From positions 186,001-250,000 of the forward strand of contig NZ_WOFO01000005.1 in NCBI RefSeq assembly GCF_010993705.1: 64,000 nt of DNA. Reading direction: 5' to 3'. Of the stretch, positions 1-64,000 are shown one piece after another. The notes beneath the pieces were generated by a model that worked only from the letters and a program-made list of their open reading frames with translations, searched no databases and was not told the DNA's origin. The position numbers and the translations under genes were made by a program. This DNA comes from Cyclobacterium sp. SYSU L10401. GTDB lineage: Bacteria > Bacteroidota > Bacteroidia > Cytophagales > Cyclobacteriaceae. Every line of letters starts with the position of its first letter. Within the stretch, counting starts at the first letter, position 1.

Positions 1-3000
1 TCCAGAAGTTCATCACAAGCACAAAATGCAAACACTCCATGGAAATCCATCAATAAACTGAATGCTATTATTCCCAGTTTAAGCCCCGGAGACAAAGTCT
101 ATTTCCGTAGGGGAGATGTTTTTTACGGCTCCATTTTGATCAATGAATCCGGCAGAGCAGGTGCCCCGATTACTTTTGGAGCCTATGGTTCTGGCCCCGA
201 CCCTGTCCTTACTTCTTTTGTAAGCCTTTCTAATTGGCAATCGGTAGGGAATGGCGTATATGAAGCGGCCGACAGCAGGTTGCCGAGCCATAAGGTAAAT
301 ATGGTAGCTATAAACGATACCCCACAGGAAATGGGCAGGTATCCCAATTCCAACACCAGCAATAAAGGATATTTAACTTACGATTCTCATTCGGGAAATC
401 GTGCGATAACTGATTACCAACTTTCTTCCAGCCCAAATTGGACAGGAGGAGAGGTTGTTTTGAGAAAAGTTTATTGGATTACAGACAGGCACCGGATTAC
501 CTCCCATTCCGGCAACACCCTGAATTACGCTTCTAATCCGGATTCTTCCTATGAACCAAGGCCAGGTTACGGGTATTTCATCCAGGATCACCCCAGCACC
601 CTGGACCGGTATGGAGAATGGTATTACAATACCTCCCAAAGAAAGTTACGGGTTTATTTCGGTAGCAACCCCGGTTCTACCAAAGTGGAAGTCAGCACCT
701 TTGATTTTATCGTTCGAAGTACAGGGTCAGCCCGGTATGTTAATTTTGAAAATCTCCATTTCAAAGGCGCAAATAGGAACGCCTTTCAATTTGAAGGAGG
801 AAGTGACATAAAAATCATTAATTGTAAAATCGATAATTCCGGAGAAGATGGTATGTTCCTGGCGGGGGTCTCCGATCTGGTCGTTGAAAATTCTGAGGTA
901 AACCATGCCAACAACGTTGGCATGAATATCAAAATCTCGGATGGGGCCGTGATACGTGGAAATAAGATTTCCAATACCTATATTTTCCCAGGCCACGGAA
1001 GAAGTGGTGATAATGTTGGTTTGGCCATATTTGCAACAGGAGATGCCAATCTAATCGAGTACAATGAAATCAAGAAAACCGGATATATTGGAATCCGGTT
1101 TGGAGGGAATGATAGCCAGGTCAAGTCCAATTACATTGATGGGTTTTGTCTGACCAAGAATGATGGCGCCGGCATCTATACCTATCAACAAAAATATGAC
1201 AATTTCAAAAATAGAAAAGTCAGCAACAATATCATTATTAACGGTATTGGCGCAAAGGAAGGTACCACCATAAAAAACTACGTAGACAAACCTCAGGCTG
1301 AAGGAATTTACCTGGATGACAATGTGACGGATGTGGAGGTGTCAGGAAATACTGTCGCCCACATCACCTCCAAAGGTATCTACTTGCATAATACTGATAA
1401 CATAAGGGTAATCAATAATACCATCTACGATTCAGAAAACCTGATATTCTTACGGAATGACCTGATGGGCAACCCTCTTGCCAATACCACCATTGAAAAC
1501 AATAAATTACTGGCAAAGGATGCCTCTCAGAATTTTGTATATATCTATACCTTATTCGATGATGTTGCCGATTTGGCCCGGTTTAATTATAACGAGTATT
1601 CAGCACCTTTTTCTGACAATTACAGATTCAGGGTACGGTACAATGCCAACTCAAGCAATGAAGCCAGGAAGTTTTTTGATTTGAAAGGCTGGCAGCGCAT
1701 GTACAATAAGGACTGGAACTCCAAGTCGGGAAGCCAGGTAAATGATCTCTACCAGGTTAATAAGAAGATTGGCTCCAATCGGTATGCTAATGGATCATTT
1801 GATCGGAATGTAAATTATGTGAGTTGCTCCGATTGTAGTACTTCCTGGGATGGAGGGAAATTAGATGGAGGCTCGCTGAAAATAAGTACCAAGGGCGTAA
1901 GCCAAACCTCCATTGGAATTGGCTCACTAAAGAAAGGGAAACATTACCTGCTTAAGTTTAGCGCAATCGGCAACAAAAGTATCCCTGTATCCTTTTACCT
2001 TCGTCAGGTCGGATCTCCCTGGTACACCCTTTCCAATAAGCACAAAGTGGGAATCGATTGGCAAAAAGATCAACATGAGGTCTTGATTAAATCTTTGGCT
2101 GACATGGAAAGTGCCCGACTGGTGATGGAAATCGGCACCGGTGAAAGCGGGGAATTATGGATGGATAACATAGAATTCTACGAAGTTGAGGCCAGTGTCA
2201 CCAAACCAGAGGAAAAGGTGCTTTTTGAAAAAAACCCTTCCCGTCAAAAACAAACATTTTCCACTTCTGGTGGATTCGTAGGCCTCCTCAATCAATACCT
2301 GTCACAAACCCTGAGCATAGAACCTTATTCTTCACTTTTACTGCTTAAAAGTGGAAGTGGGGTTATTGAAAAAGAATTGGCCAGTCCGACAGTTAAACTA
2401 ACCAAACCTGAATCCAATGCGAGTTCAACGCAAGGTGAAACAGTAATGCTGGAAGCTGAAGCATCCATCACTGAGGGTGACATCACACAGGTAGATTTTT
2501 ACAGCGGTTCAGACAAACTGGGTTCCATTTCCTCCCCACCCTATACCTTTGCCTGGGAAAACCCACCTTCAGGATCTTTTGATATTTCTGCAGTAGCTAT
2601 TGCAGATAACGGTCAGGAAGCCTCTAGTTCTACTATTGCTCTAAAAATAAATGCCCCCAGCTCAACGGCAAAACCTGAAACAAATTATTTTATCAATGCC
2701 GGTACAAGTGCTGATGCAGAACTGAATGGGCTGAAATTTTCAGGAGAAAACCAAAACAACAACTTCTACAGCTCTTCCAAGGTGCATGAAGTCACCAATT
2801 CCAGCCCATACAGCCTCTTTCAGACCGAAAGATTTGGCTCCGACCTCTCTTACGATATCCCCGTGCCCAATGGCACCTATTATGTGTACACATTCCACAA
2901 TGAACTCTGGTTTGGGAAAGAAGGCCCCTCCAGCGAGGCCGGACAAAGGGTTTTTGATATCACGGTGGAAAATAATACTGTCAAAGAAAACTTTGACCTT

Positions 3001-4476
3001 TACAGGGAAAACCAAAACAAACCGTTGGTATTGTCGTTCTCAGGCGTAAAGGTTTCGGATGGTGTATTAAATTTGGATTTTGCAGCATCAGCAGACAATG
3101 CCTCCATTTCGGGAATTGTCATCAGCGAGAACCCAATTAGCATCCCCTCGGATTTAACTGAGGGCGTGCCTTCCGCAGGAAATGAAGAACTAACCGGTTA
3201 TTCAGACTTCCTGATGATCAATGCAGGTAGTAGAGACGATGTCTCCCATGATGGAAAAACTTTTGTTTCCGATTACAAAACCAGTTATTTCACCAGTCAT
3301 ACAGCTAATTTCAACGGTACGGTATCCGATGATCCCCTTTTCCAGACAGAGAGGTATGCTAAAAACATGAGTATCCGGATTCCCCTGGAAAATGGAACCT
3401 ATCAGGTAAAAACTTATCACAATGAACTGTGGTTTGGATCTTACGGACCGGCATCAGCTGCAGGAAGACGGGTATTTGATATCTCTATCGAAGGTGAACT
3501 CAAAAAAGACAATTTCGATATCTATGCAGAAAAAGGAAATGCTCCAACGGTATTGACATTTGAGAATGTAGTGGTTACCGATGGCGCGCTGAATCTGGAC
3601 TTGAATGCCAGTAAGGATAATGCCACCATTTCCGGTTTATCTATTGCAAAAGCTTCGGACAGTTCGCAACCAGGAGTGACGAAACCAAACCAAAGCCCCA
3701 TTTTCCTGAATGCAGGCAGTTACGACGGTGCTGCTTATAACAACCAATCTTATGTGGGCGACAGGAACACCAATTATCCTGGAACTTCCAAAATCAATTT
3801 CAACTACACGGTAAATGGTTCCAAAATGTTTCTTACCGAGCGGTTTGCACTTAACCTCAACTATAGCATACCGGTAGAAAACGGAACCTATACCGTAATT
3901 ACCTACCACAATGAACTTTGGTTCGGGTCATTTGGACCTGCCGCCAAGTCGGGAAACAGGGTATTTAATATAGATATTGAAGGGAATCGGGTGAAATCAA
4001 ACTTTGATATCTTTAAGGAAAACAACAATAATCCAACTACCCTTACCTTCAGATCAATAAAGGTGGGTGACGGGATTCTGGACATCTCCATGGCCGCTAT
4101 CTCCAATAACGCTACCGTATCCGGAATAGCCGTGATTCCTGAAGGAACTTCTAGCTCATCTAATCTTAGGTTAGGGGAACAAAACCAGGATATGGATACC
4201 ATGGAATCAGAAGCATCTCTCGTTTCAGAAACAAAGGTTTACCCCAACCCTGCTTCTTCCCAGACTTCCCTTACCATTGGCAGAGATGTTTCTATCAGTG
4301 AAATTTATCTCCAAAGCACCTCTGGAGCTCTGGTCAAAAGTATAGATCCAAAAACTGCATCTGATGGCTTTGGAACCTATACTATCCCATTGGAAGGATT
4401 ACAATCAGGCGTTTACGTTCTGACCGTTTCGAATGGAAGGGATTGGATCAAAAAAATAAAGCTCATTGTAGAATAA
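1..4476 (+). CDS. Secreted multi-domain beta-helix / malectin-like protein with T9SS sorting domain (5' partial)
   Basis: The reading frame is open from base 1, so the signal peptide and true start lie upstream of the window; the first in-frame start-like codon (TTG at 136) is not the real start. Domains in order: a right-handed parallel beta-helix (about nt 700-1500, many short N/G-rich turns), a carbohydrate-binding-like beta-sandwich (about 1780-2190), a bacterial Ig-like domain (about 2390-2655), three tandem malectin-like domains (about 2683-3130, 3214-3650, 3703-4140), and a type A T9SS C-terminal sorting domain (about 4240-4473, beginning VYPNPASS). Each malectin-like unit has the motif HNELWFG (nt 2896, 3418, 3907) preceded by FQTERF or a variant. 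The protein is expected to be exported to the Sec pathway, passed through T9SS and anchored at or released from the cell surface. The beta-helix may be a polysaccharide lyase or a binding scaffold; I cannot name a catalytic residue. The two GH43 genes downstream converge on it. Confidence 0.9.
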   Translation, partial: SRSSSQAQNANTPWKSINKLNAIIPSLSPGDKVYFRRGDVFYGSILINESGRAGAPITFGAYGSGPDPVLTSFVSLSNWQSVGNGVYEAADSRLPSHKVNMVAINDTPQEMGRYPNSNTSNKGYLTYDSHSGNRAITDYQLSSSPNWTGGEVVLRKVYWITDRHRITSHSGNTLNYASNPDSSYEPRPGYGYFIQDHPSTLDRYGEWYYNTSQRKLRVYFGSNPGSTKVEVSTFDFIVRSTGSARYVNFENLHFKGANRNAFQFEGGSDIKIINCKIDNSGEDGMFLAGVSDLVVENSEVNHANNVGMNIKISDGAVIRGNKISNTYIFPGHGRSGDNVGLAIFATGDANLIEYNEIKKTGYIGIRFGGNDSQVKSNYIDGFCLTKNDGAGIYTYQQKYDNFKNRKVSNNIIINGIGAKEGTTIKNYVDKPQAEGIYLDDNVTDVEVSGNTVAHITSKGIYLHNTDNIRVINNTIYDSENLIFLRNDLMGNPLANTTIENNKLLAKDASQNFVYIYTLFDDVADLARFNYNEYSAPFSDNYRFRVRYNANSSNEARKFFDLKGWQRMYNKDWNSKSGSQVNDLYQVNKKIGSNRYANGSFDRNVNYVSCSDCSTSWDGGKLDGGSLKISTKGVSQTSIGIGSLKKGKHYLLKFSAIGNKSIPVSFYLRQVGSPWYTLSNKHKVGIDWQKDQHEVLIKSLADMESARLVMEIGTGESGELWMDNIEFYEVEASVTKPEEKVLFEKNPSRQKQTFSTSGGFVGLLNQYLSQTLSIEPYSSLLLLKSGSGVIEKELASPTVKLTKPESNASSTQGETVMLEAEASITEGDITQVDFYSGSDKLGSISSPPYTFAWENPPSGSFDISAVAIADNGQEASSSTIALKINAPSSTAKPETNYFINAGTSADAELNGLKFSGENQNNNFYSSSKVHEVTNSSPYSLFQTERFGSDLSYDIPVPNGTYYVYTFHNELWFGKEGPSSEAGQRVFDITVENNTVKENFDLYRENQNKPLVLSFSGVKVSDGVLNLDFAASADNASISGIVISENPISIPSDLTEGVPSAGNEELTGYSDFLMINAGSRDDVSHDGKTFVSDYKTSYFTSHTANFNGTVSDDPLFQTERYAKNMSIRIPLENGTYQVKTYHNELWFGSYGPASAAGRRVFDISIEGELKKDNFDIYAEKGNAPTVLTFENVVVTDGALNLDLNASKDNATISGLSIAKASDSSQPGVTKPNQSPIFLNAGSYDGAAYNNQSYVGDRNTNYPGTSKINFNYTVNGSKMFLTERFALNLNYSIPVENGTYTVITYHNELWFGSFGPAAKSGNRVFNIDIEGNRVKSNFDIFKENNNNPTTLTFRSIKVGDGILDISMAAISNNATVSGIAVIPEGTSSSSNLRLGEQNQDMDTMESEASLVSETKVYPNPASSQTSLTIGRDVSISEIYLQSTSGALVKSIDPKTASDGFGTYTIPLEGLQSGVYVLTVSNGRDWIKKIKLIVE

Positions 4477-4807
4477 GCTTAGGCGATTAAAACCCCAAAA
4501 AAAATCCGGGCTGAAGTTCAGCCCGGATTTTTTTGCTTTATGGGTAAATTGTTTCCTTCCTGGTCAGGGCTCTCCTTTCAACCCGTATTAGGTTTCGTTA
4601 TGAAGGCTGAAATCGCAAGAAAATCAGGTCGTTTGGAATCTATCAACGCTGTAGTGGAGTTGAAAAATGCAACGAAGTGACTGATTTTGAAGTAATTTCA
4701 GCTTGAATTAGAATTCCTAATGCATATATCGGGTGCTATAATCCCAAACACAGGTTGGTAAATCAGTGCCCTATTGGGAATAAAAAAAATCATTTTTAAA
4801 ATCATTT
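4477..4807. other. Convergent intergenic gap, no gene
   Basis: The gap lies between two gene 3' ends. Apart from the terminator at 4502-4534 I see no open frame of convincing composition, no RNA gene and no repeat with clear boundaries. The right half is AT-rich and is probably the 3' untranslated region of the GH43 operon. Confidence 0.6.
4502..4534 (+). terminator. Rho-independent terminator after the T9SS gene
   Basis: The arms 4502-4515 and 4517-4530 are perfect reverse complements (14 nt, core tccgggctgaa). The RNA would open the centre into a small loop. A run of T follows to 4534. It starts 25 nt after the stop of the T9SS gene. The A-run on the left arm means it could also work on the minus strand, but the GH43 gene on that strand ends about 300 bases away. 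Confidence 0.9.
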
Positions 4808-6382
4808 TTAATGGTTGGTAATGCTTGTTTGAATGAAATTTACTGACTGGTTTTCCTTTCCTTTTGCAAACATCCCCAATCTAAACCCCATTCCCCAAGG
4901 GACCAGGTGGTTGGCATCAAGCTCCTCACCAATAGATTCCCACGATCCCTGTTCGGTTTTGTACGCAAAACTTAAAAGATGACCCGCAGCCACTTCCATT
5001 TTTATGGTTATCAATCCTTTTGAATCCAATTCCTTTTGGTACAGGATCGTTTCTTCCTGATCCCTCGCTTCAAAAAGTTCCAAGCCACTCTTTCCTACAG
5101 CAATACCTATTCCTGCAATGGGAGCACCAAAACCATTGTTGGCTGCACCCACCAGCAAAATTCCGCCTTTGGCATCGGATTGGTCCACATTAATGGTGCT
5201 TTCTAACGCATAATCGGTAGATTTGGTGCTTTGTACCAGCAAACTACCCATATTCTCGTTATCTTCAGACGCTTCCAGTATCAGCCCATTCTCACCGGTT
5301 TCAAAAACAATATCCTGGGTGACCCGCCATTGCCATAAAGGGTGGAGTCCCTGTTGAAAATCATCATCGAAATCAATCATTCCCTTTCCTCTGGTATAGG
5401 TGGCCTTGTTCTCAAAAACAGGCCATTGATCGTCTCTCCACACTAATTTCTCCAATACTCCTTCTCTCCCAACAAAAACAGAGCCCTCAGTATTATAGGC
5501 ATGGTATAGCATAAAATGTTCCTCATTTACTTTTAGGACCGTTCCATGCCCGGCACAATGCCAGTCCTCATTATCTGTCAAAATAGGGTTGCCCTCATAC
5601 TTTTCCCAAGGGCCCAATAATTTTTCCGACCTGGCTACCCCGGTCTGATAATTGCATGCTCTATCACAACAGGCACCTGCAGCATATGTCGCATAGAAAT
5701 ACCCGTTTTCCTTAAACACGCTGACACCCTCAACCAGGTTCTTTTCCCAGGGCTGATCATTCTTGAAAAGCACTACCGGCTGGCCGAGCAAATGAGTGCG
5801 CTGGGCATTGATTTCCTGTGCCCAAATGGGTGTAGGAAGGCCCTGACTATTTCCATCCTCCTTCCACAATACATAAATTTTACCCTCATAGTCCCTGACT
5901 TCATAGGCATCTATAGAACCAAATTCCTGAGCTACAAGCGGGCCGTGATCTTCGAAAATACCAGTAGGAGAATCTGAGCTTGCCACCGCCACACTCAGGC
6001 GGTTGCTGCTTTTGTCCCGTGCCGTGTAATAAGCATAAATTTTACCCTGCGCTTTATCATAGGAAAGCTCAGGGGCCCAAAAGTTGTTTTTTGCCCATTC
6101 GGGTGCCCTATCTGGAAAAACGTAATTGACCAACTCCCATTCCTGCAAATCTGAAGAATTATATATAGGAAACAAGGGAGCCCACTCATTGGAAGTAGTG
6201 GAAGCATAGAATTCTTCCCCAACTTGTATGACTGTAGGATCAGGCCGGTCACCGGGTAACACCGGATTGACGATGGTCCTGGATAGAAGGTTCCCGGCAG
6301 ATTCATGGTTATCCTTGGTTGTGTTTTGCTGACATGATGCCATCAGCAACAAGTATATGATGGAATAGAAAATCGATTTCAT
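4808..6382 (-). CDS. GH43 family glycoside hydrolase, lipoprotein
   Basis: 524 aa. The N-terminus is a lipoprotein signal with lipobox MASC (Cys17), so the mature enzyme should be tethered to a membrane, probably the outer membrane. Residues about 36-330 are a five-bladed beta-propeller of family GH43. The three acidic residues are visible: Asp48 in DRPDPT (base), Asp158 in SIDAYE (pKa modulator) and Glu218 in LVEGVS (acid). The remaining ~180 residues look like the C-terminal beta-sandwich often fused to xylosidase/arabinofuranosidase-type GH43 enzymes. GH43 enzymes act on arabinose- or xylose-containing side chains or on arabinan; the substrate cannot be decided from sequence alone. It lies 24 bp downstream of a second GH43 gene and is probably co-transcribed with it. 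Confidence 0.9.
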   Translation of the reverse strand: MKSIFYSIIYLLLMASCQQNTTKDNHESAGNLLSRTIVNPVLPGDRPDPTVIQVGEEFYASTTSNEWAPLFPIYNSSDLQEWELVNYVFPDRAPEWAKNNFWAPELSYDKAQGKIYAYYTARDKSSNRLSVAVASSDSPTGIFEDHGPLVAQEFGSIDAYEVRDYEGKIYVLWKEDGNSQGLPTPIWAQEINAQRTHLLGQPVVLFKNDQPWEKNLVEGVSVFKENGYFYATYAAGACCDRACNYQTGVARSEKLLGPWEKYEGNPILTDNEDWHCAGHGTVLKVNEEHFMLYHAYNTEGSVFVGREGVLEKLVWRDDQWPVFENKATYTRGKGMIDFDDDFQQGLHPLWQWRVTQDIVFETGENGLILEASEDNENMGSLLVQSTKSTDYALESTINVDQSDAKGGILLVGAANNGFGAPIAGIGIAVGKSGLELFEARDQEETILYQKELDSKGLITIKMEVAAGHLLSFAYKTEQGSWESIGEELDANHLVPWGMGFRLGMFAKGKENQSVNFIQTSITNH

Positions 6383-6406
6383 GCAGTTTCTTCTTTTATA
6401 TTTTAA

Positions 6407-7486
6407 CTATTTCTCTCCAGAGGGTACGTTCAATGGCAGGCCTACAGGTACGGGAGTACCAAAATCCGGGCTTCCATCCACTTTCCATTGGAAAGGCTGC
6501 AGCCTGATATTCCTGTCCCATCCTGGCTCAGTGCTCTTTTTGGAATGGTAAAGTATCCATTCTTCGGATCCGTCCGGCGAGCTGGCAAAACTAAAATGCC
6601 CTACACCGTAAACCGCTGCAGTGCCTGAAAATACAGGCCCGCTTTTTTTCCAATTTTCAGGAATCATTGGGTTTGACCCGGGTGTAATCAAGGTCAGTTG
6701 TCCAAGCCGATACTCCTTTAACCAGGACTCCCTGGTGGAGTAAATGACAAAAGTCCGCTCCCCATTTTTCAACACCTGTGGTCCTTCGTTAAGGTCCAGT
6801 TCTCCTCCGGTTTCCCAGCTTTCTTTCGGCGAGGAAAGCTTCACCCGGTTGCTGCTGATGGTGGCTGGATCACTCATTTTGGCAATGTAAAGGTGTTGGG
6901 GTGTTCGGTCCGTGTGCCTGTCATCCTCCCAACCTGACCAGATGGCATAAAGTTGCCCCTCATGTTCAAAAGGAGTAAGGTCAATGGCCCACTTTGCTGA
7001 TTCGGGATCATTGATGTCATCTCCGGTGTACAACATGCCCAAATCCTCATAGGGGCCAAAAGGGTCCTCTCCGTGTGATTTTAATACGCCTGATTTTTGG
7101 TGGATAAAAGGTCCTCCCGGCTTTTCCCCTGCAGCGTAATAAATGTACCAATGACCAGCTATAAAATGTAATTCAGGTGCCCATATATTAGCCGCATTCC
7201 ACCCCTGAGCAGGTGAATCCCATACTTTCTGAAAGTCCCCATGATGGGTAAGCTTCGACGATCTGGAAATGGCAATACCTCCACCCACGGAAGCACAATA
7301 ATAATACCCTTCCCCTTTTTGAAAAACCCAGGGATCTGCACCATCTCGGATGGGATTGCTGAAGGTAGCTTCCTGAGAATATCCCATGCATCCGTTCAGC
7401 ATCAGTAAAGTAATGAATAACAGCCAAAAAATTGGCTTCCCTGGAAATTGCCTGGAATACAAGTAAGAAATAAAGAAATCAATCAT
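6407..7486 (-). CDS. GH43 family glycoside hydrolase (arabinofuranosidase-like), lipoprotein
   Basis: 359 aa, a single beta-propeller without an accessory domain. A hydrophobic segment at about 18-31 ends in the lipobox-like LNGC (Cys33), so this is probably a lipoprotein; the hydrophilic stretch before it is rather long. The catalytic acids are Asp51 (DGADPW), Asp169 (AIDLTP) and Glu234 (LNEGPQ). The architecture resembles exo-acting alpha-L-arabinofuranosidases of GH43, but the specificity is an inference. It is the first gene of a two-gene unit with the longer GH43 enzyme. Together with the converging T9SS protein it makes a small locus for arabinose-containing plant or algal glycans. No SusC/SusD pair is seen inside the window. 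Confidence 0.87.
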   Translation of the reverse strand: MIDFFISYLYSRQFPGKPIFWLLFITLLMLNGCMGYSQEATFSNPIRDGADPWVFQKGEGYYYCASVGGGIAISRSSKLTHHGDFQKVWDSPAQGWNAANIWAPELHFIAGHWYIYYAAGEKPGGPFIHQKSGVLKSHGEDPFGPYEDLGMLYTGDDINDPESAKWAIDLTPFEHEGQLYAIWSGWEDDRHTDRTPQHLYIAKMSDPATISSNRVKLSSPKESWETGGELDLNEGPQVLKNGERTFVIYSTRESWLKEYRLGQLTLITPGSNPMIPENWKKSGPVFSGTAAVYGVGHFSFASSPDGSEEWILYHSKKSTEPGWDRNIRLQPFQWKVDGSPDFGTPVPVGLPLNVPSGEK

Positions 7487-7816
7487 GGTGCTTTCATAGA
7501 TTTTAGAGATTTATTACTATCACTAACCTAACGCAACCGGTCTTCCTTTTCAATAATCCGGAGCCCGGAGAAACATTTTCCGCCCTATACATCACCCCTC
7601 TTCAAAGGAAATTCATCGGCGGGCTTTTTCCTATTTTTTGAAATTTTTGGAAAGGTAAATTTCTGATCCCTAACCGGCATTTTTTTATGGGTATAAAGCC
7701 GTTGAAATAAACGGAGAAAACCAGCATTAATGGAAAGTCCGACCGTACCTAACGCAGGTAACCATTCAAACAAAAGACCGAACCAATCCGCACCTGGATT
7801 TCCCGGACAAAAATCT
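7487..7816. other. Intergenic stretch upstream of the GH43 pair
   Basis: About 330 bases between the 3' end of the mazG-like gene and the 5' end of the GH43 unit. It should hold the GH43 promoter, but I find no TAnnTTTG box in the minus orientation. A 96-codon minus-strand frame at 7585-7875 overlaps the end of the mazG-like gene, is Pro/Lys/Arg-rich and resembles no family, so I do not call it. Confidence 0.5.
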
Positions 7817-8143
7817 TCATCCCAATTTCTCGTTATTTTTGTGCCTGTCTTTATCCCGGGTGGTTTTCTTTTCAAAGTTTTTTTCCAACGCGCTGGTAAG
7901 ATCCACTCCCGTCTGATTCGCCAGACAAATCAATACCCAAAGTACATCCGCCATTTCATCAGCCAATTCCTTATCCTTATCGCTTTCCTTAAAGGATTGT
8001 TCACCGTATTTCCGGGCCATGATACGGGCCACCTCCCCCACTTCCTCGGTCAGGATGGCCATATTGGTCAATTCATTGAAGTACCGGACCCCATGACTGC
8101 GGATCCACTGATCTACTTTTTCCTGTGCTTCTGCAATGCTCAT
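7817..8143 (-). CDS. MazG-like nucleotide pyrophosphohydrolase
   Basis: 108 aa, a single MazG-type all-alpha NTP pyrophosphohydrolase domain. The metal-binding signature is visible: EEVGE at 33-37 and DEMAD at 62-66, in two helices. These enzymes hydrolyse (d)NTPs to NMPs and pyrophosphate, often cleaning non-canonical nucleotides; the substrate here is unknown. The start ATG overlaps the stop of the upstream ABC gene (ATGA at 8140-8143), implying translational coupling. The C-terminal tail (about 20 residues) is rich in Lys, Arg and Asp and is probably disordered. Confidence 0.85.
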   Translation of the reverse strand: MSIAEAQEKVDQWIRSHGVRYFNELTNMAILTEEVGEVARIMARKYGEQSFKESDKDKELADEMADVLWVLICLANQTGVDLTSALEKNFEKKTTRDKDRHKNNEKLG

Positions 8144-9660
8144 AATGATACGTTTTTTTGAATGGCCTTTCCCTGGTTTAATTCAAGGACCTGGTCTATA
8201 CAGTCCGGCACGTCCTCTTTATAGTGACTTACAAACAAAAGGGTCATCCCGGTTTGCTCACAAAAATGGTCTACCAGCCACCGAAACCTGATGCGTTGTT
8301 CTTCATCCATTCCCTGGGAGGCCTCATCCAAGACCAGTAACCTGGGATTTTTGATCATGGCCCTGGCCAGAAGGCAGAATCTCTGCTCCTCCAGACTTAC
8401 CTGCTGCAGCCTTAATGCTCCAATATGAGACAGCTGCAAGGCCTTCAACCAGGCATCTGCCAAAGCCTCCTGATCAGAACTGGTTTTTTTAAAAAGACCC
8501 ATGGTATCAAAGAATCCGGATAAGACCACTTTTCTGCAAGTTTGATTGGAAGGGAAAAACCTGGCCAGGTCAGAAGAAACAAATCCCGTGGGTTTTTTGA
8601 CCTCCCAAATGCTCTCTCCCGTTCCTCTTTTCCGATTGAATAAGGTAATGTCATTGGCATAGGACTGGGGGTTTTCTCCTAATATCAAACTGATCAAAGT
8701 AGATTTTCCTGCCCCGTTATGTCCCTTGACCAGCCATTTTTCACCGGGGCGCACCTGCCAGTTTACTTTATCCAGAAGCCTGCTGTTGCCATATTGGATG
8801 GATACATCCTCCATCAGGATGACTGAAGAAAGCTTGCCCTCCTGGTTTACTTTTTTTAGCAAGCCCTGGAAAGGTGTCTCCGAAAAATGCTGCGAATGGA
8901 CTGATTCCCTTTGCATCAATTCCTCCTTATTCTGAATGGTTTGCAATCTCCCTTCCCCTATCCAGGCCCAATGCTGAATGGAAGCAGGGATTTCCCTGGC
9001 TGTAGTGGACATGATCACCTGTACTCCGGATGCCATTATGGCTTGCAACACCTTATCAAATTTCTCTCTGGTTTGCACATCCAGGCCTGTTAAGGGCATG
9101 TCCATTAGAAAAAGTCGCGGGTTTTTCAGTAGGGCAACAGCCATGGCCAGCCGTCTGGTTTCTCCATTGGAGAGTTTGATCAGTGATTTATTTTTAAACT
9201 GATCGAGATCAAAAAGTCGGATTACCCTTTCCATGTTCCATGGGCCATCTCTCCTGCTTTCTACCCGGGACAAATAGTCTCCTACTGTTTCCGTTTCCTC
9301 AGACTCCGAGCTATTGAAACGCTGCTGATAATAGAAGTTTTGTTGATTGGATTTGTCTTTGAAGGTATATTTTTGTGAAATAAAAGCCACCAAATCCCTG
9401 AAGCTGTTCACCTGGCCCCTTTGGCGCTGTTCTTCCTGATAAGCATGGGCAAAGGGCCTTGTAATTTGCCCTTCTACCAGAGATGTCCGGCCCAGCAGGG
9501 TTTCAAGAAATGCGGTCCTTTCCTTACCGGATGCCCCCAATATTGCCCAGGAATCTCCATTTTTCACCCTGAAGTTCAAATCCTGAAACAAAGTCTTTCC
9601 AAAGTAACTTACCCTTGCATTTTTAATTACTAAAAAATCGTCCTCCTGGTAATGGTCCAT
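8140..9660 (-). CDS. ModF-like ABC protein with two ATPase domains, first site degenerate
   Basis: 506 aa with two ABC ATPase domains and no membrane segment; closest in layout to ModF/PhrA, a soluble tandem ATPase. NBD2 has a good Walker A (GHNGAGKS, 313-320), Walker B LLVLDE (441-446) and switch His479. NBD1 has a broken Walker A (GASGKERT, 42-49; Gly and Lys replaced by Glu and Arg), Met188 in place of the Walker B catalytic Glu, and no switch His (STTAREIP, from 218). The signatures are complementary: NBD1 keeps LSNGE (163-167), NBD2 has VSLEEQ. In a head-to-tail dimer this leaves one complete and one dead ATP site. The gene lies between dtd and the mazG-like gene. A molybdate role is unproven, since no mod genes are nearby. 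Confidence 0.85.
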   Translation of the reverse strand: MDHYQEDDFLVIKNARVSYFGKTLFQDLNFRVKNGDSWAILGASGKERTAFLETLLGRTSLVEGQITRPFAHAYQEEQRQRGQVNSFRDLVAFISQKYTFKDKSNQQNFYYQQRFNSSESEETETVGDYLSRVESRRDGPWNMERVIRLFDLDQFKNKSLIKLSNGETRRLAMAVALLKNPRLFLMDMPLTGLDVQTREKFDKVLQAIMASGVQVIMSTTAREIPASIQHWAWIGEGRLQTIQNKEELMQRESVHSQHFSETPFQGLLKKVNQEGKLSSVILMEDVSIQYGNSRLLDKVNWQVRPGEKWLVKGHNGAGKSTLISLILGENPQSYANDITLFNRKRGTGESIWEVKKPTGFVSSDLARFFPSNQTCRKVVLSGFFDTMGLFKKTSSDQEALADAWLKALQLSHIGALRLQQVSLEEQRFCLLARAMIKNPRLLVLDEASQGMDEEQRIRFRWLVDHFCEQTGMTLLFVSHYKEDVPDCIDQVLELNQGKAIQKNVSL

Positions 9661-9736
9661 GATTAATTATTCTTTCGGCTCCTGAAAAAACCGGGGGATA
9701 AATTTATATACGTAGCTTTAGCTATCATGATAACAG

Positions 9737-10189
9737 TTACATTTTATTTTTGGAATCAATAATAATGGTCACCGGACCATCATTGATTAACGACACCTGC
9801 ATGTTCGCCCCAAATTCACCGGTAGCCACAGGCTTCCCCAACTGAATGGACAATTCCCTGATGCAGCTTTCGTACAGGGGAATGGCGGTATCAGGCTTAG
9901 CTGCCTTGATATAAGAGGGGCGGTTTCCCTTTTTAGTACTGGCATGCAATGTAAACTGACTGATGAGCAAAATATCTCCTTCTTTATCAAGGATGCTCCT
10001 GTTCATAACGCCATCCTCATCAGGAAAAATTCGCATATTGACCATTTTGCGGCAAATCCAGGAAATATCCTCATCGGAATCGGAATCGGCTATCCCCAGC
10101 AAAACCATCAAACCGGTACCAATGGCTGCTTTCTCTATTCCTGCGATACTTACAGCAGCTTGTTTTACACGTTGTATTACGGCAATCAT
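9737..10189 (-). CDS. dtd: D-aminoacyl-tRNA deacylase
   Basis: 150 aa, full length for the DTD family. It hydrolyses D-aminoacyl-tRNAs (and Gly-tRNA-Ala) so that D-amino acids do not enter proteins; it acts as a cytoplasmic homodimer. The two signature motifs are present: SQFTLHA in the middle and NDGPVTI near the C-terminus, the latter carrying the cross-subunit Gly-Pro. The start ATG overlaps the stop of the upstream oxidoreductase gene by 4 bp (10186-10189). Confidence 0.95.
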   Translation of the reverse strand: MIAVIQRVKQAAVSIAGIEKAAIGTGLMVLLGIADSDSDEDISWICRKMVNMRIFPDEDGVMNRSILDKEGDILLISQFTLHASTKKGNRPSYIKAAKPDTAIPLYESCIRELSIQLGKPVATGEFGANMQVSLINDGPVTIIIDSKNKM

Positions 10190-10911
10190 TCTGTCATGGT
10201 ATGCATTTCTGAAGACGTAACGGTCTCATTGCCCGAAATTTCTCCATTTAAAGATCTTTTTACCATGGCCTTCGCTACCTGATGGTCATAAATGGGTTTG
10301 TATTTTTTGAAAAGTCCCAGGAAAGTAACTCCCCTCATCAAAACCTTGGCCACTTCCTCACCCAATCGGTTTTCCTTCCGCTCTCCCAATAGCAAGGAAG
10401 GCTGAAAAATACCCACATAATCAAAATCCATTCTTTTTAAATCGTTCTCTACCTCACCTTTCACCTTATTGTAATAAATGGACGATTGCGCATCTGCTCC
10501 TAGGGCACTCACATATAAAAACCGCTTCACCCCTAGTCGCAAAGCCATTCTGGCAAAATGAATTACATAATCATGGTCTATGCGATAAAAATTTTCTTTT
10601 GATCCGGCCTGTTTTATCGTAGTTCCCAGGCTGCAAAAGGCCAGGGGCCGGGCATTTCCTGAGTCCAATGCCTTGATCAGGGGCTGGAAATCCCCACCCA
10701 TATTCTGATTCCTGATTTGCTCTTTTACATCTTCCTGATCCAGATCTCCAAAATCCACTTTCACTTGCACCAATTTATGGTGTTTGAGGGCCAGGTAACG
10801 TCGCCCAAAAGAAATCACCCAATCAAACTCAGGGTTTTGAAAAAGCTGATGGAGCAGTTTCATACCTACCAATCCGGATGAACCGGATACAATTGCGATT
10901 TTCCTGCTCAT
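10186..10911 (-). CDS. NAD(P)-binding Rossmann oxidoreductase (TIP30/HTATIP2-like)
   Basis: 241 aa, an atypical short-chain dehydrogenase. A dinucleotide-binding loop GSSGLVG is at 10-16. CSLGTT lies mid-protein and VSALGAD where the SDR active-site serine falls. An SxxxxYxxxK-like arrangement (SSIYYNKVKGEVE) supplies Tyr and Lys. It resembles small NAD(P)H-binding proteins of the TIP30 group, whose substrates are mostly unknown. Both ends overlap neighbours by 4 bp, placing it in the YkvA-dtd operon. Confidence 0.8.
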   Translation of the reverse strand: MSRKIAIVSGSSGLVGMKLLHQLFQNPEFDWVISFGRRYLALKHHKLVQVKVDFGDLDQEDVKEQIRNQNMGGDFQPLIKALDSGNARPLAFCSLGTTIKQAGSKENFYRIDHDYVIHFARMALRLGVKRFLYVSALGADAQSSIYYNKVKGEVENDLKRMDFDYVGIFQPSLLLGERKENRLGEEVAKVLMRGVTFLGLFKKYKPIYDHQVAKAMVKRSLNGEISGNETVTSSEMHTMTE

Positions 10912-11324
10912 GCTTGTTGATCCCTTTCCCAGTCCAGAAATCGTGCAATATCGGACTGTAAACTTTTAAAGATGGCCAGCAGCACGGTTATGTCATCCAC
11001 ATAACCTATGAAGGGAATAAAATCGGGAATTAGATCAGTCGGTAAAGCAAAATAAAATAATCCCAATGCCAGCAAGCCCAAAGACCGGTTGGAAAGCCCG
11101 GAATATTTTTTGTTTAAGTGCGACCTGATCATTCGGATAAATACCTCCACCTGAAATTTCACCTGAGCAAAGGTGGGGTTTTGGGAAAGTTCCTGCCACT
11201 TCAGGCTGGCTTTCTCCAGCAAGGCATGTAATTTCTTCTCCGTACTGGCAATATGCATCGCCCGGTTCATGTAGATAGCTTTCACCTTTTCAAAAAGGTT
11301 TTGCTCCTCATAATTTGCATCCAT
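10908..11324 (-). CDS. YkvA family protein (DUF1232)
   Basis: 138 aa. The C-terminal half carries the DUF1232 signature: a hydrophobic stretch with YFALPTDLIPDFIPFIGYVDD, in which PxDxIPDxIPxxGxxDD is typical. The N-terminal half is helical and charged. The family is found in many bacteria and its function is unknown; the hydrophobic segment suggests membrane association. The 3' end overlaps the oxidoreductase gene (ATGA). Confidence 0.85.
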   Translation of the reverse strand: MDANYEEQNLFEKVKAIYMNRAMHIASTEKKLHALLEKASLKWQELSQNPTFAQVKFQVEVFIRMIRSHLNKKYSGLSNRSLGLLALGLFYFALPTDLIPDFIPFIGYVDDITVLLAIFKSLQSDIARFLDWERDQQA

Positions 11325-11350
11325 AATTTCTTATCCAATTAGTAAGGGAA

Positions 11351-11872
11351 TCAAAAATAAATCCGTATTTCATCTTTTATATTTCGTAAAGCCTGTCCGA
11401 TAATGTCCTTTTCCTGAGCCAGGGCGGCCTGGAAAATTTTTTTGGCCAGTTCAAGGCTCTTTTCATCTCCCTCCACTTCCTGATAGGATCGGTTTACCAG
11501 GGAAATGGTTTGTTCAACAGCCGTTCGGACAGACTCCCAGGAATCATCTGTGAAATATACCTGCTGAGAAAGGTTGTGATTGAATTCATTTCGTATTTCT
11601 TCAATCAATCTGCCATGCAATTCCCCTGCTGTAAAACCAGGTTCATTGACCCTCCTGATTAAATTGTTTGGGGAAATACGCTCTAATAATAAGCACAATC
11701 GCTCGCCGGCCTGTAAACGTAGGGGTAGCAGCAACTCGGTGTTTTTGGTTTTGATGTCCACCCATTTCATCTCTTTTTCTTTCTTCAAAAATGATACCGT
11801 AATGATAAACATGCCATAAATGACCAGTCCTGCAGGGAGTACAATTTTCAAAAGCTCTGTAAGGTATTCCAT
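11351..11872 (-). CDS. Unrecognised membrane-anchored protein
   Basis: 173 aa from the ATG at 11872; a longer frame begins only at a TTG at 11929 and its extra residues have no membrane or signal character. One transmembrane helix is predicted at about 8-28, followed by basic residues and a soluble, helix-rich domain with the segment KKEKEMKWVDIKTKN. I do not recognise a characterised family. It lies 26 bp upstream of the YkvA gene and is probably the first gene of that operon. Confidence 0.65.
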   Translation of the reverse strand: MEYLTELLKIVLPAGLVIYGMFIITVSFLKKEKEMKWVDIKTKNTELLLPLRLQAGERLCLLLERISPNNLIRRVNEPGFTAGELHGRLIEEIRNEFNHNLSQQVYFTDDSWESVRTAVEQTISLVNRSYQEVEGDEKSLELAKKIFQAALAQEKDIIGQALRNIKDEIRIYF

Positions 11873-11942
11873 TGTTTGATGTTTTGAACCACAATATCCA
11901 AAATAATGGCAAGTTATGCTATGCAACAACTATTTTCTCCAT

Positions 11943-11950
11943 TAATTTTG
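11943..11950 (+). promoter_or_regulatory. Possible -7 box for the A-type Fe-S protein gene
   Basis: TAATTTTG fits the Bacteroidota -7 consensus TAnnTTTG and lies 33 nt before the ATG at 11984. No TTTG -33 element is found at the usual 19-21 nt spacing, so the assignment is weak. Confidence 0.35.
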
Positions 11951-11983
11951 GAACCTTTCACACTTGATTGACATTTTCAAAAC

Positions 11984-12298
11984 ATGTTGGTACCAATAAA
12001 AATAACAGCCCAGGCCCTGAATGAAATCAAAAACATCATGACTTCCAAAAACATCCCGAAGGAATACGCCCTGAGGGTCGGCATCAAAGGTGGGGGTTGT
12101 GGGGGAGTCTCCTTCGTCCTGGGTTTTGACCAGTCGAGGGAAGGGGACCAGCAATTTTCTGTCGGTGGCTTATCAGTGCTCGTAGAAAAAAGGCACGTCA
12201 TGTTTCTAATGGGTATGCAAGTAGATTTTCACGAAAGCAATGAGGCCAGGGGCTTTGTGTTTAGCAATCCTGATATTCCTGAAAGACATGATAAGTGA
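11984..12298 (+). CDS. HesB/IscA-like protein lacking the C-terminal CxC motif
   Basis: 104 aa, the usual length and fold of A-type iron-sulfur carriers. The first conserved cysteine is present (Cys39 in GGGCGG) with the surrounding RVGIKGGG pattern, and the C-terminal GFVFSNP matches the family. After that, where members normally end in a CGCG-type pair, this protein reads DIPERHDK and stops. Cys39 is the only cysteine in the chain. The other two frames across 12260-12330 encode no Cys-x-Cys, so this is not a simple frameshift. Canonical A-type proteins bind Fe or a cluster through three cysteines; this one could bind only via cross-subunit Cys39 ligands, or has another role. Confidence 0.85.
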   Translation: MLVPIKITAQALNEIKNIMTSKNIPKEYALRVGIKGGGCGGVSFVLGFDQSREGDQQFSVGGLSVLVEKRHVMFLMGMQVDFHESNEARGFVFSNPDIPERHDK

Positions 12299-12343
12299 CA
12301 CCTTATCAAAAGGATGAATGACCCGGCCATCAATAATCAGTTG

Positions 12344-12805
12344 TCAAACCAATCCTTCGAAACCATACCTGGCAGTGGCCCAAAAGGCATCCAGTCCTAT
12401 GATTCTGGGCTTCAAAAAAGAAATAATCTCCGGCCAGTATTTTTTTTCGAGAACATTGACCATTTCCAGCTTTTTTTCAACCGTATACCTGTATTGATCC
12501 AGGTCATCCTGTTCCTTTGTCATCCAGCTCCAGGTCTCTCCCAACTCCATTTCCAGTATATGCTTCAGTTCAAACAATTGCTCATAAAGCAACTCACCGA
12601 TATCGGCATCCGGGTGTTGAATTTCTATGGAAATGGAAGCAAAATCTCTTTCCGCCTTCATCCGAAAGTAAAGGTGCCGGATACCGGTTTTATAGTTTTT
12701 CCAATTTACCGGAGGACCCTCAGCTGAAGGGACAGGTTTCATATACCATCCGAAAGCTGTCCAAAATTCCTGTTTCATCTGGCTAACCTGATTTTTGCTA
12801 TACAT
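12344..12805 (-). CDS. DUF4268 domain-containing protein
   Basis: 153 aa from the ATG at 12805; a TTG two codons upstream is less likely. It resembles the DUF4268 family of small proteins common in Bacteroidota, with an N-terminal MKQEFWTAFGWYM segment and a C-terminal helical part. The domain is sometimes fused to nucleases, but no catalytic motif is visible here. It lies 11 bp after folB and ends the WD40-DivIVA-folB unit. Confidence 0.75.
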   Translation of the reverse strand: MYSKNQVSQMKQEFWTAFGWYMKPVPSAEGPPVNWKNYKTGIRHLYFRMKAERDFASISIEIQHPDADIGELLYEQLFELKHILEMELGETWSWMTKEQDDLDQYRYTVEKKLEMVNVLEKKYWPEIISFLKPRIIGLDAFWATARYGFEGLV

Positions 12806-12816
12806 GGACAATCGGT

Positions 12817-13182
12817 TTAATCGTAATCCTGCGGATAGTTTACTTCAACTACGGAATAATTGACTACTCCCCCAATCGCAGGGTTGTGCTTTTTTATGAT
12901 CACCCTGATCTTCCGGATTTCAGGATAAACCTTCAATATATCCTGTATCATCAAGTGGGCGAGGTGTTCGAGCAATTTAACCGGTACCTGCATGTGGGCT
13001 TTGGCTATCTGGTACAATTTAAAATAGTCTACCGTCTTCTTTAGGTCATCATGGAGCATGGCCTTTTGGAAGTCGGTATGCACATGTAAATCCACTGTAA
13101 AGCGGTTGCCTAGTTTTTTTTCTTCCGAAAACACCCCATGATAAGCGTGGAATTCAATGCCCTCCAATGAAACCTTACCCAT
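12817..13182 (-). CDS. folB: Dihydroneopterin aldolase
   Basis: 121 aa, full length. It converts 7,8-dihydroneopterin to 6-hydroxymethyl-7,8-dihydropterin and glycolaldehyde in folate synthesis. Family features: LEGIEFHAYHGV near the N-terminus (Tyr and His of the active site), a central VDYFKLYQ and LLEHLAHLM (substrate-binding Glu), and the C-terminal KKHNPAIGG with the catalytic Lys region. The ATG overlaps the TAA of the DivIVA gene by one base (TAATG at 13180-13184). Confidence 0.93.
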   Translation of the reverse strand: MGKVSLEGIEFHAYHGVFSEEKKLGNRFTVDLHVHTDFQKAMLHDDLKKTVDYFKLYQIAKAHMQVPVKLLEHLAHLMIQDILKVYPEIRKIRVIIKKHNPAIGGVVNYSVVEVNYPQDYD

Positions 13183-14036
13183 TATTCAAATTGATCAAAA
13201 AATGAACCTGACTGTTTATTTTGGGGTTTATCTTCCGCCCGGGAATTTTTTCCTGATGTCTCCTTTTCTCCAGACTCCTCGTTTTCGGTGGCTGAATCCT
13301 GGTTTTCGAGGCCGCTTGGGATACCGCCTTCATCTTTTTCTTTTTGCTCTATGGGAGCTTCTCCGGCATCCGGTTTATCCCAGGTATACGTGTTGGATAC
13401 ATCTTCCTTGCTCGTCCCTGAGCCAGATTCCAGGGGAGGCTTACTCATAGAATTATAGTACTTATCCTTCCGCTGAATATCCTTGACCAGTCTGGTATGT
13501 GCTACCGCATCAATTTCATTGAACCCATCCTGCACCGTTTTTACATTCTCCAGTGTCTCGGTCGCCGTTTTTTTAAGGTGCTTCAGCAAGTAGTCTCGCT
13601 GTACCTGCAATTTCTCATAATTGTCTACCAGCAATTGCACATCCTCTTTCAGGTCTTCCATGATATTTTTAGCCTGTGATTCGGCTTGCTCTACGATATT
13701 TTTTGCATTACCCCTGGATTCTGCACTAAGTGCATCAGCATTCATTTGGGCCTCTTTCAGAATCAGTTCTGCCGTTTTATTGGCTTGTTCAATGATGCTG
13801 GCACCGGTATCTTCGGCTGTTTTAAGTGTTTTAAAAAGGGATTGCTCCACCTCCCGGAGTTTCGAAGCCTCTTTTTCAGCTTGTTCGTATTTGAGCCTCA
13901 ATGCATTTTTTTCCTCCACCAGCTTTTCCCATTCCTGGGACAGGTAGCTTAAAAATGCAGCAACTTCATCTTTATCGTAACCCCTGATTTTTTTTTCAAA
14001 GGTTTTCTGGCGAATATCCAAGGGTGTTATTTTCAT
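13182..14036 (-). CDS. DivIVA domain-containing protein
   Basis: 284 aa. The N-terminal ~60 residues match the DivIVA/GpsB membrane-binding domain (MKITPLDIRQKTFEKKIRGY, then DKDEVAAFL). Next comes a long coiled coil (about 35-165) and a disordered Glu/Gly/Ser/Lys-rich tail of ~100 residues ending SFFDQFE. DivIVA proteins bind curved membranes and scaffold division or cell-wall machinery in Gram-positives; in Bacteroidota the family is widespread but its role is little known. It overlaps folB by one base and lies 39 bp downstream of the WD40 gene. Confidence 0.87.
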   Translation of the reverse strand: MKITPLDIRQKTFEKKIRGYDKDEVAAFLSYLSQEWEKLVEEKNALRLKYEQAEKEASKLREVEQSLFKTLKTAEDTGASIIEQANKTAELILKEAQMNADALSAESRGNAKNIVEQAESQAKNIMEDLKEDVQLLVDNYEKLQVQRDYLLKHLKKTATETLENVKTVQDGFNEIDAVAHTRLVKDIQRKDKYYNSMSKPPLESGSGTSKEDVSNTYTWDKPDAGEAPIEQKEKDEGGIPSGLENQDSATENEESGEKETSGKNSRAEDKPQNKQSGSFFDQFE

Positions 14037-14075
14037 TTCTCGATTTTTATTTTCCAGATAATATTTCTCCGGAAG

Positions 14076-15002
14076 TCATTGGCTGATGTCTAAATCCCAA
14101 ACGGTAACGGTATGATCATCACTGATGGCCACTACCTGATCTTTGTAGGCAGACCAATACACTTTATTTATAGACGTCCCATGTCCAGCGTGCCTGGCTT
14201 TATCAATTACTTTCAGAAGCTTGCGTTCCACCGGATCCCAAACCTTAATTGACTTGTCCATGCTACAAGTTACAAAATACCTGCCATCATCCCGAAAAGA
14301 TAGGTAATTGATGGCATACATGTGCGCTGCAATGCTCGTCTTTTCCTTAAAATCGGCAATATTCCAAAATTTCAACCGCGCATCTCTACCTCCACTGATC
14401 AGCATCTTACCATCCATAGAATATTGCAGGGCAAAGACGGAGTTGCTGTGTCCTTCGAGCTTGGCTACCGGCTTCCAACCCTCAAAGTCAAATACTTTGA
14501 TCTGGTGATCGCTGGCTCCAACGCTAAATTGGTTCCTGACTGGATCTATGGCCAGCACCCTCAGGTGTTGATCACTGATTTTCAAATGCTTTACCGGAGA
14601 TTGGGCTTCTATATTCAAAACCACCAGCACACCATCTCCGGTAGCTACCAACAACAGGTCACCTACCACCTTCATATCATATATGGCATTGGCAGTGATT
14701 TTAAGGGACCATACCTCCTTTTTACTGACAAGATCAATGGCATGAACCCCCTCAAAATTCTGCCCAATGAAAAGTAAATTTCTTTTGGGGTCTACTGTTA
14801 AGGCATAAACCGAACGGGGCAACTTTGCAAGTAATAAGCCATCTTTAGGCTCCCGGAGATCCCATTCTACCACCATTCCGTCTCCGGATGCGGTATAAAA
14901 ATGATGGGGAGCCAATCCCTCCGAAAGTGCAAAAACAGAATGGTTATGCCCGCTTAATGTGTGGAGTTTATTTACTTGAATTTTTGGCATATATTGCATC
15001 AT
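14076..15002 (-). CDS. WD40 repeat beta-propeller protein
   Basis: 308 aa from the ATG at 15002. The frame stays open to a TTG at 15086, but that would overlap the divergent phosphopantetheinyl transferase gene, and the extra residues have no repeat character. About seven WD40 repeats are seen with GH...WD-type punctuation (LSGHNHSVFALS, LEGHSNSVFALQ, IKVWDP, VTVWDLD). No signal peptide, so probably a cytoplasmic protein-protein scaffold. It heads the DivIVA-folB-DUF4268 unit and shares a 31-bp divergent gap with the + strand gene. Confidence 0.82.
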   Translation of the reverse strand: MMQYMPKIQVNKLHTLSGHNHSVFALSEGLAPHHFYTASGDGMVVEWDLREPKDGLLLAKLPRSVYALTVDPKRNLLFIGQNFEGVHAIDLVSKKEVWSLKITANAIYDMKVVGDLLLVATGDGVLVVLNIEAQSPVKHLKISDQHLRVLAIDPVRNQFSVGASDHQIKVFDFEGWKPVAKLEGHSNSVFALQYSMDGKMLISGGRDARLKFWNIADFKEKTSIAAHMYAINYLSFRDDGRYFVTCSMDKSIKVWDPVERKLLKVIDKARHAGHGTSINKVYWSAYKDQVVAISDDHTVTVWDLDISQ

Positions 15003-15033
15003 GTATTTATCACCCAGCTCATTTTGAGTAACC

Positions 15034-15663
15034 ATGCAAACAAAAATAGAAAAAATTAGCCCTTTATCTGCTTTTGCTATCAACAATATTCATGAATCCG
15101 AAAACAGTCCCATGGACTTTTTGAGTTTTAGGGAAAAACTTTCCCTGGCCAATATCGGGCATCCCCAAAAAAGAAAAGAATGGAAAGGTGCCAGGCTGGC
15201 CATTAAATCTGCCCTGGACCATATTAATCTTCCTTATCCGGGATTTTACAAAGACCCACACGGTAAATCCCATGCGATGGACGGCTACGGGTATGTCTCC
15301 CTTACCCACCATGGAGATTTTTCCGGAGCCATTTTTCATAAAGAAATCCCCGTAGGCATCGATCTGGAAAAGGTCCGGGAGAAAACTGTTCCCCTGGGTC
15401 CAAAATACCTGGATGCCACAGAAATGGACTTTCTGGACAAAGATCCCTACCTGTACACCTTGGCCTGGTCGGTAAAGGAAACCATCTTCAAATGCCAGGG
15501 CAGAAAGGGTATCAGTCTTCGCCAAAACATACTGCTCCAGCCCTTTACCTGCAGTGACCGGGTGATAAAAGGGAAAATCCGTGGGACCGATTTTGCTGAT
15601 CACCACTATGCAGTAAAGGTCTTGACTGAAAATGATATGATCCTTACCTATACCATTTGGTGA
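15034..15663 (+). CDS. 4'-phosphopantetheinyl transferase superfamily protein
   Basis: 209 aa, the two-lobed Sfp-type size. It transfers phosphopantetheine from CoA to carrier proteins. Motifs: SLTHHGDFSGA, VGIDLEKVRE (Mg-binding Asp-x-Glu) and WSVKETIFKCQG (catalytic W(S/A)xKE), in the correct order. No polyketide or NRPS genes are seen nearby, so the target may be the fatty-acid acyl carrier protein or an unlinked carrier. Confidence 0.9.
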   Translation: MQTKIEKISPLSAFAINNIHESENSPMDFLSFREKLSLANIGHPQKRKEWKGARLAIKSALDHINLPYPGFYKDPHGKSHAMDGYGYVSLTHHGDFSGAIFHKEIPVGIDLEKVREKTVPLGPKYLDATEMDFLDKDPYLYTLAWSVKETIFKCQGRKGISLRQNILLQPFTCSDRVIKGKIRGTDFADHHYAVKVLTENDMILTYTIW

Positions 15664-15670
15664 TTTTTCC

Positions 15671-15678
15671 TATATTTG
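15671..15678 (+). promoter_or_regulatory. -7 promoter box for the redoxin gene
   Basis: TATATTTG fits TAnnTTTG exactly and lies 20 nt before the ATG at 15699, just after the stop of the upstream gene. No TTTG is found 19-21 nt further upstream, so only the -7 element supports it. Confidence 0.45.
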
Positions 15679-15698
15679 TTAATAAAACAGCTTGTTCT

Positions 15699-16277
15699 AT
15701 GAAGTATGTAAGGTGTTTTATGCTTTTTTTTCTTGTGTCTTCCCTGGCTATTGGCCAGCAGGTTTCTAACGTAGAATTGGTAGATGCCTTTTCTGGAAAA
15801 ACTTTTTCCACTGCACGTCATCCATCTTCCACTACCATGGTTTTTGTATTTACAAGCCTGACTTGCCCTTATGCCAAACTGTACGAAGACCGGATCCTGG
15901 CCCTGCATCAAAAATACAGCGGCCAGAATGTAATTTTCATGCTGGTAAACCCCCATGCCGGCCAGACGGATGAAAGCAAGGAGCAAATGGCTACTTTGAC
16001 ATGGGCAAGGGATTCAGGAATTCCTTTTTTAATGGATAATGATCAGGCTTTCACCCAACAAACAAGTGTCAGAAAAATTCCGGAAGTAGTGCTCATCTCA
16101 TCCGGACCTACAGGATACTCCATTGCTTATCAGGGGGCCATTGACAACAATGCCCAATCTGCTTCCAGCGCCACCGTACATTACCTGGACAATGCCCTCC
16201 GGGATATCCTGTCCAAAAAAAGGCCCAGCCCTGCCATCACCCGCGCCGTGGGTTGTAATATCCGTCTGAAAAATTAG
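15699..16277 (+). CDS. Exported redoxin/thioredoxin-like protein (CPxA type)
   Basis: 192 aa from the ATG at 15699, which starts a clean Sec signal peptide ending near AIGQQ; the frame extends to 15657 but that adds no useful sequence. The thioredoxin-fold region has the motif TCPYAKLY in place of CxxC, as in the periplasmic redoxin group of Bacteroidota and Planctomycetes. A second conserved cysteine appears in the C-terminal VGCNI motif typical of that group, so the two cysteines may work as a peroxiredoxin-like pair. The 3' end overlaps the convergent transglutaminase-like gene by 4 bp. Confidence 0.8.
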   Translation: MKYVRCFMLFFLVSSLAIGQQVSNVELVDAFSGKTFSTARHPSSTTMVFVFTSLTCPYAKLYEDRILALHQKYSGQNVIFMLVNPHAGQTDESKEQMATLTWARDSGIPFLMDNDQAFTQQTSVRKIPEVVLISSGPTGYSIAYQGAIDNNAQSASSATVHYLDNALRDILSKKRPSPAITRAVGCNIRLKN

Positions 16278-17122
16278 TCCTTGTCTATTATCTGCAACAA
16301 TCCCTTGATTTCTTCCGCCTTGTCCACTTCACCGATTTTATCGAAAGCAAAAATGAGATTCCTAAGGGTCCTTCGGATAATATCCATGTTTTCACAGGGT
16401 CCGAAATAAGAGGGTTTGGGCTCCAGTTTAAGGTGTTCCAGGTAATTATTGATATCTTGTTTGGTAAAAATCAGGCCCTTATTGAATGCATTGATGTAAA
16501 ATTTAAATTTTCCGGACTGATAGGTAAGCACAAACAGGTTGGGCAGGTTTACTCCGTAAATGGGCAGCCCCAGCTTTCTGGCTACCAGGAGATATACAGA
16601 ACACAAACTAATGGGATTGCCTTTTTTGGTTTCCAAAACCGTTCTGATCATGCTATTGCCCGGACTATGAAAATTTTTGGTATTGGCAGAAAACTTCAGA
16701 TCATTGAACAGTACGTTATTGATCAATTTGATCTTATCGTAAACAGAAAATTCATTTTTGAAATTGGTCCAGACATTAAAGTAGATCTGCTGCATCACCG
16801 CATTCAGTTGCTCAAATTCCAACTCCGGATAAAGATAGGTATTGATGATCCATAAACCCTCCAACAATTCCTGCTCTTCCGAATTTTTCCAATCAAAGAG
16901 CCTCTTTCTGAGCAGGTTGATCTGTAATTCGTGGACCAACTCTTCGATCTCCTTTTGTACTTCAGGGTTGAAGGAGCTTTCCCATTTGTTTTCCAGATAG
17001 GGGATGACATCGTTCCCCAAAGAAATGATCTTTCCCCGCACATGGGCCTTGATCTCCTGGTCCGTATCATCCAAAAGGGAAATCAAAGCATTCAATTCTT
17101 TATCAGTTAGTTGGTTATCCAT
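16274..17122 (-). CDS. SirB1/transglutaminase-like protein, probably inactive
   Basis: 282 aa. The N-terminal part is helical. The C-terminal part matches the SirB1-type transglutaminase-like domain: GNPISLCSVYLLVARKLGLP, with Cys in the nucleophile position, then YGVNLPNLFVLTY. In family members the latter segment usually reads P-x-H-F with a catalytic-type His; here His is replaced by Leu, so a working Cys-His pair is unlikely. The role is probably non-enzymatic or unknown. Confidence 0.75.
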   Translation of the reverse strand: MDNQLTDKELNALISLLDDTDQEIKAHVRGKIISLGNDVIPYLENKWESSFNPEVQKEIEELVHELQINLLRKRLFDWKNSEEQELLEGLWIINTYLYPELEFEQLNAVMQQIYFNVWTNFKNEFSVYDKIKLINNVLFNDLKFSANTKNFHSPGNSMIRTVLETKKGNPISLCSVYLLVARKLGLPIYGVNLPNLFVLTYQSGKFKFYINAFNKGLIFTKQDINNYLEHLKLEPKPSYFGPCENMDIIRRTLRNLIFAFDKIGEVDKAEEIKGLLQIIDKD

Positions 17123-17233
17123 TTGATCAATTACTCACTTATGGTATCCTAAAGTTACCGAATTTTAATTAAAAAACAGGCTTCCTTCCCATCCCCCTGT
17201 GCTTTCAACAAGTTGGTGGGGATTCCCATAATA

Positions 17234-18034
17234 TCAGAGAGATTCAATTTCTTCTTTATAGGCTTTGATGGCCCTGAATATCCCTGAAGCCACATAGGTC
17301 TGCCCATTTTTGCTATTGAGGTACCGCTCCTCGCTAAGATTGGAAAGAAATCCAGCCTCAATCAGCACACTGGGCATGCTCGTGGTCCAGAGCACATAAA
17401 AAGGAGCCTGCTTCACCCCTCTGGAATACCTGTTGACACGGGTAGAAAAGTCCCTTTCGATTTTTTCTGCCAGGGAAAGGCTATTTGAAAAATAGGCCCT
17501 TTGCATCAGGTTAAACATCATGTAGGATTCCGGCGATTGGGGATCAAATCCCTCATAATTCTCCTGGTAGTCATCTTCTAAAAGAATCACCGCATTTTCC
17601 CGTTTGACAATTTCAAAATTGGCATCAAAATTCTTATTTCCCATAACAAAGGTCTCCGTACCATGCACCCGGGTGGAAGATGTCGCATTGCAATGAATGG
17701 ATATAAATAGATCTGCCCTGTTTCTGTTGGCAATATTGGCCCTTTCTTTGAGCTCAATAAATTTATCGGTCTTCCGCGTATATATGACCTCTACCTCGGG
17801 CAACAAATCCTGTACATAAGCGCCAACCTTCAAGGCCAGGGCCAGGGCTACATCCTTTTCCCGGGATATTTTCCCGACAGTTCCCGGATCTTTGCCTCCA
17901 TGCCCTGCATCTATAACGATGCGCCTGAGTTTAAACTCTGCACTTCTCTCTCCGGTGGGTATAAAACCCACAAAAACAAAGGTCATGGAGAGCAGGGAAA
18001 TTATAAGAATATTTTTCAGCCTGGTTCGTTTCAT
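17234..18034 (-). CDS. N-acetylmuramoyl-L-alanine amidase
   Basis: 266 aa. An N-terminal hydrophobic segment (about 8-26) acts as signal peptide or anchor. The Amidase_3 domain follows directly: DAGHGGKDPG with zinc ligand His45, SREKDV with Glu59, SIHCNA with His114, and the catalytic Glu in LIEAGFLSN. It cleaves the lactyl-amide bond between MurNAc and the stem peptide during cell separation or wall remodelling. It is transcribed away from lptD, sharing a 63-bp divergent region that contains a 15-bp inverted repeat. Confidence 0.92.
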   Translation of the reverse strand: MKRTRLKNILIISLLSMTFVFVGFIPTGERSAEFKLRRIVIDAGHGGKDPGTVGKISREKDVALALALKVGAYVQDLLPEVEVIYTRKTDKFIELKERANIANRNRADLFISIHCNATSSTRVHGTETFVMGNKNFDANFEIVKRENAVILLEDDYQENYEGFDPQSPESYMMFNLMQRAYFSNSLSLAEKIERDFSTRVNRYSRGVKQAPFYVLWTTSMPSVLIEAGFLSNLSEERYLNSKNGQTYVASGIFRAIKAYKEEIESL

Positions 18035-18035
18035 A

Positions 18036-18050
18036 AACGTTAATAACGTT
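18036..18050. promoter_or_regulatory. Inverted repeat between amidase and lptD (possible operator)
   Basis: AACGTTA-a-TAACGTT: two perfect 7-nt arms round one base, starting 2 bases upstream of the amidase ATG. It lies in the only intergenic DNA between two divergent envelope genes. Right after it is TAACTTTA (18051), one base off the -7 consensus on the + strand. A regulator bound here could affect both genes, but no regulator is known. Confidence 0.4.
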
Positions 18051-18097
18051 AACTTTACGCAAAAATTAGAAATTTTTAAAGCAAACAGAAATTATCA

Positions 18098-20866
18098 GTG
18101 CATAATATTAAGCTCGCTTTTCTTTCCATAGTTATGGCCATGCTTTTTGGGCAGGCTTCCTTTGGGCAGGAAACCGGGAAAATCGGCTCCTCTGAAATTG
18201 AACTGACTGCTCCAGACACCTTAATTAGGCCTGATGCAAAAGCAGACACCCTGCTTCCCACTTTGCCCGATAGCATACTAAATATTTCCACGGCTGATCT
18301 TGACTCTGCCATCAACCAGGAAATTGGCGATATTACCACAACTATCAATTATTACGCCGAAGACAGTATCGTTTCAGATTTTACTCAAAATAAGGTTTAT
18401 TTATATAAAGGGGCTTGGTTTGAATACGGAAATATCCGGCTGGATGCCGATTATATCATTATAGACTGGGAGAAAAGTGAGCTTTATGCCTCCGGTCTGG
18501 AAGACAGTACGGGCGTGGTACAGGGAACCCCTGTATTCAAGGAAGGAGAAAGCATTTATGAGATCAGAAAAAAGATGCGCTACAATTTCGAAAGCCAAAA
18601 AGCCATCATTTCTGATGTGGTCACCCAACAGGATGAAGGGCTGCTCAGGGGAGAAACCGTCAAAAAAACCAAAGACGGATCGGTTTACCTTAACAAAGGC
18701 TTTTATACCACCTGCGATCTGGTAGAACCTCATTGGCACATTTCCTCTTCGAAAATTAAATCGGTCCGGGGCAAACATGTAATCTCTGGCCCTTTTAACC
18801 TGTATTTTAATAATATCCCCACCCCCCTGGGATTGCCCTTTGGGATTATTCCTGATACACCGGAAGAGAAAACCTCCGGGATCATTTTCCCTTCCTATGG
18901 GGAAGAACAAAGACGGGGTTTTTTCCTCCGGGATTTTGGCTACTATTTTGCTTTTAATGATTATGTGCATACCCGTGTTACGGGAGAGATTTTCTCCAAA
19001 GGTGGTTATGGTGCCAAAACAGCTTCGGTTTATAACAAGAGATACAGATTTAAGGGCGGCTTGAACATAGACTACCAGAAATTTCAAAGTCCTGAAACCG
19101 CAGAACAACCTCTGGAATACGATGCTTTTTGGTTCAGATGGAATCACACCCCCGAATCCAGGGGCAATTCAAGGTTTTCAGCCTCTGCCAATTTCGGAAC
19201 GAAATCCTATAACGACAATATCCTGAATCAGGGAAATTTCCAGCAAAACCAACAATCGGATTTTTCCTCCAATATTTCTTACAGCAAAACCTTTACGGGC
19301 ACGCCTTTCAGCATGTCAGCCAACCTGCGGCATTCTCAAAACCAGGTCACTGACGAAGTAAACCTGTTATTACCAGATGTGGCCGTCAACATGAACCGTC
19401 AAAACCCCTTTAGGAATATCAGGTTCGAGCCGCTAAAAACATTGAACATTGCCTGGAATTTTAATGCACAAAACTCAATCAATAACAGGATTACCCCTGA
19501 GCTCGGGGTAGACCCCGACTTGCAGCAACAAATTGAAGAGTTGGGCCAGCCCAATGCTCCGGATGTACTGCCCTTTACTTTTGCTAATTTGCCTCAACTG
19601 CTCCGGGACGCAGATAATGGCTTCAGACATACCGTACCCATATCCTCAAATTTCAGCCTTTTTCGATTTTTTACCGGTACCGCTTCCATGAACTTTACAG
19701 AGCTATGGTACCTGGACCGGATCAACTATTATTACAATCCTTCTGAAGAGCGGCTGGACCGCATTTTAGAAAGCGGCTTCAACCGCGTCAATTATTACAA
19801 TTCCTCTTTTAACCTATCCACCAATATATACGGATTTTATACCTTTAAAAAAGGATCGAAAATTGAAGCCATCAGGCACCACATGCAGCCTACTTTTGGT
19901 TTTACCAGCACGCCTGATTTCTCAGACCCCAAATACGGGTATTACCAGGAAGTACAAACCAACGCAGAGGGCCGCATTCAAAGGCTTTCCAGGTACCAGG
20001 GGTTCATCTATGGCGGCGCACCCATGGGAGAATCCAAGTCCCTTAGTATCAATATCCGCAATGTAGTGGAAGCCAAGGTAAGAACAGAAAGCGATACCAC
20101 GGAGGCCGAAACAAAAAAAGTACCCATACTTCAAACCTTGAATGTGTCCACCAGCTATAACTTTGCCGTAGATTCCTTTAACCTGGCCCCTCTGAATTTC
20201 AATACCCGAACATCCCTGTTCCAAAACAAATTATCCGTCAACATGAGTGCCAATTTTGATCCTTATGCCACCGGGACCTTCCAGAGCGGAGAAAGACAGG
20301 TGACCAGAAGAGTCAATGATTTTGCCTGGAGAAGGGGACAAGGACTGGGCACGATCCGCCGGGCATCTCTCAATATCAATGGCAGTATCAACCCCAGCAA
20401 AACAGAAAAATCTCCGGGCGAAGTGCAGGATGAGCTCACCAACGAATTTCTGAACCAGGGAGGGCAGATGAACGATTTTGTAGAAAACGAAATCAATAGG
20501 ATAGCCAATGATCCCAGCCAATACATTGACTGGTCCATTCCCTGGAACATGACCTTTGGATATAACCTGAGTTACAATAAAGCTGCTGCCGGCACTACCA
20601 ATATCACCCAGGCCATCAATATTTCAGGTGACCTGAGCCTTTCAGACAAATGGAAAATCAATTTTAATTCCGGCTATGATGTGGCTGCTGCCAGGATCAC
20701 CCAAACCATGATCGGGATTGCCCGTGACCTGCACTGCTGGCAGATGAATGTAAACTGGGTTCCTTTTGGCCGTTTTACCTCCTACAACATCGATATCCGG
20801 GTAAAATCAAATATCTTGAGGGACCTAAAGGTATCCAGAAGAAGGTCATTCTTTGATAGCTTTTAA
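18098..20866 (+). CDS. lptD: LPS-assembly protein LptD-like outer-membrane protein
   Basis: 922 aa. The N-terminal signal peptide ends near FGQASFGQ. The start is a GTG (18098), because the next in-frame ATG (18134) would cut the signal peptide to about 12 residues. After it comes an OstA/LptA-like N-terminal beta-jellyroll (about 80-240) and a large C-terminal beta-barrel rich in Tyr, Asn, Phe and Gly. LptD with LptE moves lipopolysaccharide or lipooligosaccharide from the periplasmic bridge into the outer leaflet. The ~900-aa length fits the Bacteroidota form. Only one close Cys pair is not obvious, so disulfide pairing cannot be assigned. Confidence 0.88.
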   Translation: MHNIKLAFLSIVMAMLFGQASFGQETGKIGSSEIELTAPDTLIRPDAKADTLLPTLPDSILNISTADLDSAINQEIGDITTTINYYAEDSIVSDFTQNKVYLYKGAWFEYGNIRLDADYIIIDWEKSELYASGLEDSTGVVQGTPVFKEGESIYEIRKKMRYNFESQKAIISDVVTQQDEGLLRGETVKKTKDGSVYLNKGFYTTCDLVEPHWHISSSKIKSVRGKHVISGPFNLYFNNIPTPLGLPFGIIPDTPEEKTSGIIFPSYGEEQRRGFFLRDFGYYFAFNDYVHTRVTGEIFSKGGYGAKTASVYNKRYRFKGGLNIDYQKFQSPETAEQPLEYDAFWFRWNHTPESRGNSRFSASANFGTKSYNDNILNQGNFQQNQQSDFSSNISYSKTFTGTPFSMSANLRHSQNQVTDEVNLLLPDVAVNMNRQNPFRNIRFEPLKTLNIAWNFNAQNSINNRITPELGVDPDLQQQIEELGQPNAPDVLPFTFANLPQLLRDADNGFRHTVPISSNFSLFRFFTGTASMNFTELWYLDRINYYYNPSEERLDRILESGFNRVNYYNSSFNLSTNIYGFYTFKKGSKIEAIRHHMQPTFGFTSTPDFSDPKYGYYQEVQTNAEGRIQRLSRYQGFIYGGAPMGESKSLSINIRNVVEAKVRTESDTTEAETKKVPILQTLNVSTSYNFAVDSFNLAPLNFNTRTSLFQNKLSVNMSANFDPYATGTFQSGERQVTRRVNDFAWRRGQGLGTIRRASLNINGSINPSKTEKSPGEVQDELTNEFLNQGGQMNDFVENEINRIANDPSQYIDWSIPWNMTFGYNLSYNKAAAGTTNITQAINISGDLSLSDKWKINFNSGYDVAAARITQTMIGIARDLHCWQMNVNWVPFGRFTSYNIDIRVKSNILRDLKVSRRRSFFDSF

Positions 20867-20920
20867 GTGACACTCCGGAACATCCGTTTATTATACGACC
20901 CTTATCCCCAGCTTTCAGGT

Positions 20921-21484
20921 TTAAACCCTTAATGAACCCCGAAATCCTCTCGCTCCATAGTAGGACTCCGCACCATTGTGGTAAATGAAAACTCTCCCGA
21001 ACCGGAAATCCCCAAAAATTGCTCCTCCAAGCACTCTTATGTCTTTGGGGGTAGCAAGCCAGCTGGAAGTTTTGGTGTCGAAATTCCCGAATTGTTGTAG
21101 GGTAAAATATTCTTCTTCCGTCAAAATATTGATTCCCATTTCCATTGCCATGCCCAGGGCACTGTCTTTAGGTTTATAGGTTTTCCGGGATTCAAGAGCT
21201 TCCCCGTCATAACAAAGACTTCTGCGTCCTTTTGGACTCTCTGGTGAGCAATCGTAAAAAAGGTAGTTCTGACCAGGGTCATCCAACCCGATTACATCTG
21301 GTTCGCCCCCGGTTTCCTCCATGGCCTGCAGGGCCCACATTTTTTCAGGTCTGGACTCGATTTTAGTCTTGATATTGACCCATTTCAGGCCCTTGTGCCG
21401 ATGCATGTTATGCTCAAAGCGAGCCTTCAGAATCTCCAGCAATTTTTTGCTTTGCTCAGCTGACAAGGTTTTGTTCTTTTCCAT
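20921..21484 (-). CDS. DUF4256 domain-containing protein
   Basis: 187 aa from the ATG at 21484. Seventeen further upstream codons are open but begin with a non-ATG. The protein matches the DUF4256 family over its whole length: KGLKWVNIKTKIE, GGEPDVIGLDD, YDCSPESPKGRRSLCYDG and a C-terminal GRVFIYHNGAESYYGARGF. The function is unknown; related proteins turn up as single genes in many bacteria. It converges on lptD with a 54-bp gap. Confidence 0.85.
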   Translation of the reverse strand: MEKNKTLSAEQSKKLLEILKARFEHNMHRHKGLKWVNIKTKIESRPEKMWALQAMEETGGEPDVIGLDDPGQNYLFYDCSPESPKGRRSLCYDGEALESRKTYKPKDSALGMAMEMGINILTEEEYFTLQQFGNFDTKTSSWLATPKDIRVLGGAIFGDFRFGRVFIYHNGAESYYGARGFRGSLRV

Positions 21485-21643
21485 GGTCCTCCAGATGATG
21501 CTATTTGCTATTTTCTTACAAAAATCTTTTAACAAAATCTAAGCCTGCACATAAAGGAAAAAGTAAGTCCCGGAATGTGCCTGGCCCTTTGGGACCTAAA
21601 ACTAAGAATTAATATACAACTCTCAATCGGTCTGAAAATTTAT

Positions 21644-22858
21644 TTAACGTTTTTCTCTGCTAATGGGCATACTCATGCACCTGGGACCCCCTAGGCCTCT
21701 GGAAAGTTCAGAAGAGGGAATTTCCATAACTTCTATCCCAAATTCACGCAAGGCCCGGTTGGTATGCTTGTTGCGATTATAGGAAATCACTTTTCCTGGC
21801 CCGATAGTAAACACATTGGCCCCATCAAACCACTGCTCACGAAGGGCATACTCCTGATTTACCCGGTCGGTACCGATGATCTCCAGCCCGGGGATCTCTC
21901 GCTTCAGGATCTCCCTAAGCTGTTCCTTCAAATGCAGCCGCTTCACATGCACTTCATCCCCTTTATCCTCCTTGCGCACATACAATGAAATCCGCTGCAC
22001 GGACTGTATGGCATCCGGGTAAGTAAGCACCTTGGTTTCATCCAAAATGGTAAAAACCGTGTCCAGGTGCATGAAATTTCTTTTCTTGGGCAAATGGACC
22101 TCATAGATTCGTTCTACCGTACCTGCTGCGATCAGGCTTTTAGCCACGTGGTAGATGGCCTTTTCATCTGTCCTTTCAGAATATCCTATCGCCACCGCTT
22201 TTTCGTTCAATATGATCACATCACCCCCTTCCAGGGAAGCCGGGTTTTGGTGTACATCCAAGGGATACTGCTTGCGGATCTTATGTTTAAATAAAGGGTG
22301 ATTTTCAAAAATACTCCGCACCATATTGGCCTCACGCTGCCGCTCTGGCAAACGCATTCTGGAAAAAATCATTCCACCAGGCACTACGGCAGCCGTATCC
22401 CGCTGAAAGTACAGGTTGGGACAGGGGGGAATCAAAAAGGCCACATCCATAAGATCTGCCAAACCTGCTGAACTTAGCTTCCTCCTCACTTCATGAACTT
22501 TGATGCCCGACATCAATGCCTTGGCGCATTCTGCAACCGAAAGCACGCCTAGCAGCTCTTCTGTCAGGTGCCCCAGCCGGGATGCAAACAAAGCTTCCTG
22601 TATCAATTCTTTTCTCAATTGATCATGAGCCAACACTTCCAGCAATAAATCTTCAAAAAAATAAACGGTTGCTCCGCAATTATCCCGAATCGTCCCGGTA
22701 AAGACATCGTGCTCCCGCTGCATTTCTTCCAAGTAAGGGACATCTTCAAATAAAAGTAATTTCTTATTGTAGGGTGTCAACCTGTCAATCTCTCCTCCGG
22801 GCCGATGCATTAACACCTCCTTGAGGGTTCTGAATTCTGATGCTATAGATAAATGCAT
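21644..22858 (-). CDS. arcA: Arginine deiminase
   Basis: 404 aa from the ATG at 22858 (a TTG three codons upstream is less likely). It converts arginine to citrulline and ammonia. Family motifs: substrate-binding FQRD, EGGDV, HLDTVF, and the C-terminal catalytic Cys in GGPRCMSMP. Full length for ADI. No arcB, arcC or arcD is nearby, so the classical fermentative pathway is not complete here. It lies 59 bp after tyrA on the same strand and may be read through from the aromatic operon or have its own promoter. Confidence 0.93.
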   Translation of the reverse strand: MHLSIASEFRTLKEVLMHRPGGEIDRLTPYNKKLLLFEDVPYLEEMQREHDVFTGTIRDNCGATVYFFEDLLLEVLAHDQLRKELIQEALFASRLGHLTEELLGVLSVAECAKALMSGIKVHEVRRKLSSAGLADLMDVAFLIPPCPNLYFQRDTAAVVPGGMIFSRMRLPERQREANMVRSIFENHPLFKHKIRKQYPLDVHQNPASLEGGDVIILNEKAVAIGYSERTDEKAIYHVAKSLIAAGTVERIYEVHLPKKRNFMHLDTVFTILDETKVLTYPDAIQSVQRISLYVRKEDKGDEVHVKRLHLKEQLREILKREIPGLEIIGTDRVNQEYALREQWFDGANVFTIGPGKVISYNRNKHTNRALREFGIEVMEIPSSELSRGLGGPRCMSMPISREKR

Positions 22859-22917
22859 GTTAATCAATCTACAAAATAATCAGCAATGATTGTTAATGTA
22901 GAAATAAATATTTGCAT

Positions 22918-23766
22918 TTATTCCTTAATATCTAAAATATCCCTGATTTTATTGGCTTCCTGCATTTCCTGATTCAACCCATCCACATCCCCTTCAGCTA
23001 TCATATCTCTGAAATGTGAGAGGTGTTGGATATAACTATCCATGGCCGCCAGTACATTTTTTTTATTTTCTAAAAATATCGGTGCCCACATGGCCGGAGA
23101 GCTTTTTGCCAGTCGAACCGTAGAAGCAAAGCCACTCCCTGCCATATCAAAAATATTCTTTTCGTCACTGGTTTTGTCTAGGACGGTTTTACCCAGAACA
23201 AAGGAAGAAACATGAGAAAGGTGAGATACAAATGCCAGGTGAAGATCATGATCTCCGGGATCCATGAACCGAAGCTTCATGTTCACCGCCTCAAAGATAT
23301 CATAGGCCAGACCTTTCAAGTGTATGTTTGTTTTTTCCATTTCACAAATGATCAAAACCTTCCCATCAAATAAATTCCCCACGGCGGCCCCGGGGCCTGA
23401 ATTTTCTGTGCCTGCGATAGGGTGAACAGCCAGGTACTGATTCCGCTTCGGGTGAGCGGCCATTTGACGACACAGCTGTTCTTTGGTAGAACCAAAATCC
23501 ATGACCAGGGTGTTTGCCCCTACCTGTTCCAGTGTTTTTTCCAGCAAGTCAAAAAGGGTATCCACAGGTGTTGCCAGAATGACTACATCCGTATCCCTAT
23601 CCGGAACCTCCTGCTGTCGGGCAATTAAACCCATTTCCAGAGCCATGTCCAGGTGTTTCTGGCGATTGTCAAATCCTGTAATGTCGCAATCCGGCAATGC
23701 TTTTTTGAGGGCAAGGGCGAAAGAACCACCCAATAATCCCAATCCAATGATATGTATCTTTTTCAT
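22918..23766 (-). CDS. tyrA: Prephenate dehydrogenase
   Basis: 282 aa, monofunctional. It oxidises prephenate to 4-hydroxyphenylpyruvate with NAD(P), the tyrosine branch. The N-terminal Rossmann loop is GLGLLGGS (8-15), followed by DFGSTK and the substrate-binding HPIAGTENSGP. The C-terminal dimerisation helices follow. It lies 6 bp after the aminotransferase gene, consistent with its being a late gene of the aromatic operon controlled by the attenuator at 29.9 kb. Confidence 0.93.
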   Translation of the reverse strand: MKKIHIIGLGLLGGSFALALKKALPDCDITGFDNRQKHLDMALEMGLIARQQEVPDRDTDVVILATPVDTLFDLLEKTLEQVGANTLVMDFGSTKEQLCRQMAAHPKRNQYLAVHPIAGTENSGPGAAVGNLFDGKVLIICEMEKTNIHLKGLAYDIFEAVNMKLRFMDPGDHDLHLAFVSHLSHVSSFVLGKTVLDKTSDEKNIFDMAGSGFASTVRLAKSSPAMWAPIFLENKKNVLAAMDSYIQHLSHFRDMIAEGDVDGLNQEMQEANKIRDILDIKE

Positions 23767-23772
23767 GCTGTA

Positions 23773-24924
23773 TTATTTAGTTAGCCTGTTCAATGCTTCT
23801 TTGATCAATCCTTCGTCAACGCATAGAGAAAAACGGACATGGTCCTTTCCTTTGCTGCCAAATACCATCCCCGGAGTGATGAAGATATCCTTTTCATAGA
23901 GCAGCCGGTCTACCAGTTCCAAAGCCTGCATGCCTTCAGGTACCCTGGCCCAGACAAACAAACCTACGGCCCCTTCATCCACCTCTAGTTGCAACTGCCT
24001 GGCCATTTCCCAAACCAAGGCCCTCCGTCTGGCATAAATGGCATTCATGGAACTGATCCATGAAGCATCCAGGTGAAGGGCAGCCACAGCTCCCGCCTGA
24101 ATACCTAAAAACATCCCGGAATCCATGTTGCTCTTCACCCGCAAAACAGCCTGAAGGTAATCTTTCCTTCCGGACAACATGCCCACACGCCAGCCCGGAA
24201 TATTGAATGTCTTACTCAATGAGTTTAACTCCAGTACATGGTCCATTGACCCGGGAAGGGAAAGAAAACTCAGGGGCTCCTCATTCAAAATAAAGCTATA
24301 CGGATTATCATGAACCAATAAAATATTGTTTCTGCTGGCGAAATTTAATAGTTTGATAAAGAGTTCCCTGGAGCCTTTTGCCCCTGTTGGCATGTGGGGA
24401 TAATTGATCCACATGAGTTTTACCCTGGAAAGGTCCAGGTTTTCCAGGGCCTCCCAGTCAGGTTCCCAACCACTTCGCTCCATCAAATCAAAATACACCG
24501 GCTTTGCTTTTAAAAGTTTGGTTACTGAAGTATAGGTGGGGTATCCGGGATTGGGCACCAATACCTCATCACCCTCATCGAGAAATGCCATAGAAATGTG
24601 CATGATTCCCTCCTTTGAGCCCATCAGGGGAAGGATTTGGGTTTTCGGATCCAGGCTTACCCCATAATTTCTGGAGTAAAAGTCTGCCATGGCCTGTCTG
24701 AGTTCGGCCGTGCCCTGATAGGATTGGTATCCATGGGCATTGGGTAAGGCAGTCGTCTCATGGAGTGCCACCGTTACCCTGGGATCCGGTGGCAGGTCGG
24801 GACTACCTATCCCCATGTTGATAATGGGTTTACCAGCATTTCTGAGTTCCTGGACTTCCTGGAGTTTTTTGGAAAAGTAATATTCCTGTACTTCTTGCAA
24901 TCTTTCTGAATACCCTTTCATCAT
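23773..24924 (-). CDS. Class I/II PLP-dependent aminotransferase (probably aromatic)
   Basis: 383 aa, fold type I. The PLP lysine lies in NSLSKTFNIPGWRVG, and the family's NxPY-type pattern occurs as YPHMPTG and HDNPYSF. It resembles the LL-DAP/aspartate aminotransferase group, but its position between pheA (4-bp ATGA overlap at 24921-24924) and tyrA (6-bp gap) suggests that it aminates phenylpyruvate and/or 4-hydroxyphenylpyruvate. This assignment is inferred from context. Confidence 0.87.
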   Translation of the reverse strand: MMKGYSERLQEVQEYYFSKKLQEVQELRNAGKPIINMGIGSPDLPPDPRVTVALHETTALPNAHGYQSYQGTAELRQAMADFYSRNYGVSLDPKTQILPLMGSKEGIMHISMAFLDEGDEVLVPNPGYPTYTSVTKLLKAKPVYFDLMERSGWEPDWEALENLDLSRVKLMWINYPHMPTGAKGSRELFIKLLNFASRNNILLVHDNPYSFILNEEPLSFLSLPGSMDHVLELNSLSKTFNIPGWRVGMLSGRKDYLQAVLRVKSNMDSGMFLGIQAGAVAALHLDASWISSMNAIYARRRALVWEMARQLQLEVDEGAVGLFVWARVPEGMQALELVDRLLYEKDIFITPGMVFGSKGKDHVRFSLCVDEGLIKEALNRLTK

Positions 24925-25748
24925 TTCCTGTTTTGGTAGGTCCCAAATATTTTCACATCCCCATAGTTCGCTTCAATGGATTCAATTGCCGCATTAAATT
25001 GGCTTTCATCTGCTATCAAGGTATCAATAAAAAAAGTGTATTCCCAGGGCTTACTCATGACAGGTATAGACTGGATTTTGGTCAGGTCCAGGTCATGCGC
25101 ACTCATCACGGTAAGCAATTTGGCCAGCACACCCTTTTCATTGCGAACAGTAATTTTCAAACTGGCTTTGGTAGGCGCCTTGCGCTGTACCGGCTTTTCT
25201 TTTTGAAGAATAATAAAACGGGTGAAATTATCCTTTACGGTCTGTATGTCCCTTGCCAGAATTTCCAATCCATAAAATTCAGCGGCTTTGGTACTGGCCA
25301 CGGCAGCTAGTCCCTGAAGCTTTTGTTCTGAGATTAATTTGGCCACATAGGCAGTATCTACATCATCTACCGGAACGATGTCCGGGTGTCTGGCAAAAAA
25401 TTGCTTGCATTGCAGCAGGGCCATGGGGTGGGATCTGGCTTCCCTGATGTCTGAAAGCTGCTGGCCGGGAAGCACCATCAGGTTATGAGATATGGGCAGG
25501 TAATACTCATCCACTACAAACAAATCATGCCGGTCGATGATGTCGTAGTTCGGCAATATGGCTCCTGCAATGGAGTTTTCTATGGCCATGACCGCAAAGT
25601 CCACTGAACCAGACTCCACGCTTTTGGCCACCTCCTCAAAGGTATTGAAACCAAAAACAGCGATATCCTCTCCAAAATACTGTTGGGCCACCTGGTGATG
25701 AAAGGATCCAAGTACCCCCTGGATGGCAATTTTCAATTTTTTTTCCAA
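24921..25748 (-). CDS. pheA: Prephenate dehydratase
   Basis: 275 aa: PDT domain (about 4-180) with the catalytic NFTRF, then an ACT regulatory domain (about 195-270) with SIPV/SKPWEYTFFID in place of the usual ESRP segment, the Phe-binding site. It makes phenylpyruvate from prephenate. There is no fused chorismate mutase here, as that domain sits on the DAHP synthase. The start is TTG at 25748: an in-frame stop lies five codons upstream and no ATG is available before the conserved KIAIQGVLGS. It begins 5 bp after the DUF486 gene and overlaps the aminotransferase gene. Confidence 0.92.
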   Translation of the reverse strand: MEKKLKIAIQGVLGSFHHQVAQQYFGEDIAVFGFNTFEEVAKSVESGSVDFAVMAIENSIAGAILPNYDIIDRHDLFVVDEYYLPISHNLMVLPGQQLSDIREARSHPMALLQCKQFFARHPDIVPVDDVDTAYVAKLISEQKLQGLAAVASTKAAEFYGLEILARDIQTVKDNFTRFIILQKEKPVQRKAPTKASLKITVRNEKGVLAKLLTVMSAHDLDLTKIQSIPVMSKPWEYTFFIDTLIADESQFNAAIESIEANYGDVKIFGTYQNRK

Positions 25749-25753
25749 TAGCT

Positions 25754-26122
25754 TTACTTTTTAAATATACAATAAACTGAGACCACCAAAAAGAAGAAGC
25801 CTACCAAATGATTCCATCGAAAGCTTTCATTCTTAAAAAACAGGAAAGTAAATATCATGAACACCACCAAAGTGATCACTTCCTGCAATACTTTCAGCTC
25901 CACCAAACTAAACGGACCTCCATTTCCTTTAAAGCCTATCCTGTTTGCCGGAACCTGAAAGAAATATTCAAAGAGTGCAATGCCCCAGCTGATCAACACA
26001 ACAGCTATCAGCCCCAGATTTTCAAACCACTTTAGCTCCTTAAACTTCAAGTGTCCGTACCAGGCAAGGGTCATAAAGGCATTGGATAGCAGCAACAAGA
26101 CAATGGTGTACAAGCCCTTCAT
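25754..26122 (-). CDS. DUF486 / DMT-like membrane protein
   Basis: 122 aa with four hydrophobic helices (about 4-20, 36-54, 74-98, 103-120) and the PANRIGFKGNGGPFS loop of the DUF486 family, an EmaA/EamA-like small multidrug-type relative. The function is unknown. It sits inside the aromatic operon, 18 bp after aroA and 5 bp before pheA, so it is almost certainly co-transcribed. A role in moving an aromatic compound or shikimate intermediate is possible but only inferred from position. Confidence 0.8.
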   Translation of the reverse strand: MKGLYTIVLLLLSNAFMTLAWYGHLKFKELKWFENLGLIAVVLISWGIALFEYFFQVPANRIGFKGNGGPFSLVELKVLQEVITLVVFMIFTFLFFKNESFRWNHLVGFFFLVVSVYCIFKK

Positions 26123-26140
26123 CGTTTTTACAATAGGGCA

Positions 26141-27367
26141 TCAATTTTTAAACACAGGATTTATTCCCAGCAATTCGCAATGCTTCCAGAAACTGGGATA
26201 GGATTTATTCACCACTTCAGGGTCTAAAATGCGCATCTTTGTTTTGGTGATCAGGGGCATAAATGCCATCGCCATGCGGTGATCATCATAGGTCTCTACC
26301 TCCACTATTTCCGGGATTTGCGCTGCAGGAGTAAGGGTAAAGACTCCGGTTCGACCTTCCCTTAGATGGGCCCCGATCTTTGCCAGTTCTCTTTGCAGTG
26401 CATCGATGCGATCGGTCTCTTTGATCCGTAAACTTTCCAGCCCGGTAAAATCTGCTTGCTGACCGGTCAGGGCACAGGTAACGGCTACGGTCTGGGCCAG
26501 GTCGGGGCAATGGGTAAAATCAAATTCAGACAATCCAAGGACCGGTTGTTTTTGCAGCAGGACGCCTCCTTCCTGGAAAGTACTTTTTACGCCCAGGCGA
26601 TCCATAATGGATACGATCCGGGCATCGCCTTGCAGGCTATCCGCTTTCAATCCTTCCAAAAACAACTCGCCAGCTCCTGCGCATGCCAGTAAACTGAACC
26701 AGTAACTGGCTCCTGACCAATCGCTTTCCACCGAGAATGAGGTCGCCTGGTATTCCTGTGGAGCAACCCTGATTTGGTTCCCTTCAAATTGATAATTTAC
26801 GCCAAAGGTTTTCATCAATTCCAGCGTCATGGTGATGTAGGTGCGTGAGCCCACCTTACCGGTAAGGTTCAGGATTAGCCCTTGGGGAAGCAGGGGCGCA
26901 TTCATCAACAGGGCTGAAATGTACTGGCTGCTGACATCTCCCCGAATACTGATTTCACGGGATTTTTGGCCCCCAAAACCTCGGGTCTGAAGAGGAGGAT
27001 AACCTTCCTCTTTCAGGTAGTCAATCTCTGCTCCAATCTCCCTCAGTGCATCCACCAAAATTCCTATGGGCCGCTCGCACATTCTGGGGGTGCCGGTCAG
27101 GGTTTTGATTTTGTTGTTCAGGGCGGCAAAAGCCGTTAAAAACCTCATGGTGGTACCTGCGTCTAGCACATCATAGACTTCAGGATCATCTTTCAGCAAG
27201 CGAATCATGGTCTGGGTATCCCGGGCTTCGGCCAGGTTGGACAAGAGATTTTTTCCTTTGGTGAGGGCATCAATGATCAGTACCCTGTTGCTTTCGCTTT
27301 TTGAAGAAGGCAAGGGTATACGAACCTGACCAAGGGATTCCAGTAAGGGTAAATCAATGCTTTTCAT
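26141..27367 (-). CDS. aroA: 3-phosphoshikimate 1-carboxyvinyltransferase (EPSP synthase)
   Basis: 408 aa. It joins shikimate-3-phosphate and phosphoenolpyruvate to make EPSP. Features: N-terminal PSSKSESNR (shikimate-3-P-binding Lys/Ser), DAGTTMRF, LTGTPRMCERP, and a C-terminal LRIKETDRI and DDHRMAMA. The aligned segments resemble Bacteroidota AroA rather than the E. coli type. Gap to aroB 56 bp, to the DUF486 gene 18 bp. Confidence 0.95.
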   Translation of the reverse strand: MKSIDLPLLESLGQVRIPLPSSKSESNRVLIIDALTKGKNLLSNLAEARDTQTMIRLLKDDPEVYDVLDAGTTMRFLTAFAALNNKIKTLTGTPRMCERPIGILVDALREIGAEIDYLKEEGYPPLQTRGFGGQKSREISIRGDVSSQYISALLMNAPLLPQGLILNLTGKVGSRTYITMTLELMKTFGVNYQFEGNQIRVAPQEYQATSFSVESDWSGASYWFSLLACAGAGELFLEGLKADSLQGDARIVSIMDRLGVKSTFQEGGVLLQKQPVLGLSEFDFTHCPDLAQTVAVTCALTGQQADFTGLESLRIKETDRIDALQRELAKIGAHLREGRTGVFTLTPAAQIPEIVEVETYDDHRMAMAFMPLITKTKMRILDPEVVNKSYPSFWKHCELLGINPVFKN

Positions 27368-27423
27368 GAATATATATTCTTATAGGTGGATGGTAAATTG
27401 AGGAATAATGACACACGCAATGC

Positions 27424-28461
27424 TCATTCCTCCAGGTTATTATAATATTCCATGGCCTCCACGACCGATTGCTTGTCCACCACAATATTAAAGTCACATT
27501 CCCCTATTTTCTTCAGCAAGGAGAAATTAAGTTTTTCACCATCATTTTTCTTGTCCTGAAAACAAAGCTTGATAATGGCATCAAAATCTTTGTCGGAAAT
27601 AGAAATTTTACCAAAAACTGCCAACACCTTTTGTTGTATGGTGTCCAGCTGAGCTTGGGGAAGTCGCAAAAACTTGTGGGAAAGATAGGCTTCCGTAACC
27701 ATACCAATGGCGATGGCTTCACCATGGAGAAGGCGGTAGGGGCCATTCAGGTAATGAGACTCAATGGCATGTCCGATCGTGTGTCCAAAATTAAGAATTT
27801 TCCTTAATCCGTTTTCTTTGGGATCCTTGTCTACCACTTCCCGCTTGATGCCCACCGATACCTCAATGATGTCTTTCCAGGGCTGGTTTTGCCAGTTCTC
27901 CGTTTTCAGGCTATTGAAGTAATTCTCATTACGTATCAGGCCATGTTTAATCACTTCGGCATAGCCTGAACGCAATTCTGCCTCAGGCAGGGTTTTTAAA
28001 AACTCATCACAGATCAATACCCCTTCCGGTTGATTAAAAACGCCAATGTGGTTTTTGAAGCCATTGAAATCTATACCTAATTTTCCTCCAACACTGGCAT
28101 CCACCTGGGACAGCAGGGTGGTTGGAATATTGATAAAGCGGATTCCCCGTTTATAGGTACTGGCGCAAAACCCACCCATGTCTCCGGCCACCCCTCCTCC
28201 GATATTGATAATCAAGGTTTTGCGGTCAAAATTATTTTCCGTCATCCATTGCCAGATTCCCTGGCAAGTGTCCAGGTTTTTATGGATTTCTCCCGCATCA
28301 AAAGCATGCAGGCAATGTTCAGGCAGGCCTTCCGAAACAAGCGGGTAGCAATGCTTGATGGTATGACTGTCCATAATAATCCCTAAGCGGGAATATTTTT
28401 TATTATGGAGATAGCGTGGCAGATCCTCTGCTATATGGGAAGAAAATATAATTGTTTCCAA
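27424..28461 (-). CDS. aroB: 3-dehydroquinate synthase
   Basis: 345 aa. It cyclises DAHP to 3-dehydroquinate using NAD and a divalent metal. Motifs: GGGVAGDMGGFCAS (NAD loop), GHTIGHAIE and LLHGEAIAIGM (metal His/Glu). The start is a TTG at 28461: the next in-frame ATG is at codon 30, inside the conserved N-terminus, and an upstream stop bounds the frame. It follows the DAHP synthase/chorismate mutase gene after a 173-bp gap carrying a long inverted repeat. Confidence 0.93.
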   Translation of the reverse strand: METIIFSSHIAEDLPRYLHNKKYSRLGIIMDSHTIKHCYPLVSEGLPEHCLHAFDAGEIHKNLDTCQGIWQWMTENNFDRKTLIINIGGGVAGDMGGFCASTYKRGIRFINIPTTLLSQVDASVGGKLGIDFNGFKNHIGVFNQPEGVLICDEFLKTLPEAELRSGYAEVIKHGLIRNENYFNSLKTENWQNQPWKDIIEVSVGIKREVVDKDPKENGLRKILNFGHTIGHAIESHYLNGPYRLLHGEAIAIGMVTEAYLSHKFLRLPQAQLDTIQQKVLAVFGKISISDKDFDAIIKLCFQDKKNDGEKLNFSLLKKIGECDFNIVVDKQSVVEAMEYYNNLEE

Positions 28462-28489
28462 AACAGTACTTTTTGGTAAAGGTAAAAAA

Positions 28490-28631
28490 TTAAACCCGTT
28501 TTATTTCCTGAATATAGACTGCAACGATTCATACCTCCCGGTCTGCTGGTACCATAAATTTGATTGTTAAGGTTTTACCAGAAAATCAAAAACCGTCCAA
28601 TGTATATTCCAAAGAAATAAAACGGGTTTAA
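28490..28631. repeat. 142-bp element with 18-bp terminal inverted repeats between DAHP synthase/chorismate mutase and aroB
   Basis: The ends 28490-28507 (ttaaacccgttttatttc) and 28614-28631 are perfect reverse complements. Imperfect pairing continues inward (ctgaatata against tatattccaaa), giving about 25 paired positions. Inside is a second short pair, ctggta (28545) with taccag. Both ends carry TTAA, which is palindromic and so cannot by itself prove a target duplication. On the minus strand a T6 tract follows the right arm. It could be a small inverted-repeat mobile element (MITE-like), an intercistronic processing or stability hairpin, or a terminator/antiterminator. Confidence 0.65.
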
Positions 28632-28634
28632 CCG

Positions 28635-29741
28635 TCAAACTGATTTATTAGAAGGTTGCTCCTCTCGCAACTTTTTCTCCTGGCGCTTTACGGACTCTTC
28701 ATGAATGCAATAAAGCAATTCCTTCATGAATTTTTCACTCAGGTTTTTGGACATTCCTTTTTGAGTCCTGGAATCCATCACCTGCTTCCAGCGATCAGCC
28801 TGAAAAACGGTCAGGTTATGTTCTCTTTTGTGAGCGCCAATTTGATCGATAATGGAAAAGCGTTCCGCCAATAGATCCATTAACTGGTCATCCAAATGGT
28901 CTACCGCATTTCTAAGGTCTTGCAGTTTTTCTGATGGGTGCTCGGTTTGGAGGGTATGCTTGAAATCAATCTGATCGAGAATTTCTCTCAGCTGCCTGGG
29001 AGTTACCTGCTGCTTGGCATCACTCCACGCATTGTCGGGGTCATGATGGGTTTCAATCATCAGCCCGTCCAAACCAAAATTAATGGCTCGCTGGGCGGTT
29101 TCCAATAATCCCGTCCTGTTACCTACAATGTGACTGGGGTCATTGATTACCTGCATGCCTTTCCAAATCCTTTTCAGGTGGATGGGCATGGACCAGTTGG
29201 GCTTGTTGCGGAATTTTTTATCGTACGCATCACTGAATCCCCGGTGAATCGCAGCCAACTTATTAACCCCTACTGCCTGAAGTCTTTCCAGGGCTCCTCT
29301 CCACAGTTCCAAATCGGGATTCATAGGGTTTTTCACCATCACAGGTATGTCTACACCTTTCAGGGCTTCAGCAATCTCCTGAACGGCAAAGGGATTTACC
29401 GTAGTCCGGGCACCTATCCAAAGGATGTCTACCCCATGCTTCAGAGCCGATTCCACGTGGGCGGTGTTTCCCACCTCGGTTGTAATCGGAATATTCAGGT
29501 GATGTCGGACGATTTCCATCCATTTCAACCCATCTTCCCCGATTCCTTCGAAACTCCCGGGTCTGGTTCTTGGCTTCCAAATCCCTGCCCTGAATACATC
29601 AGGGACCACATTTGCCGCTATCATGTCCTGACAAACCTTTTCGATTTGTTCGGGTGTTTCGGCGCTACAGGGCCCTGCAATGATCAGGTGCTCCTTTTCC
29701 AGGCCCAGGCCCCAGTCTTTCGTTTGTAAGTGATTTTCCAT
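28635..29741 (-). CDS. Bifunctional DAHP synthase / chorismate mutase
   Basis: 368 aa. Residues about 1-265 are the DAHP synthase domain of the AroF/KDO8P-synthase-like type (AGPCSAE, FRAGIWKPRTRPGSFEG, WIGARTTVNP, IAAIHRGF). It condenses PEP and erythrose-4-phosphate, the first step of the shikimate pathway. Residues about 275-355 are an AroQ-type all-helical chorismate mutase (LRNAVDHLDDQLMDLLAER), which turns chorismate into prephenate. Fusing the two lets prephenate or chorismate act on the first step. It is the first structural gene of the operon, directly behind the leader attenuator, with the ATG about 20 nt past the terminator. Confidence 0.94.
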   Translation of the reverse strand: MENHLQTKDWGLGLEKEHLIIAGPCSAETPEQIEKVCQDMIAANVVPDVFRAGIWKPRTRPGSFEGIGEDGLKWMEIVRHHLNIPITTEVGNTAHVESALKHGVDILWIGARTTVNPFAVQEIAEALKGVDIPVMVKNPMNPDLELWRGALERLQAVGVNKLAAIHRGFSDAYDKKFRNKPNWSMPIHLKRIWKGMQVINDPSHIVGNRTGLLETAQRAINFGLDGLMIETHHDPDNAWSDAKQQVTPRQLREILDQIDFKHTLQTEHPSEKLQDLRNAVDHLDDQLMDLLAERFSIIDQIGAHKREHNLTVFQADRWKQVMDSRTQKGMSKNLSEKFMKELLYCIHEESVKRQEKKLREEQPSNKSV

Positions 29742-29761
29742 TGTTTGATTTACGGTTAAAT

Positions 29762-29790
29762 AAAAAAGCCCGACTCTCTCGAATCGGGCT
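29762..29790 (-). terminator. Attenuator terminator hairpin
   Basis: Read on the minus strand, AGCCCGA (29790-29784) pairs with TCGGGCT (29773-29767) round a 10-nt loop, and six T follow (29767-29762). It ends 20 nt before the ATG of the DAHP synthase gene and 22 nt after the leader ORF, the normal place for an attenuator. The 5' arm also pairs with the leader RNA at 29847-29836. Confidence 0.9.
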
Positions 29791-29811
29791 CCTGTGTTTG
29801 TTTATCTTTAA

Positions 29812-29907
29812 TTATTTTTTTTCAAGACAATACGCAGCTCCGATTCGGCCGTGGGGACGAAAATAAAAGTAAAAGAAGCTAAAATATGTAGCTGCGAATT
29901 TTTTCAT
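29812..29907 (-). CDS. Leader peptide of the aromatic operon (Phe/Tyr-rich, 31 aa)
   Basis: ATG at 29907, TAA at 29814-29812, 31 codons. It begins MKKFAAT and codons 8-16 read YFSFFYFYF; in total there are six Phe and four Tyr, against no Trp. It ends with CLEKK. The stop lies 22 nt before the terminator stem. Codon content and position are those of the E. coli pheA or pheS leader, but here both Phe and Tyr are sensed. It is too short for routine gene callers. The start ATG is only four bases after the -7 box, so the transcript is probably leaderless. Confidence 0.87.
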   Translation of the reverse strand: MKKFAATYFSFFYFYFRPHGRIGAAYCLEKK

Positions 29908-29911
29908 GCGT

Positions 29912-29943
29912 CAAATGTAATCTTTCCCCATTTAAAAATCAAA
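29912..29943 (-). promoter_or_regulatory. Promoter of the aromatic operon
   Basis: On the minus strand TTTG (29943-29940), 20 nt spacer, TACATTTG (29919-29912). This matches the Bacteroidota housekeeping consensus TTTG-N19-21-TAnnTTTG exactly. Only the four bases ACGC separate the -7 box from the leader ATG, so transcription should start at or within a base or two of that ATG. Confidence 0.85.
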
Positions 29944-30070
29944 CAGTTATTCATTTTTTTTGTCAGCATCATGTCAAAACCTCCAGTGAAAACAACCTAT
30001 CAGCCAGGTCCTAGCCACGAAAAACACCAGTCTGTCAGGATCCAATACAAACAACTTTGATCCGATTCCC

Positions 30071-30096
30071 TTGTATTAGACCGTTGTATTAGACGG
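30071..30096. repeat. Two tandem copies of a 13-nt unit
   Basis: ttgtattagaccg (30071-30083) is followed at once by ttgtattagacgg (30084-30096), 12 of 13 identical, just past the 3' end of the DUF3052-like gene. No function is apparent. Confidence 0.55.
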
Positions 30097-30105
30097 CTGG
30101 AAATG

Positions 30106-30549
30106 TCAGGGCTTCTTTTTTTCTGATAGCAAGCCAAATTTCCGTTTCAGTCTGGGGATGTTTTCGACTTTTCGGAAACGCAAGGCAGACCAGTCCTGAT
30201 CTATGGCTACCTGCCTGACCGGTTCCATCCCCCATTCGCCGAGCAGGTCCCATCCGCTATCCCTGTTGTAATCTGTAGTATATTTCTTTGAACTAACCTT
30301 GGGATAGGCGATCCAAAATACGGCATCGGACCCTAGTTTGGGAAGTAAGGGAAGGACTTCTGCTTCCATTTCGGCTTTGGTTCTTCCAAAAACCAAAGCA
30401 AATTCAATTTCTCCCGGTTCATCCAGGTGCTCGCTGATCAGGGTATGCCTGTCCATGGCCTCCATGTGCGGCTTAAATGTATCAGGAGCAGCCAGTATTA
30501 CTGCCTTTTCTTGAGATTTAAAGTTTAATTTTTTAAAAAGGGCATCCAT
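30106..30549 (-). CDS. DUF3052-like conserved protein
   Basis: 147 aa from the ATG at 30549. The central ALVFGRTKAEMEAE and DAVFWIAYPKVSSK segments and the C-terminal DQDWSALRFR resemble a small family annotated as DUF3052/YdeI-like in many bacteria, function unknown. No signal peptide or membrane helix. Divergent from proline dehydrogenase. Confidence 0.65.
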   Translation of the reverse strand: MDALFKKLNFKSQEKAVILAAPDTFKPHMEAMDRHTLISEHLDEPGEIEFALVFGRTKAEMEAEVLPLLPKLGSDAVFWIAYPKVSSKKYTTDYNRDSGWDLLGEWGMEPVRQVAIDQDWSALRFRKVENIPRLKRKFGLLSEKKKP

Positions 30550-30663
30550 TGTTCGGGCTTTTGGATTTAAAATTAAGGATTCTTTCTTAAAATAAATGCC
30601 TGAAATATTCAGTCAATGAAGAAATTGAAAGCAGAAATACCCCTCCTAACCTGTTTTTTTTGG

Positions 30664-30671
30664 TATCTTTG
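30664..30671 (+). promoter_or_regulatory. -7 promoter box of the proline dehydrogenase gene
   Basis: TATCTTTG matches TAnnTTTG and lies ten bases before the chosen ATG at 30682, so the 5' leader would be only about seven bases. No TTTG element is found 19-21 nt upstream. The closeness of the box also supports 30682 over the more upstream in-frame ATG at 30616. Confidence 0.5.
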
Positions 30672-30681
30672 CCCCTTGAAA

Positions 30682-31884
30682 ATGGAAAAAAAACCTGCTT
30701 TTTCTTTTGATAATCTGGAAACAGCCTTTGCCCACCTTTCGGACGATGATTTAAAAAAAACACAAGCATTGTTCCGGCTAATGGGCTATCCTGCACTGGT
30801 GAAAATGGGTATCTGGCTCAGCAAAATGTCTTTTTCAATGGGCCTGCCGCTGGAGAAGGTGATCAAAGATACTGTCTTCCGCCAGTTTTGCGGAGGGGAG
30901 CATATCGAGGCGTGTAAACCTACAGTAGATCGGCTGGCCAGGTTTGGAGTCAAATCCATACTGGATTATTCTGTGGAGGGAAACAAAGGTGAAAGCAGCT
31001 TTGCTGCTGCAAAAGAGGAGATTCTGCAGACCATTCAGGCTGCCCAAGCCAACGAAAACCTGCCTTTTGCTGTATTTAAGGCTTCCGGAATAGTGGATAC
31101 TGGCCTACTTACCCAAGCCCAGGCAAAGGAACCGCTGTCTGAGGAAATGCAGGATTCCCTGTCCATGGGCAAAGACAGGTTCATGACCATTTGTGAAGCA
31201 GCCTTTCAAGCCCAGGTACGCCTTATGGTAGATGGTGAAGAAAGTTGGTTCCAGGGAGTTATTGATCAATGGGTCCGGGAAGCCATGCGGCAATTCAACA
31301 AGGAAAATGCTTTGGTTTTCAACACCTACCAGTTGTATCGCAAAGACATGTTGCGCCATTTGAAAGATGCGCACCATGATGCCGTGGCCAGGGGATATTT
31401 CCTGGGGGCCAAATTGGTGAGGGGGGCTTACATGGAAAAAGAGCGTGAAATGGCAGCCGCCAAAGGTTATCCTGACCCCATTCATTCCAACAAGTCAGAC
31501 ACGGACCAGGATTATGACAGGGCCCTGCAGTTCTGCATCAACAACAAACAAAGGATCTCTCTGGTCAGCGGATCTCACAACGAAATGAGCAATACCGTGC
31601 TGGCTGAATTGATAGACCTTCATGGGCTATCCCGGGCAGACGAAAGGGTTTATTTTTCCCAACTTTACGGCATGAGCGACCCCATTTCATTTAACCTGGC
31701 CAAAGCAGGTTTTAATGTAGTCAAATACCTTCCCTATGGACCGGTAAAAGAAGTACTGCCTTACCTGGCCAGGAGGGCGGAAGAAAATTCCGGGATTTCC
31801 GGGCAAACCGGCCGCGAGCTGAAACTGATCAAACAAGAAATACGCAGGCGTAAAAGCCTGCCTGAATTTCCAACAATAGCATAA
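30682..31884 (+). CDS. putA: Proline dehydrogenase
   Basis: 400 aa, the monofunctional PRODH of Bacteroidota rather than a PRODH-P5CDH fusion, so the symbol putA is only by analogy. It oxidises proline to pyrroline-5-carboxylate with FAD. Features: an alpha/beta barrel with LVRGAYMEKE, SLVSGSHNEMS and the C-terminal RRAEENSG, where the paired Arg contact the proline carboxylate. The ATG at 30682 is preferred because it follows a -7 box; the 22-codon upstream extension starts in a low-complexity stretch. Lies 12 bp before lysS, probably co-transcribed. Confidence 0.9.
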   Translation: MEKKPAFSFDNLETAFAHLSDDDLKKTQALFRLMGYPALVKMGIWLSKMSFSMGLPLEKVIKDTVFRQFCGGEHIEACKPTVDRLARFGVKSILDYSVEGNKGESSFAAAKEEILQTIQAAQANENLPFAVFKASGIVDTGLLTQAQAKEPLSEEMQDSLSMGKDRFMTICEAAFQAQVRLMVDGEESWFQGVIDQWVREAMRQFNKENALVFNTYQLYRKDMLRHLKDAHHDAVARGYFLGAKLVRGAYMEKEREMAAAKGYPDPIHSNKSDTDQDYDRALQFCINNKQRISLVSGSHNEMSNTVLAELIDLHGLSRADERVYFSQLYGMSDPISFNLAKAGFNVVKYLPYGPVKEVLPYLARRAEENSGISGQTGRELKLIKQEIRRRKSLPEFPTIA

Positions 31885-31896
31885 CCACCTTTATAC

Positions 31897-33621
31897 ATGC
31901 AATTACTGAACGAACAGGAGATAGAAAGAAGAAAAGACAGGGAGGCACTGATGCAGCTGGGCATAGATCCTTACCCTGCCCTATCCTACCCCATCAATGC
32001 CAGCTCGGCAGATATCCATAAAAACTACGAAAATCGTAAAAACGATTACAAGAACATCAGTATCGCCGGGAGGCTCATGAGTCGGCGCATCATGGGTTCG
32101 GCAAGTTTTGCAGAGATTCAGGATAGTTCCGGCAGACTACAGATTTATGTAAGAAGGGACGATATCTGTCCAGAAGAGGATAAGACCCTTTACAATACCG
32201 TGTTTAAAAAGTTGCTGGGCATTGGTGATTTTATAGGACTTAAAGGCTTTATTTTTACCACTCAAACGGGTGAAATTTCGCTTCATGTGCAGGAGCTGAC
32301 CTTGCTTTCCAAATCTCTGAAACCGCTTCCGGTAGTAAAAAGAGATGAGGAAGGGAATGTTTATGATGGCTTTACTGACCCGGAGCTTCGGTACCGGCAG
32401 CGGTATGTGGATCTGGTGGTCAATCCCGAAGTAAAGGACACCTTTGTAGCCCGGTCAAGAGTGATCTCTTCTATGAGAAGGTATTTTGATGATAATGGCT
32501 GGCTGGAAGTAGAAACCCCCATTCTTCAGCAGGTACATGGAGGAGCTGCTGCCAAACCATTCGATACTCACCACAATGCCCTGGACATTCCGCTATTTTT
32601 AAGGATCGCTAATGAGCTTTACCTGAAGCGGCTGATCGTAGGTGGGTTTGAAGGGGTGTATGAAATCGGGAAAATGTTCCGAAATGAAGGCATGGACCGT
32701 ACCCATAATCCGGAATTTACCTCCATGGAAATCTATGTAGCCCACAAAGACTATAATTGGATGATGGAAATGGTGGAAGAACTGCTGGGGCAGATTGCCC
32801 ATAGCGTACTGGGCACCACCCAGGCCAAGGTCGGGGAGCATGTCATTGAATTTGCGGGACCCTACAAGCGCCTTTCCATGTTTGAAGCCATTCAGGAATT
32901 TACGGGCATAGATGTCAGTGCTATGGATGAATCTGGCCTGCGAAAAGTCTGCGCCGATCTGGAAATTGAAGTGGATGACAGCATGGGAAAAGGAAAGCTG
33001 ATTGATGAGATTTTTGGTGAAAAAGTAGAGGATCAGCTGATCCAACCTACCTATATCACAGACTACCCCATAGAGATGACCCCTCTGGCCAAAAAGCACC
33101 GGGAAAAGCCCGGTTTGGTGGAGCGTTTTGAGCTATTTGTGAACGGCAAGGAAATCGCCAACGCTTACACAGAGCTCAATGACCCTATCGATCAGCGGGA
33201 GCGTTTCGAAGAACAACTCAAACTGGCGGCAAGAGGGGATGATGAAGCCATGGCCATGGATGAGGATTTCCTCCGGGCATTGGAATATGGGATGCCGCCC
33301 ACCTCGGGACTGGGTATAGGTATAGACCGGCTTTGCATGCTGCTGACCAACAAAAGCACCATACAGGAGGTATTGTTCTTCCCCCAGATGAAGCCGGAGA
33401 AAAAAGTGCAGGTGGCTACAGACGAGGATTTTATAGCTTTGGGTATACATCCCGGATTGGTTCCGGCGATTCGGGAACTGAACATCCATACCCTGGAACA
33501 ACTCAGAGGGCAAAACCCCAATAAATTGTTCAATGATGTCTGTGGAAAGCGGAAAAAACTCAAACTAGAGGCCCCCAACCCCAGCAAAGAAGAGGTGGAA
33601 AACTGGGTCAATGGTGCATAA
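31897..33621 (+). CDS. lysS: Lysyl-tRNA synthetase, class II
   Basis: 574 aa. It charges tRNA-Lys. The N-terminal OB-fold anticodon domain is followed by the class II core: motif 2 FRNEGMDRTHNPEFTSMEIY and motif 3 GLGIGIDRLCMLLT. The ~70 residues beyond motif 3 form an extension with a helix-hairpin-helix-like stretch (ALGIHPGLVPAIRELNIHTL), as found in Bacteroidota LysRS. Confidence 0.96.
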   Translation: MQLLNEQEIERRKDREALMQLGIDPYPALSYPINASSADIHKNYENRKNDYKNISIAGRLMSRRIMGSASFAEIQDSSGRLQIYVRRDDICPEEDKTLYNTVFKKLLGIGDFIGLKGFIFTTQTGEISLHVQELTLLSKSLKPLPVVKRDEEGNVYDGFTDPELRYRQRYVDLVVNPEVKDTFVARSRVISSMRRYFDDNGWLEVETPILQQVHGGAAAKPFDTHHNALDIPLFLRIANELYLKRLIVGGFEGVYEIGKMFRNEGMDRTHNPEFTSMEIYVAHKDYNWMMEMVEELLGQIAHSVLGTTQAKVGEHVIEFAGPYKRLSMFEAIQEFTGIDVSAMDESGLRKVCADLEIEVDDSMGKGKLIDEIFGEKVEDQLIQPTYITDYPIEMTPLAKKHREKPGLVERFELFVNGKEIANAYTELNDPIDQRERFEEQLKLAARGDDEAMAMDEDFLRALEYGMPPTSGLGIGIDRLCMLLTNKSTIQEVLFFPQMKPEKKVQVATDEDFIALGIHPGLVPAIRELNIHTLEQLRGQNPNKLFNDVCGKRKKLKLEAPNPSKEEVENWVNGA

Positions 33622-33673
33622 ACCGTTCAAAACCAATGGCGTATCTGCCTAAAAGAGATTTTCTATAACCGAT

Positions 33674-34387
33674 ATGAAAACTTTTGCTGCTTTCCTGTTA
33701 CTGTTTATAAACCTCTCCGGTCTGACCCATGCCCAGGAGGAGAAAATTTCTGTGTTGCTGTTAACGGGAGGCCATGGATTTGATCGTCCGGCTTTTTTTG
33801 ACATGTTGGACTCTTTTGAAAACATTGAATACAAGGAAATGCGCCACCCCAATGCCAATGCCGGTTTTCTCCAACCTGAAGGTTATGATGTCATCCTCTT
33901 TTATGACATGGTCCAGCAAATCAGCGAAGCAGAAAAGGCAGCCTTCGAAGGCCTGGTAAATCAGGGCATTGGCCTGGTATTTCTTCACCACGCCATCGTA
34001 TCTTACCAGGATTGGGATTTTTACAGGGAAGTAGTAGGTGGCAGGTACATTGAAAATGGAGAGGATACCCAAACACAATCCAATTACCGGCATGATGTAC
34101 AGTTTGATGCGTGGATAGCAGACAAAACACATCCCATCACCCGAGGTATGAAAGCTTTTGACATCGATGATGAAATTTACGGTCAGGTATTTATTGCTCC
34201 GGAAGTGAATGTATTGATCAGTACCTCCCATCCGGAAAGCATGGAGCACCTGATGTGGTGCCGGGAAGTCAACCCAAAAACCCGATCAGTATACCTGCAA
34301 CCAGGCCATGGCCCGGGAATTTTTGCTGAATCCAGTTACCAGAAATTGCTAAAATACAGCCTGGAATGGGCGGCTTTCCGGAGGTGA
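33674..34387 (+). CDS. Exported ThuA-like protein
   Basis: 237 aa. Sec signal peptide (cleaved near THAQEE), then a ThuA domain of the class I glutamine-amidotransferase-like fold: LLTGGHGFDR, HHAIVSYQDW and YLQPGHGPG. ThuA proteins are linked to trehalose and related sugars (for example 3-keto-sugar metabolism), but this exported Bacteroidota group has unknown substrates. The catalytic Cys of GATases is not present. Confidence 0.82.
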   Translation: MKTFAAFLLLFINLSGLTHAQEEKISVLLLTGGHGFDRPAFFDMLDSFENIEYKEMRHPNANAGFLQPEGYDVILFYDMVQQISEAEKAAFEGLVNQGIGLVFLHHAIVSYQDWDFYREVVGGRYIENGEDTQTQSNYRHDVQFDAWIADKTHPITRGMKAFDIDDEIYGQVFIAPEVNVLISTSHPESMEHLMWCREVNPKTRSVYLQPGHGPGIFAESSYQKLLKYSLEWAAFRR

Positions 34388-34678
34388 GGCGGGATTGAAA
34401 AAGCCTGTGTGAAATGAAAACTGTCCCCTCAGGGAAATCATTTGGGTAAAAAATATCTGACAATGCTGATGTTCCTTCCCGTGCGGGACGGGATACCTGG
34501 AGGATTGCTAATCTTGACTCACATTGGATGCTTAACGGCATTATCCAAAATCGATCCCAATTCGCTATTTCCTTTCTTAACCAGATAAAAATTTCCAATC
34601 TTAGACTATGGGACCTAAGATGTGAAAGGCCTTATCCCTCTTTGTCCAGGCAAACATGGAAATAATTTTCTGGCATGC

Positions 34679-37105
34679 TTACTCTTTCCTAAAGGTATCT
34701 ACCGGATTGACCAAGGCTGCACGAAAAGATTGCGAACTAACGGTAACGGCAGCTATCAGTATGGCCAGTAAACCGGAAATGGCCATTACCTCCCATGAGA
34801 CCGAAATATGGTAGGCAAAATTTCCAAGCCATTGATTCATTCCAAACCAGGCAAGGGGCACGGCGATGATAAAACCGATGCCTACCAATGTCAAAAAGTC
34901 CTTTCCAAGAAGTAAAACGATGTTCCAGCTACCTGCTCCCAGTACCTTTCGGATGCCGATTTCTTTGATCCTTTGTTCGGTAGCATATGTGGATAAGCCA
35001 AACAAGCCCAATATGGATATCAATATGGCCAGGGCGGCAAAAAAACCAAAAACGGTCCCAATTTTTTCCTCTGCCAGGTATTGCTCATCAAATTTCTCTG
35101 CGACAAAGGTTATTTCCAAGGGGTAATCAGGTCGCATGGCCAACCACTCTTCACGCAGGTAACGTAGCGTCGCTTCCTTGTCCTCTTTTCTGAGTTTTAC
35201 AGCAACCTGATTAAAGCGGGAGTCCGGGACCATGAAAACCATCGGACTGATAGGTTGGTGCAGGGATTCAAAATGAAAATCCTTAACCACTCCAATGACC
35301 TGCCCTCTCCTGTTTCCATAATTGAACTGCCTGCCGATGGCTGTTTTGGGCGATTCCCAGCCTATTGCCCTTACCGCTGATTCATTCAGGATAAAAGACT
35401 GGGTAGAGTCCCCTGCCATGTCGAAGTCGAAGTCCCTGCCTTCCAATATTTCCATACCGAAGGCTTCCATAAAGGTATGGCTGATATGGATATCAGAAAT
35501 CCGGGTATTGATTGGCGTAAGGGTGCCATTAATTTCCGCCTGTGCGCCCTGAGAATCCAACAACCTCCCCGAAGGAATCCTACTGGAAATGGCCACCTCC
35601 TCAACCCCCGGGTGTTGCATGAGTCTGTCACGCATAAGGGCATAGTTACTGGTAAATTCTTCAAATGCGGGAAGGATGGCGATCTCATCTTTATCAAATC
35701 CCAGGTCTTTGTTTTTCATGAAATCCAATTGGCCGATCACTATCATCACTGCCACGATCAACACGATCGATATGGCAAACTGACCAACTACCAACAAGGC
35801 CCTTAACTTCTCATGGATGGACCCAATTTTATAGGTACCTTTCAACACATTGGCCGGCTGAAATCCGGAAAGGAACAAAGAAGGATAACTTCCGGCGATC
35901 AATCCCACGAAAATCACAAGGCCCAAAAAACCTACCAGGTATTCGGGCTGATCCACCAGGTTCAGACTTAACGTTTTACCGGTAAAGCTGCTGAACACCG
36001 GCAAAGTAAGCCAAACCAGAAGCAATGCAATCAGTAAGGCAAAAATTGACATCAGAGTAGTTTCTCCCATGAACTGTTTGACCAATAATTGTCGGTCAGC
36101 ACCCATCACTTTCCTCAAGCCCACTTCCAACGCCCTTTTGGCGGAGCGTGCGGTGGACAGGTTCATGAAATTAATACAAGCGATCAAAAGGATAAACAAG
36201 GCGATGGCTCCATAAATATATACATATTCTATACTACTATTGGGTTCGACTTCAGAGTCAAGATTGGAATACAGGTGGATATCCGTCAAAGGCCATAAAT
36301 AGAGCTGCGTGCCCAACGAGGCGGGAACCCCCTGCCCGCTTGCCGGGATGTGGCGGTCCACAAAATCGGGAAGCTGATCTGCTATCGCATCTGCACTCAG
36401 TCCCTCTTTAAGTAAAAGGTAAGTAGCAAAATTATTGCTTCCGAAATTCGCCATCATGGCCTCATATCCTCCATAGAAATTTACAACAGGCTCCATGGAA
36501 GCAAAAAAATCCGATTTAAAATGGGAATTATCAGGAAAGTCAGCCATAATGCCCCTGACCTGCCCCTCAAAAACATTGGATCCTACCCGCACTTCCAATG
36601 CCCTACCCATTGGATCCTCCTCTCCAAAATATTTTTTCGCCATGGATGCACTGATAACAAGACCATCCGGAAAGGAAAGGGCATTTTGTGAATTACCTTC
36701 CAGCATTTCCCAGGAAAAAACCTCAAATATTTCCGGATCTGCGAAGAAGAAGCGTTCCTCTTTGAATACCTTGTCATCCTCACCGATAATCACTGAAGTA
36801 CTCATTAGCCGAACGGCTAGTTCTATTTGTTCCTCAAAATCGGATTTCAATAATGGCCCAAACGGTGGGGCAGCATGGCCAAGGTGTAAACTGACAGCCC
36901 CATCCTGATTGAACCATGCCCTGGAAACCCTAAATATCCTATCCGACTTATCGTGGTAACGGTCATAACTGAGCTCATGCTGCACAAACATAAAAATCAA
37001 AATACTGGATGCCATACCCACAGCCAAACCAAAAATATTGATCAAGGTGTATGTAGGGCTTTTTTTGAGATTACGGAAAAATATACGGAAGTAATTCTTT
37101 ATCAT
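34679..37105 (-). CDS. FtsX/MacB-type ABC transporter permease
   Basis: 808 aa from the ATG at 37105, the point where MIKNYFRIFFRNLKKSP begins, the usual start of this Bacteroidota family; an open extension to 37258 has no membrane or signal character. Two repeats of periplasmic MacB-like core plus FtsX domain; the RIKEIGIRKVLGAG segment and the earlier EVGLRKVMGAD are the cytoplasmic family signatures. The family usually works with a separate LolD-like ATPase in exporting substrates or in envelope signalling. No such ATPase gene is next to it. Confidence 0.87.
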   Translation of the reverse strand: MIKNYFRIFFRNLKKSPTYTLINIFGLAVGMASSILIFMFVQHELSYDRYHDKSDRIFRVSRAWFNQDGAVSLHLGHAAPPFGPLLKSDFEEQIELAVRLMSTSVIIGEDDKVFKEERFFFADPEIFEVFSWEMLEGNSQNALSFPDGLVISASMAKKYFGEEDPMGRALEVRVGSNVFEGQVRGIMADFPDNSHFKSDFFASMEPVVNFYGGYEAMMANFGSNNFATYLLLKEGLSADAIADQLPDFVDRHIPASGQGVPASLGTQLYLWPLTDIHLYSNLDSEVEPNSSIEYVYIYGAIALFILLIACINFMNLSTARSAKRALEVGLRKVMGADRQLLVKQFMGETTLMSIFALLIALLLVWLTLPVFSSFTGKTLSLNLVDQPEYLVGFLGLVIFVGLIAGSYPSLFLSGFQPANVLKGTYKIGSIHEKLRALLVVGQFAISIVLIVAVMIVIGQLDFMKNKDLGFDKDEIAILPAFEEFTSNYALMRDRLMQHPGVEEVAISSRIPSGRLLDSQGAQAEINGTLTPINTRISDIHISHTFMEAFGMEILEGRDFDFDMAGDSTQSFILNESAVRAIGWESPKTAIGRQFNYGNRRGQVIGVVKDFHFESLHQPISPMVFMVPDSRFNQVAVKLRKEDKEATLRYLREEWLAMRPDYPLEITFVAEKFDEQYLAEEKIGTVFGFFAALAILISILGLFGLSTYATEQRIKEIGIRKVLGAGSWNIVLLLGKDFLTLVGIGFIIAVPLAWFGMNQWLGNFAYHISVSWEVMAISGLLAILIAAVTVSSQSFRAALVNPVDTFRKE

Positions 37106-37578
37106 AATCCTTTGGTTTTCAGAGAGCAGGTCAACCTTCTCACCCGCTACATTGGCAGTATTCCAATATGGTGCCAGTACAAAAAATGTCCTCAAGGCCT
37201 TTCCTGGGCATTTCCCCGATTTTCCAAAATAAAAAAACGAACACTTTTGTCCGCTCACGGGCGTGTGGAAGACGTTTTGGTTGACCTAAAAATCTTAGGA
37301 ACTTAAAATATTTGCTTTTATTGTCTCCTTGCTTTCGTCCCCTTTTTCCTGCTACATAATAGCAAAGAAAATCACCGGCCACTCAGGGAGTTTGAATGGG
37401 GCATACCCGGTTTTATCCATACATGTGGCACTTTTAGTAAGAGGTTTACCTTATCCCAACAAATTCGGGGCATACCAACCCTGCTTACCTGTAGTAGAGG
37501 GAAGGCGATTATATCGCTATGGCTGAAATACTCCCAGGACCCAAACCCTTCTCTGGGACCATGGGTTAGTCACAGGGA
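37106..37578. other. Intergenic stretch upstream of the FtsX-type permease, no gene
   Basis: Nearly 470 bases between the 3' end of the isomerase-like gene and the permease ATG, both minus-strand. I find no good Bacteroidota promoter, hairpin terminator or RNA gene. The first 150 bases are open in the permease frame but have no recognisable features. Confidence 0.5.
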
Positions 37579-38607
37579 TCAGGAAAGAGCCTTTTTACAA
37601 TATTCCAGGCATTGTTGTACTTCTTTGATGGCATCCGAACCCTCCGGGATCTGGTGTTCCAATTCGATAGAAGCAGGAAATTTGTACTTGTTTTGCTGCA
37701 TTTTTTGCAAAATCTCTACAATGGGCGTATCGCCAGTTCCCCATGGCAGATTTCCTTTTCCATTGGCTGGGGTCTGCCGGTCTTTGGTATGCATACTCAG
37801 AATCCGGGTATGCTGTTTTTCCAGCAGTGCCATGATATCCGCATGTCCAGCCGCGATATAGTGGCCTGCATCAAAATTCAATGCGTTTCTAGGACTTTGA
37901 GCCAGAGCGGTATCCCAAAAAGTAAAAGTCTGCTGCTCATGTCCATGATAGGCCACCGACATCTTGTGTTGCTCTCCCATTTTACCCAACTTCAGGGTAT
38001 GGGCATCGTCAGAAGGGTGTTCCAAAGTCACGTGGGTGGCTCCCAGGGCTCTGGCTGCTTTCATGCCATAGGCAATTTCTGCATCCGAATTGTTCTGTCC
38101 GAAAGCACTGGGTTTAAAAGCATAAATACTGACACCGGCATTTTTGTACATCTTTCGGAGCTGGTCGAACTTCTTAAAATCCACCTGATTCCTCCAATCT
38201 GCTACCACCTTTCCATAGGCAGCGGCCTCTTCTTGAAGGGAAGCGAATTCTTTGGACTCTTCATCTGTCAGGGATTCTCCGTTGCGCTGTTTACCTCCCA
38301 ACTGATACAACCGTCTTCGGTCTAAAGTGGATTGAGGCATCCCTGCAAATGTTTCAGCCGGTCCTCCCATCAATTCAATGGCACTGATGCCGCAATCGGT
38401 GACATACTTCAAAGTAGCTTCTGCACTTTGGTCCGGGAGGGAGCGAAAGGAATAGGTAATGCATCCGATCTGCACACCATTGATTTTTGAATCAGGTTTG
38501 TTATAACTTTTTATAATGGCCGGTGCGGCATTTAACCAGGTAGGGGCCAAAGCGATACCAGCAGCACCAAAGGCCGATTTGATTAAAAATTCTCTTCTTT
38601 TGTTCAT
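37579..38607 (-). CDS. Tat-exported sugar phosphate isomerase/epimerase-like protein
   Basis: 342 aa from the ATG at 38607, which starts MNKRREFLIKSAFG: a twin-arginine signal peptide with RREFLIK. The mature part is a xylose-isomerase-like TIM barrel (AP endonuclease 2 family) with metal-type residues in LEHPSDD, AYHGHEQQ, LNFDAGHY and ELEHQIP. In Bacteroidota such exported barrels act with Gfo/Idh oxidoreductases and ThuA proteins on sugars, but the substrate is unknown. Confidence 0.82.
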   Translation of the reverse strand: MNKRREFLIKSAFGAAGIALAPTWLNAAPAIIKSYNKPDSKINGVQIGCITYSFRSLPDQSAEATLKYVTDCGISAIELMGGPAETFAGMPQSTLDRRRLYQLGGKQRNGESLTDEESKEFASLQEEAAAYGKVVADWRNQVDFKKFDQLRKMYKNAGVSIYAFKPSAFGQNNSDAEIAYGMKAARALGATHVTLEHPSDDAHTLKLGKMGEQHKMSVAYHGHEQQTFTFWDTALAQSPRNALNFDAGHYIAAGHADIMALLEKQHTRILSMHTKDRQTPANGKGNLPWGTGDTPIVEILQKMQQNKYKFPASIELEHQIPEGSDAIKEVQQCLEYCKKALS

Positions 38608-38872
38608 CTTAGGATTTTTAGCTTGTAAAAGCAATTTAGTTATCTTTTTTAAAAAAAACACAAAATTACTTCCATCATGGTATCATGGCAAAGCCTGATT
38701 GGTAGGTATATTTTGAGTCAGGTCAAAACACAAAAAACGAGTATAACCCTAGCCTTGTACACTTTTTATAAGGCTGAAATAGCTCCAGATTCGCATCAAA
38801 ATACCCATATAGTTTGACTCGAACTAATTGAACTACAGTGCTTGAAATAAATACCCTTTTGACCAATGTTGA

Positions 38873-39895
38873 CTAGGGATTTATCAGATTATTCAGTCGT
38901 TCCTCCAATTCGAAGGGGGAAATATTTATCGCTAAGATTTTTCCTTCCCTATCAAGAAGGTAATTGGACGGGATATATTGGATGAGTAATTTCTGGATGG
39001 TTTCATTTTGGAACCCTCCTTCTGCCAAAACCTGTGGCCATAAAAGGCCATCTTTTTGAATGGCATATTGCCAGGCAGATTCCTTTTCATCCAAAGAAAC
39101 CCCAAAGATTTCCAATCCTTTTGATTTGTAAGATTTGTAAACTTTAACCAATTTTGGATTGGATTGCCTGCAGGGTCCACACCAGGCGGCCCAGAACTCT
39201 ACCAAAAGATAATCCCCCTCAAAATCATCCGTATTTAGGATATTGCCATTGACATCTTTCATCCCAAAATGACTAAAAGTATTGCCAATCCTGGTGTGCT
39301 TAAGTTTTTCCAAAGAGATTTTTATTTGGGCCAAATCATCTGGTTGTTGGACGAGGGTATCGAGTTTACCATAAAGCCCCATTGCCTCTTCAAAACTAAA
39401 AATCGGATCCAAAAATAAATCAGATAACAGGGCACCGCTAAACTGATTCCCAGGTTGAAGCGTGACAATGCTGTCAATTTTATGATAAAGTAAACGGGTG
39501 AAATCATCGTCAGATTGATGATCTTCAAAAAAATCCTGCAATTGGGTCAACATCAAATGGGTTTGGTTTCCCTCAACGGAAATAATTTCTGTAACATTAT
39601 ACTGAATGTTAATTGTTAAGTCCATTTCTCCAGCTTCAAGGTAAAAATTGTCTGTCACCTGCCCATTTTTGGTTTTTACGATGGCTGCCATGGGATGGGA
39701 AATTTCCCCTTCAAAACCGAAGCTTTGGTCCTGCACCAATGTACTGTCCAGGATTCCACCATACGATAAATAAATGTATCCCTTATATTCCTTTTCTATG
39801 GAACCATTTACACGAAATTCCCCACCTTCCTGAGCAGAGACGGTGCATAAAAAACATAAAATAATAAAAAAGCAGCATATCACTTGTTTAGTCAT
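38873..39895 (-). CDS. TlpA/ResA-like thioredoxin with N-terminal DUF4369-type domain
   Basis: 340 aa. Sec signal peptide (cut near VSAQEG), a beta-rich N-terminal domain resembling DUF4369 (about 25-110), then an AhpC/TSA-Redoxin domain with the active-site WCGPC (in FWAAWCGPCRQ) and a TlpA-like RDG...SNYLLDREGK. It acts in the periplasm as a thiol-disulfide reductase, perhaps in cytochrome c or envelope protein maturation. Confidence 0.9.
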   Translation of the reverse strand: MTKQVICCFFIILCFLCTVSAQEGGEFRVNGSIEKEYKGYIYLSYGGILDSTLVQDQSFGFEGEISHPMAAIVKTKNGQVTDNFYLEAGEMDLTINIQYNVTEIISVEGNQTHLMLTQLQDFFEDHQSDDDFTRLLYHKIDSIVTLQPGNQFSGALLSDLFLDPIFSFEEAMGLYGKLDTLVQQPDDLAQIKISLEKLKHTRIGNTFSHFGMKDVNGNILNTDDFEGDYLLVEFWAAWCGPCRQSNPKLVKVYKSYKSKGLEIFGVSLDEKESAWQYAIQKDGLLWPQVLAEGGFQNETIQKLLIQYIPSNYLLDREGKILAINISPFELEERLNNLINP

Positions 39896-39934
39896 TCTAA
39901 AAAAGGTTTAATGGTTCCCTACCAAATTACAGTT

Positions 39935-41152
39935 TTATCCCTTCCTTTTTCCCTTGATATCTTCAAATATGGCGGTGAGGGTTTCCATATTTGCTTCCAC
40001 ATCCAAACCAACCTGCTGTGCCAGGGCTTCCAGATCAGGATCTTTTCCCTGATTGATAACAGGAATTGCCAGGGCCATCAGCTCATTTAGCTTTTTCATT
40101 TCCACATCTGCATCCCCCTGATCAATATCCTCCTCAAAAAGCAATTCATAAGGCAGGAGTTCGATTTCTCTTTTCAGAATTTCCTGGGCAGCAGTAAGCA
40201 TGGAAGGGCGAACATAGATATCTGCAAAAGCACCTACCGGAACCTTCAGCGTTTGGAAGGCCTCTGCTAGCGCTGTATAACCTTTTTCCGTCATGGCTGT
40301 TACCTGGAGGAATTTTTCTTCCTTGTCATAATAAGCGGCTGCAAAATGAGGCTTGTTTTCCATACCTTTTAATTTCATCCGGTACACCGAATCTATCCTG
40401 TCCACCTGAAATTTCTTTTCCAATCCCGCCTCATTCAGTTCGACATCCTCCAGTTCCGATACAACGATTTCCAGCACCTGACCCTCATGAATGGTCAGCG
40501 GGTAATTGGACCGGGCAAAAAGCATCATATAAGGTACCGGATTTCGGGAAACATCCTCCATCAATGCATCCTCATCAGCTATCAAAGGGTTGACTTCGGT
40601 GGCAAAAAAGAATACATCATCTCCTGAAAAACTCCTGTAGCCACTCAGCGGGCCAAAGGTTTGCCAGCAGGAACCATTGTAACCAATGAGGTTAAACCAA
40701 AGCTCAACGGATTCTTTTTTTAGTATATCAGACATCCCCGGAGAATAAAGCAGGTAAGTATCCCCGGTAAACACATCTTCCATGTTATAAAAATCAGCTT
40801 CCGGACTCTCCACAACCCTGGCAAAACTGAATTTCCAGGGAGAAGCTGCCTGTTCCTCCAGCCAGGACTTCTCTTCTTCCTCCATGCGTTTAATGGCCGC
40901 ATGCTTTAAGTATTTGTGGATCAGCCCCCCTTCTTTCATCACCCGATGCATGATATACTGGGTTTTGAGCATGTTGTACCAGCTCTTGTCTATGCTTTGG
41001 GTAATGTGTCGGTAAGTTCCCAGCCTTTGATCTGCTTCTTTGTCAAGTTTATCTTTATCTGCCGCATAGTAAACCAAAAACTCATCCAGAATTCGGGAAG
41101 TAAATTTCGAATTTGACTGACAGGCAGCTTTGATTGCAGTATAATTTTTCAT
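39935..41152 (-). CDS. Unrecognised conserved cytoplasmic protein
   Basis: 405 aa from the ATG at 41152; a TTG 12 codons upstream is less likely. I do not recognise a family. Composition is acidic with many Glu and Asp, no Cys-pair motifs, no signal peptide and no membrane helix. The first ~140 residues are mainly helical, the rest mixed, ending with a helical Lys-rich tail (IFEDIKGKRKG). A long stand-alone gene with a clean start; it does not look like an accidental frame. Flanked by the thioredoxin and the membrane protein gene, with gaps of 39 and 226 bp. Confidence 0.7.
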   Translation of the reverse strand: MKNYTAIKAACQSNSKFTSRILDEFLVYYAADKDKLDKEADQRLGTYRHITQSIDKSWYNMLKTQYIMHRVMKEGGLIHKYLKHAAIKRMEEEEKSWLEEQAASPWKFSFARVVESPEADFYNMEDVFTGDTYLLYSPGMSDILKKESVELWFNLIGYNGSCWQTFGPLSGYRSFSGDDVFFFATEVNPLIADEDALMEDVSRNPVPYMMLFARSNYPLTIHEGQVLEIVVSELEDVELNEAGLEKKFQVDRIDSVYRMKLKGMENKPHFAAAYYDKEEKFLQVTAMTEKGYTALAEAFQTLKVPVGAFADIYVRPSMLTAAQEILKREIELLPYELLFEEDIDQGDADVEMKKLNELMALAIPVINQGKDPDLEALAQQVGLDVEANMETLTAIFEDIKGKRKG

Positions 41153-41274
41153 ATTCAGAAAGATAAGAGATTCGAAAAGTTTGAGCAAGGTTTATTTTAC
41201 AAGAAGGAACTTTCGGAATGATTTAGTAACTAAATTTTAACGCTTTATCCATACATACTCCCAAAAACCTAACT

Positions 41275-41382
41275 TTATCTGGGAAGCTGGTACATGATGC
41301 GCTGCAAAGCAGCCTTAAAACCTCCATTCAAAGGTTTGTACCTGTCAGTAAGTAAGCCCGTAATTCTACAGTAAATTTTCAT
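41275..41382 (-). CDS. Possible small ORF coupled to the membrane protein gene
   Basis: 35 codons, ATG at 41382 inside the stop of the upstream gene (ATGA), TAA at 41277-41275. The C-terminal end reads KAALQRIMYQLPR and is basic. No family recognised; may be chance or the remnant of a longer reading frame. Confidence 0.2.
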   Translation of the reverse strand: MKIYCRITGLLTDRYKPLNGGFKAALQRIMYQLPR

Positions 41383-42128
41383 TGAGATTCTGATTTTCCC
41401 CCAAAGTCAAAACCATATACAAGATTGGGCTTGAAGTGCATGACAGCAGTTAACACCAGTAGTACAACAGGCATTACCTGATCCCATAGCAGGACCTTTT
41501 GCTCCACAAGTGATTCCAGGTAATCATGGCTGTAACTAAAAAGAATCAGCAGAAGACCAAAAAGACAGCAAATCCAAGTTAGCCATCTTCTTATTTTCCG
41601 CTGTTCGGAATAGTGAATGTTTATCGGTTGGGCGAAAAACAATAACCTCAGCCCAAAAAGGAAATAAATTAGTAGGGAAACAAGTAATAATTCCTGAGGA
41701 CAAACAAAAGGAAACGCCGAACCGCCTGGCATAACGAGTTCTATTGGTTCATGGACCTGAGAGGTAGAAAACAAAAAACCAGGCAACTCTTTCCTGGAAA
41801 TATTGAGTACCAACGGGATTAATACCATAATTAATGGAATGAAATGGAGTAAATCCAGGTAGTTATTGCTTTTTGAACCAACTAGTGTGTTTCGAATAAA
41901 AAAGTAAAAAAAGGGACCTACACAAAGCATTAGCAAATACATCAGAACTGCGAGCCCCCCCATAACATATTCATAATGCTGGGTAAAAAGGAAACCACTA
42001 AAAAACAGGAGTGCAAACCCCATGTATTGCTGGGAGACTTTTGCTCTTTTTCCAGCCAGAATCAAAATAATAGCATTTATGATGGCAAGGGCTAAAACAA
42101 AATAAGTTACTAATTCACCAAATTCCAT
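41379..42128 (-). CDS. Seven-helix membrane protein resembling the sensor half of an AraC-type regulator
   Basis: 249 aa with about seven hydrophobic helices and short loops (for example FALLFFSGFLF, GPFFYFFIRNTL, LLHFIPLIM). This layout and the loop motif GPFFYFFIRNTL followed by LLHFIP are those of the membrane half of Bacteroidota AraC-family regulators. In those proteins a helix-turn-helix follows the last helix; here the chain ends ten residues later (FDFGGKSESQ), and neither frame after the stop encodes an HTH. It could be a truncated regulator or a stand-alone receptor. Confidence 0.65.
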   Translation of the reverse strand: MEFGELVTYFVLALAIINAIILILAGKRAKVSQQYMGFALLFFSGFLFTQHYEYVMGGLAVLMYLLMLCVGPFFYFFIRNTLVGSKSNNYLDLLHFIPLIMVLIPLVLNISRKELPGFLFSTSQVHEPIELVMPGGSAFPFVCPQELLLVSLLIYFLFGLRLLFFAQPINIHYSEQRKIRRWLTWICCLFGLLLILFSYSHDYLESLVEQKVLLWDQVMPVVLLVLTAVMHFKPNLVYGFDFGGKSESQ

Positions 42129-42465
42129 AGGTTAATTGCTGGTAAGCGTTCCGAAAGAATGGGTAAAAAGTATGCCAAACTCCTATTGAAATCAAGGAAA
42201 ACATGAAATATTAAGCATTCAGGGTAATGGTCATGCAAAGGTATTGATTCCAGTATATTATGGATAAATTTAACGCAAATGTCTTACAGGTAAGGACCAA
42301 TAGGCGGCGTACTACCATTCTTTTGGCAAGTGTCCCTTTGACCTTCCAAAAAATTCGTGACGTACTGCTGTTAAAGCAGGTGCTTCCTCAATCGAATAGG
42401 GGAAAACCATCTCTGTTTAGCAGTAATTTCCAGCGAAGAAACGTGGAATAAAAAGTTGGTATGAT
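42129..42465. other. Intergenic stretch between cysM and the membrane protein gene
   Basis: About 340 bases. On the minus strand TACCTTTG (42243-42236) fits a -7 box about 108 bases before the membrane protein ATG, but there is no -33 element. A 63-codon plus-strand frame at 42260-42451 has no family resemblance and I do not call it. Confidence 0.4.
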
Positions 42466-43344
42466 TTAACCAAATAGGTTGGAACTCAAATACCGGTCAC
42501 CCCTGTCGCAGGTGATGCAAACAATCAGGCCTTCTTCCAGGGTTTTGGAAAGCTCGAGCGCAGCATGCAAGGCCCCGCCGCTACTCATACCCGCCAGAAT
42601 ACCTTCTTCTTTGGCCATCCTGCGAGTCATGGCTGTTGCCTGCTCTTCGCTCACGTCAATCACCTGATCTACCCTTTCCGGCTCAAAAATTCTGGGCAAG
42701 AATTCCGGAGACCACCTTCTGATGCCCGGAATGCTGGAGCCATCCGTAGGCTGGGTACCCACAATCCGAATGGCAGGATTTTTTTCTTTCAGGTACCGGG
42801 AGACTCCCATGATGGTACCCGTGGTGCCCATAGCTGAAACAAAATGAGTAATTTTTCCTTTGGTATCCTTGAATATTTCGGGGCCTGTAGTCTGGTAATG
42901 GGCCCTGAAGTTATCCGGATTGGCAAATTGGTTGAGCATAAAGTATCCTTTTTCTGCTGCCATTTCCTCGGCCAGGGTTCGCGCATACTCAATGGTTTTT
43001 TCCGCTGGAGTCAAGATCACTTTGGCCCCATAAGCTTCCATAGATAGGATCCTCTCCCGGGTAGAATTATCCGGCATGACCAGGGTCATCTCTACCCCAA
43101 GCAAATTGGCGACCATCGCCAAAGCTATACCGGTGTTTCCGGAAGTGGCCTCCACAAGTTTGGATCCTTTTCCTATCTCTCCCCTATTCAGGGCCTGTCG
43201 GATCATATGATAAGCGGCCCTGTCTTTTACAGAACCTCCCGGGTTTTGCCCTTCCAGCTTGCAGTAAATTTTAACTTTTGGATTTTCCGGAATCTGTTCC
43301 AGTTCAATTAAAGGGGTATTCCCAATTAGTTCAAATAATTTCAT
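42466..43344 (-). CDS. cysM: Cysteine synthase B
   Basis: 292 aa, fold type II PLP enzyme. The PLP lysine lies in NPGGSVKDRAAY, the substrate loop is EATSGNTGIALA and the phosphate-binding loop SAMGTTGTIMG. The TQPTDGSSIPGIRRW segment is characteristic of CysM rather than CysK. It makes cysteine from O-acetylserine and sulfide (or thiosulfate/thiocarboxylate). Gap to cysE 11 bp, co-transcribed. Confidence 0.93.
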   Translation of the reverse strand: MKLFELIGNTPLIELEQIPENPKVKIYCKLEGQNPGGSVKDRAAYHMIRQALNRGEIGKGSKLVEATSGNTGIALAMVANLLGVEMTLVMPDNSTRERILSMEAYGAKVILTPAEKTIEYARTLAEEMAAEKGYFMLNQFANPDNFRAHYQTTGPEIFKDTKGKITHFVSAMGTTGTIMGVSRYLKEKNPAIRIVGTQPTDGSSIPGIRRWSPEFLPRIFEPERVDQVIDVSEEQATAMTRRMAKEEGILAGMSSGGALHAALELSKTLEEGLIVCITCDRGDRYLSSNLFG

Positions 43345-43355
43345 AGGTGAGAATT

Positions 43356-44192
43356 TCAGGCATCACTTTTCAGCACATAAAAGTCTGTCAGGTTTGAAGC
43401 GCCGTCATAAATTTTAGTCTGGTAATAAATTTTACTTTTTGGAGGAATGCTTTTGGTCAGCCATACATTTCCGCCAACTACACTTCCTTTGCCAATCACC
43501 GTATCGCCCCCTAAGATTGTGGCTCCAGCGTAGATCACCACATCATCTTCTATGGTAGGATGTCTTTTTTTATCCGCATCTTCCTTATTGACACTCAAGG
43601 CACCCAAGGTTACTCCCTGATATATTTTTACCCGGTCACCCACAACGGTGGTTTCTCCAATGACAATTCCTGTGGCATGGTCGATACAGAAATGGCGGCC
43701 GATTTTGGCTCCTGGGTGAATGTCTACTCCGGTTTTGCTATGGGCATATTCAGTAATCATTCTCGGAATCAGCCCTATACCAAGCTTGTGTAACAAATGG
43801 GCAATGCGATAGGCGGCGATGGCATAGAAGCCGGGATAACAACGAATGATCTCAGTTTTTGACTTTGCGGCAGGATCGCCTTCAAACATGGCCTGCAAAT
43901 CCTCGTGTATCCGGTCAAATACCTCCTTTTCCAATCGGTCGAAAAAGGCATCCGCCAGGGCTTCCCCATCCCCTTTGTACAGAACTTCATTCTTTTTAAG
44001 TACATGCCGGAGTTGGGACCTCAATTGAAAAAAATTATTCTCCAGGTTTCTTCTATCCCTATGAATTTCATTGGCATGCTCCGGAAACAATATTCCGAGG
44101 ATATCATCGAAAAATCGATTGATGACCTTTGGAGAAGGGCATTCAGGGCAATGGTTGTGGGCTTTGTGCAATCGGTCTATAAATGAATCCAT
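43356..44192 (-). CDS. cysE: Serine O-acetyltransferase
   Basis: 278 aa. It acetylates serine with acetyl-CoA, giving O-acetylserine for cysM. The C-terminal half is a left-handed beta helix of hexapeptide repeats with DIHPGAKIGRHFCIDHATGIVIG, where the Asp and His around IDHAT are catalytic-type. The N-terminal half is the helical SATase domain. Ends 11 bp before cysM; 14 bp from the outer-membrane gene upstream. Confidence 0.93.
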   Translation of the reverse strand: MDSFIDRLHKAHNHCPECPSPKVINRFFDDILGILFPEHANEIHRDRRNLENNFFQLRSQLRHVLKKNEVLYKGDGEALADAFFDRLEKEVFDRIHEDLQAMFEGDPAAKSKTEIIRCYPGFYAIAAYRIAHLLHKLGIGLIPRMITEYAHSKTGVDIHPGAKIGRHFCIDHATGIVIGETTVVGDRVKIYQGVTLGALSVNKEDADKKRHPTIEDDVVIYAGATILGGDTVIGKGSVVGGNVWLTKSIPPKSKIYYQTKIYDGASNLTDFYVLKSDA

Positions 44193-44206
44193 GCTTTGTA
44201 GTAGCT

Positions 44207-44785
44207 TTAAAATACAAAACCCACTCTAATGACATATGGTTCATTATAAGGAGACCTTCTATTGTCATAGCTAAAGTTATACAAAAGCATAAAGTTCATA
44301 CCTCCCCGTTCGCCGAAAGGTGTAAAGTAGCCTGCTCCCCCAAATAATCCGGGCACCCATTCTCTGGTAATGAACACATCATTGGAATTGGGTATGGGGT
44401 TGGCCACCTTCACATTGAGTGCCTCATATTCAGCATGTAAAAATATCCTGGGCAATAAATTGAACCTGTTAAAAATTCTTCCTCCATAAATATGTCCTGC
44501 AGCATCCCGATAAAATCGATTATTGAAATATTGGTAGGTCGCGCCTGCTCCCACAGAATATTTCTCAGTGATCATCACCCCGGCCAGGGGTGATACTTCT
44601 ACGAAAGTGATGGTCCCAAACTGAACGCTTCCATTCCCCCCAAAGTACAGCCGATCTTTAAGAGGTGGGTTTTCTTCGGGATATATTGCCCGCTGCCCCT
44701 GCACCTGAAAACTTTGAAAAATAAAAAAGAGCAGTACCAAGGTACCGGCTGGTGTTTGCCATAAATCATTCTTCCACAATAACAT
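44207..44785 (-). CDS. Small outer-membrane beta-barrel-like protein
   Basis: 192 aa with a signal peptide ending near QVQGQR. The mature chain has alternating hydrophobic residues, many Tyr, Phe, Asn and Gly, and ends in a terminal aromatic residue (RVGFVF), the sign of an 8-strand-like outer-membrane barrel. It resembles uncharacterised Bacteroidota outer-membrane proteins of similar length. The start overlaps the ftsB-like gene by 20 bp. Confidence 0.72.
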   Translation of the reverse strand: MLLWKNDLWQTPAGTLVLLFFIFQSFQVQGQRAIYPEENPPLKDRLYFGGNGSVQFGTITFVEVSPLAGVMITEKYSVGAGATYQYFNNRFYRDAAGHIYGGRIFNRFNLLPRIFLHAEYEALNVKVANPIPNSNDVFITREWVPGLFGGAGYFTPFGERGGMNFMLLYNFSYDNRRSPYNEPYVIRVGFVF

Positions 44786-45053
44786 ACAGGTCTTCCGTTT
44801 TCCTTTTCATCAAATATCGCTCCCGCGCAAACTTTTCCAACAGCTCATAATTGCTCAGCAACTCCTCTCTTTCAGCCTGTATTTTCTCTTTTCGCTCCTG
44901 GTAGAATTCCTTTTGATTTTCCAAATCATTCAATTTGGACCGGAGTTTAAAATGGCTGATGATATCATTGCTGTCAATAAAAACCATCCATATGATGAAT
45001 AAAACGGTAAATACGAAGTAGAAGTTTTTGGTGTACCTGATGTATTTGGCCAT
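44766..45053 (-). CDS. FtsB/DivIC-like septum formation initiator
   Basis: 95 aa: one N-terminal transmembrane helix (about 9-26), a coiled coil (about 34-75) and the ERYLMKRKTEDLYVIVEE end typical of the FtsB/DivIC family, in which the ARExxxMxKxGE motif follows the coil. It helps build the division site with FtsL and FtsQ. Upstream and overlapping the outer-membrane gene; 75 bp downstream of the carboxypeptidase-like gene. Confidence 0.9.
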   Translation of the reverse strand: MAKYIRYTKNFYFVFTVLFIIWMVFIDSNDIISHFKLRSKLNDLENQKEFYQERKEKIQAEREELLSNYELLEKFARERYLMKRKTEDLYVIVEE

Positions 45054-45128
45054 TTCTTTACTTTATGATTATCCAAATATAGGAAAACTATTACCAACCT
45101 TCCAAAAACGGCTTATCCCATATCAATT

Positions 45129-46340
45129 TTAATCGGGCAATTCATAATCAATGGGTAAATCATCCCCCATTCTTTGCCAGCTCCAATACCCCTCCAGATA
45201 CAGGGAAAGGGGATTGGCCTCCAAACCGGTTGGGTATATCGATACAGGGGCCGTTTGCCTTAAAAATGAAACAGGATAGGGGGATCTGGGAGCTTTGCCT
45301 GGTACAAATGAATGGATAAACTCCCTGCTGACTTTCCCTCTGGTAAAGGTGATTTGCAAAAAATCATCAAACTCCAAAGTAAGTTCTCCATCAGTGACAG
45401 TGCTATATTCCGATTCTTTCAGTGGGTCGGGTTCTACTTTATCAATTATTTTTGGAAGGGACTCCTTGCTAACAATTGCCGATAAAGAGTCCCTGAAAAT
45501 GCTGTAGGGTAAATCCTTGGTAATTTCAAGTTGCTGTTTTGCCTCAAGAATTGCCCTTTCTGAAGGACGTTCCGGATTTGGTACCTGCTTCATTTTCCTT
45601 ACCTCGAACCCTTCCTGGTCTGTAACACCTTTTATCAGACTGCGCTTAAAATGCAACCAGGAACCCCGGTATGCCGATGACCGGTTTCTTTTCCACCTGC
45701 GTTGTTTTATTTTCCCTCCATCCATTTCGGTATACCTGGGATAGCCCAAAAAGTGAAATATTTTTTTCTCGGTATCCAACTCAAAGGAGTTCAAAAGATA
45801 ATCTATGCGGTATCCGAGTGCATGATTTTCTATAATTAAAAAGTCGGTGCTGTAAACTTTCAGTAACGATTGATCAAAGTCAATGACCAAAACCTCCGGA
45901 TTAATAATATTGCAGCTTGTGGCAAAACGGCTGTTACCCAAAAAATGGTATTCAAAGAGCTTCAGGTTTTCGTACCACTCACTGCTCCTTTCTCCATCCA
46001 CTTGCAATTCCTTCAGGTCGATGGGCTTCTGGGCCATCTCAAAAACAAACCGAGGGAGCTCACCTGAGAAATCTGTCGAATAAACCAGGTTTTCATATCC
46101 AACCAAAGACAGGACCAGTTCATAATGGCCTGCTTCCATTTCCAGTTCAAACTTTCCATTTTCATCTGCAATGGTGCCTTCAGCAGTATTGTTTACAAAT
46201 ACTGTGACAAAAGGCAAGGGCAAATTTGTTTCCTCATCCACTACCCTACCTTCTACCTTAATCTTCTGGGCCATTAAAGGAATGCTGAGGAATGATCCCA
46301 GCAACAGTAAGCAGAAAGAAATGATTGCCATCATTTTCAT
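45129..46340 (-). CDS. Exported carboxypeptidase-regulatory-like domain protein
   Basis: 403 aa. Signal peptide to about IPLMAQ, then an N-terminal carboxypeptidase-D regulatory-like beta domain (VEGRVVDEETNLPLPFVTVFVN, with the ADENGKFELE turn) of about 80 residues. The larger C-terminal part is not in a family I can name, though it is common next to such domains in Bacteroidota outer-membrane or periplasmic proteins. Role unknown. Confidence 0.78.
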   Translation of the reverse strand: MKMMAIISFCLLLLGSFLSIPLMAQKIKVEGRVVDEETNLPLPFVTVFVNNTAEGTIADENGKFELEMEAGHYELVLSLVGYENLVYSTDFSGELPRFVFEMAQKPIDLKELQVDGERSSEWYENLKLFEYHFLGNSRFATSCNIINPEVLVIDFDQSLLKVYSTDFLIIENHALGYRIDYLLNSFELDTEKKIFHFLGYPRYTEMDGGKIKQRRWKRNRSSAYRGSWLHFKRSLIKGVTDQEGFEVRKMKQVPNPERPSERAILEAKQQLEITKDLPYSIFRDSLSAIVSKESLPKIIDKVEPDPLKESEYSTVTDGELTLEFDDFLQITFTRGKVSREFIHSFVPGKAPRSPYPVSFLRQTAPVSIYPTGLEANPLSLYLEGYWSWQRMGDDLPIDYELPD

Positions 46341-46470
46341 TGTTTCCTTGTAATAATCTTAATTATTTGAAAACAAAAATATATTCTTATGTATCAGGAA
46401 ATAAAGCTGATGCAATTCAAACTATAAACCGAAGATATGAAAATAAACAAATACCCTATCTTTTAAATAG

Positions 46471-46510
46471 AAAAACCCTTTCAAAGCTCCGGGCCTTAAA
46501 AGGGTTTTTT
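46471..46510 (-). terminator. Terminator after eno
   Basis: The arms aaaaacccttt (46471-46481) and aaagggttttt (46499-46509) are perfect reverse complements round a 17-nt loop. Each side has a run of A or T, so it can stop transcription in both directions; on the minus strand it lies 60 nt beyond the eno stop. Confidence 0.85.
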
Positions 46511-46568
46511 CAATTATGCTTTTTATTTCCCTCATCACCGAAAGAAAATAAAACAGGTTAATACTGCA

Positions 46569-47858
<1,290 letters not shown>

Positions 47859-47866
47859 TTAATGAA

Positions 47867-48958
47867 TTAGTTCTGTAAGAATGAAATAAATTGTTCGAAT
47901 AAATACCTGGAATCGTGGGGACCAGGCGAACTTTCCGGATGGTACTGAACCGAAAAGGCGGGCTTGTCTTTCACCCTTATACCTGCTACGGTCCCATCGT
48001 TGAGGTGCAAATGGGTAATTTCCAATTGATCGTTCAGGTCAATATCTTCCCGACTTACCACAAAACCATGGTTTTGTGAAGTGATCTCACTTTTTCCGGT
48101 AAGCAGGTTTTTAATGGGATGGTTAAGCCCGCGGTGCCCATGATGCATTTTGTAGGTAGACACACCACATGCCCTGGCTAAAAGCTGGTGCCCCAGACAA
48201 ATCCCAAACAAGGGTTTGTTATTTTCCAGGATCTCTTTGGTAGTATCTACTGCATACTGCATCACAGCTGGGTCACCTGGACCATTTGAAAGAAAATAAG
48301 CATCAGGCTTCCATTGTTCCATTTCCGCAAAACTGGTCTTGGCAGGAAATACTTTACAATAAACCCCTCGTTCTTCAAAGCACCTTAAGATGTTCTTTTT
48401 AATCCCATAATCTACACAGGCCACCCTTATGGCAGCTTTTTCATCTCCGTGAAAATAGGGCGTTTTGGTAGACACCTGTGAAGACAATTCAAGGCCATTC
48501 ATATCAGGGACCTTGTCCAATTCCTTTTTCAAGGCATCCAGGTCCTCTATTTCGGAACTGATAATGGCATTCATGGCGCCTTTTGATCTGATATGCCTGA
48601 CCAGTTTCCGGGTATCCACATCAGCAATGCCCGTGATACCATGTCGTTCCAGGTACTCTTGCAGGGATTCTCTGGCATCCAGACGGCTGTAGATTTCCGA
48701 AAAATCATTTACGACAATGCCGGCGATTAATGGCCGATCAGATTCTTCATCCTCTTCTACCACCCCATAGTTTCCTATATGAGCTGTGGTATTTACGATG
48801 ATTTGTCCTGTGTAGGACGGATCAGTATAGATTTCCTGATAACCGGTCATCCCGGTATTGAAGCAAATCTCTCCGCCATTGGTCCCGTGACTACCCACTA
48901 AACTACCGGTAAAAACAGTTCCATCTGCTAAAAGAAGGGTGGCTTTTTTCTTGTTCAT
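47867..48958 (-). CDS. carA: Carbamoyl-phosphate synthase small subunit
   Basis: 363 aa. It hydrolyses glutamine to feed ammonia to CarB. The C-terminal class I glutamine amidotransferase domain has the nucleophile Cys in GICLGHQLLARA and the His/Glu of QYHPESSPGPHD. No carB is in the window. It is 123 bp downstream of rplQ, with a terminator and a -7 box in the gap, so it is probably a separate transcript from the ribosomal operon. Confidence 0.95.
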   Translation of the reverse strand: MNKKKATLLLADGTVFTGSLVGSHGTNGGEICFNTGMTGYQEIYTDPSYTGQIIVNTTAHIGNYGVVEEDEESDRPLIAGIVVNDFSEIYSRLDARESLQEYLERHGITGIADVDTRKLVRHIRSKGAMNAIISSEIEDLDALKKELDKVPDMNGLELSSQVSTKTPYFHGDEKAAIRVACVDYGIKKNILRCFEERGVYCKVFPAKTSFAEMEQWKPDAYFLSNGPGDPAVMQYAVDTTKEILENNKPLFGICLGHQLLARACGVSTYKMHHGHRGLNHPIKNLLTGKSEITSQNHGFVVSREDIDLNDQLEITHLHLNDGTVAGIRVKDKPAFSVQYHPESSPGPHDSRYLFEQFISFLQN

Positions 48959-48974
48959 GTCAATTTTTGATAGG

Positions 48975-48982
48975 CAAATTTA
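48975..48982 (-). promoter_or_regulatory. -7 box of carA-eno
   Basis: On the minus strand TAAATTTG (48982-48975) fits TAnnTTTG, 16 bases before the carA ATG. The -33 region at the expected spacing is not TTTG, so the promoter is partly supported. Confidence 0.45.
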
Positions 48983-49024
48983 AGAAATTTATAAGTAGTA
49001 GAAAGCATTCAAAGAAAAGGATAC

Positions 49025-49055
49025 AAAAAAAGGGATTGAACCAAAGCCCAATCCC
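49025..49055 (-). terminator. Terminator after rplQ
   Basis: On the minus strand GGGATTG (49055-49049) pairs with CAATCCC (49038-49032) and seven T follow (49031-49025). It lies about 27 nt past the rplQ stop and ends the alpha/spc ribosomal operon before carA. Confidence 0.87.
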
Positions 49056-49081
49056 ATTCTTTTCCTACGATAAAGCATAAA

Positions 49082-49732
49082 TCACTCAGATTTTTTATCG
49101 TCATCTTTTTTATCTGCGTCTTCATCACCAGCAGACTCCGGTGCATCTTTATCAGCAGCAGCTTCCGGTGCATCGGCTGCACTATCAGCAACATCTTCAG
49201 ATTTCTCTTCAGCAGCAGGATCCTTGGCCTTTTTCTTTGCCTTGGGCGTTTCCTTCTCTTCCTTGACCTCTTCAGCCACAGGTACGTCAGATGAATCACT
49301 GCTTTTGCCGGATCCCCTTCGGCTTCTTCTTCGGCCAGACTTTTTGGTTGGCTGTTCATCTTTCAACAACAATTCGTTGTAATCGACCAGCTCAATGATA
49401 CACATTTCCGCATTATCACCCAGCCTAAAACCGGTTTTAATGATTCGGGTATAGCCGCCTGGCCTGTTGCCAACTTTTTCTACTACTTCCCCAAAAAGAA
49501 GCTTGATGGCTTCTTTATTTTTCAGGTACCCGAATGCAATTCTTCTATTGTGTGTGGTATCTTCTTTGGCCTTGGTGATCAAAGGTTCGATATATTTCCT
49601 CAGCTCTTTGGCCTTGGCAAGGGTAGTACTGATCCGCTTGTGTTCCAAAAGAGACTTGGCCATATTTGAAAGCATGGCCTTTCTATGTGAGGCGGTTCTA
49701 CCTAAATGGTTAAATTTCTTACCGTGTCTCAT
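49082..49732 (-). CDS. rplQ: Ribosomal protein L17 with acidic C-terminal extension
   Basis: 216 aa. Residues 1 to about 120 are the universal L17 core ([20 protein letters not shown]). Where E. coli L17 ends near 127, this one continues for about 90 residues of low-complexity Lys/Glu/Asp/Ala/Ser ([15 protein letters not shown]). Such tails occur in Bacteroidota L17 and are expected to be disordered. Confidence 0.95.
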
Positions 49733-49737
49733 TTTAA

Positions 49738-50727
49738 TTATTCTTCATCAAGTTTATACTTTGAAAGATCCATGCCGAAAGTCAGGCCTTTTTCCTGGAT
49801 CAACTGCTCCAATTCCGCCAGGGATTTTTTACCAAAATTCCTGAATTTCATCATGTCTGAAATCTCCAATTTAGCCAGGTCCCCCAATGTCTTCACATCA
49901 GCAGCTTTCAGGCAATTGTAAGCCCTGACAGATAAATCCAGATCACTCAGGGAGGTTTTCAACAATTTCCTCATGTGCAGGTATTCCTCATCAATGGGCT
50001 CAATTGCGCCACTGCCAGGAGCATCAATGACCATGGTCTGATCTGAAAACAACATGAAATGTTGAATCAGAATTTTGGCAGACTCCTGAAGGGCTTTTTC
50101 CGGATGAATAGAACCATCAGTACTGACTTCCATGATAAGTTGCTCATAGTCGGTCTTTTGCTCCACCCGGGTATTCTCTATCCTATATTTCACATTCTTT
50201 ATGGGTGTAAAAATAGCATCCATAGAGATGGTTCCATAAAGCTGTTCCTTTGGCTTAGATTCTTCTGCTGGAAGATATCCCCTTCCCTTGTCCACACTAA
50301 GTTCGATCTCAAGGGTTTTGGAATCATCCAGGTGACATATGACCAATTCAGGATTCAGAATCTCAAAAGAGGTGGTGAATTTAGCAATATCACCTGCAGT
50401 AAAAACATCCTTGTTCTTTACTTCGACAGTAATTTTATTGTCGATCGCATCATGGATCTTTTTGAACCTAACCTGCTTCAGGTTAAGAATGATGTCAGTA
50501 ACGTCTTCAACCACTCCTTCTATACTGGAAAACTCATGCACCACACCGGGTAATTTTACTGCAGTGATGGCATATCCTTCCAGTGAAGACAAAAGAATCC
50601 TTCTAAGGGCGTTTCCAATGGTTACCCCGTATCCTTTCTCAAGTGGTTTGAACGTAAACAGACCATGAAAATCATCTGCTTTTTCCATTACCACCTTTTC
50701 TGGCATTTGAAATGCTAATATGGACAT
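49738..50727 (-). CDS. rpoA: RNA polymerase alpha subunit
   Basis: 329 aa. N-terminal dimerisation domain ([20 protein letters not shown]) and C-terminal DNA- and factor-binding domain ([15 protein letters not shown]). It is 5 bp upstream of rplQ and 32 bp downstream of rpsD, in the alpha operon. Confidence 0.97.
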
Positions 50728-50759
50728 ATCTTTAATTCTTTTTTTAGGAATGTAAATGA

Positions 50760-51365
50760 TTACTTAGAGTACAATTCAACGATCAGTTGTTCTTTGATGT
50801 TCTCCGGAATATCCTCCCTTAATGGAACATTAACAAACTTACCGCTTAGGGAACCATTGTCCCATTCCAACCAGCTAAATCGGGTTGTTCCTCTGCCTCT
50901 AAGGCTTTCGGTAATCGCTTCCAATGACTTGGATTTTTCTCTTACTCCAACCACGTCGCCGGGTTTCAAAAGGTAAGAAGGGATATTGACAAGGTTACCA
51001 TTCACAAGTATATGCTTGTGGGAAACCAATTGCCTGGCACCTCTTCTGGTAGGAGCGATACCCAAACGATACACAGTATTGTCCAACCGGGCTTCCAGCA
51101 ATTGCAACAGGTTTTCACCGGTTACCCCCTTTTTCCTGGAAGCAATGTTAAACATTTTAGCAAATTGTCTTTCCAAAACGCCATAGATGTATTTGGCTTT
51201 TTGTTTTTCCATCAACTGGATGGCGAATTCAGATTGCTTTTTCCTTCTACCCCTACCGTGCATCCCAGGAGGATAATTCTTCTTCTGAAGCACTTTGCTT
51301 TGCCCTTCAATGGGCTCGCCAAATTTTCTGGCAATTTTTGCTTTTGGACCTCTATATCTAGCCAT
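50760..51365 (-). CDS. rpsD: Ribosomal protein S4
   Basis: 201 aa. RNA-binding S4 domain in [20 protein letters not shown]; the N-terminal [10 protein letters not shown] and [10 protein letters not shown] lack the Cys zinc-finger of the C+ form. In E. coli S4 represses the alpha operon by binding its mRNA; no pseudoknot is apparent here. Confidence 0.96.
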
Positions 51366-51382
51366 GCTTATTTTTCTTTAAA

Positions 51383-51781
51383 TTAAACTCTTCTGCGTTT
51401 GGGAGGACGACAACCATTGTGAGGTAATGGTGTAACATCGGTAATGGTAGTTACATCCAAACCAACATTTTGGAGGGTTCTGATAGCAGATTCCCTGCCT
51501 GCTCCAGGACCTTTAACAAATACCTCGATCTTTCTCAGACCAAGGTCATATGCTACTTGTCCACAATTCTGAGCAGCCATCTGAGCAGCGTAAGGCGTAT
51601 TCTTTTTAGAACCCCTGAATCCCATTTTACCAGCAGAGGCCCAGGAAATAACCTGACCCGAATTGTTGGTAATAGAGATAATGATATTATTGAATGAAGC
51701 TTTGATATGGGCTTGTCCCACCGCTTCAACTTTAACAACCCGCTTTTTAGCTTTTGTCTTTTCGTTTCTTTTCTGAGCCAT
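51383..51781 (-). CDS. rpsK: Ribosomal protein S11
   Basis: 132 aa, full length. Conserved [11 protein letters not shown]-like ([10 protein letters not shown]) and the C-terminal [13 protein letters not shown], here in the typical [10 protein letters not shown] form. Part of the 30S platform near the Shine-Dalgarno contact. Confidence 0.96.
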
Positions 51782-51796
51782 AATCTATGTCAGGAT

Positions 51797-52174
51797 TTAT
51801 TTAGTCGCTTTCTTCTTATTGGCAACAGTTTTTCTCTTACCTTTTCTGGTTCTGGCGTTATTCTTTGTTTTCTGACCACGGACAGGCAAACCTTTTCTGT
51901 GCCTCAAACCCCTGTAACAGCCAATATCCATTAGCCTTTTAATACTTAACTGTACCTCAGACTTGAGAACACCTTCTGTCTTGTATTCTTCAGCAATAAT
52001 GTTCCTGATAGCGGTTGATTCATCATCATCCCATTCCCCGGCTTTCTTATCCAAAGAAATACCTGCCTTATTAAGGATGGCCCTGGCCGTACTCCGACCA
52101 ATACCAAAAATATAAGTAAGGCCTACTTCACCACGTTTATTGTCCGGTATATCGACACCTGCAATTCTAGCCAT
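51797..52174 (-). CDS. rpsM: Ribosomal protein S13
   Basis: 125 aa. Begins [14 protein letters not shown] and ends with a basic tail; contains [16 protein letters not shown]. Contacts the head of the 30S and the A-site and P-site region. Confidence 0.96.
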
Positions 52175-52179
52175 AGTAT

Positions 52180-52296
52180 TTAACCTTGTCTTTGTTTAAA
52201 CTTAGGATTCTTTTTGTTGATCACGTAAAGCTTTCCTTTCCTCCGGATTACCTTGCAGTCAACACTTCTCTTTTTAATAGATGCTTTAACTTTCAT
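52180..52296 (-). CDS. rpmJ: Ribosomal protein L36
   Basis: 38 aa, ATG at 52296, TAA at 52182-52180. It begins [20 protein letters not shown] and contains [16 protein letters not shown], typical for the small 50S protein L36. Zinc ligands are reduced: a single Cys remains where C+ forms have three. Between rpsM and infA as usual. Confidence 0.93.
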
Positions 52297-52347
52297 ATCA
52301 ATACTACTTTTTCTAATTACCGATACTTTTTGATTGCTCCCTTTCGC

Positions 52348-52566
52348 TTATTTATAGCGGTATACAATCCTTCCCTTGGAAAGGTCATAAGGAGACATTT
52401 CTAACTTTACCTTGTCTCCGGGTAAAATCTTGATGTAATTCATCCGCATTTTACCGGAAATATGAGCAATAAGTTGATGACCATTCTCCAGCTCCACTTT
52501 AAACATTGCATTGGACAATGCTTCCACAATGGTGCCGTCCTGCTCTATAGATGCCTGTTTAGCCAT
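52348..52566 (-). CDS. infA: Translation initiation factor IF-1
   Basis: 72 aa, a single OB-fold. It binds the A site of the 30S. Contains [20 protein letters not shown] and ends GRIVYRYK. Confidence 0.96.
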
Positions 52567-52568
52567 AA

Positions 52569-53342
52569 TTAAAATTTAAAATTCTCTTCTATATAACGAT
52601 GCGTTGTCAAGATCTCTGTTTTGTCCTCAAATATGGCAACAGTATGTTCATAATGAGCAGAGGGCTTTCGATCTGCTGTTCTGATGGTCCAACCATCCCT
52701 CTCCTGAACGACATTCCTTGTTCCGAGATTTACCATGGGTTCAATTGCCAGCACCATTCCTTCTTTCAATTTCGCTCCACTCCCCCTTTTTCCCCAATTG
52801 GGTACCTCGGGAGGTTCGTGAAGCTGTTTGCCCAGCCCATGACCGACCAGCTCTCTTACAACTGTATAACCTTTGGCCTCAACAAACTTTTGAATGCCAT
52901 TTCCAATATCGCCAACACGATTGCCGAAAACAGCCTTTTCTATCCCCACATAAAGGGATTCCTTGGTAGCCTTTAAAAGCGCAATAACTTTGGGAGAAAC
53001 TTCACCAACAGGGTAAGTATAAGCGGAATCGCTATGAAAACCTTGGTGAAAGACTCCACAATCTATTGAGATTATATCGCCATCTTTCAATACATACTGA
53101 CTGGGAAACCCGTGAACAACTACTTCATTCACAGAAATACACAGTGATGCGGGAAACCCATTATATCCCTTGAATGAAGGAACGCCTTGGTGATCCCGGA
53201 TAAATTCTTCAGCAATTTTATCTAAAGAAGCAGTCTTTACTCCTTCTTTCACATGTTTGGCTACCTCGCCGTGCGCTTTTCCGAGAATCTGCGCACTTTC
53301 TTTTATAAGTTCAATCTCTTCTTCTGACTTATACTGTATCAT
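52569..53342 (-). CDS. map: Methionine aminopeptidase, type I
   Basis: 257 aa. Removes the initiator Met. The five metal ligands are in [23 protein letters not shown] and IEPMVN. It lies directly before infA (2-bp gap) and after secY, with no adk between. Confidence 0.95.
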
Positions 53343-53344
53343 AC

Positions 53345-54661
53345 TTAAGCTACAGCGTAACTAGAAGGATCATTTTTCATGTTACCACTTTTCATCATTC
53401 CTTCATAATGCCTCATCAGCAAATAACTTTCTATTTGTCGCAAGGTATCGAGGATAACACCTACCATAATCAGCAGGGACGTTCCTCCATAGAATTGGGC
53501 AAATTCACCACTCACTCCTGCTATAATGGCAAAGGCAGGCATGATCGCTACAAGGGCCAACAAAATAGAACCAGGAAGCGTGATTCTTGAAATGATATTA
53601 TCAATGAATTCAGATGTAGGTGCACCAGGTTTAATACCCGGAACAAACCCCCCATTTCGTTTCATATCTTCCGCTATTTGTTCGGGATTTACGGTAATGG
53701 CCGTATAGAAAAAGGTGAATAATATGATCATCAATGCGAAAACCAAATTGTATTGCCAGGAGGTAAAGTCACTGAAAGTGGTTCCGATATAGGCAGCAAT
53801 ATCACTTGACTCTGCCCAAATCTGAGCAATAAGTGCAGGTAGAAACATCAGGGACTGTGCAAAGATGATAGGCATTACCCCGGAAGCATTCACTTTAATA
53901 GGAATATACTGGCGTTGACCACCATACACTTTTCCTCCAACTACCTGCTTGGCGTACTGTACCGGAATTCTTCTGACAGCTTCTGTCAAAGCTACCACGC
54001 CAACCACTACGAAAAACAAGATAACGGCTTCAAGGATCAACAAGAGGATTCCCCCTCCACCTTTTGACAAACTTTCTGAAATGATGGCACCCGGTAGCGC
54101 TGAAATAATACCAATCATAATCAACATGGATATACCATTGCCGATTCCTTTCTCGGTAATCTTTTCACCAATCCACATACAGAACATGGTCCCGGAAGTA
54201 AGCAAGATCAAGGCTGATACCATGAAGAGGGTTTTGTCAATCATGATTGCTTCATCAGGGATGGTTGCAGTTATGTATCCTATTCCCTGAGCAAATGTGA
54301 TCAATATGGTCAATACCCGGGTGATTTGATTGATTCGCTTCCGCCCAGACTCGCCCTCTTTTTGCAACTTTTGAAAATACGGTACCCCAACAGTCAACAA
54401 TTGCAGTACAATTGAAGCAGAAATATAGGGCATGATACCCAAGCCAAATATGGAAGCCCTACTGAAAGAACCGCCCAAAAAGGTATCTATCAATCCGAAA
54501 ATACCTGTGGCAGCTTCACCAAGACGACTCGGATCCACTCCGGGAAGGACGACAAAAGATCCAATTCTGAATACAATAAGCAAGCCTATTGTATTCAATA
54601 TCCGAATTCTTAAATCCTCAATCGAAAAGATGTTCTTTACTGTTGTGATAAACTTTTTCAT
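53345..54661 (-). CDS. secY: Protein translocase subunit SecY
   Basis: 438 aa with ten transmembrane helices; forms the Sec channel with SecE and SecG. Contains LTVGVPYFQKLQKEGESGRK and the KRNGGFVPGIKPG loop. The usual neighbour adk is missing; map follows directly. Confidence 0.96.
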   Translation of the reverse strand: MKKFITTVKNIFSIEDLRIRILNTIGLLIVFRIGSFVVLPGVDPSRLGEAATGIFGLIDTFLGGSFSRASIFGLGIMPYISASIVLQLLTVGVPYFQKLQKEGESGRKRINQITRVLTILITFAQGIGYITATIPDEAIMIDKTLFMVSALILLTSGTMFCMWIGEKITEKGIGNGISMLIMIGIISALPGAIISESLSKGGGGILLLILEAVILFFVVVGVVALTEAVRRIPVQYAKQVVGGKVYGGQRQYIPIKVNASGVMPIIFAQSLMFLPALIAQIWAESSDIAAYIGTTFSDFTSWQYNLVFALMIILFTFFYTAITVNPEQIAEDMKRNGGFVPGIKPGAPTSEFIDNIISRITLPGSILLALVAIMPAFAIIAGVSGEFAQFYGGTSLLIMVGVILDTLRQIESYLLMRHYEGMMKSGNMKNDPSSYAVA

Positions 54662-54664
54662 GAA

Positions 54665-55111
54665 TTAAATCTTATTAGCAGATCCTCCAACCTTTTCAAT
54701 CGCCGCAATGGCTGTAGCGGAGAAACTGTGGGCACTTACATTTACTTTTGAGGTAAGTTCGCCCCTTCCAAGCACTTTTACAAGATCTTTTTTGGAAACT
54801 AAACCATTTTCATGCAAAACATCAAAATCAATGGTGTCTACATTCAATTTAGTGGCCAATTCCTGAATCTTATCCAAATTGACTGCCTGGTAAGCCACCC
54901 TATTGTGACTGGTAAAACCAAACTTGGGTACTCTTCGCTGTAAAGGCATTTGACCACCTTCAAAGCCAAGCTTGGTTTTATACCCGGACCTGGATTTTGC
55001 ACCTTTATGACCTCTGGTCGAGGTACCACCCCTACCGGAACCCTGGCCCCGACCAATTCTCTTTCGGGTCTTGATGGAACCTTCAGCTGGTTTTAATGTA
55101 TGTAATTTCAT
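54665..55111 (-). CDS. rplO: Ribosomal protein L15
   Basis: 148 aa. N-terminal LKPAEGSIKTRKRIGRGQGS and glycine/arginine-rich GGTSTRGHKGAKSR as usual. Three bases before secY. Confidence 0.96.
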   Translation of the reverse strand: MKLHTLKPAEGSIKTRKRIGRGQGSGRGGTSTRGHKGAKSRSGYKTKLGFEGGQMPLQRRVPKFGFTSHNRVAYQAVNLDKIQELATKLNVDTIDFDVLHENGLVSKKDLVKVLGRGELTSKVNVSAHSFSATAIAAIEKVGGSANKI

Positions 55112-55166
55112 CTTCTATATATTTTCTACTGGTTTAAAACAGAGATTGCCTTATAAGCTACTGTTT

Positions 55167-55346
55167 TTAAACGTCTTGAACCTTAACTAAATGGCTGATT
55201 TTTCTGATCATACCTTGCATCTGTGGGGTGTTCTCCACTTCAACAGTCCTATTGATCTTCCCCAATCCGAGGGCAGCGATGGTTGCTTTCTGATTCTTAG
55301 GTCGCTTTATAATGCTCCTGATCTGCGTAACTTTAACCTTAGCCAT
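55167..55346 (-). CDS. rpmD: Ribosomal protein L30
   Basis: 59 aa from the ATG at 55346 (MAKVKVTQIRSIIKRP); an upstream extension would overlap rpsE and shares no conservation. Starts 4 nt downstream of the rpsE stop; 55 bp before rplO. Confidence 0.94.
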   Translation of the reverse strand: MAKVKVTQIRSIIKRPKNQKATIAALGLGKINRTVEVENTPQMQGMIRKISHLVKVQDV

Positions 55347-55350
55347 AAAT

Positions 55351-55869
55351 TTAACCGTTAAATACTTTAGATAATTTAACCCTTCTCTGCTGAGAGACCG
55401 CAATGGCATCTCTGAGATGAACTAGCGCATCGATGGTTGCTTTAACCACATTATGTGGGTTGGATGATCCCTTGGATTTGGCCAGGATATCGGTATATCC
55501 GGCGCTTTCCAACACCGCACGCATGGCTCCACCTGCCAATACTCCCGTACCGGGAGCTGCCGGTTTGATCAAAACCAATCCTCCTCCATATTTACCTAAC
55601 TGGTCATGGGGAATGGTGCCCTTCAGCATGGGAACTTTAATCAGGTTTTTCTTGGCATCTTCAACACCCTTGGTAATGGCATCGGTTACCTCATTGGCTT
55701 TACCTAAACCGAAACCAACCACACCTTTTCCATCTCCTACCACAACAATGGCCGAAAAAGAGAACCTACGTCCACCTTTTACCACTTTAGCTACCCTGTT
55801 AATGGCAACTACTTTTTCACTCAATTCTGTATCTGTAGCCCGAATGGGTTTTTTACTTATTTGGGACAT
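55351..55869 (-). CDS. rpsE: Ribosomal protein S5
   Basis: 172 aa. Contains [20 protein letters not shown] and [12 protein letters not shown], part of the 30S decoding-site scaffold. Confidence 0.96.
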
Positions 55870-55874
55870 AATGA

Positions 55875-56225
55875 TTAAAATTTAAGGCCTCCTTCTCTGG
55901 CACCGTCGGCCAAAGCTTTTACATTTCCATGATAAAGATACCCGCTTCTGTCGAAAACAACTTCATTTAAGCCGTTAGCTACCGCTTTTTCAGCAAGCTT
56001 TTTCCCAACTTCTTTGGAAACGGATACATTTATGTTTTTACTGGAACCCAATTCCTTAGAGGAAGCGGCTGCTAGCGTTTGACCCTTTAAATCGTCAACC
56101 AATTGTGCATAAATCCCGGTATTACTTTTGAATACGGAAAGTCTGGGCCTGGAATCGGTACCGGAAATCTTTCTTCGGATACCCCTTTTAATTCTCAGTC
56201 TTCTAGTTTTTTTCTTGAAAGCCAT
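55875..56225 (-). CDS. rplR: Ribosomal protein L18
   Basis: 116 aa. Contains [13 protein letters not shown]-like and the C-terminal [19 protein letters not shown]; binds 5S rRNA in the central protuberance. Confidence 0.95.
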
Positions 56226-56232
56226 CTTCTAA

Positions 56233-56790
56233 TTATTTTTTAGCAGCAGTTTTACCAGCTTTACGTCTAATATGCTCACCTACAAATCTCACACCTTTAC
56301 CTTTGAAAGGCTCCACTTTACGCAGAGATTTGATCTTAGCGGCAACCTGACCGATTAGTTCCTTATCAATTCCCTCCAGGGAAATCAGCGGATTTTTACC
56401 TTTGGGAGTTTCTGTTTTGATAGCTATTTCCTGGGGAACCAATAAAAATATATTATGTGAGTAACCCAGTGAAAGTTCAAGAATTTGACCTTGATTGGTA
56501 GCTTTGTAACCTACACCTACCAGTTCCAGCTCTTTTTTATATCCTTCATGAACACCGATAACCATATTGTTTACCAGGGAACGGAAAAGTCCATGCAGAG
56601 ATTTATGACGCTTTGAATCAGTGGGTCTTTCCAATACCACCTGATTGTCCGCAATTTTTACTGATATATCAGGATTTACTTCCTGTACCAGAGTACCTTT
56701 GGGACCTTTAACAGTTACCTGATTGTGATCAGAAACGTCTACAGTCACACCCGCCGGTATATTTATCGGTTTTTTACCTATTCTAGACAT
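56233..56790 (-). CDS. rplF: Ribosomal protein L6
   Basis: 185 aa; two similar alpha/beta halves, MSRIGKKPINIPAGV at the start and FKGKGVRFVGEHIRRKAGK near the end. Confidence 0.96.
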   Translation of the reverse strand: MSRIGKKPINIPAGVTVDVSDHNQVTVKGPKGTLVQEVNPDISVKIADNQVVLERPTDSKRHKSLHGLFRSLVNNMVIGVHEGYKKELELVGVGYKATNQGQILELSLGYSHNIFLLVPQEIAIKTETPKGKNPLISLEGIDKELIGQVAAKIKSLRKVEPFKGKGVRFVGEHIRRKAGKTAAKK

Positions 56791-56799
56791 ATCAATTGA

Positions 56800-57195
56800 T
56801 TAATAAACGTAACAAAGTACTTCTCCACCCACGCCTTCAACACGGGCTTCTTTGTCAGTCATCACCCCTTTAGAGGTGGAAATAATTGCGATTCCCAAAC
56901 CATTAATAACTCTGGGGAGGGTATCTTTATTTACATATTTTCTTAAACCTGGCTTACTGATACGCGAAAGGTTAACAATCGCATTTTCCTTTGTTTGGGG
57001 ATTGTACTTCAGGGCAATTTTAATCGTTCCCTGAGGACCATCTTCAACAAATTTGTAATTTTGTATGTAACCTTTGTCAAAAAGAACCTTGGTCAGTTCT
57101 TTTTTCATGTTCGAAGCAGGTATTTCTACTATCCGGTGAGAAGCCTTGATGGCATTCCTCAACCTGGTTAGATAATCAGCTATTGGATCAGTCAT
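56800..57195 (-). CDS. rpsH: Ribosomal protein S8
   Basis: 131 aa, contains [19 protein letters not shown] and the C-terminal [20 protein letters not shown]. In E. coli S8 represses the spc operon; here the 83-bp gap before it holds a possible internal promoter. Confidence 0.96.
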
Positions 57196-57233
57196 ATTTG
57201 TATTAGTCTAACTGCAAAACCCTAACGGGCCTG

Positions 57234-57241
57234 CAAAGTTA
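57234..57241 (-). promoter_or_regulatory. Possible internal promoter before rpsH
   Basis: On the minus strand TAACTTTG (57241-57234) is the same -7 box as before rplC, preceded 19 nt upstream by TTTT where TTTG is expected. The gap between rpsN and rpsH is 83 bp, while most gaps in this operon are under 20 bp. Confidence 0.45.
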
Positions 57242-57278
57242 CACAATGAAATTTAGAATAAAAACTATTATATAATTT

Positions 57279-57548
57279 TTACCAGCTAGACTTGGTTACA
57301 CCCGGAATTTTACCTGCTGAAGCCATCTCTCTGAAAGTCACCCTGTTGATACCAAATTTTCTCATGTATCCCTTGGGCCTGCCGGTAAGTTTGCATCGGT
57401 TATGAAGTCTTACTGGAGAAGCATTCTTGGGAAGCTTATCCAAGGCTTCATAATCACCAGCAGCTTTAAGTTCAGCTCGTTTTTTAGCATATTTTGCTAC
57501 CAAACGCTCCCTCTTTCTCTCGCGGGCTTTTATCGATTCTCTTGCCAT
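57279..57548 (-). CDS. rpsN: Ribosomal protein S14 (C- type)
   Basis: 89 aa, contains [20 protein letters not shown] and ends [10 protein letters not shown]. No CxxC pairs, so the zinc-free long form. Lies between rpsH and rplE. Confidence 0.95.
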
Positions 57549-57550
57549 TA

Positions 57551-58111
57551 TTATTCTTCTTTATTTTTATTTACAAAAGGCATTCCCAGAGATTTGAGCA
57601 GCGCATAAGCCTCTTCATCACTATTGGTACTTGTCACCAGGGTAATGTCCATTCCGGAGATCCTGTTTACTTTATCAATACTGATTTCAGGGAATATGAT
57701 TTGCTCTGTTACTCCTAGGGTGTAATTTCCGCGGCCGTCAAAACCTTTATCAGAAATCCCTTTAAAATCCCTTACCCTTGGTAAAGCAATGCTTACCAAC
57801 CTGTCAAGAAATTCATACATGCGGTCTCCCCTTAAAGTTACTTTTGCTCCAATCGGCATGCCATCCCTTAACTTAAAGTTGGATATGGAATTCTTGGCCT
57901 TGGTAGCCACAGCTCTCTGCCCGGTGATCAGTGATAATTCTTCTACCCCCTGATCTACCAGTTTCTTATCTGCTACAGCAGCACCAATACCTTTGTTTAA
58001 AACAATTTTGGTAAGTTTAGGTACCTGCATCACACTTGAAAACTGAAATTTATCCTTCAGCTCTGAAGTGATTTCTTTATCGAACTTTTCTTTTAATCTA
58101 GGTTTAGCCAT
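57551..58111 (-). CDS. rplE: Ribosomal protein L5
   Basis: 186 aa, contains [19 protein letters not shown] and [19 protein letters not shown]; binds 5S rRNA. Overlaps rplX by 8 bp. Confidence 0.96.
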
Positions 58112-58448
58112 TGATCACCTCCCCGGTTTTCTTAGAGTACCTTACTAATTTTCCGTCTTCATTTTTCTTTCTTCCAATCCTGGTAGCTTCGCCTGTTTTA
58201 GGATCTACCAATTTCAGATTGCTGATATGAATGGGAGCTTCCTTCTTCTCAATGCCACCCTGGGGTGAATTCGCTGTTGGTTTGATATGTTTGGTTACCA
58301 TATTCAAACCCTCCACGATCGCCCTTCTTTTGGCTTGATCAACAGAAAGGATTTTCCCTTTTTTGCCTTTGTCGTCACCTGAAATTACCAAAACGGTATC
58401 CCCGGATTTGATGTGCAATTTAGGTTGCTTGTTAAATTTTCTTTCCAT
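58104..58448 (-). CDS. rplX: Ribosomal protein L24
   Basis: 114 aa, KOW motif near the N-terminus ([20 protein letters not shown]), then [19 protein letters not shown]-like region. First binder in 50S assembly. Confidence 0.95.
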
Positions 58449-58450
58449 GT

Positions 58451-58819
58451 TTACAATACTTCAGGGGCCAGTGATACAATTTTCATAAACTGCCGCTCCC
58501 TCAGTTCCCTGGCCACAGGGCCAAAAATACGGGTACCTCTGGGTTCGTCGTTGTTATTCAAAAGTACGGCCGCATTATCTTCAAACCGGATATAGGAGCC
58601 GTCTTTTCTACGGACTTCTTTTCTGGTCCTTACTATTACCGCTTTGGAAACAGTGCCTTTTTTCATGTTGCTGGACGAAATGGCTGATTTGACAGTCACG
58701 ACAACCTTGTCTCCAATGGAGGCATACCTTCTTTTGGTTCCTCCCAAAACTCGGATTACAAGCACTTCTTTGGCGCCTGAATTGTCCGCTACGCTTAATC
58801 TGGATTCTTGCTGTATCAT
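58451..58819 (-). CDS. rplN: Ribosomal protein L14
   Basis: 122 aa, [19 protein letters not shown] at the start and [20 protein letters not shown] at the end. Full-length, contacts the subunit interface. Confidence 0.96.
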
Positions 58820-58822
58820 GAT

Positions 58823-59086
58823 TTATAAAGCCCTCTCTATTATTTCGACCAATCTCCAACGTTTACTTTTGCTCAGCGGACGCGTTTCGCTGATTTTAAC
58901 CAGGTCTCCCGGGTTACAATCATTGTTTTCGTCATGAGCCATGAATTTGGTAGTTTTACCAACAAACTTACCGTACATGGGGTGTTTTACCCTTCTTTCC
59001 ACAGCTACGGTAATGGATTTATCCATTTTGTTGCTAACTACCTTACCTATTCTTTCTTTACGAAGGTTTCTTTCTATAGTAGCCAT
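58823..59086 (-). CDS. rpsQ: Ribosomal protein S17
   Basis: 87 aa, OB-fold; [20 protein letters not shown] and the C-terminal [19 protein letters not shown]. Confidence 0.95.
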
Positions 59087-59094
59087 TTTATTTG

Positions 59095-59289
59095 TTATTT
59101 AGCTAGTTGTTTGGCTCGTAAAAAAGTATTCAACCTTGCGACCAAACGCCTTGATTCTTTGATTCTATTTGGATTCTCTATAGGAGAGATCGCATGAGCA
59201 AAACGCAGTTTTGTCAGGTTCTCCTTTTCCGCAGCTATGCGTGATATGATTTCGCTCTCCGTAAGAGCATTGATTTCAGAATTTTTCAT
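59095..59289 (-). CDS. rpmC: Ribosomal protein L29
   Basis: 64 aa from the ATG at 59289. The frame continues upstream into rplP, but the L29 fold begins [13 protein letters not shown]. Contains [16 protein letters not shown] and sits at the tunnel exit. Confidence 0.94.
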
Positions 59290-59293
59290 TGCT

Positions 59294-59716
59294 TTATGAT
59301 CCAACGTAATCTCTACGTACGACAAATTTGGTACTTACAGGAAGCTTTTGCTGAGCCAATCTCAGCGCTTCCTGGGCTACTTCTACAGGTACACCTGTAG
59401 CTTCAAAAAGGATTGTTCCCGGCTTGATCACCGCAACCCAATATTCGGGAGCTCCTTTACCTTTACCCATCCTTACCTCTGCAGGCTTTTTGGTAATGGG
59501 TTTATCTGGGAAAATCCGGATCCAAACCTGACCCTCTCTTTTCATTGCTCTTGTCATGGCAATACGGGCAGCTTCTATTTGTCTAGAGGTGATCCATCCA
59601 GGCTCAAGGGATTTGATTCCAAAATTGCCAAAGGCCAGGGTATGACCCCTTTGGGCAATTCCTTTGATCCTCCCCTTGTGCATTTTTCTAAATTTCGTTC
59701 TTCTTGGCTGTAACAT
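59294..59716 (-). CDS. rplP: Ribosomal protein L16
   Basis: 140 aa, [20 protein letters not shown] at the start, [20 protein letters not shown] in the middle. Part of the A-site-facing region of the 50S. Confidence 0.96.
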
Positions 59717-59736
59717 GATTGCTCAGTTAAAGATGT

Positions 59737-60474
59737 TTAGTTGTTTCTTTTTCTTCTCTTGGGTCCACCTTCTCTCCTTCTCCTGTTTCCAGCCGGAGCA
59801 TTGCCTTTGGCATCGCTTCCTGTGCTTAGATTAGGTGAAAGATCTCTCTTCCCGTAAACTTCACCCTTGAAGATCCAAACCTTAATACCAATCTTACCAT
59901 ATACCGTCTGTGCTTCCGACAGGGCATAGTCCACATCGGCACGGATGGTATGCAAAGGTATTCTGCCTTCCTTATACATCTCAGACCTGGCCATCTCAGC
60001 ACCGCCCAGCCTTCCGGAAAGCTTTACTTTTATTCCTTCTGCACCTACCCTCATAGTAGCTGCAATGGATTGTTTCATGGCTCTTCTGAAAGATATCCTT
60101 GCTTCCAATTGCTGGGCAATAGATTCTCCCACCAATTTAGCATCCAATTCAGGTCGTTTGATCTCAAAAATATTGATCTGAACATCCTTATTGGTCAGCT
60201 TTTTTAATTCTTCCCTAAGCTTATCTACCTCGGAACCTCCTTTACCAATTACCACACCCGGACGTGCCGTCTGTATGGTTAGGGTAATTCTCTTGAGGGT
60301 TCGTTCAATGATTACCTTGGATATGCCTCCTTTAGGAATCCTGGCAAATACATACTTCCTGATATTCTGGTCTTCATAAAGCTTTTCAGCGAAATCACGT
60401 CCACCATACCAGTTAGAGTCCCAACCCTTGATGATACCAAGCCTTAAACCAATTGGGTTAACTTTTTGTCCCAT
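59737..60474 (-). CDS. rpsC: Ribosomal protein S3
   Basis: 245 aa. KH domain with [19 protein letters not shown]; ends with a basic [15 protein letters not shown] tail that is typical for Bacteroidota. Confidence 0.96.
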
Positions 60475-60477
60475 ATT

Positions 60478-60867
60478 TTAATCTTCATTTTCATTTGATT
60501 CAACAATATCAGCGGTAACGTCTCCACCCAGGGAGTCTACGATTAGCGTTACATGATTTGATCTTTTACGGATCCTATGGGCCCTGCCCTGAGGTGCAGG
60601 TCGAAGCCTTTTCAACATCCTGCCACCATCTACAGCGATGGTCTTGACATATAATTCAGCATCTTCCAGTTTCTCTTCAGGATTTTTTGCCTGCCAGTTG
60701 GCAATGGCTGATAATAACAGCTTTTCTAACCTGATCGCCCCATGATTAGGGGTGAATTTCAGGATACTCAATGCCTGACCAACTTTCTTTCCCCTTACCA
60801 GATCCGCAACCAGACGCATTTTTCTGGGAGAGGTAGGAACGTTTTTTAATTTTGCTATTGCTTCCAT
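60478..60867 (-). CDS. rplV: Ribosomal protein L22
   Basis: 129 aa, contains [20 protein letters not shown] and [19 protein letters not shown], the loop that reaches the exit tunnel. Confidence 0.95.
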
Positions 60868-60869
60868 GA

Positions 60870-61148
60870 TTATCTCTTTCCTTTATCTTTTTTGGCAATG
60901 TGTCCACGGAAATTTCTGGTAGGAGCAAATTCACCCAGTTTATGGCCGACCATATTGTCTGTCACAAACACAGGGATAAATTTGTTTCCATTATGCACTG
61001 CAAAGGTATGTCCCACGAAGTCCGGAGAGATCATAGACCTTCTTGACCAGGTCTTGATTACGGATTTTTTCCCGGAATCGTTCATGACATCCACTTTCTT
61101 TGCCAAATGATGTTCTATATAAGGGCCTTTTTTTAATGAACGTGCCAT
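60870..61148 (-). CDS. rpsS: Ribosomal protein S19
   Basis: 92 aa, begins [19 protein letters not shown] and contains [15 protein letters not shown]. Two bases before rplV. Confidence 0.96.
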
Positions 61149-61150
61149 GT

Positions 61151-61975
61151 TTATTTAGATCTTCTGCTAATGATGAATTTATTGGAATACTTCTTAACGG
61201 AACGGGTTTTCTTACCTTTAGCCAATAAACCGGTTCTGGAACGTGGGTGCCCTCCGGATGAACGGCCTTCTCCACCACCCATTGGGTGATCGACAGGGTT
61301 CATGGCCACACCTCTGGTTCTGGGTCTTCTTCCCAACCATCGCTTACGGCCGGCTTTTCCAAGGACTACGTTCATGTGCTCCCCATTGGATACTGTACCA
61401 ATGGTTGCTTTACAAGTCCCCAATACCATCCTCATTTCACCAGAAGGCAATTTGACGGTCACATATTTTCCTTCTCTGGCCAGCAATTGAGCATAGCCAC
61501 CTGCACTACGTGCCATGGCACCACCCTTTCCAGGTTTTAACTCAATGTTGTGGATAATGGTACCCAAAGGAATGTCCTTCAAAAATAAGGTGTTGCCTAC
61601 CTCAGGACTGGCATTCTCCCCACAAAGTACGGTTTGCCCAACCTGCAGCCCTTCCGGAGCCAGCATGTAAGTCTTGGTACCATCCTTGTAAAACAACAAG
61701 GCAATCCTGGCTGTCCTGTTGGGATCGTATTCTATACTTTTTACTACTGCAGGTACGCCCTCTTTAAGTCTTTTAAAGTCGACAATCCTGAGTCTTTTTT
61801 TATGTCCGCCTCCGATATACCTGGAGGTCATTTTTCCAGTATGGTTCCTGCCTCCGGTTTTTCTCAAAGGAGCCAATAGGCTCTTCTCCGGTTTGGAAGT
61901 GGTGATCTCATCAAAAGATGGAGCCACTCTAAATCGGGTACCGGGGGTTACAGGTTTTAATTTTTTAACTGCCAT
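61151..61975 (-). CDS. rplB: Ribosomal protein L2
   Basis: 274 aa. Contains [19 protein letters not shown] and the C-terminal [20 protein letters not shown]; His of the latter region is the conserved 50S peptidyl-transferase-proximal residue. Confidence 0.97.
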
Positions 61976-61988
61976 TGGTTTGATTCAA

Positions 61989-62276
61989 TTAAATTTCACC
62001 GTAAAAATCAATAATTTCACCTTCCGCCACCTGTACTATCGCCTTCTTAAATGTGTTGGTATAGCCGGATACTATCTTGGCTTTGGTGTACCTGGTTTTC
62101 TTTTTTGCCGCATAACGCATGGTACGTACCCCAACCACTTTGACACCGTACATTTTCTCTACAGCTTGCTTGATCTGAGGCTTCTTTGCAGTTTTTTCTA
62201 CCACAAAACCGTAGACCCCACGTTCGTTCATGGCTGAGATCTTTTCTGTAATCAAAGGTCTTTTTAATATCTCCAT
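61989..62276 (-). CDS. rplW: Ribosomal protein L23
   Basis: 95 aa, begins MEILKRPLITEKISA and contains VGVRTMRYAAKKKTRYTKAK. Lines the tunnel exit where SRP and trigger factor dock. Confidence 0.95.
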   Translation of the reverse strand: MEILKRPLITEKISAMNERGVYGFVVEKTAKKPQIKQAVEKMYGVKVVGVRTMRYAAKKKTRYTKAKIVSGYTNTFKKAIVQVAEGEIIDFYGEI

Positions 62277-62280
62277 GATT

Positions 62281-62910
62281 TTATTTCGATAAAAGGGTTT
62301 CTAATTTACTCAATGCACCTTCACAAAAAACCAGGCTATCGGCATCCAAAAGCTCATACGTATTCAAATCATCTACCATTCGTACTTTTGCTTTTTGCAA
62401 ATTTCTGGAAGACAAGTATACATTTGGATTGTTTTCAGCTACTACCAACAGGGTCTTTTTATCTGTAAGCGACAAATTGGAAAGCAGCTTGATGTAATCT
62501 TTTGTCCGGGGTGCATCGAAAACCAGATCTTCCAATATTACCAAACCATTGTCCTTTGCCTTGTATGACAAAGCCGACTTTCTGGCAACCTGCTTTAATT
62601 TTTTATTCAATTTAAAAGAATAATCCCTTGGCTTGGGTCCAAATACCCTACCGCCACCCCTGAAAATCGGGGATTTGATAGAGCCTGCACGAGCACCTCC
62701 GGTACCTTTTTGCTTCTTAATCTTCTTGGTAGAACCGGAAATTTCGGCCCTTTCCTTTGATTTATGTGTACCCTGTCGCCTGTTAGCCAAATATTGTTTG
62801 ACATCAAGGTAAATGGCGTGATCGTTAGGCTCAACCGCGAAAATATCCTCGGAAAGCGTCACTTTTCTTCCGGTGTCTTCACCGGTCTGTTTTAATATTG
62901 CTAATTCCAT
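62281..62910 (-). CDS. rplD: Ribosomal protein L4
   Basis: 209 aa; contains [20 protein letters not shown] and [20 protein letters not shown], the tunnel-lining loop. E. coli L4 represses the S10 operon; the leader here is different. Confidence 0.96.
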
Positions 62911-62914
62911 CTTC

Positions 62915-63547
62915 TTACTTCTCTAGAATCACAAAAGAATTTTTGGCTCCCGGTATAGAACCACTTACCAGAAGCAGGTTCTTTTCAGGATAAATTTTAA
63001 GTACTTTTAAATTAAGTACTTTGACCCTGTTACCTCCGGTCCTTCCAGCCATTCTCATGCCTTTAAAGACCCTGGAAGGCCAGGAGCAAGCACCGATGGA
63101 ACCAGGATGACGTTGCCTGTTGTGCTGCCCGTGGGTAGCTCCTCCGACACCACCAAAGCCATGTCGTTTTACCACGCCTTGAAAACCCTTTCCTTTGGAT
63201 GTTCCGATGGCATCGACAAAGTCACCTTCAACAAAAATCTGATCAGATATGACGGTTTTACCCATGTCTACCTGTCCTTCGAATTCCACTCTGAAATCCC
63301 TGAATTCAACAACTTTCTGCTTTGGCGTTGTACCGGCCTTTTTGAAATGACCGATCAATGGCTTGGGCGTATTTTTCTCCTTACGCTCACCATAAGCCAA
63401 CTGTACAGCGTTGTACCCGTCTGTTTCTACATTTTTTACTTGCGTCACTACGCAAGGACCAGCTTCTACTAACGTGCATGCGACATTACGTCCATCGGCA
63501 CTAAAAATACTAGTCATTCCGATTTTCTTACCTATAATTCCAGACAT
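62915..63547 (-). CDS. rplC: Ribosomal protein L3
   Basis: 210 aa, [20 protein letters not shown] at the start and [20 protein letters not shown] in the middle (Gln methylation-type loop). The first gene of the S10 transcript in this genome, behind its own promoter. Confidence 0.97.
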
Positions 63548-63611
63548 CTATGGATATATAATATACAATGATTCACAAGGCTTTACACACCTGTGCCCTT
63601 TTAAAGGATTG

Positions 63612-63642
63612 CAAAGTTAGTAATTTAATTTCAGCTTGCAAA
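63612..63642 (-). promoter_or_regulatory. Promoter of the S10-spc-alpha operon, before rplC
   Basis: On the minus strand TTTG (63642-63639), 19 nt spacer, TAACTTTG (63619-63612): an exact TTTG-N19-TAnnTTTG match. Transcription should start near 63608, leaving a 60-nt leader to the rplC ATG with a CCTTTTAAAAGG palindrome. The perfect match contrasts with most other promoters here. Confidence 0.85.
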
Positions 63643-63734
63643 TCGCAACCTGAATATTTTCAAACAATTAGCTACTTAAAAAGCCATTCGCAGGAGAATA
63701 TTTCAAAACTACCATCCGGATCGTATTTTCTTAA

Positions 63735-63770
63735 CCGAAAAAGCCCATGCCAAAACTGGCACGGGCTTTT
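63735..63770 (-). terminator. Terminator after rpsJ
   Basis: The 14-nt arms 63739-63752 and 63757-63770 are reverse complements with one mismatch (A747 opposite C762). On the minus strand the last arm ends in a run of five T. It lies 20 nt after the rpsJ stop and separates rpsJ from rplC. Confidence 0.8.
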
Positions 63771-63790
63771 AATCGTTTCAATGGAGCAGG

Positions 63791-64000
63791 TCAGACTTTG
63801 ATCTCTACATCCACTCCGCTTGGGAGTTCAATTTTCATCAGGGCATCTACAGTTTTGGAACTACCTGAATAGATGTCCACCAGCCTTTTATAGGTGCAAA
63901 GTTGAAATTGCTCTCTGGCCTTTTTATTGACGTGGGGAGATTTCAAAACGGTAAATTTTTCCTTCTTGGTTGGCAAAGGAATAGGCCCTACCACAATGGC
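63791..64000 (-). CDS. rpsJ: Ribosomal protein S10 (5' partial)
   Basis: The C-terminal 69 residues are in the window; the frame is open to base 64000, so the start is upstream. [20 protein letters not shown] and [20 protein letters not shown] are the S10 signature. In this genome it likely ends the str-type operon, since a terminator follows it and a new promoter precedes rplC. Confidence 0.93.

Follow-up and report, generated by a model that had tools for sequence, protein, structure and literature searches.

The first structural gene of an aromatic amino acid cluster in Cyclobacterium sp. SYSU L10401 is very probably controlled by a ribosome-mediated transcription attenuator which, judging from the sequence, would sense charged tRNA-Phe and tRNA-Tyr and turn genes on when these are in shortage. 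The element lies on the minus strand of the window, by which we mean the whole 64,000-nt stretch of DNA analysed, upstream of a gene encoding a fusion of type I DAHP synthase and type II chorismate mutase (DAHPS/CM; 28635..29741, minus strand; Pfam PF00793 and PF01817; best NCBIfam model PRK12595, below its cut-off). A preliminary description of this DNA had proposed a Phe/Tyr leader-peptide attenuator at this site, and the promoter, the 31-codon ORF, the 1:2 and 2:3 pairings and the terminator were found exactly where it had placed them, to the base. Conservation of the ORF, of its Phe/Tyr codon run and of the pairings in relatives argues for that proposal. The window genome has a single copy of the leader. 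Each of 12 genus genomes gave one strong match to the broad model described below, the next best anywhere having an E value of 0.0136. Another model match, at 4646-4498 of the window (E 0.009), was rejected, as it is a terminator between convergent genes with no leader.

The promoter had been described as a consensus promoter. A promoter is present, but it is of the Bacteroidota type, and a scan of 29500-30200 for E. coli-type promoters, a candidate we rejected, found no match. The -33-like TTTG (29943-29940, minus strand) is followed by a 20-nt spacer and the -7 box TACATTTG (29919-29912), after which only four bases, ACGC, precede the leader ATG at 29907. The box conforms to TAnnTTT in all 79 loci compared (the window and 78 relatives, excluding the two loci L090 and L098 discussed below), the next base being G in 63 and A in 16; its distance from the leader ATG is 4 nt (75 loci) or 5 nt (four loci). 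In 78 of the 79 there is also a TTG, ending 19-20 nt ahead of the box. According to the available text of a study of Flavobacterium psychrophilum, the consensus -7 box of that species lies at -12 to -5 (PMC9723704). Since the box here is 4-5 nt from the ATG, +1 is predicted at about 29907, and the leader mRNA should begin at or beside the AUG, that is, nearly leaderless. Leaderless mRNAs make up a few per cent in this phylum: the parts of the literature available to us give them as 5.5% in F. psychrophilum (PMC9723704) and 5′ UTRs shorter than 10 nt as about 3.7% in Bacteroides (PMC7366714). There is also a described case, in the text available, of a transcript that begins at the leader ORF's own ATG, namely trpL/rnTrpL of S. 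meliloti (PMC7298713). That precedent, together with the predicted 5′ AUG and the fixed promoter spacing, would fit an additional function in trans, with the terminated leader acting as a small leaderless mRNA or RNA like S. meliloti rnTrpL/peTrpL. Pairing in cis, however, accounts for the conservation observed, and we give such a second role only a slight chance.

The leader ORF (29812..29907, minus strand) is predicted to be leaderless and comprises 31 codons and a TAA stop codon (29814-29812). It encodes MKKFAATYFSFFYFYFRPHGRIGAAYCLEKK, for which no match was found in NCBIfam or Pfam. As had been read previously, codons 8-16 (29860..29886) spell YFSFFYFYF, and the whole ORF contains six Phe and four Tyr codons. 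The closest named relatives of the downstream gene are Cyclobacterium species, and by pattern the ORF was kept in 78 of 80 loci of its named relatives. In one of the other two (L090, Nitritalea), the leader frame is changed and the U-rich DNA is retained, while in the second (L098, an MAG labelled Spirosoma) the match does not start where the gene does, and ORF presence was not scored. This Nitritalea-type leader, seen in L090 and L154, keeps the U-rich DNA of the run in a shifted frame, with some Phe/Tyr codons becoming Leu. Alignments were made with 44 nonredundant leaders out of 79 (identity under 93%); the named loci are not independent of the family genome set used below, with which they share some members. 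Eight of the nine codons of the run encode F or Y in 41-44 of the 44 leaders, and the ninth encodes Thr, Ser or Ile. Compared with the DAHPS/CM gene at these loci (mean majority 0.69, ten columns), synonymous positions of Phe/Tyr codons are also more uniform in the run (0.92, eight columns), and TTT occupies codons 9 and 14 in 44/44 leaders. Part of this extra synonymous constraint, and only part, is explained by TTT being the commoner Phe codon in the window's cluster (64 of 86); the rest is unexplained.

Downstream of the run, the peptide RIGA[AV]YC is conserved in the close group, which would be expected of an arrest peptide, in which the nascent aromatic peptide within the ribosome senses free Phe or Tyr, as in TnaC, rather than charged tRNA. 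However, the codons of this segment coincide with region 2 of the RNA and are fixed as nucleotides (ATC in 44/44 leaders, CGA in 42 and GGA in 42). In more distant relatives the layout persists although the peptide differs, the run varies according to the downstream gene, and the position of the stop codon drifts among relatives. Conservation of peptide residues beyond the RNA pairing, the trait looked for as TnaC-like, was not found in the aligned leaders or in the 83 gene-assigned matches described below. An arrest peptide is thus very unlikely, and we retain the charged-tRNA attenuator.

The leader ends in an intrinsic terminator (29793-29764, minus strand) with a hairpin of 13 pairs, a loop of 4 and a T-run, its 5′ arm being region 3 and its 3′ arm region 4. 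It lies approximately 22 nt ahead of the DAHPS/CM ATG at 29741, close to the 20 nt given for the rho-independent terminator in the preliminary description. By itself the terminator is unremarkable (one found, 1.0 expected from shuffles of the region). A simple pattern retrieved a terminator between the ORF and the first gene in 74 of 78 loci, and across the 44 leaders 99.3% of the cells of 3:4 are paired and two pairs show changes in both partners. Among 200 shuffled versions of the 166-nt leader, 2 equalled or bettered its fold (z -2.64).

Two further pairings link the ORF to the terminator. Region 1, AATTCGCAGCT (29900-29890), pairs with AGCTGCGTATT (29839-29829) through 10 pairs with one mismatch, and CGAATCGGAGCT (29847-29836) pairs with AGCCCGATTCG (29790-29780) in the 5′ arm of the terminator through 11 pairs with one bulged A, in both cases as claimed before; region 2 therefore spans 29847-29829, with 29847-29836 facing region 3 and 29839-29829 facing region 1. 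The 2:3 pairing is near-invariant, with 99.4% of cells paired in the 44 leaders, no pair changed on both sides and no covariation. The segment CGAATCGG is nearly invariant in the 44 leaders, its sole variable base being the first (C in 42/44). In contrast, 1:2 covaries across leaders: in the window's register 74.2% of cells are paired, against at most 59.8% when the register is slid by 1-3 columns, and 13 cells are changed on both sides. Region 1 lies one codon earlier in several genera. When regions were swapped among the 44 leaders, 0 of 2000 permutations matched the native 1:2 and 45 of 2000 matched 2:3, a slight effect. The same comparison in 49 diverse leaders (of 51, after dropping L090 and L184, a mis-framed model match) gave -10.07 kcal/mol for native and -6.96 for swapped 1:2 (0/5000 permutations), and -10.69 against -9.44 kcal/mol for 2:3 (1/5000), in both cases uncorrected for relatedness. 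Shuffles of single leaders were less uniform. For 2:3, 23 of 51 leaders had at most 5 of 100 shuffles as good, the weakest being Tyr leaders of phhA; a like test of 1:2 was passed by 23 of 49, and the pairing is weak in some members. Comparison of the codon run and of the 1:2, 2:3 and 3:4 pairings in relatives had been put forward as a check, and its outcome favours the proposal: the ORF is kept in 78 of 80 loci, 3:4 and 2:3 are paired across the 44 leaders, and 1:2 and 2:3 surpass swapped partners in the 49.

The preliminary description had further called the pairings exclusive, in exactly the trp/phe-type layout. Both 1:2 and 2:3 exist, but their overlap is small. In the window, the part of region 2 used by 1:2 (29839-29829) adjoins the 8-bp core of 2:3 (29847-29840), and the best duplexes overlap by 4 nt; over the 49 leaders this overlap ranges from 0 to 8 nt and is zero in 15. 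The layout also departs from that description in the position of the control codons, which sit 3′ of region 1 and ahead of region 2, inside the 1:2 loop. Shared bases therefore account for only part of the exclusion, and the remainder would be topological; a pseudoknot of 1:2 and 2:3 may also form.

The spacing of run and pairings suggests how a ribosome could act on them. From the last codon of the run to region 2 there are four codons, gap-free, in 44/44 aligned leaders. We modelled the folding of the RNA 3′ of a ribosome stationed at successive codons, cutting the transcript off behind region 3 and allowing no pairing across the ribosome. In this model, 2:3 forms when the A site is at codon 18 or earlier and is absent at codon 20 or later, in all 44 leaders; changing the footprint to 11 or 16 nt shifts this limit by roughly a codon. 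Allowing pairing across a ribosome that stands at the stop codon restores 2:3 in most sequences. At equilibrium without a ribosome, the model favours 2:3 in 41 of the 44, so the off state needs a translating ribosome or kinetics.

We propose the following sequence of events. Transcription would start at or beside the leader AUG, and a ribosome would load on the 5′ end. Under shortage of Phe or Tyr, it would stall within codons 8-16 and open hairpin 1:2, whose loop contains the run, leaving region 2, four codons past the last Phe of the run, free for the nascent region 3. Formation of 2:3 would block the terminator, and DAHPS/CM would be transcribed by read-through. With both amino acids ample, the ribosome would continue, cover region 2 and halt at the stop codon between regions 2 and 3; 1:2 may re-form behind it, and 3:4 would form and end transcription. 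With the control codons in a loop and a start predicted to be nearly leaderless, how far the ribosome reaches can be tested directly.

How far control extends along the cluster bears on the earlier claim that the leader controls a whole operon. The next gene is aroB (27424..28461, minus strand; TIGR01357 over cut-off), followed, all on the minus strand within 22918..27367, by aroA, a gene for a DMT_6 protein, pheA, an aminotransferase gene and tyrA, with aroA and tyrA over their NCBIfam cut-offs and pheA and the aminotransferase below. The DMT_6 (DUF486) gene, at 25754-26122, encodes a small membrane protein and lies between aroA and pheA within the aromatic cluster. Linkage favours the claim, aroB being the first cluster gene found 3′ of DAHPS/CM in 80/80 loci and at most 334 nt away in 79. 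On the other hand, the gap between DAHPS/CM and aroB in the window is 173 nt long and contains a perfect 18-bp inverted repeat (28631-28614 and 28507-28490, minus strand). Similar repeat arms of 10-19 bp were present in 8/8 Cyclobacterium loci and in 0/32 other loci, among the 40 of the 80 loci inspected. A possible -7 box of aroB, TACCTTTA, was seen by eye at 28484-28477, and it too weighs against control of the whole operon by the leader. Leader control of genes beyond DAHPS/CM is nonetheless likely.

The idea that the leader is confined to the aromatic operon did not hold, since model matches in other genomes precede phhA, tyrS, pheA and further genes. Training used Phe/Tyr and Tyr leaders, which favours matches of those kinds; it included neither hisH nor thrA leaders, although some of the training Tyr leaders contain His. 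With model R1, 81 of the 196 genomes in the GTDB family had a match; the strong matches in this tally were not inspected singly, and 3 weak ones were left out of the inspection. The broader model R2 matched 63 of 291 genomes in the order, 63 of 345 in the class and 44 of 296 in the phylum, in overlapping sets; weak matches were inspected in the class (22) and the phylum (12), and these tallies include uninspected matches of uncertain worth. Among 98 matches inspected, a recognised gene came next in 83. The remaining 15 were taken as chance, since they lack both a recognised neighbouring gene and any leader of the aromatic, His or Thr/Ile kinds. Another 12 matches from the phylum search were followed by pheA in 10 cases, by a DAHPS-like gene in one and by a prephenate dehydrogenase gene (NF006307 over cut-off) in L295, whose genome is outside the class.

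The 83 leaders precede genes of the DAHPS/CM class (26), pheA (22), phhA (20), hisH (5), aminotransferase (4), thrA (4) and tyrS (2). These classes were assigned with reference proteins, NCBIfam cut-offs being exceeded for hisH, tyrS, phhA, the aspartokinase domain of thrA and the DAHP synthase of L131; the DAHPS/CM class includes this AroF-type DAHP synthase (L131), a separate chorismate mutase (L217) and the close-group members L154 and L161. The run varies with the gene. It contains both F and Y in 26/26 DAHPS/CM-class and 22/22 pheA leaders, whereas phhA runs contain Tyr in 19 of 20 (the exception being L241, a phhA match without a Tyr run) and Phe also in 7 of 20. All five hisH leaders have at least 3 His codons, and all four thrA leaders at least 5 Thr and Ile codons combined. 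The mean number of Phe codons per run is 0.41 before phhA and tyrS (22 leaders) and 3.69 before DAHPS/CM and pheA (48), a difference reached in 0 of 10000 permutations, uncorrected for relatedness. The His-run leaders (L225, L228, L234, L237 and L239), each with a terminator before hisH, are in other families of the order. The Thr/Ile-run leaders (L253, L258, L261 and L274) stand before aspartokinase/homoserine dehydrogenase-like genes, and such runs resemble enteric thrL in composition. The genome of L131 has two leaders approximately 1.5 kb apart: one, with Tyr and Phe, is followed by a short frame with a PhhA-like start and then by the DAHP synthase gene, and the other, with Tyr only, precedes phhA.

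A -7 box within 10 nt of the ATG was found in 46 of the 83 leaders, against 4.1 expected from shuffles. It is frequent before genes of the DAHPS/CM class (19/26), phhA (17/20), hisH (5/5) and aminotransferase (4/4) and rare before pheA (1/22), thrA (0/4) and tyrS (0/2). In the 22 pheA leaders, the distance from box to ATG is 16-33 nt in 13 and 7 nt in one, and no box was found in 8.

A leader that binds a protein or ligand, with an incidental ORF, would also be expected to have a strong conserved hairpin and a nearly invariant segment such as CGAATCGG. Yet the ORF is kept in nearly all named loci, the make-up of the codon run follows the gene behind it in seven gene classes and an Rfam scan of the window, T-box included, found no family at the gathering score; we regard this reading as extremely improbable. 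Bacteroid-trp (RF01692), a trp leader, was considered and rejected: in 12 genomes of the genus no match was above cut-off, two weak matches occurred in one genome, and there was none in the window.

Phenylalanine hydroxylase genes (phhA) were located by tblastn, and upstream regions were inspected in 30 of the 83 genomes with a match. In 14 of the 30, a Tyr- or Tyr- and His-rich leader and a terminator, identified by eye, lie directly upstream. Prephenate dehydrogenase (PF02153 over cut-off) was missing from 13 of 31 leader-bearing genomes, of which 3 have a sub-cut-off PF02153 match and one genome is 69% complete, and from none of 17 genomes without a leader directly upstream (Fisher p 0.001, relatedness uncorrected). 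Within the 30 family phhA genes, which were not chosen for their leader, the figures are 4/14 and 0/16 (p 0.037, relatedness uncorrected). One of the 17, G065, has phhA behind tyrA and aminotransferase genes that do have a Tyr leader: on its contig C140 (L160 and L183), the leader precedes the aminotransferase gene, and tyrA and phhA come later on that strand, in what looks like an operon dedicated to Tyr. In the window genome (L192, G000:C15:504000-507600), a second DAHP synthase gene lies directly behind trpA with phhA next, and the hydroxylase may be under trp control there. There is no aromatic leader between these genes, so that a Phe/Tyr leader for the second DAHP synthase was rejected; no leader was found in the five of the twelve genus loci of this paralogue that were scored.

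Tyr leaders before phhA agree with genetic evidence from Echinicola vietnamensis that phenylalanine hydroxylase helps make tyrosine, as given in the available part of that study (PMC7311316). Such leaders hint at the purpose of the enzyme, a Tyr leader fitting a tyrosine-making role. On balance, we lean towards a Bacteroidota attenuator family, often leaderless in this order, whose members share one plan (region 1, a codon run inside the hairpin loop, two adjoining parts of region 2 and a terminator) while the run has been recoded to suit the gene controlled, as Phe/Tyr, Tyr, His or Thr/Ile. The Tyr leader would then mark phhA as a biosynthetic enzyme induced by tyrosine starvation, and some species may make tyrosine only that way.

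Ribosome-mediated attenuation is classical, as in the leader-peptide attenuators of enteric trp, pheA and pheST. Some attenuators in Bacteroidetes were reportedly predicted by Vitreschak et al. in 2004. A description of this Cyclobacterium leader was not found in the literature searched, which leaves out most subscription journals. In F. psychrophilum, of the same phylum, structured elements have been reported in the 5′ regions of pheA and hisG, along with strong indications that amino-acid operons are attenuated through leader peptides; the available text names no DAHPS/CM leader and gives no leader sequence (PMC9723704). In our searches, leaders of pheA in the class match model R2. Bacteroid-trp RNA is described, in the part available, as a cis-regulatory RNA of Bacteroidetes (PMC2864571). 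Of the candidates closer in content, uORFC-13-1 of Acholeplasma aroF has Phe codons and a terminator before a DAHP synthase gene and differs from the window in lineage and in the ribosome binding site described for it in the text available (PMC8632094). Another partly available study shows F/Y uORFs with shikimate genes (PMC6429828). The trpL leader of S. meliloti shares the start at the leader ATG and differs in its amino acid, Trp, and in phylum.

The principle of this leader is therefore known, its layout is unusual (predicted to be near-leaderless, with codons in a loop and partly adjacent halves of region 2), and its Bacteroidota version is barely described. It provides a detailed, testable attenuator for a phylum in which the literature searched only mentions such leaders. 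With the enteric trp, pheA and pheST leaders it would share a leader ORF with control codons, an antiterminator set against a terminator and a ribosome whose position decides between them. It differs from them in mixing Phe and Tyr codons, in having its -7 box just 4 nt from the AUG, in carrying the control codons within the 1:2 loop, and in the two halves of region 2, which are partly adjacent instead of shared.
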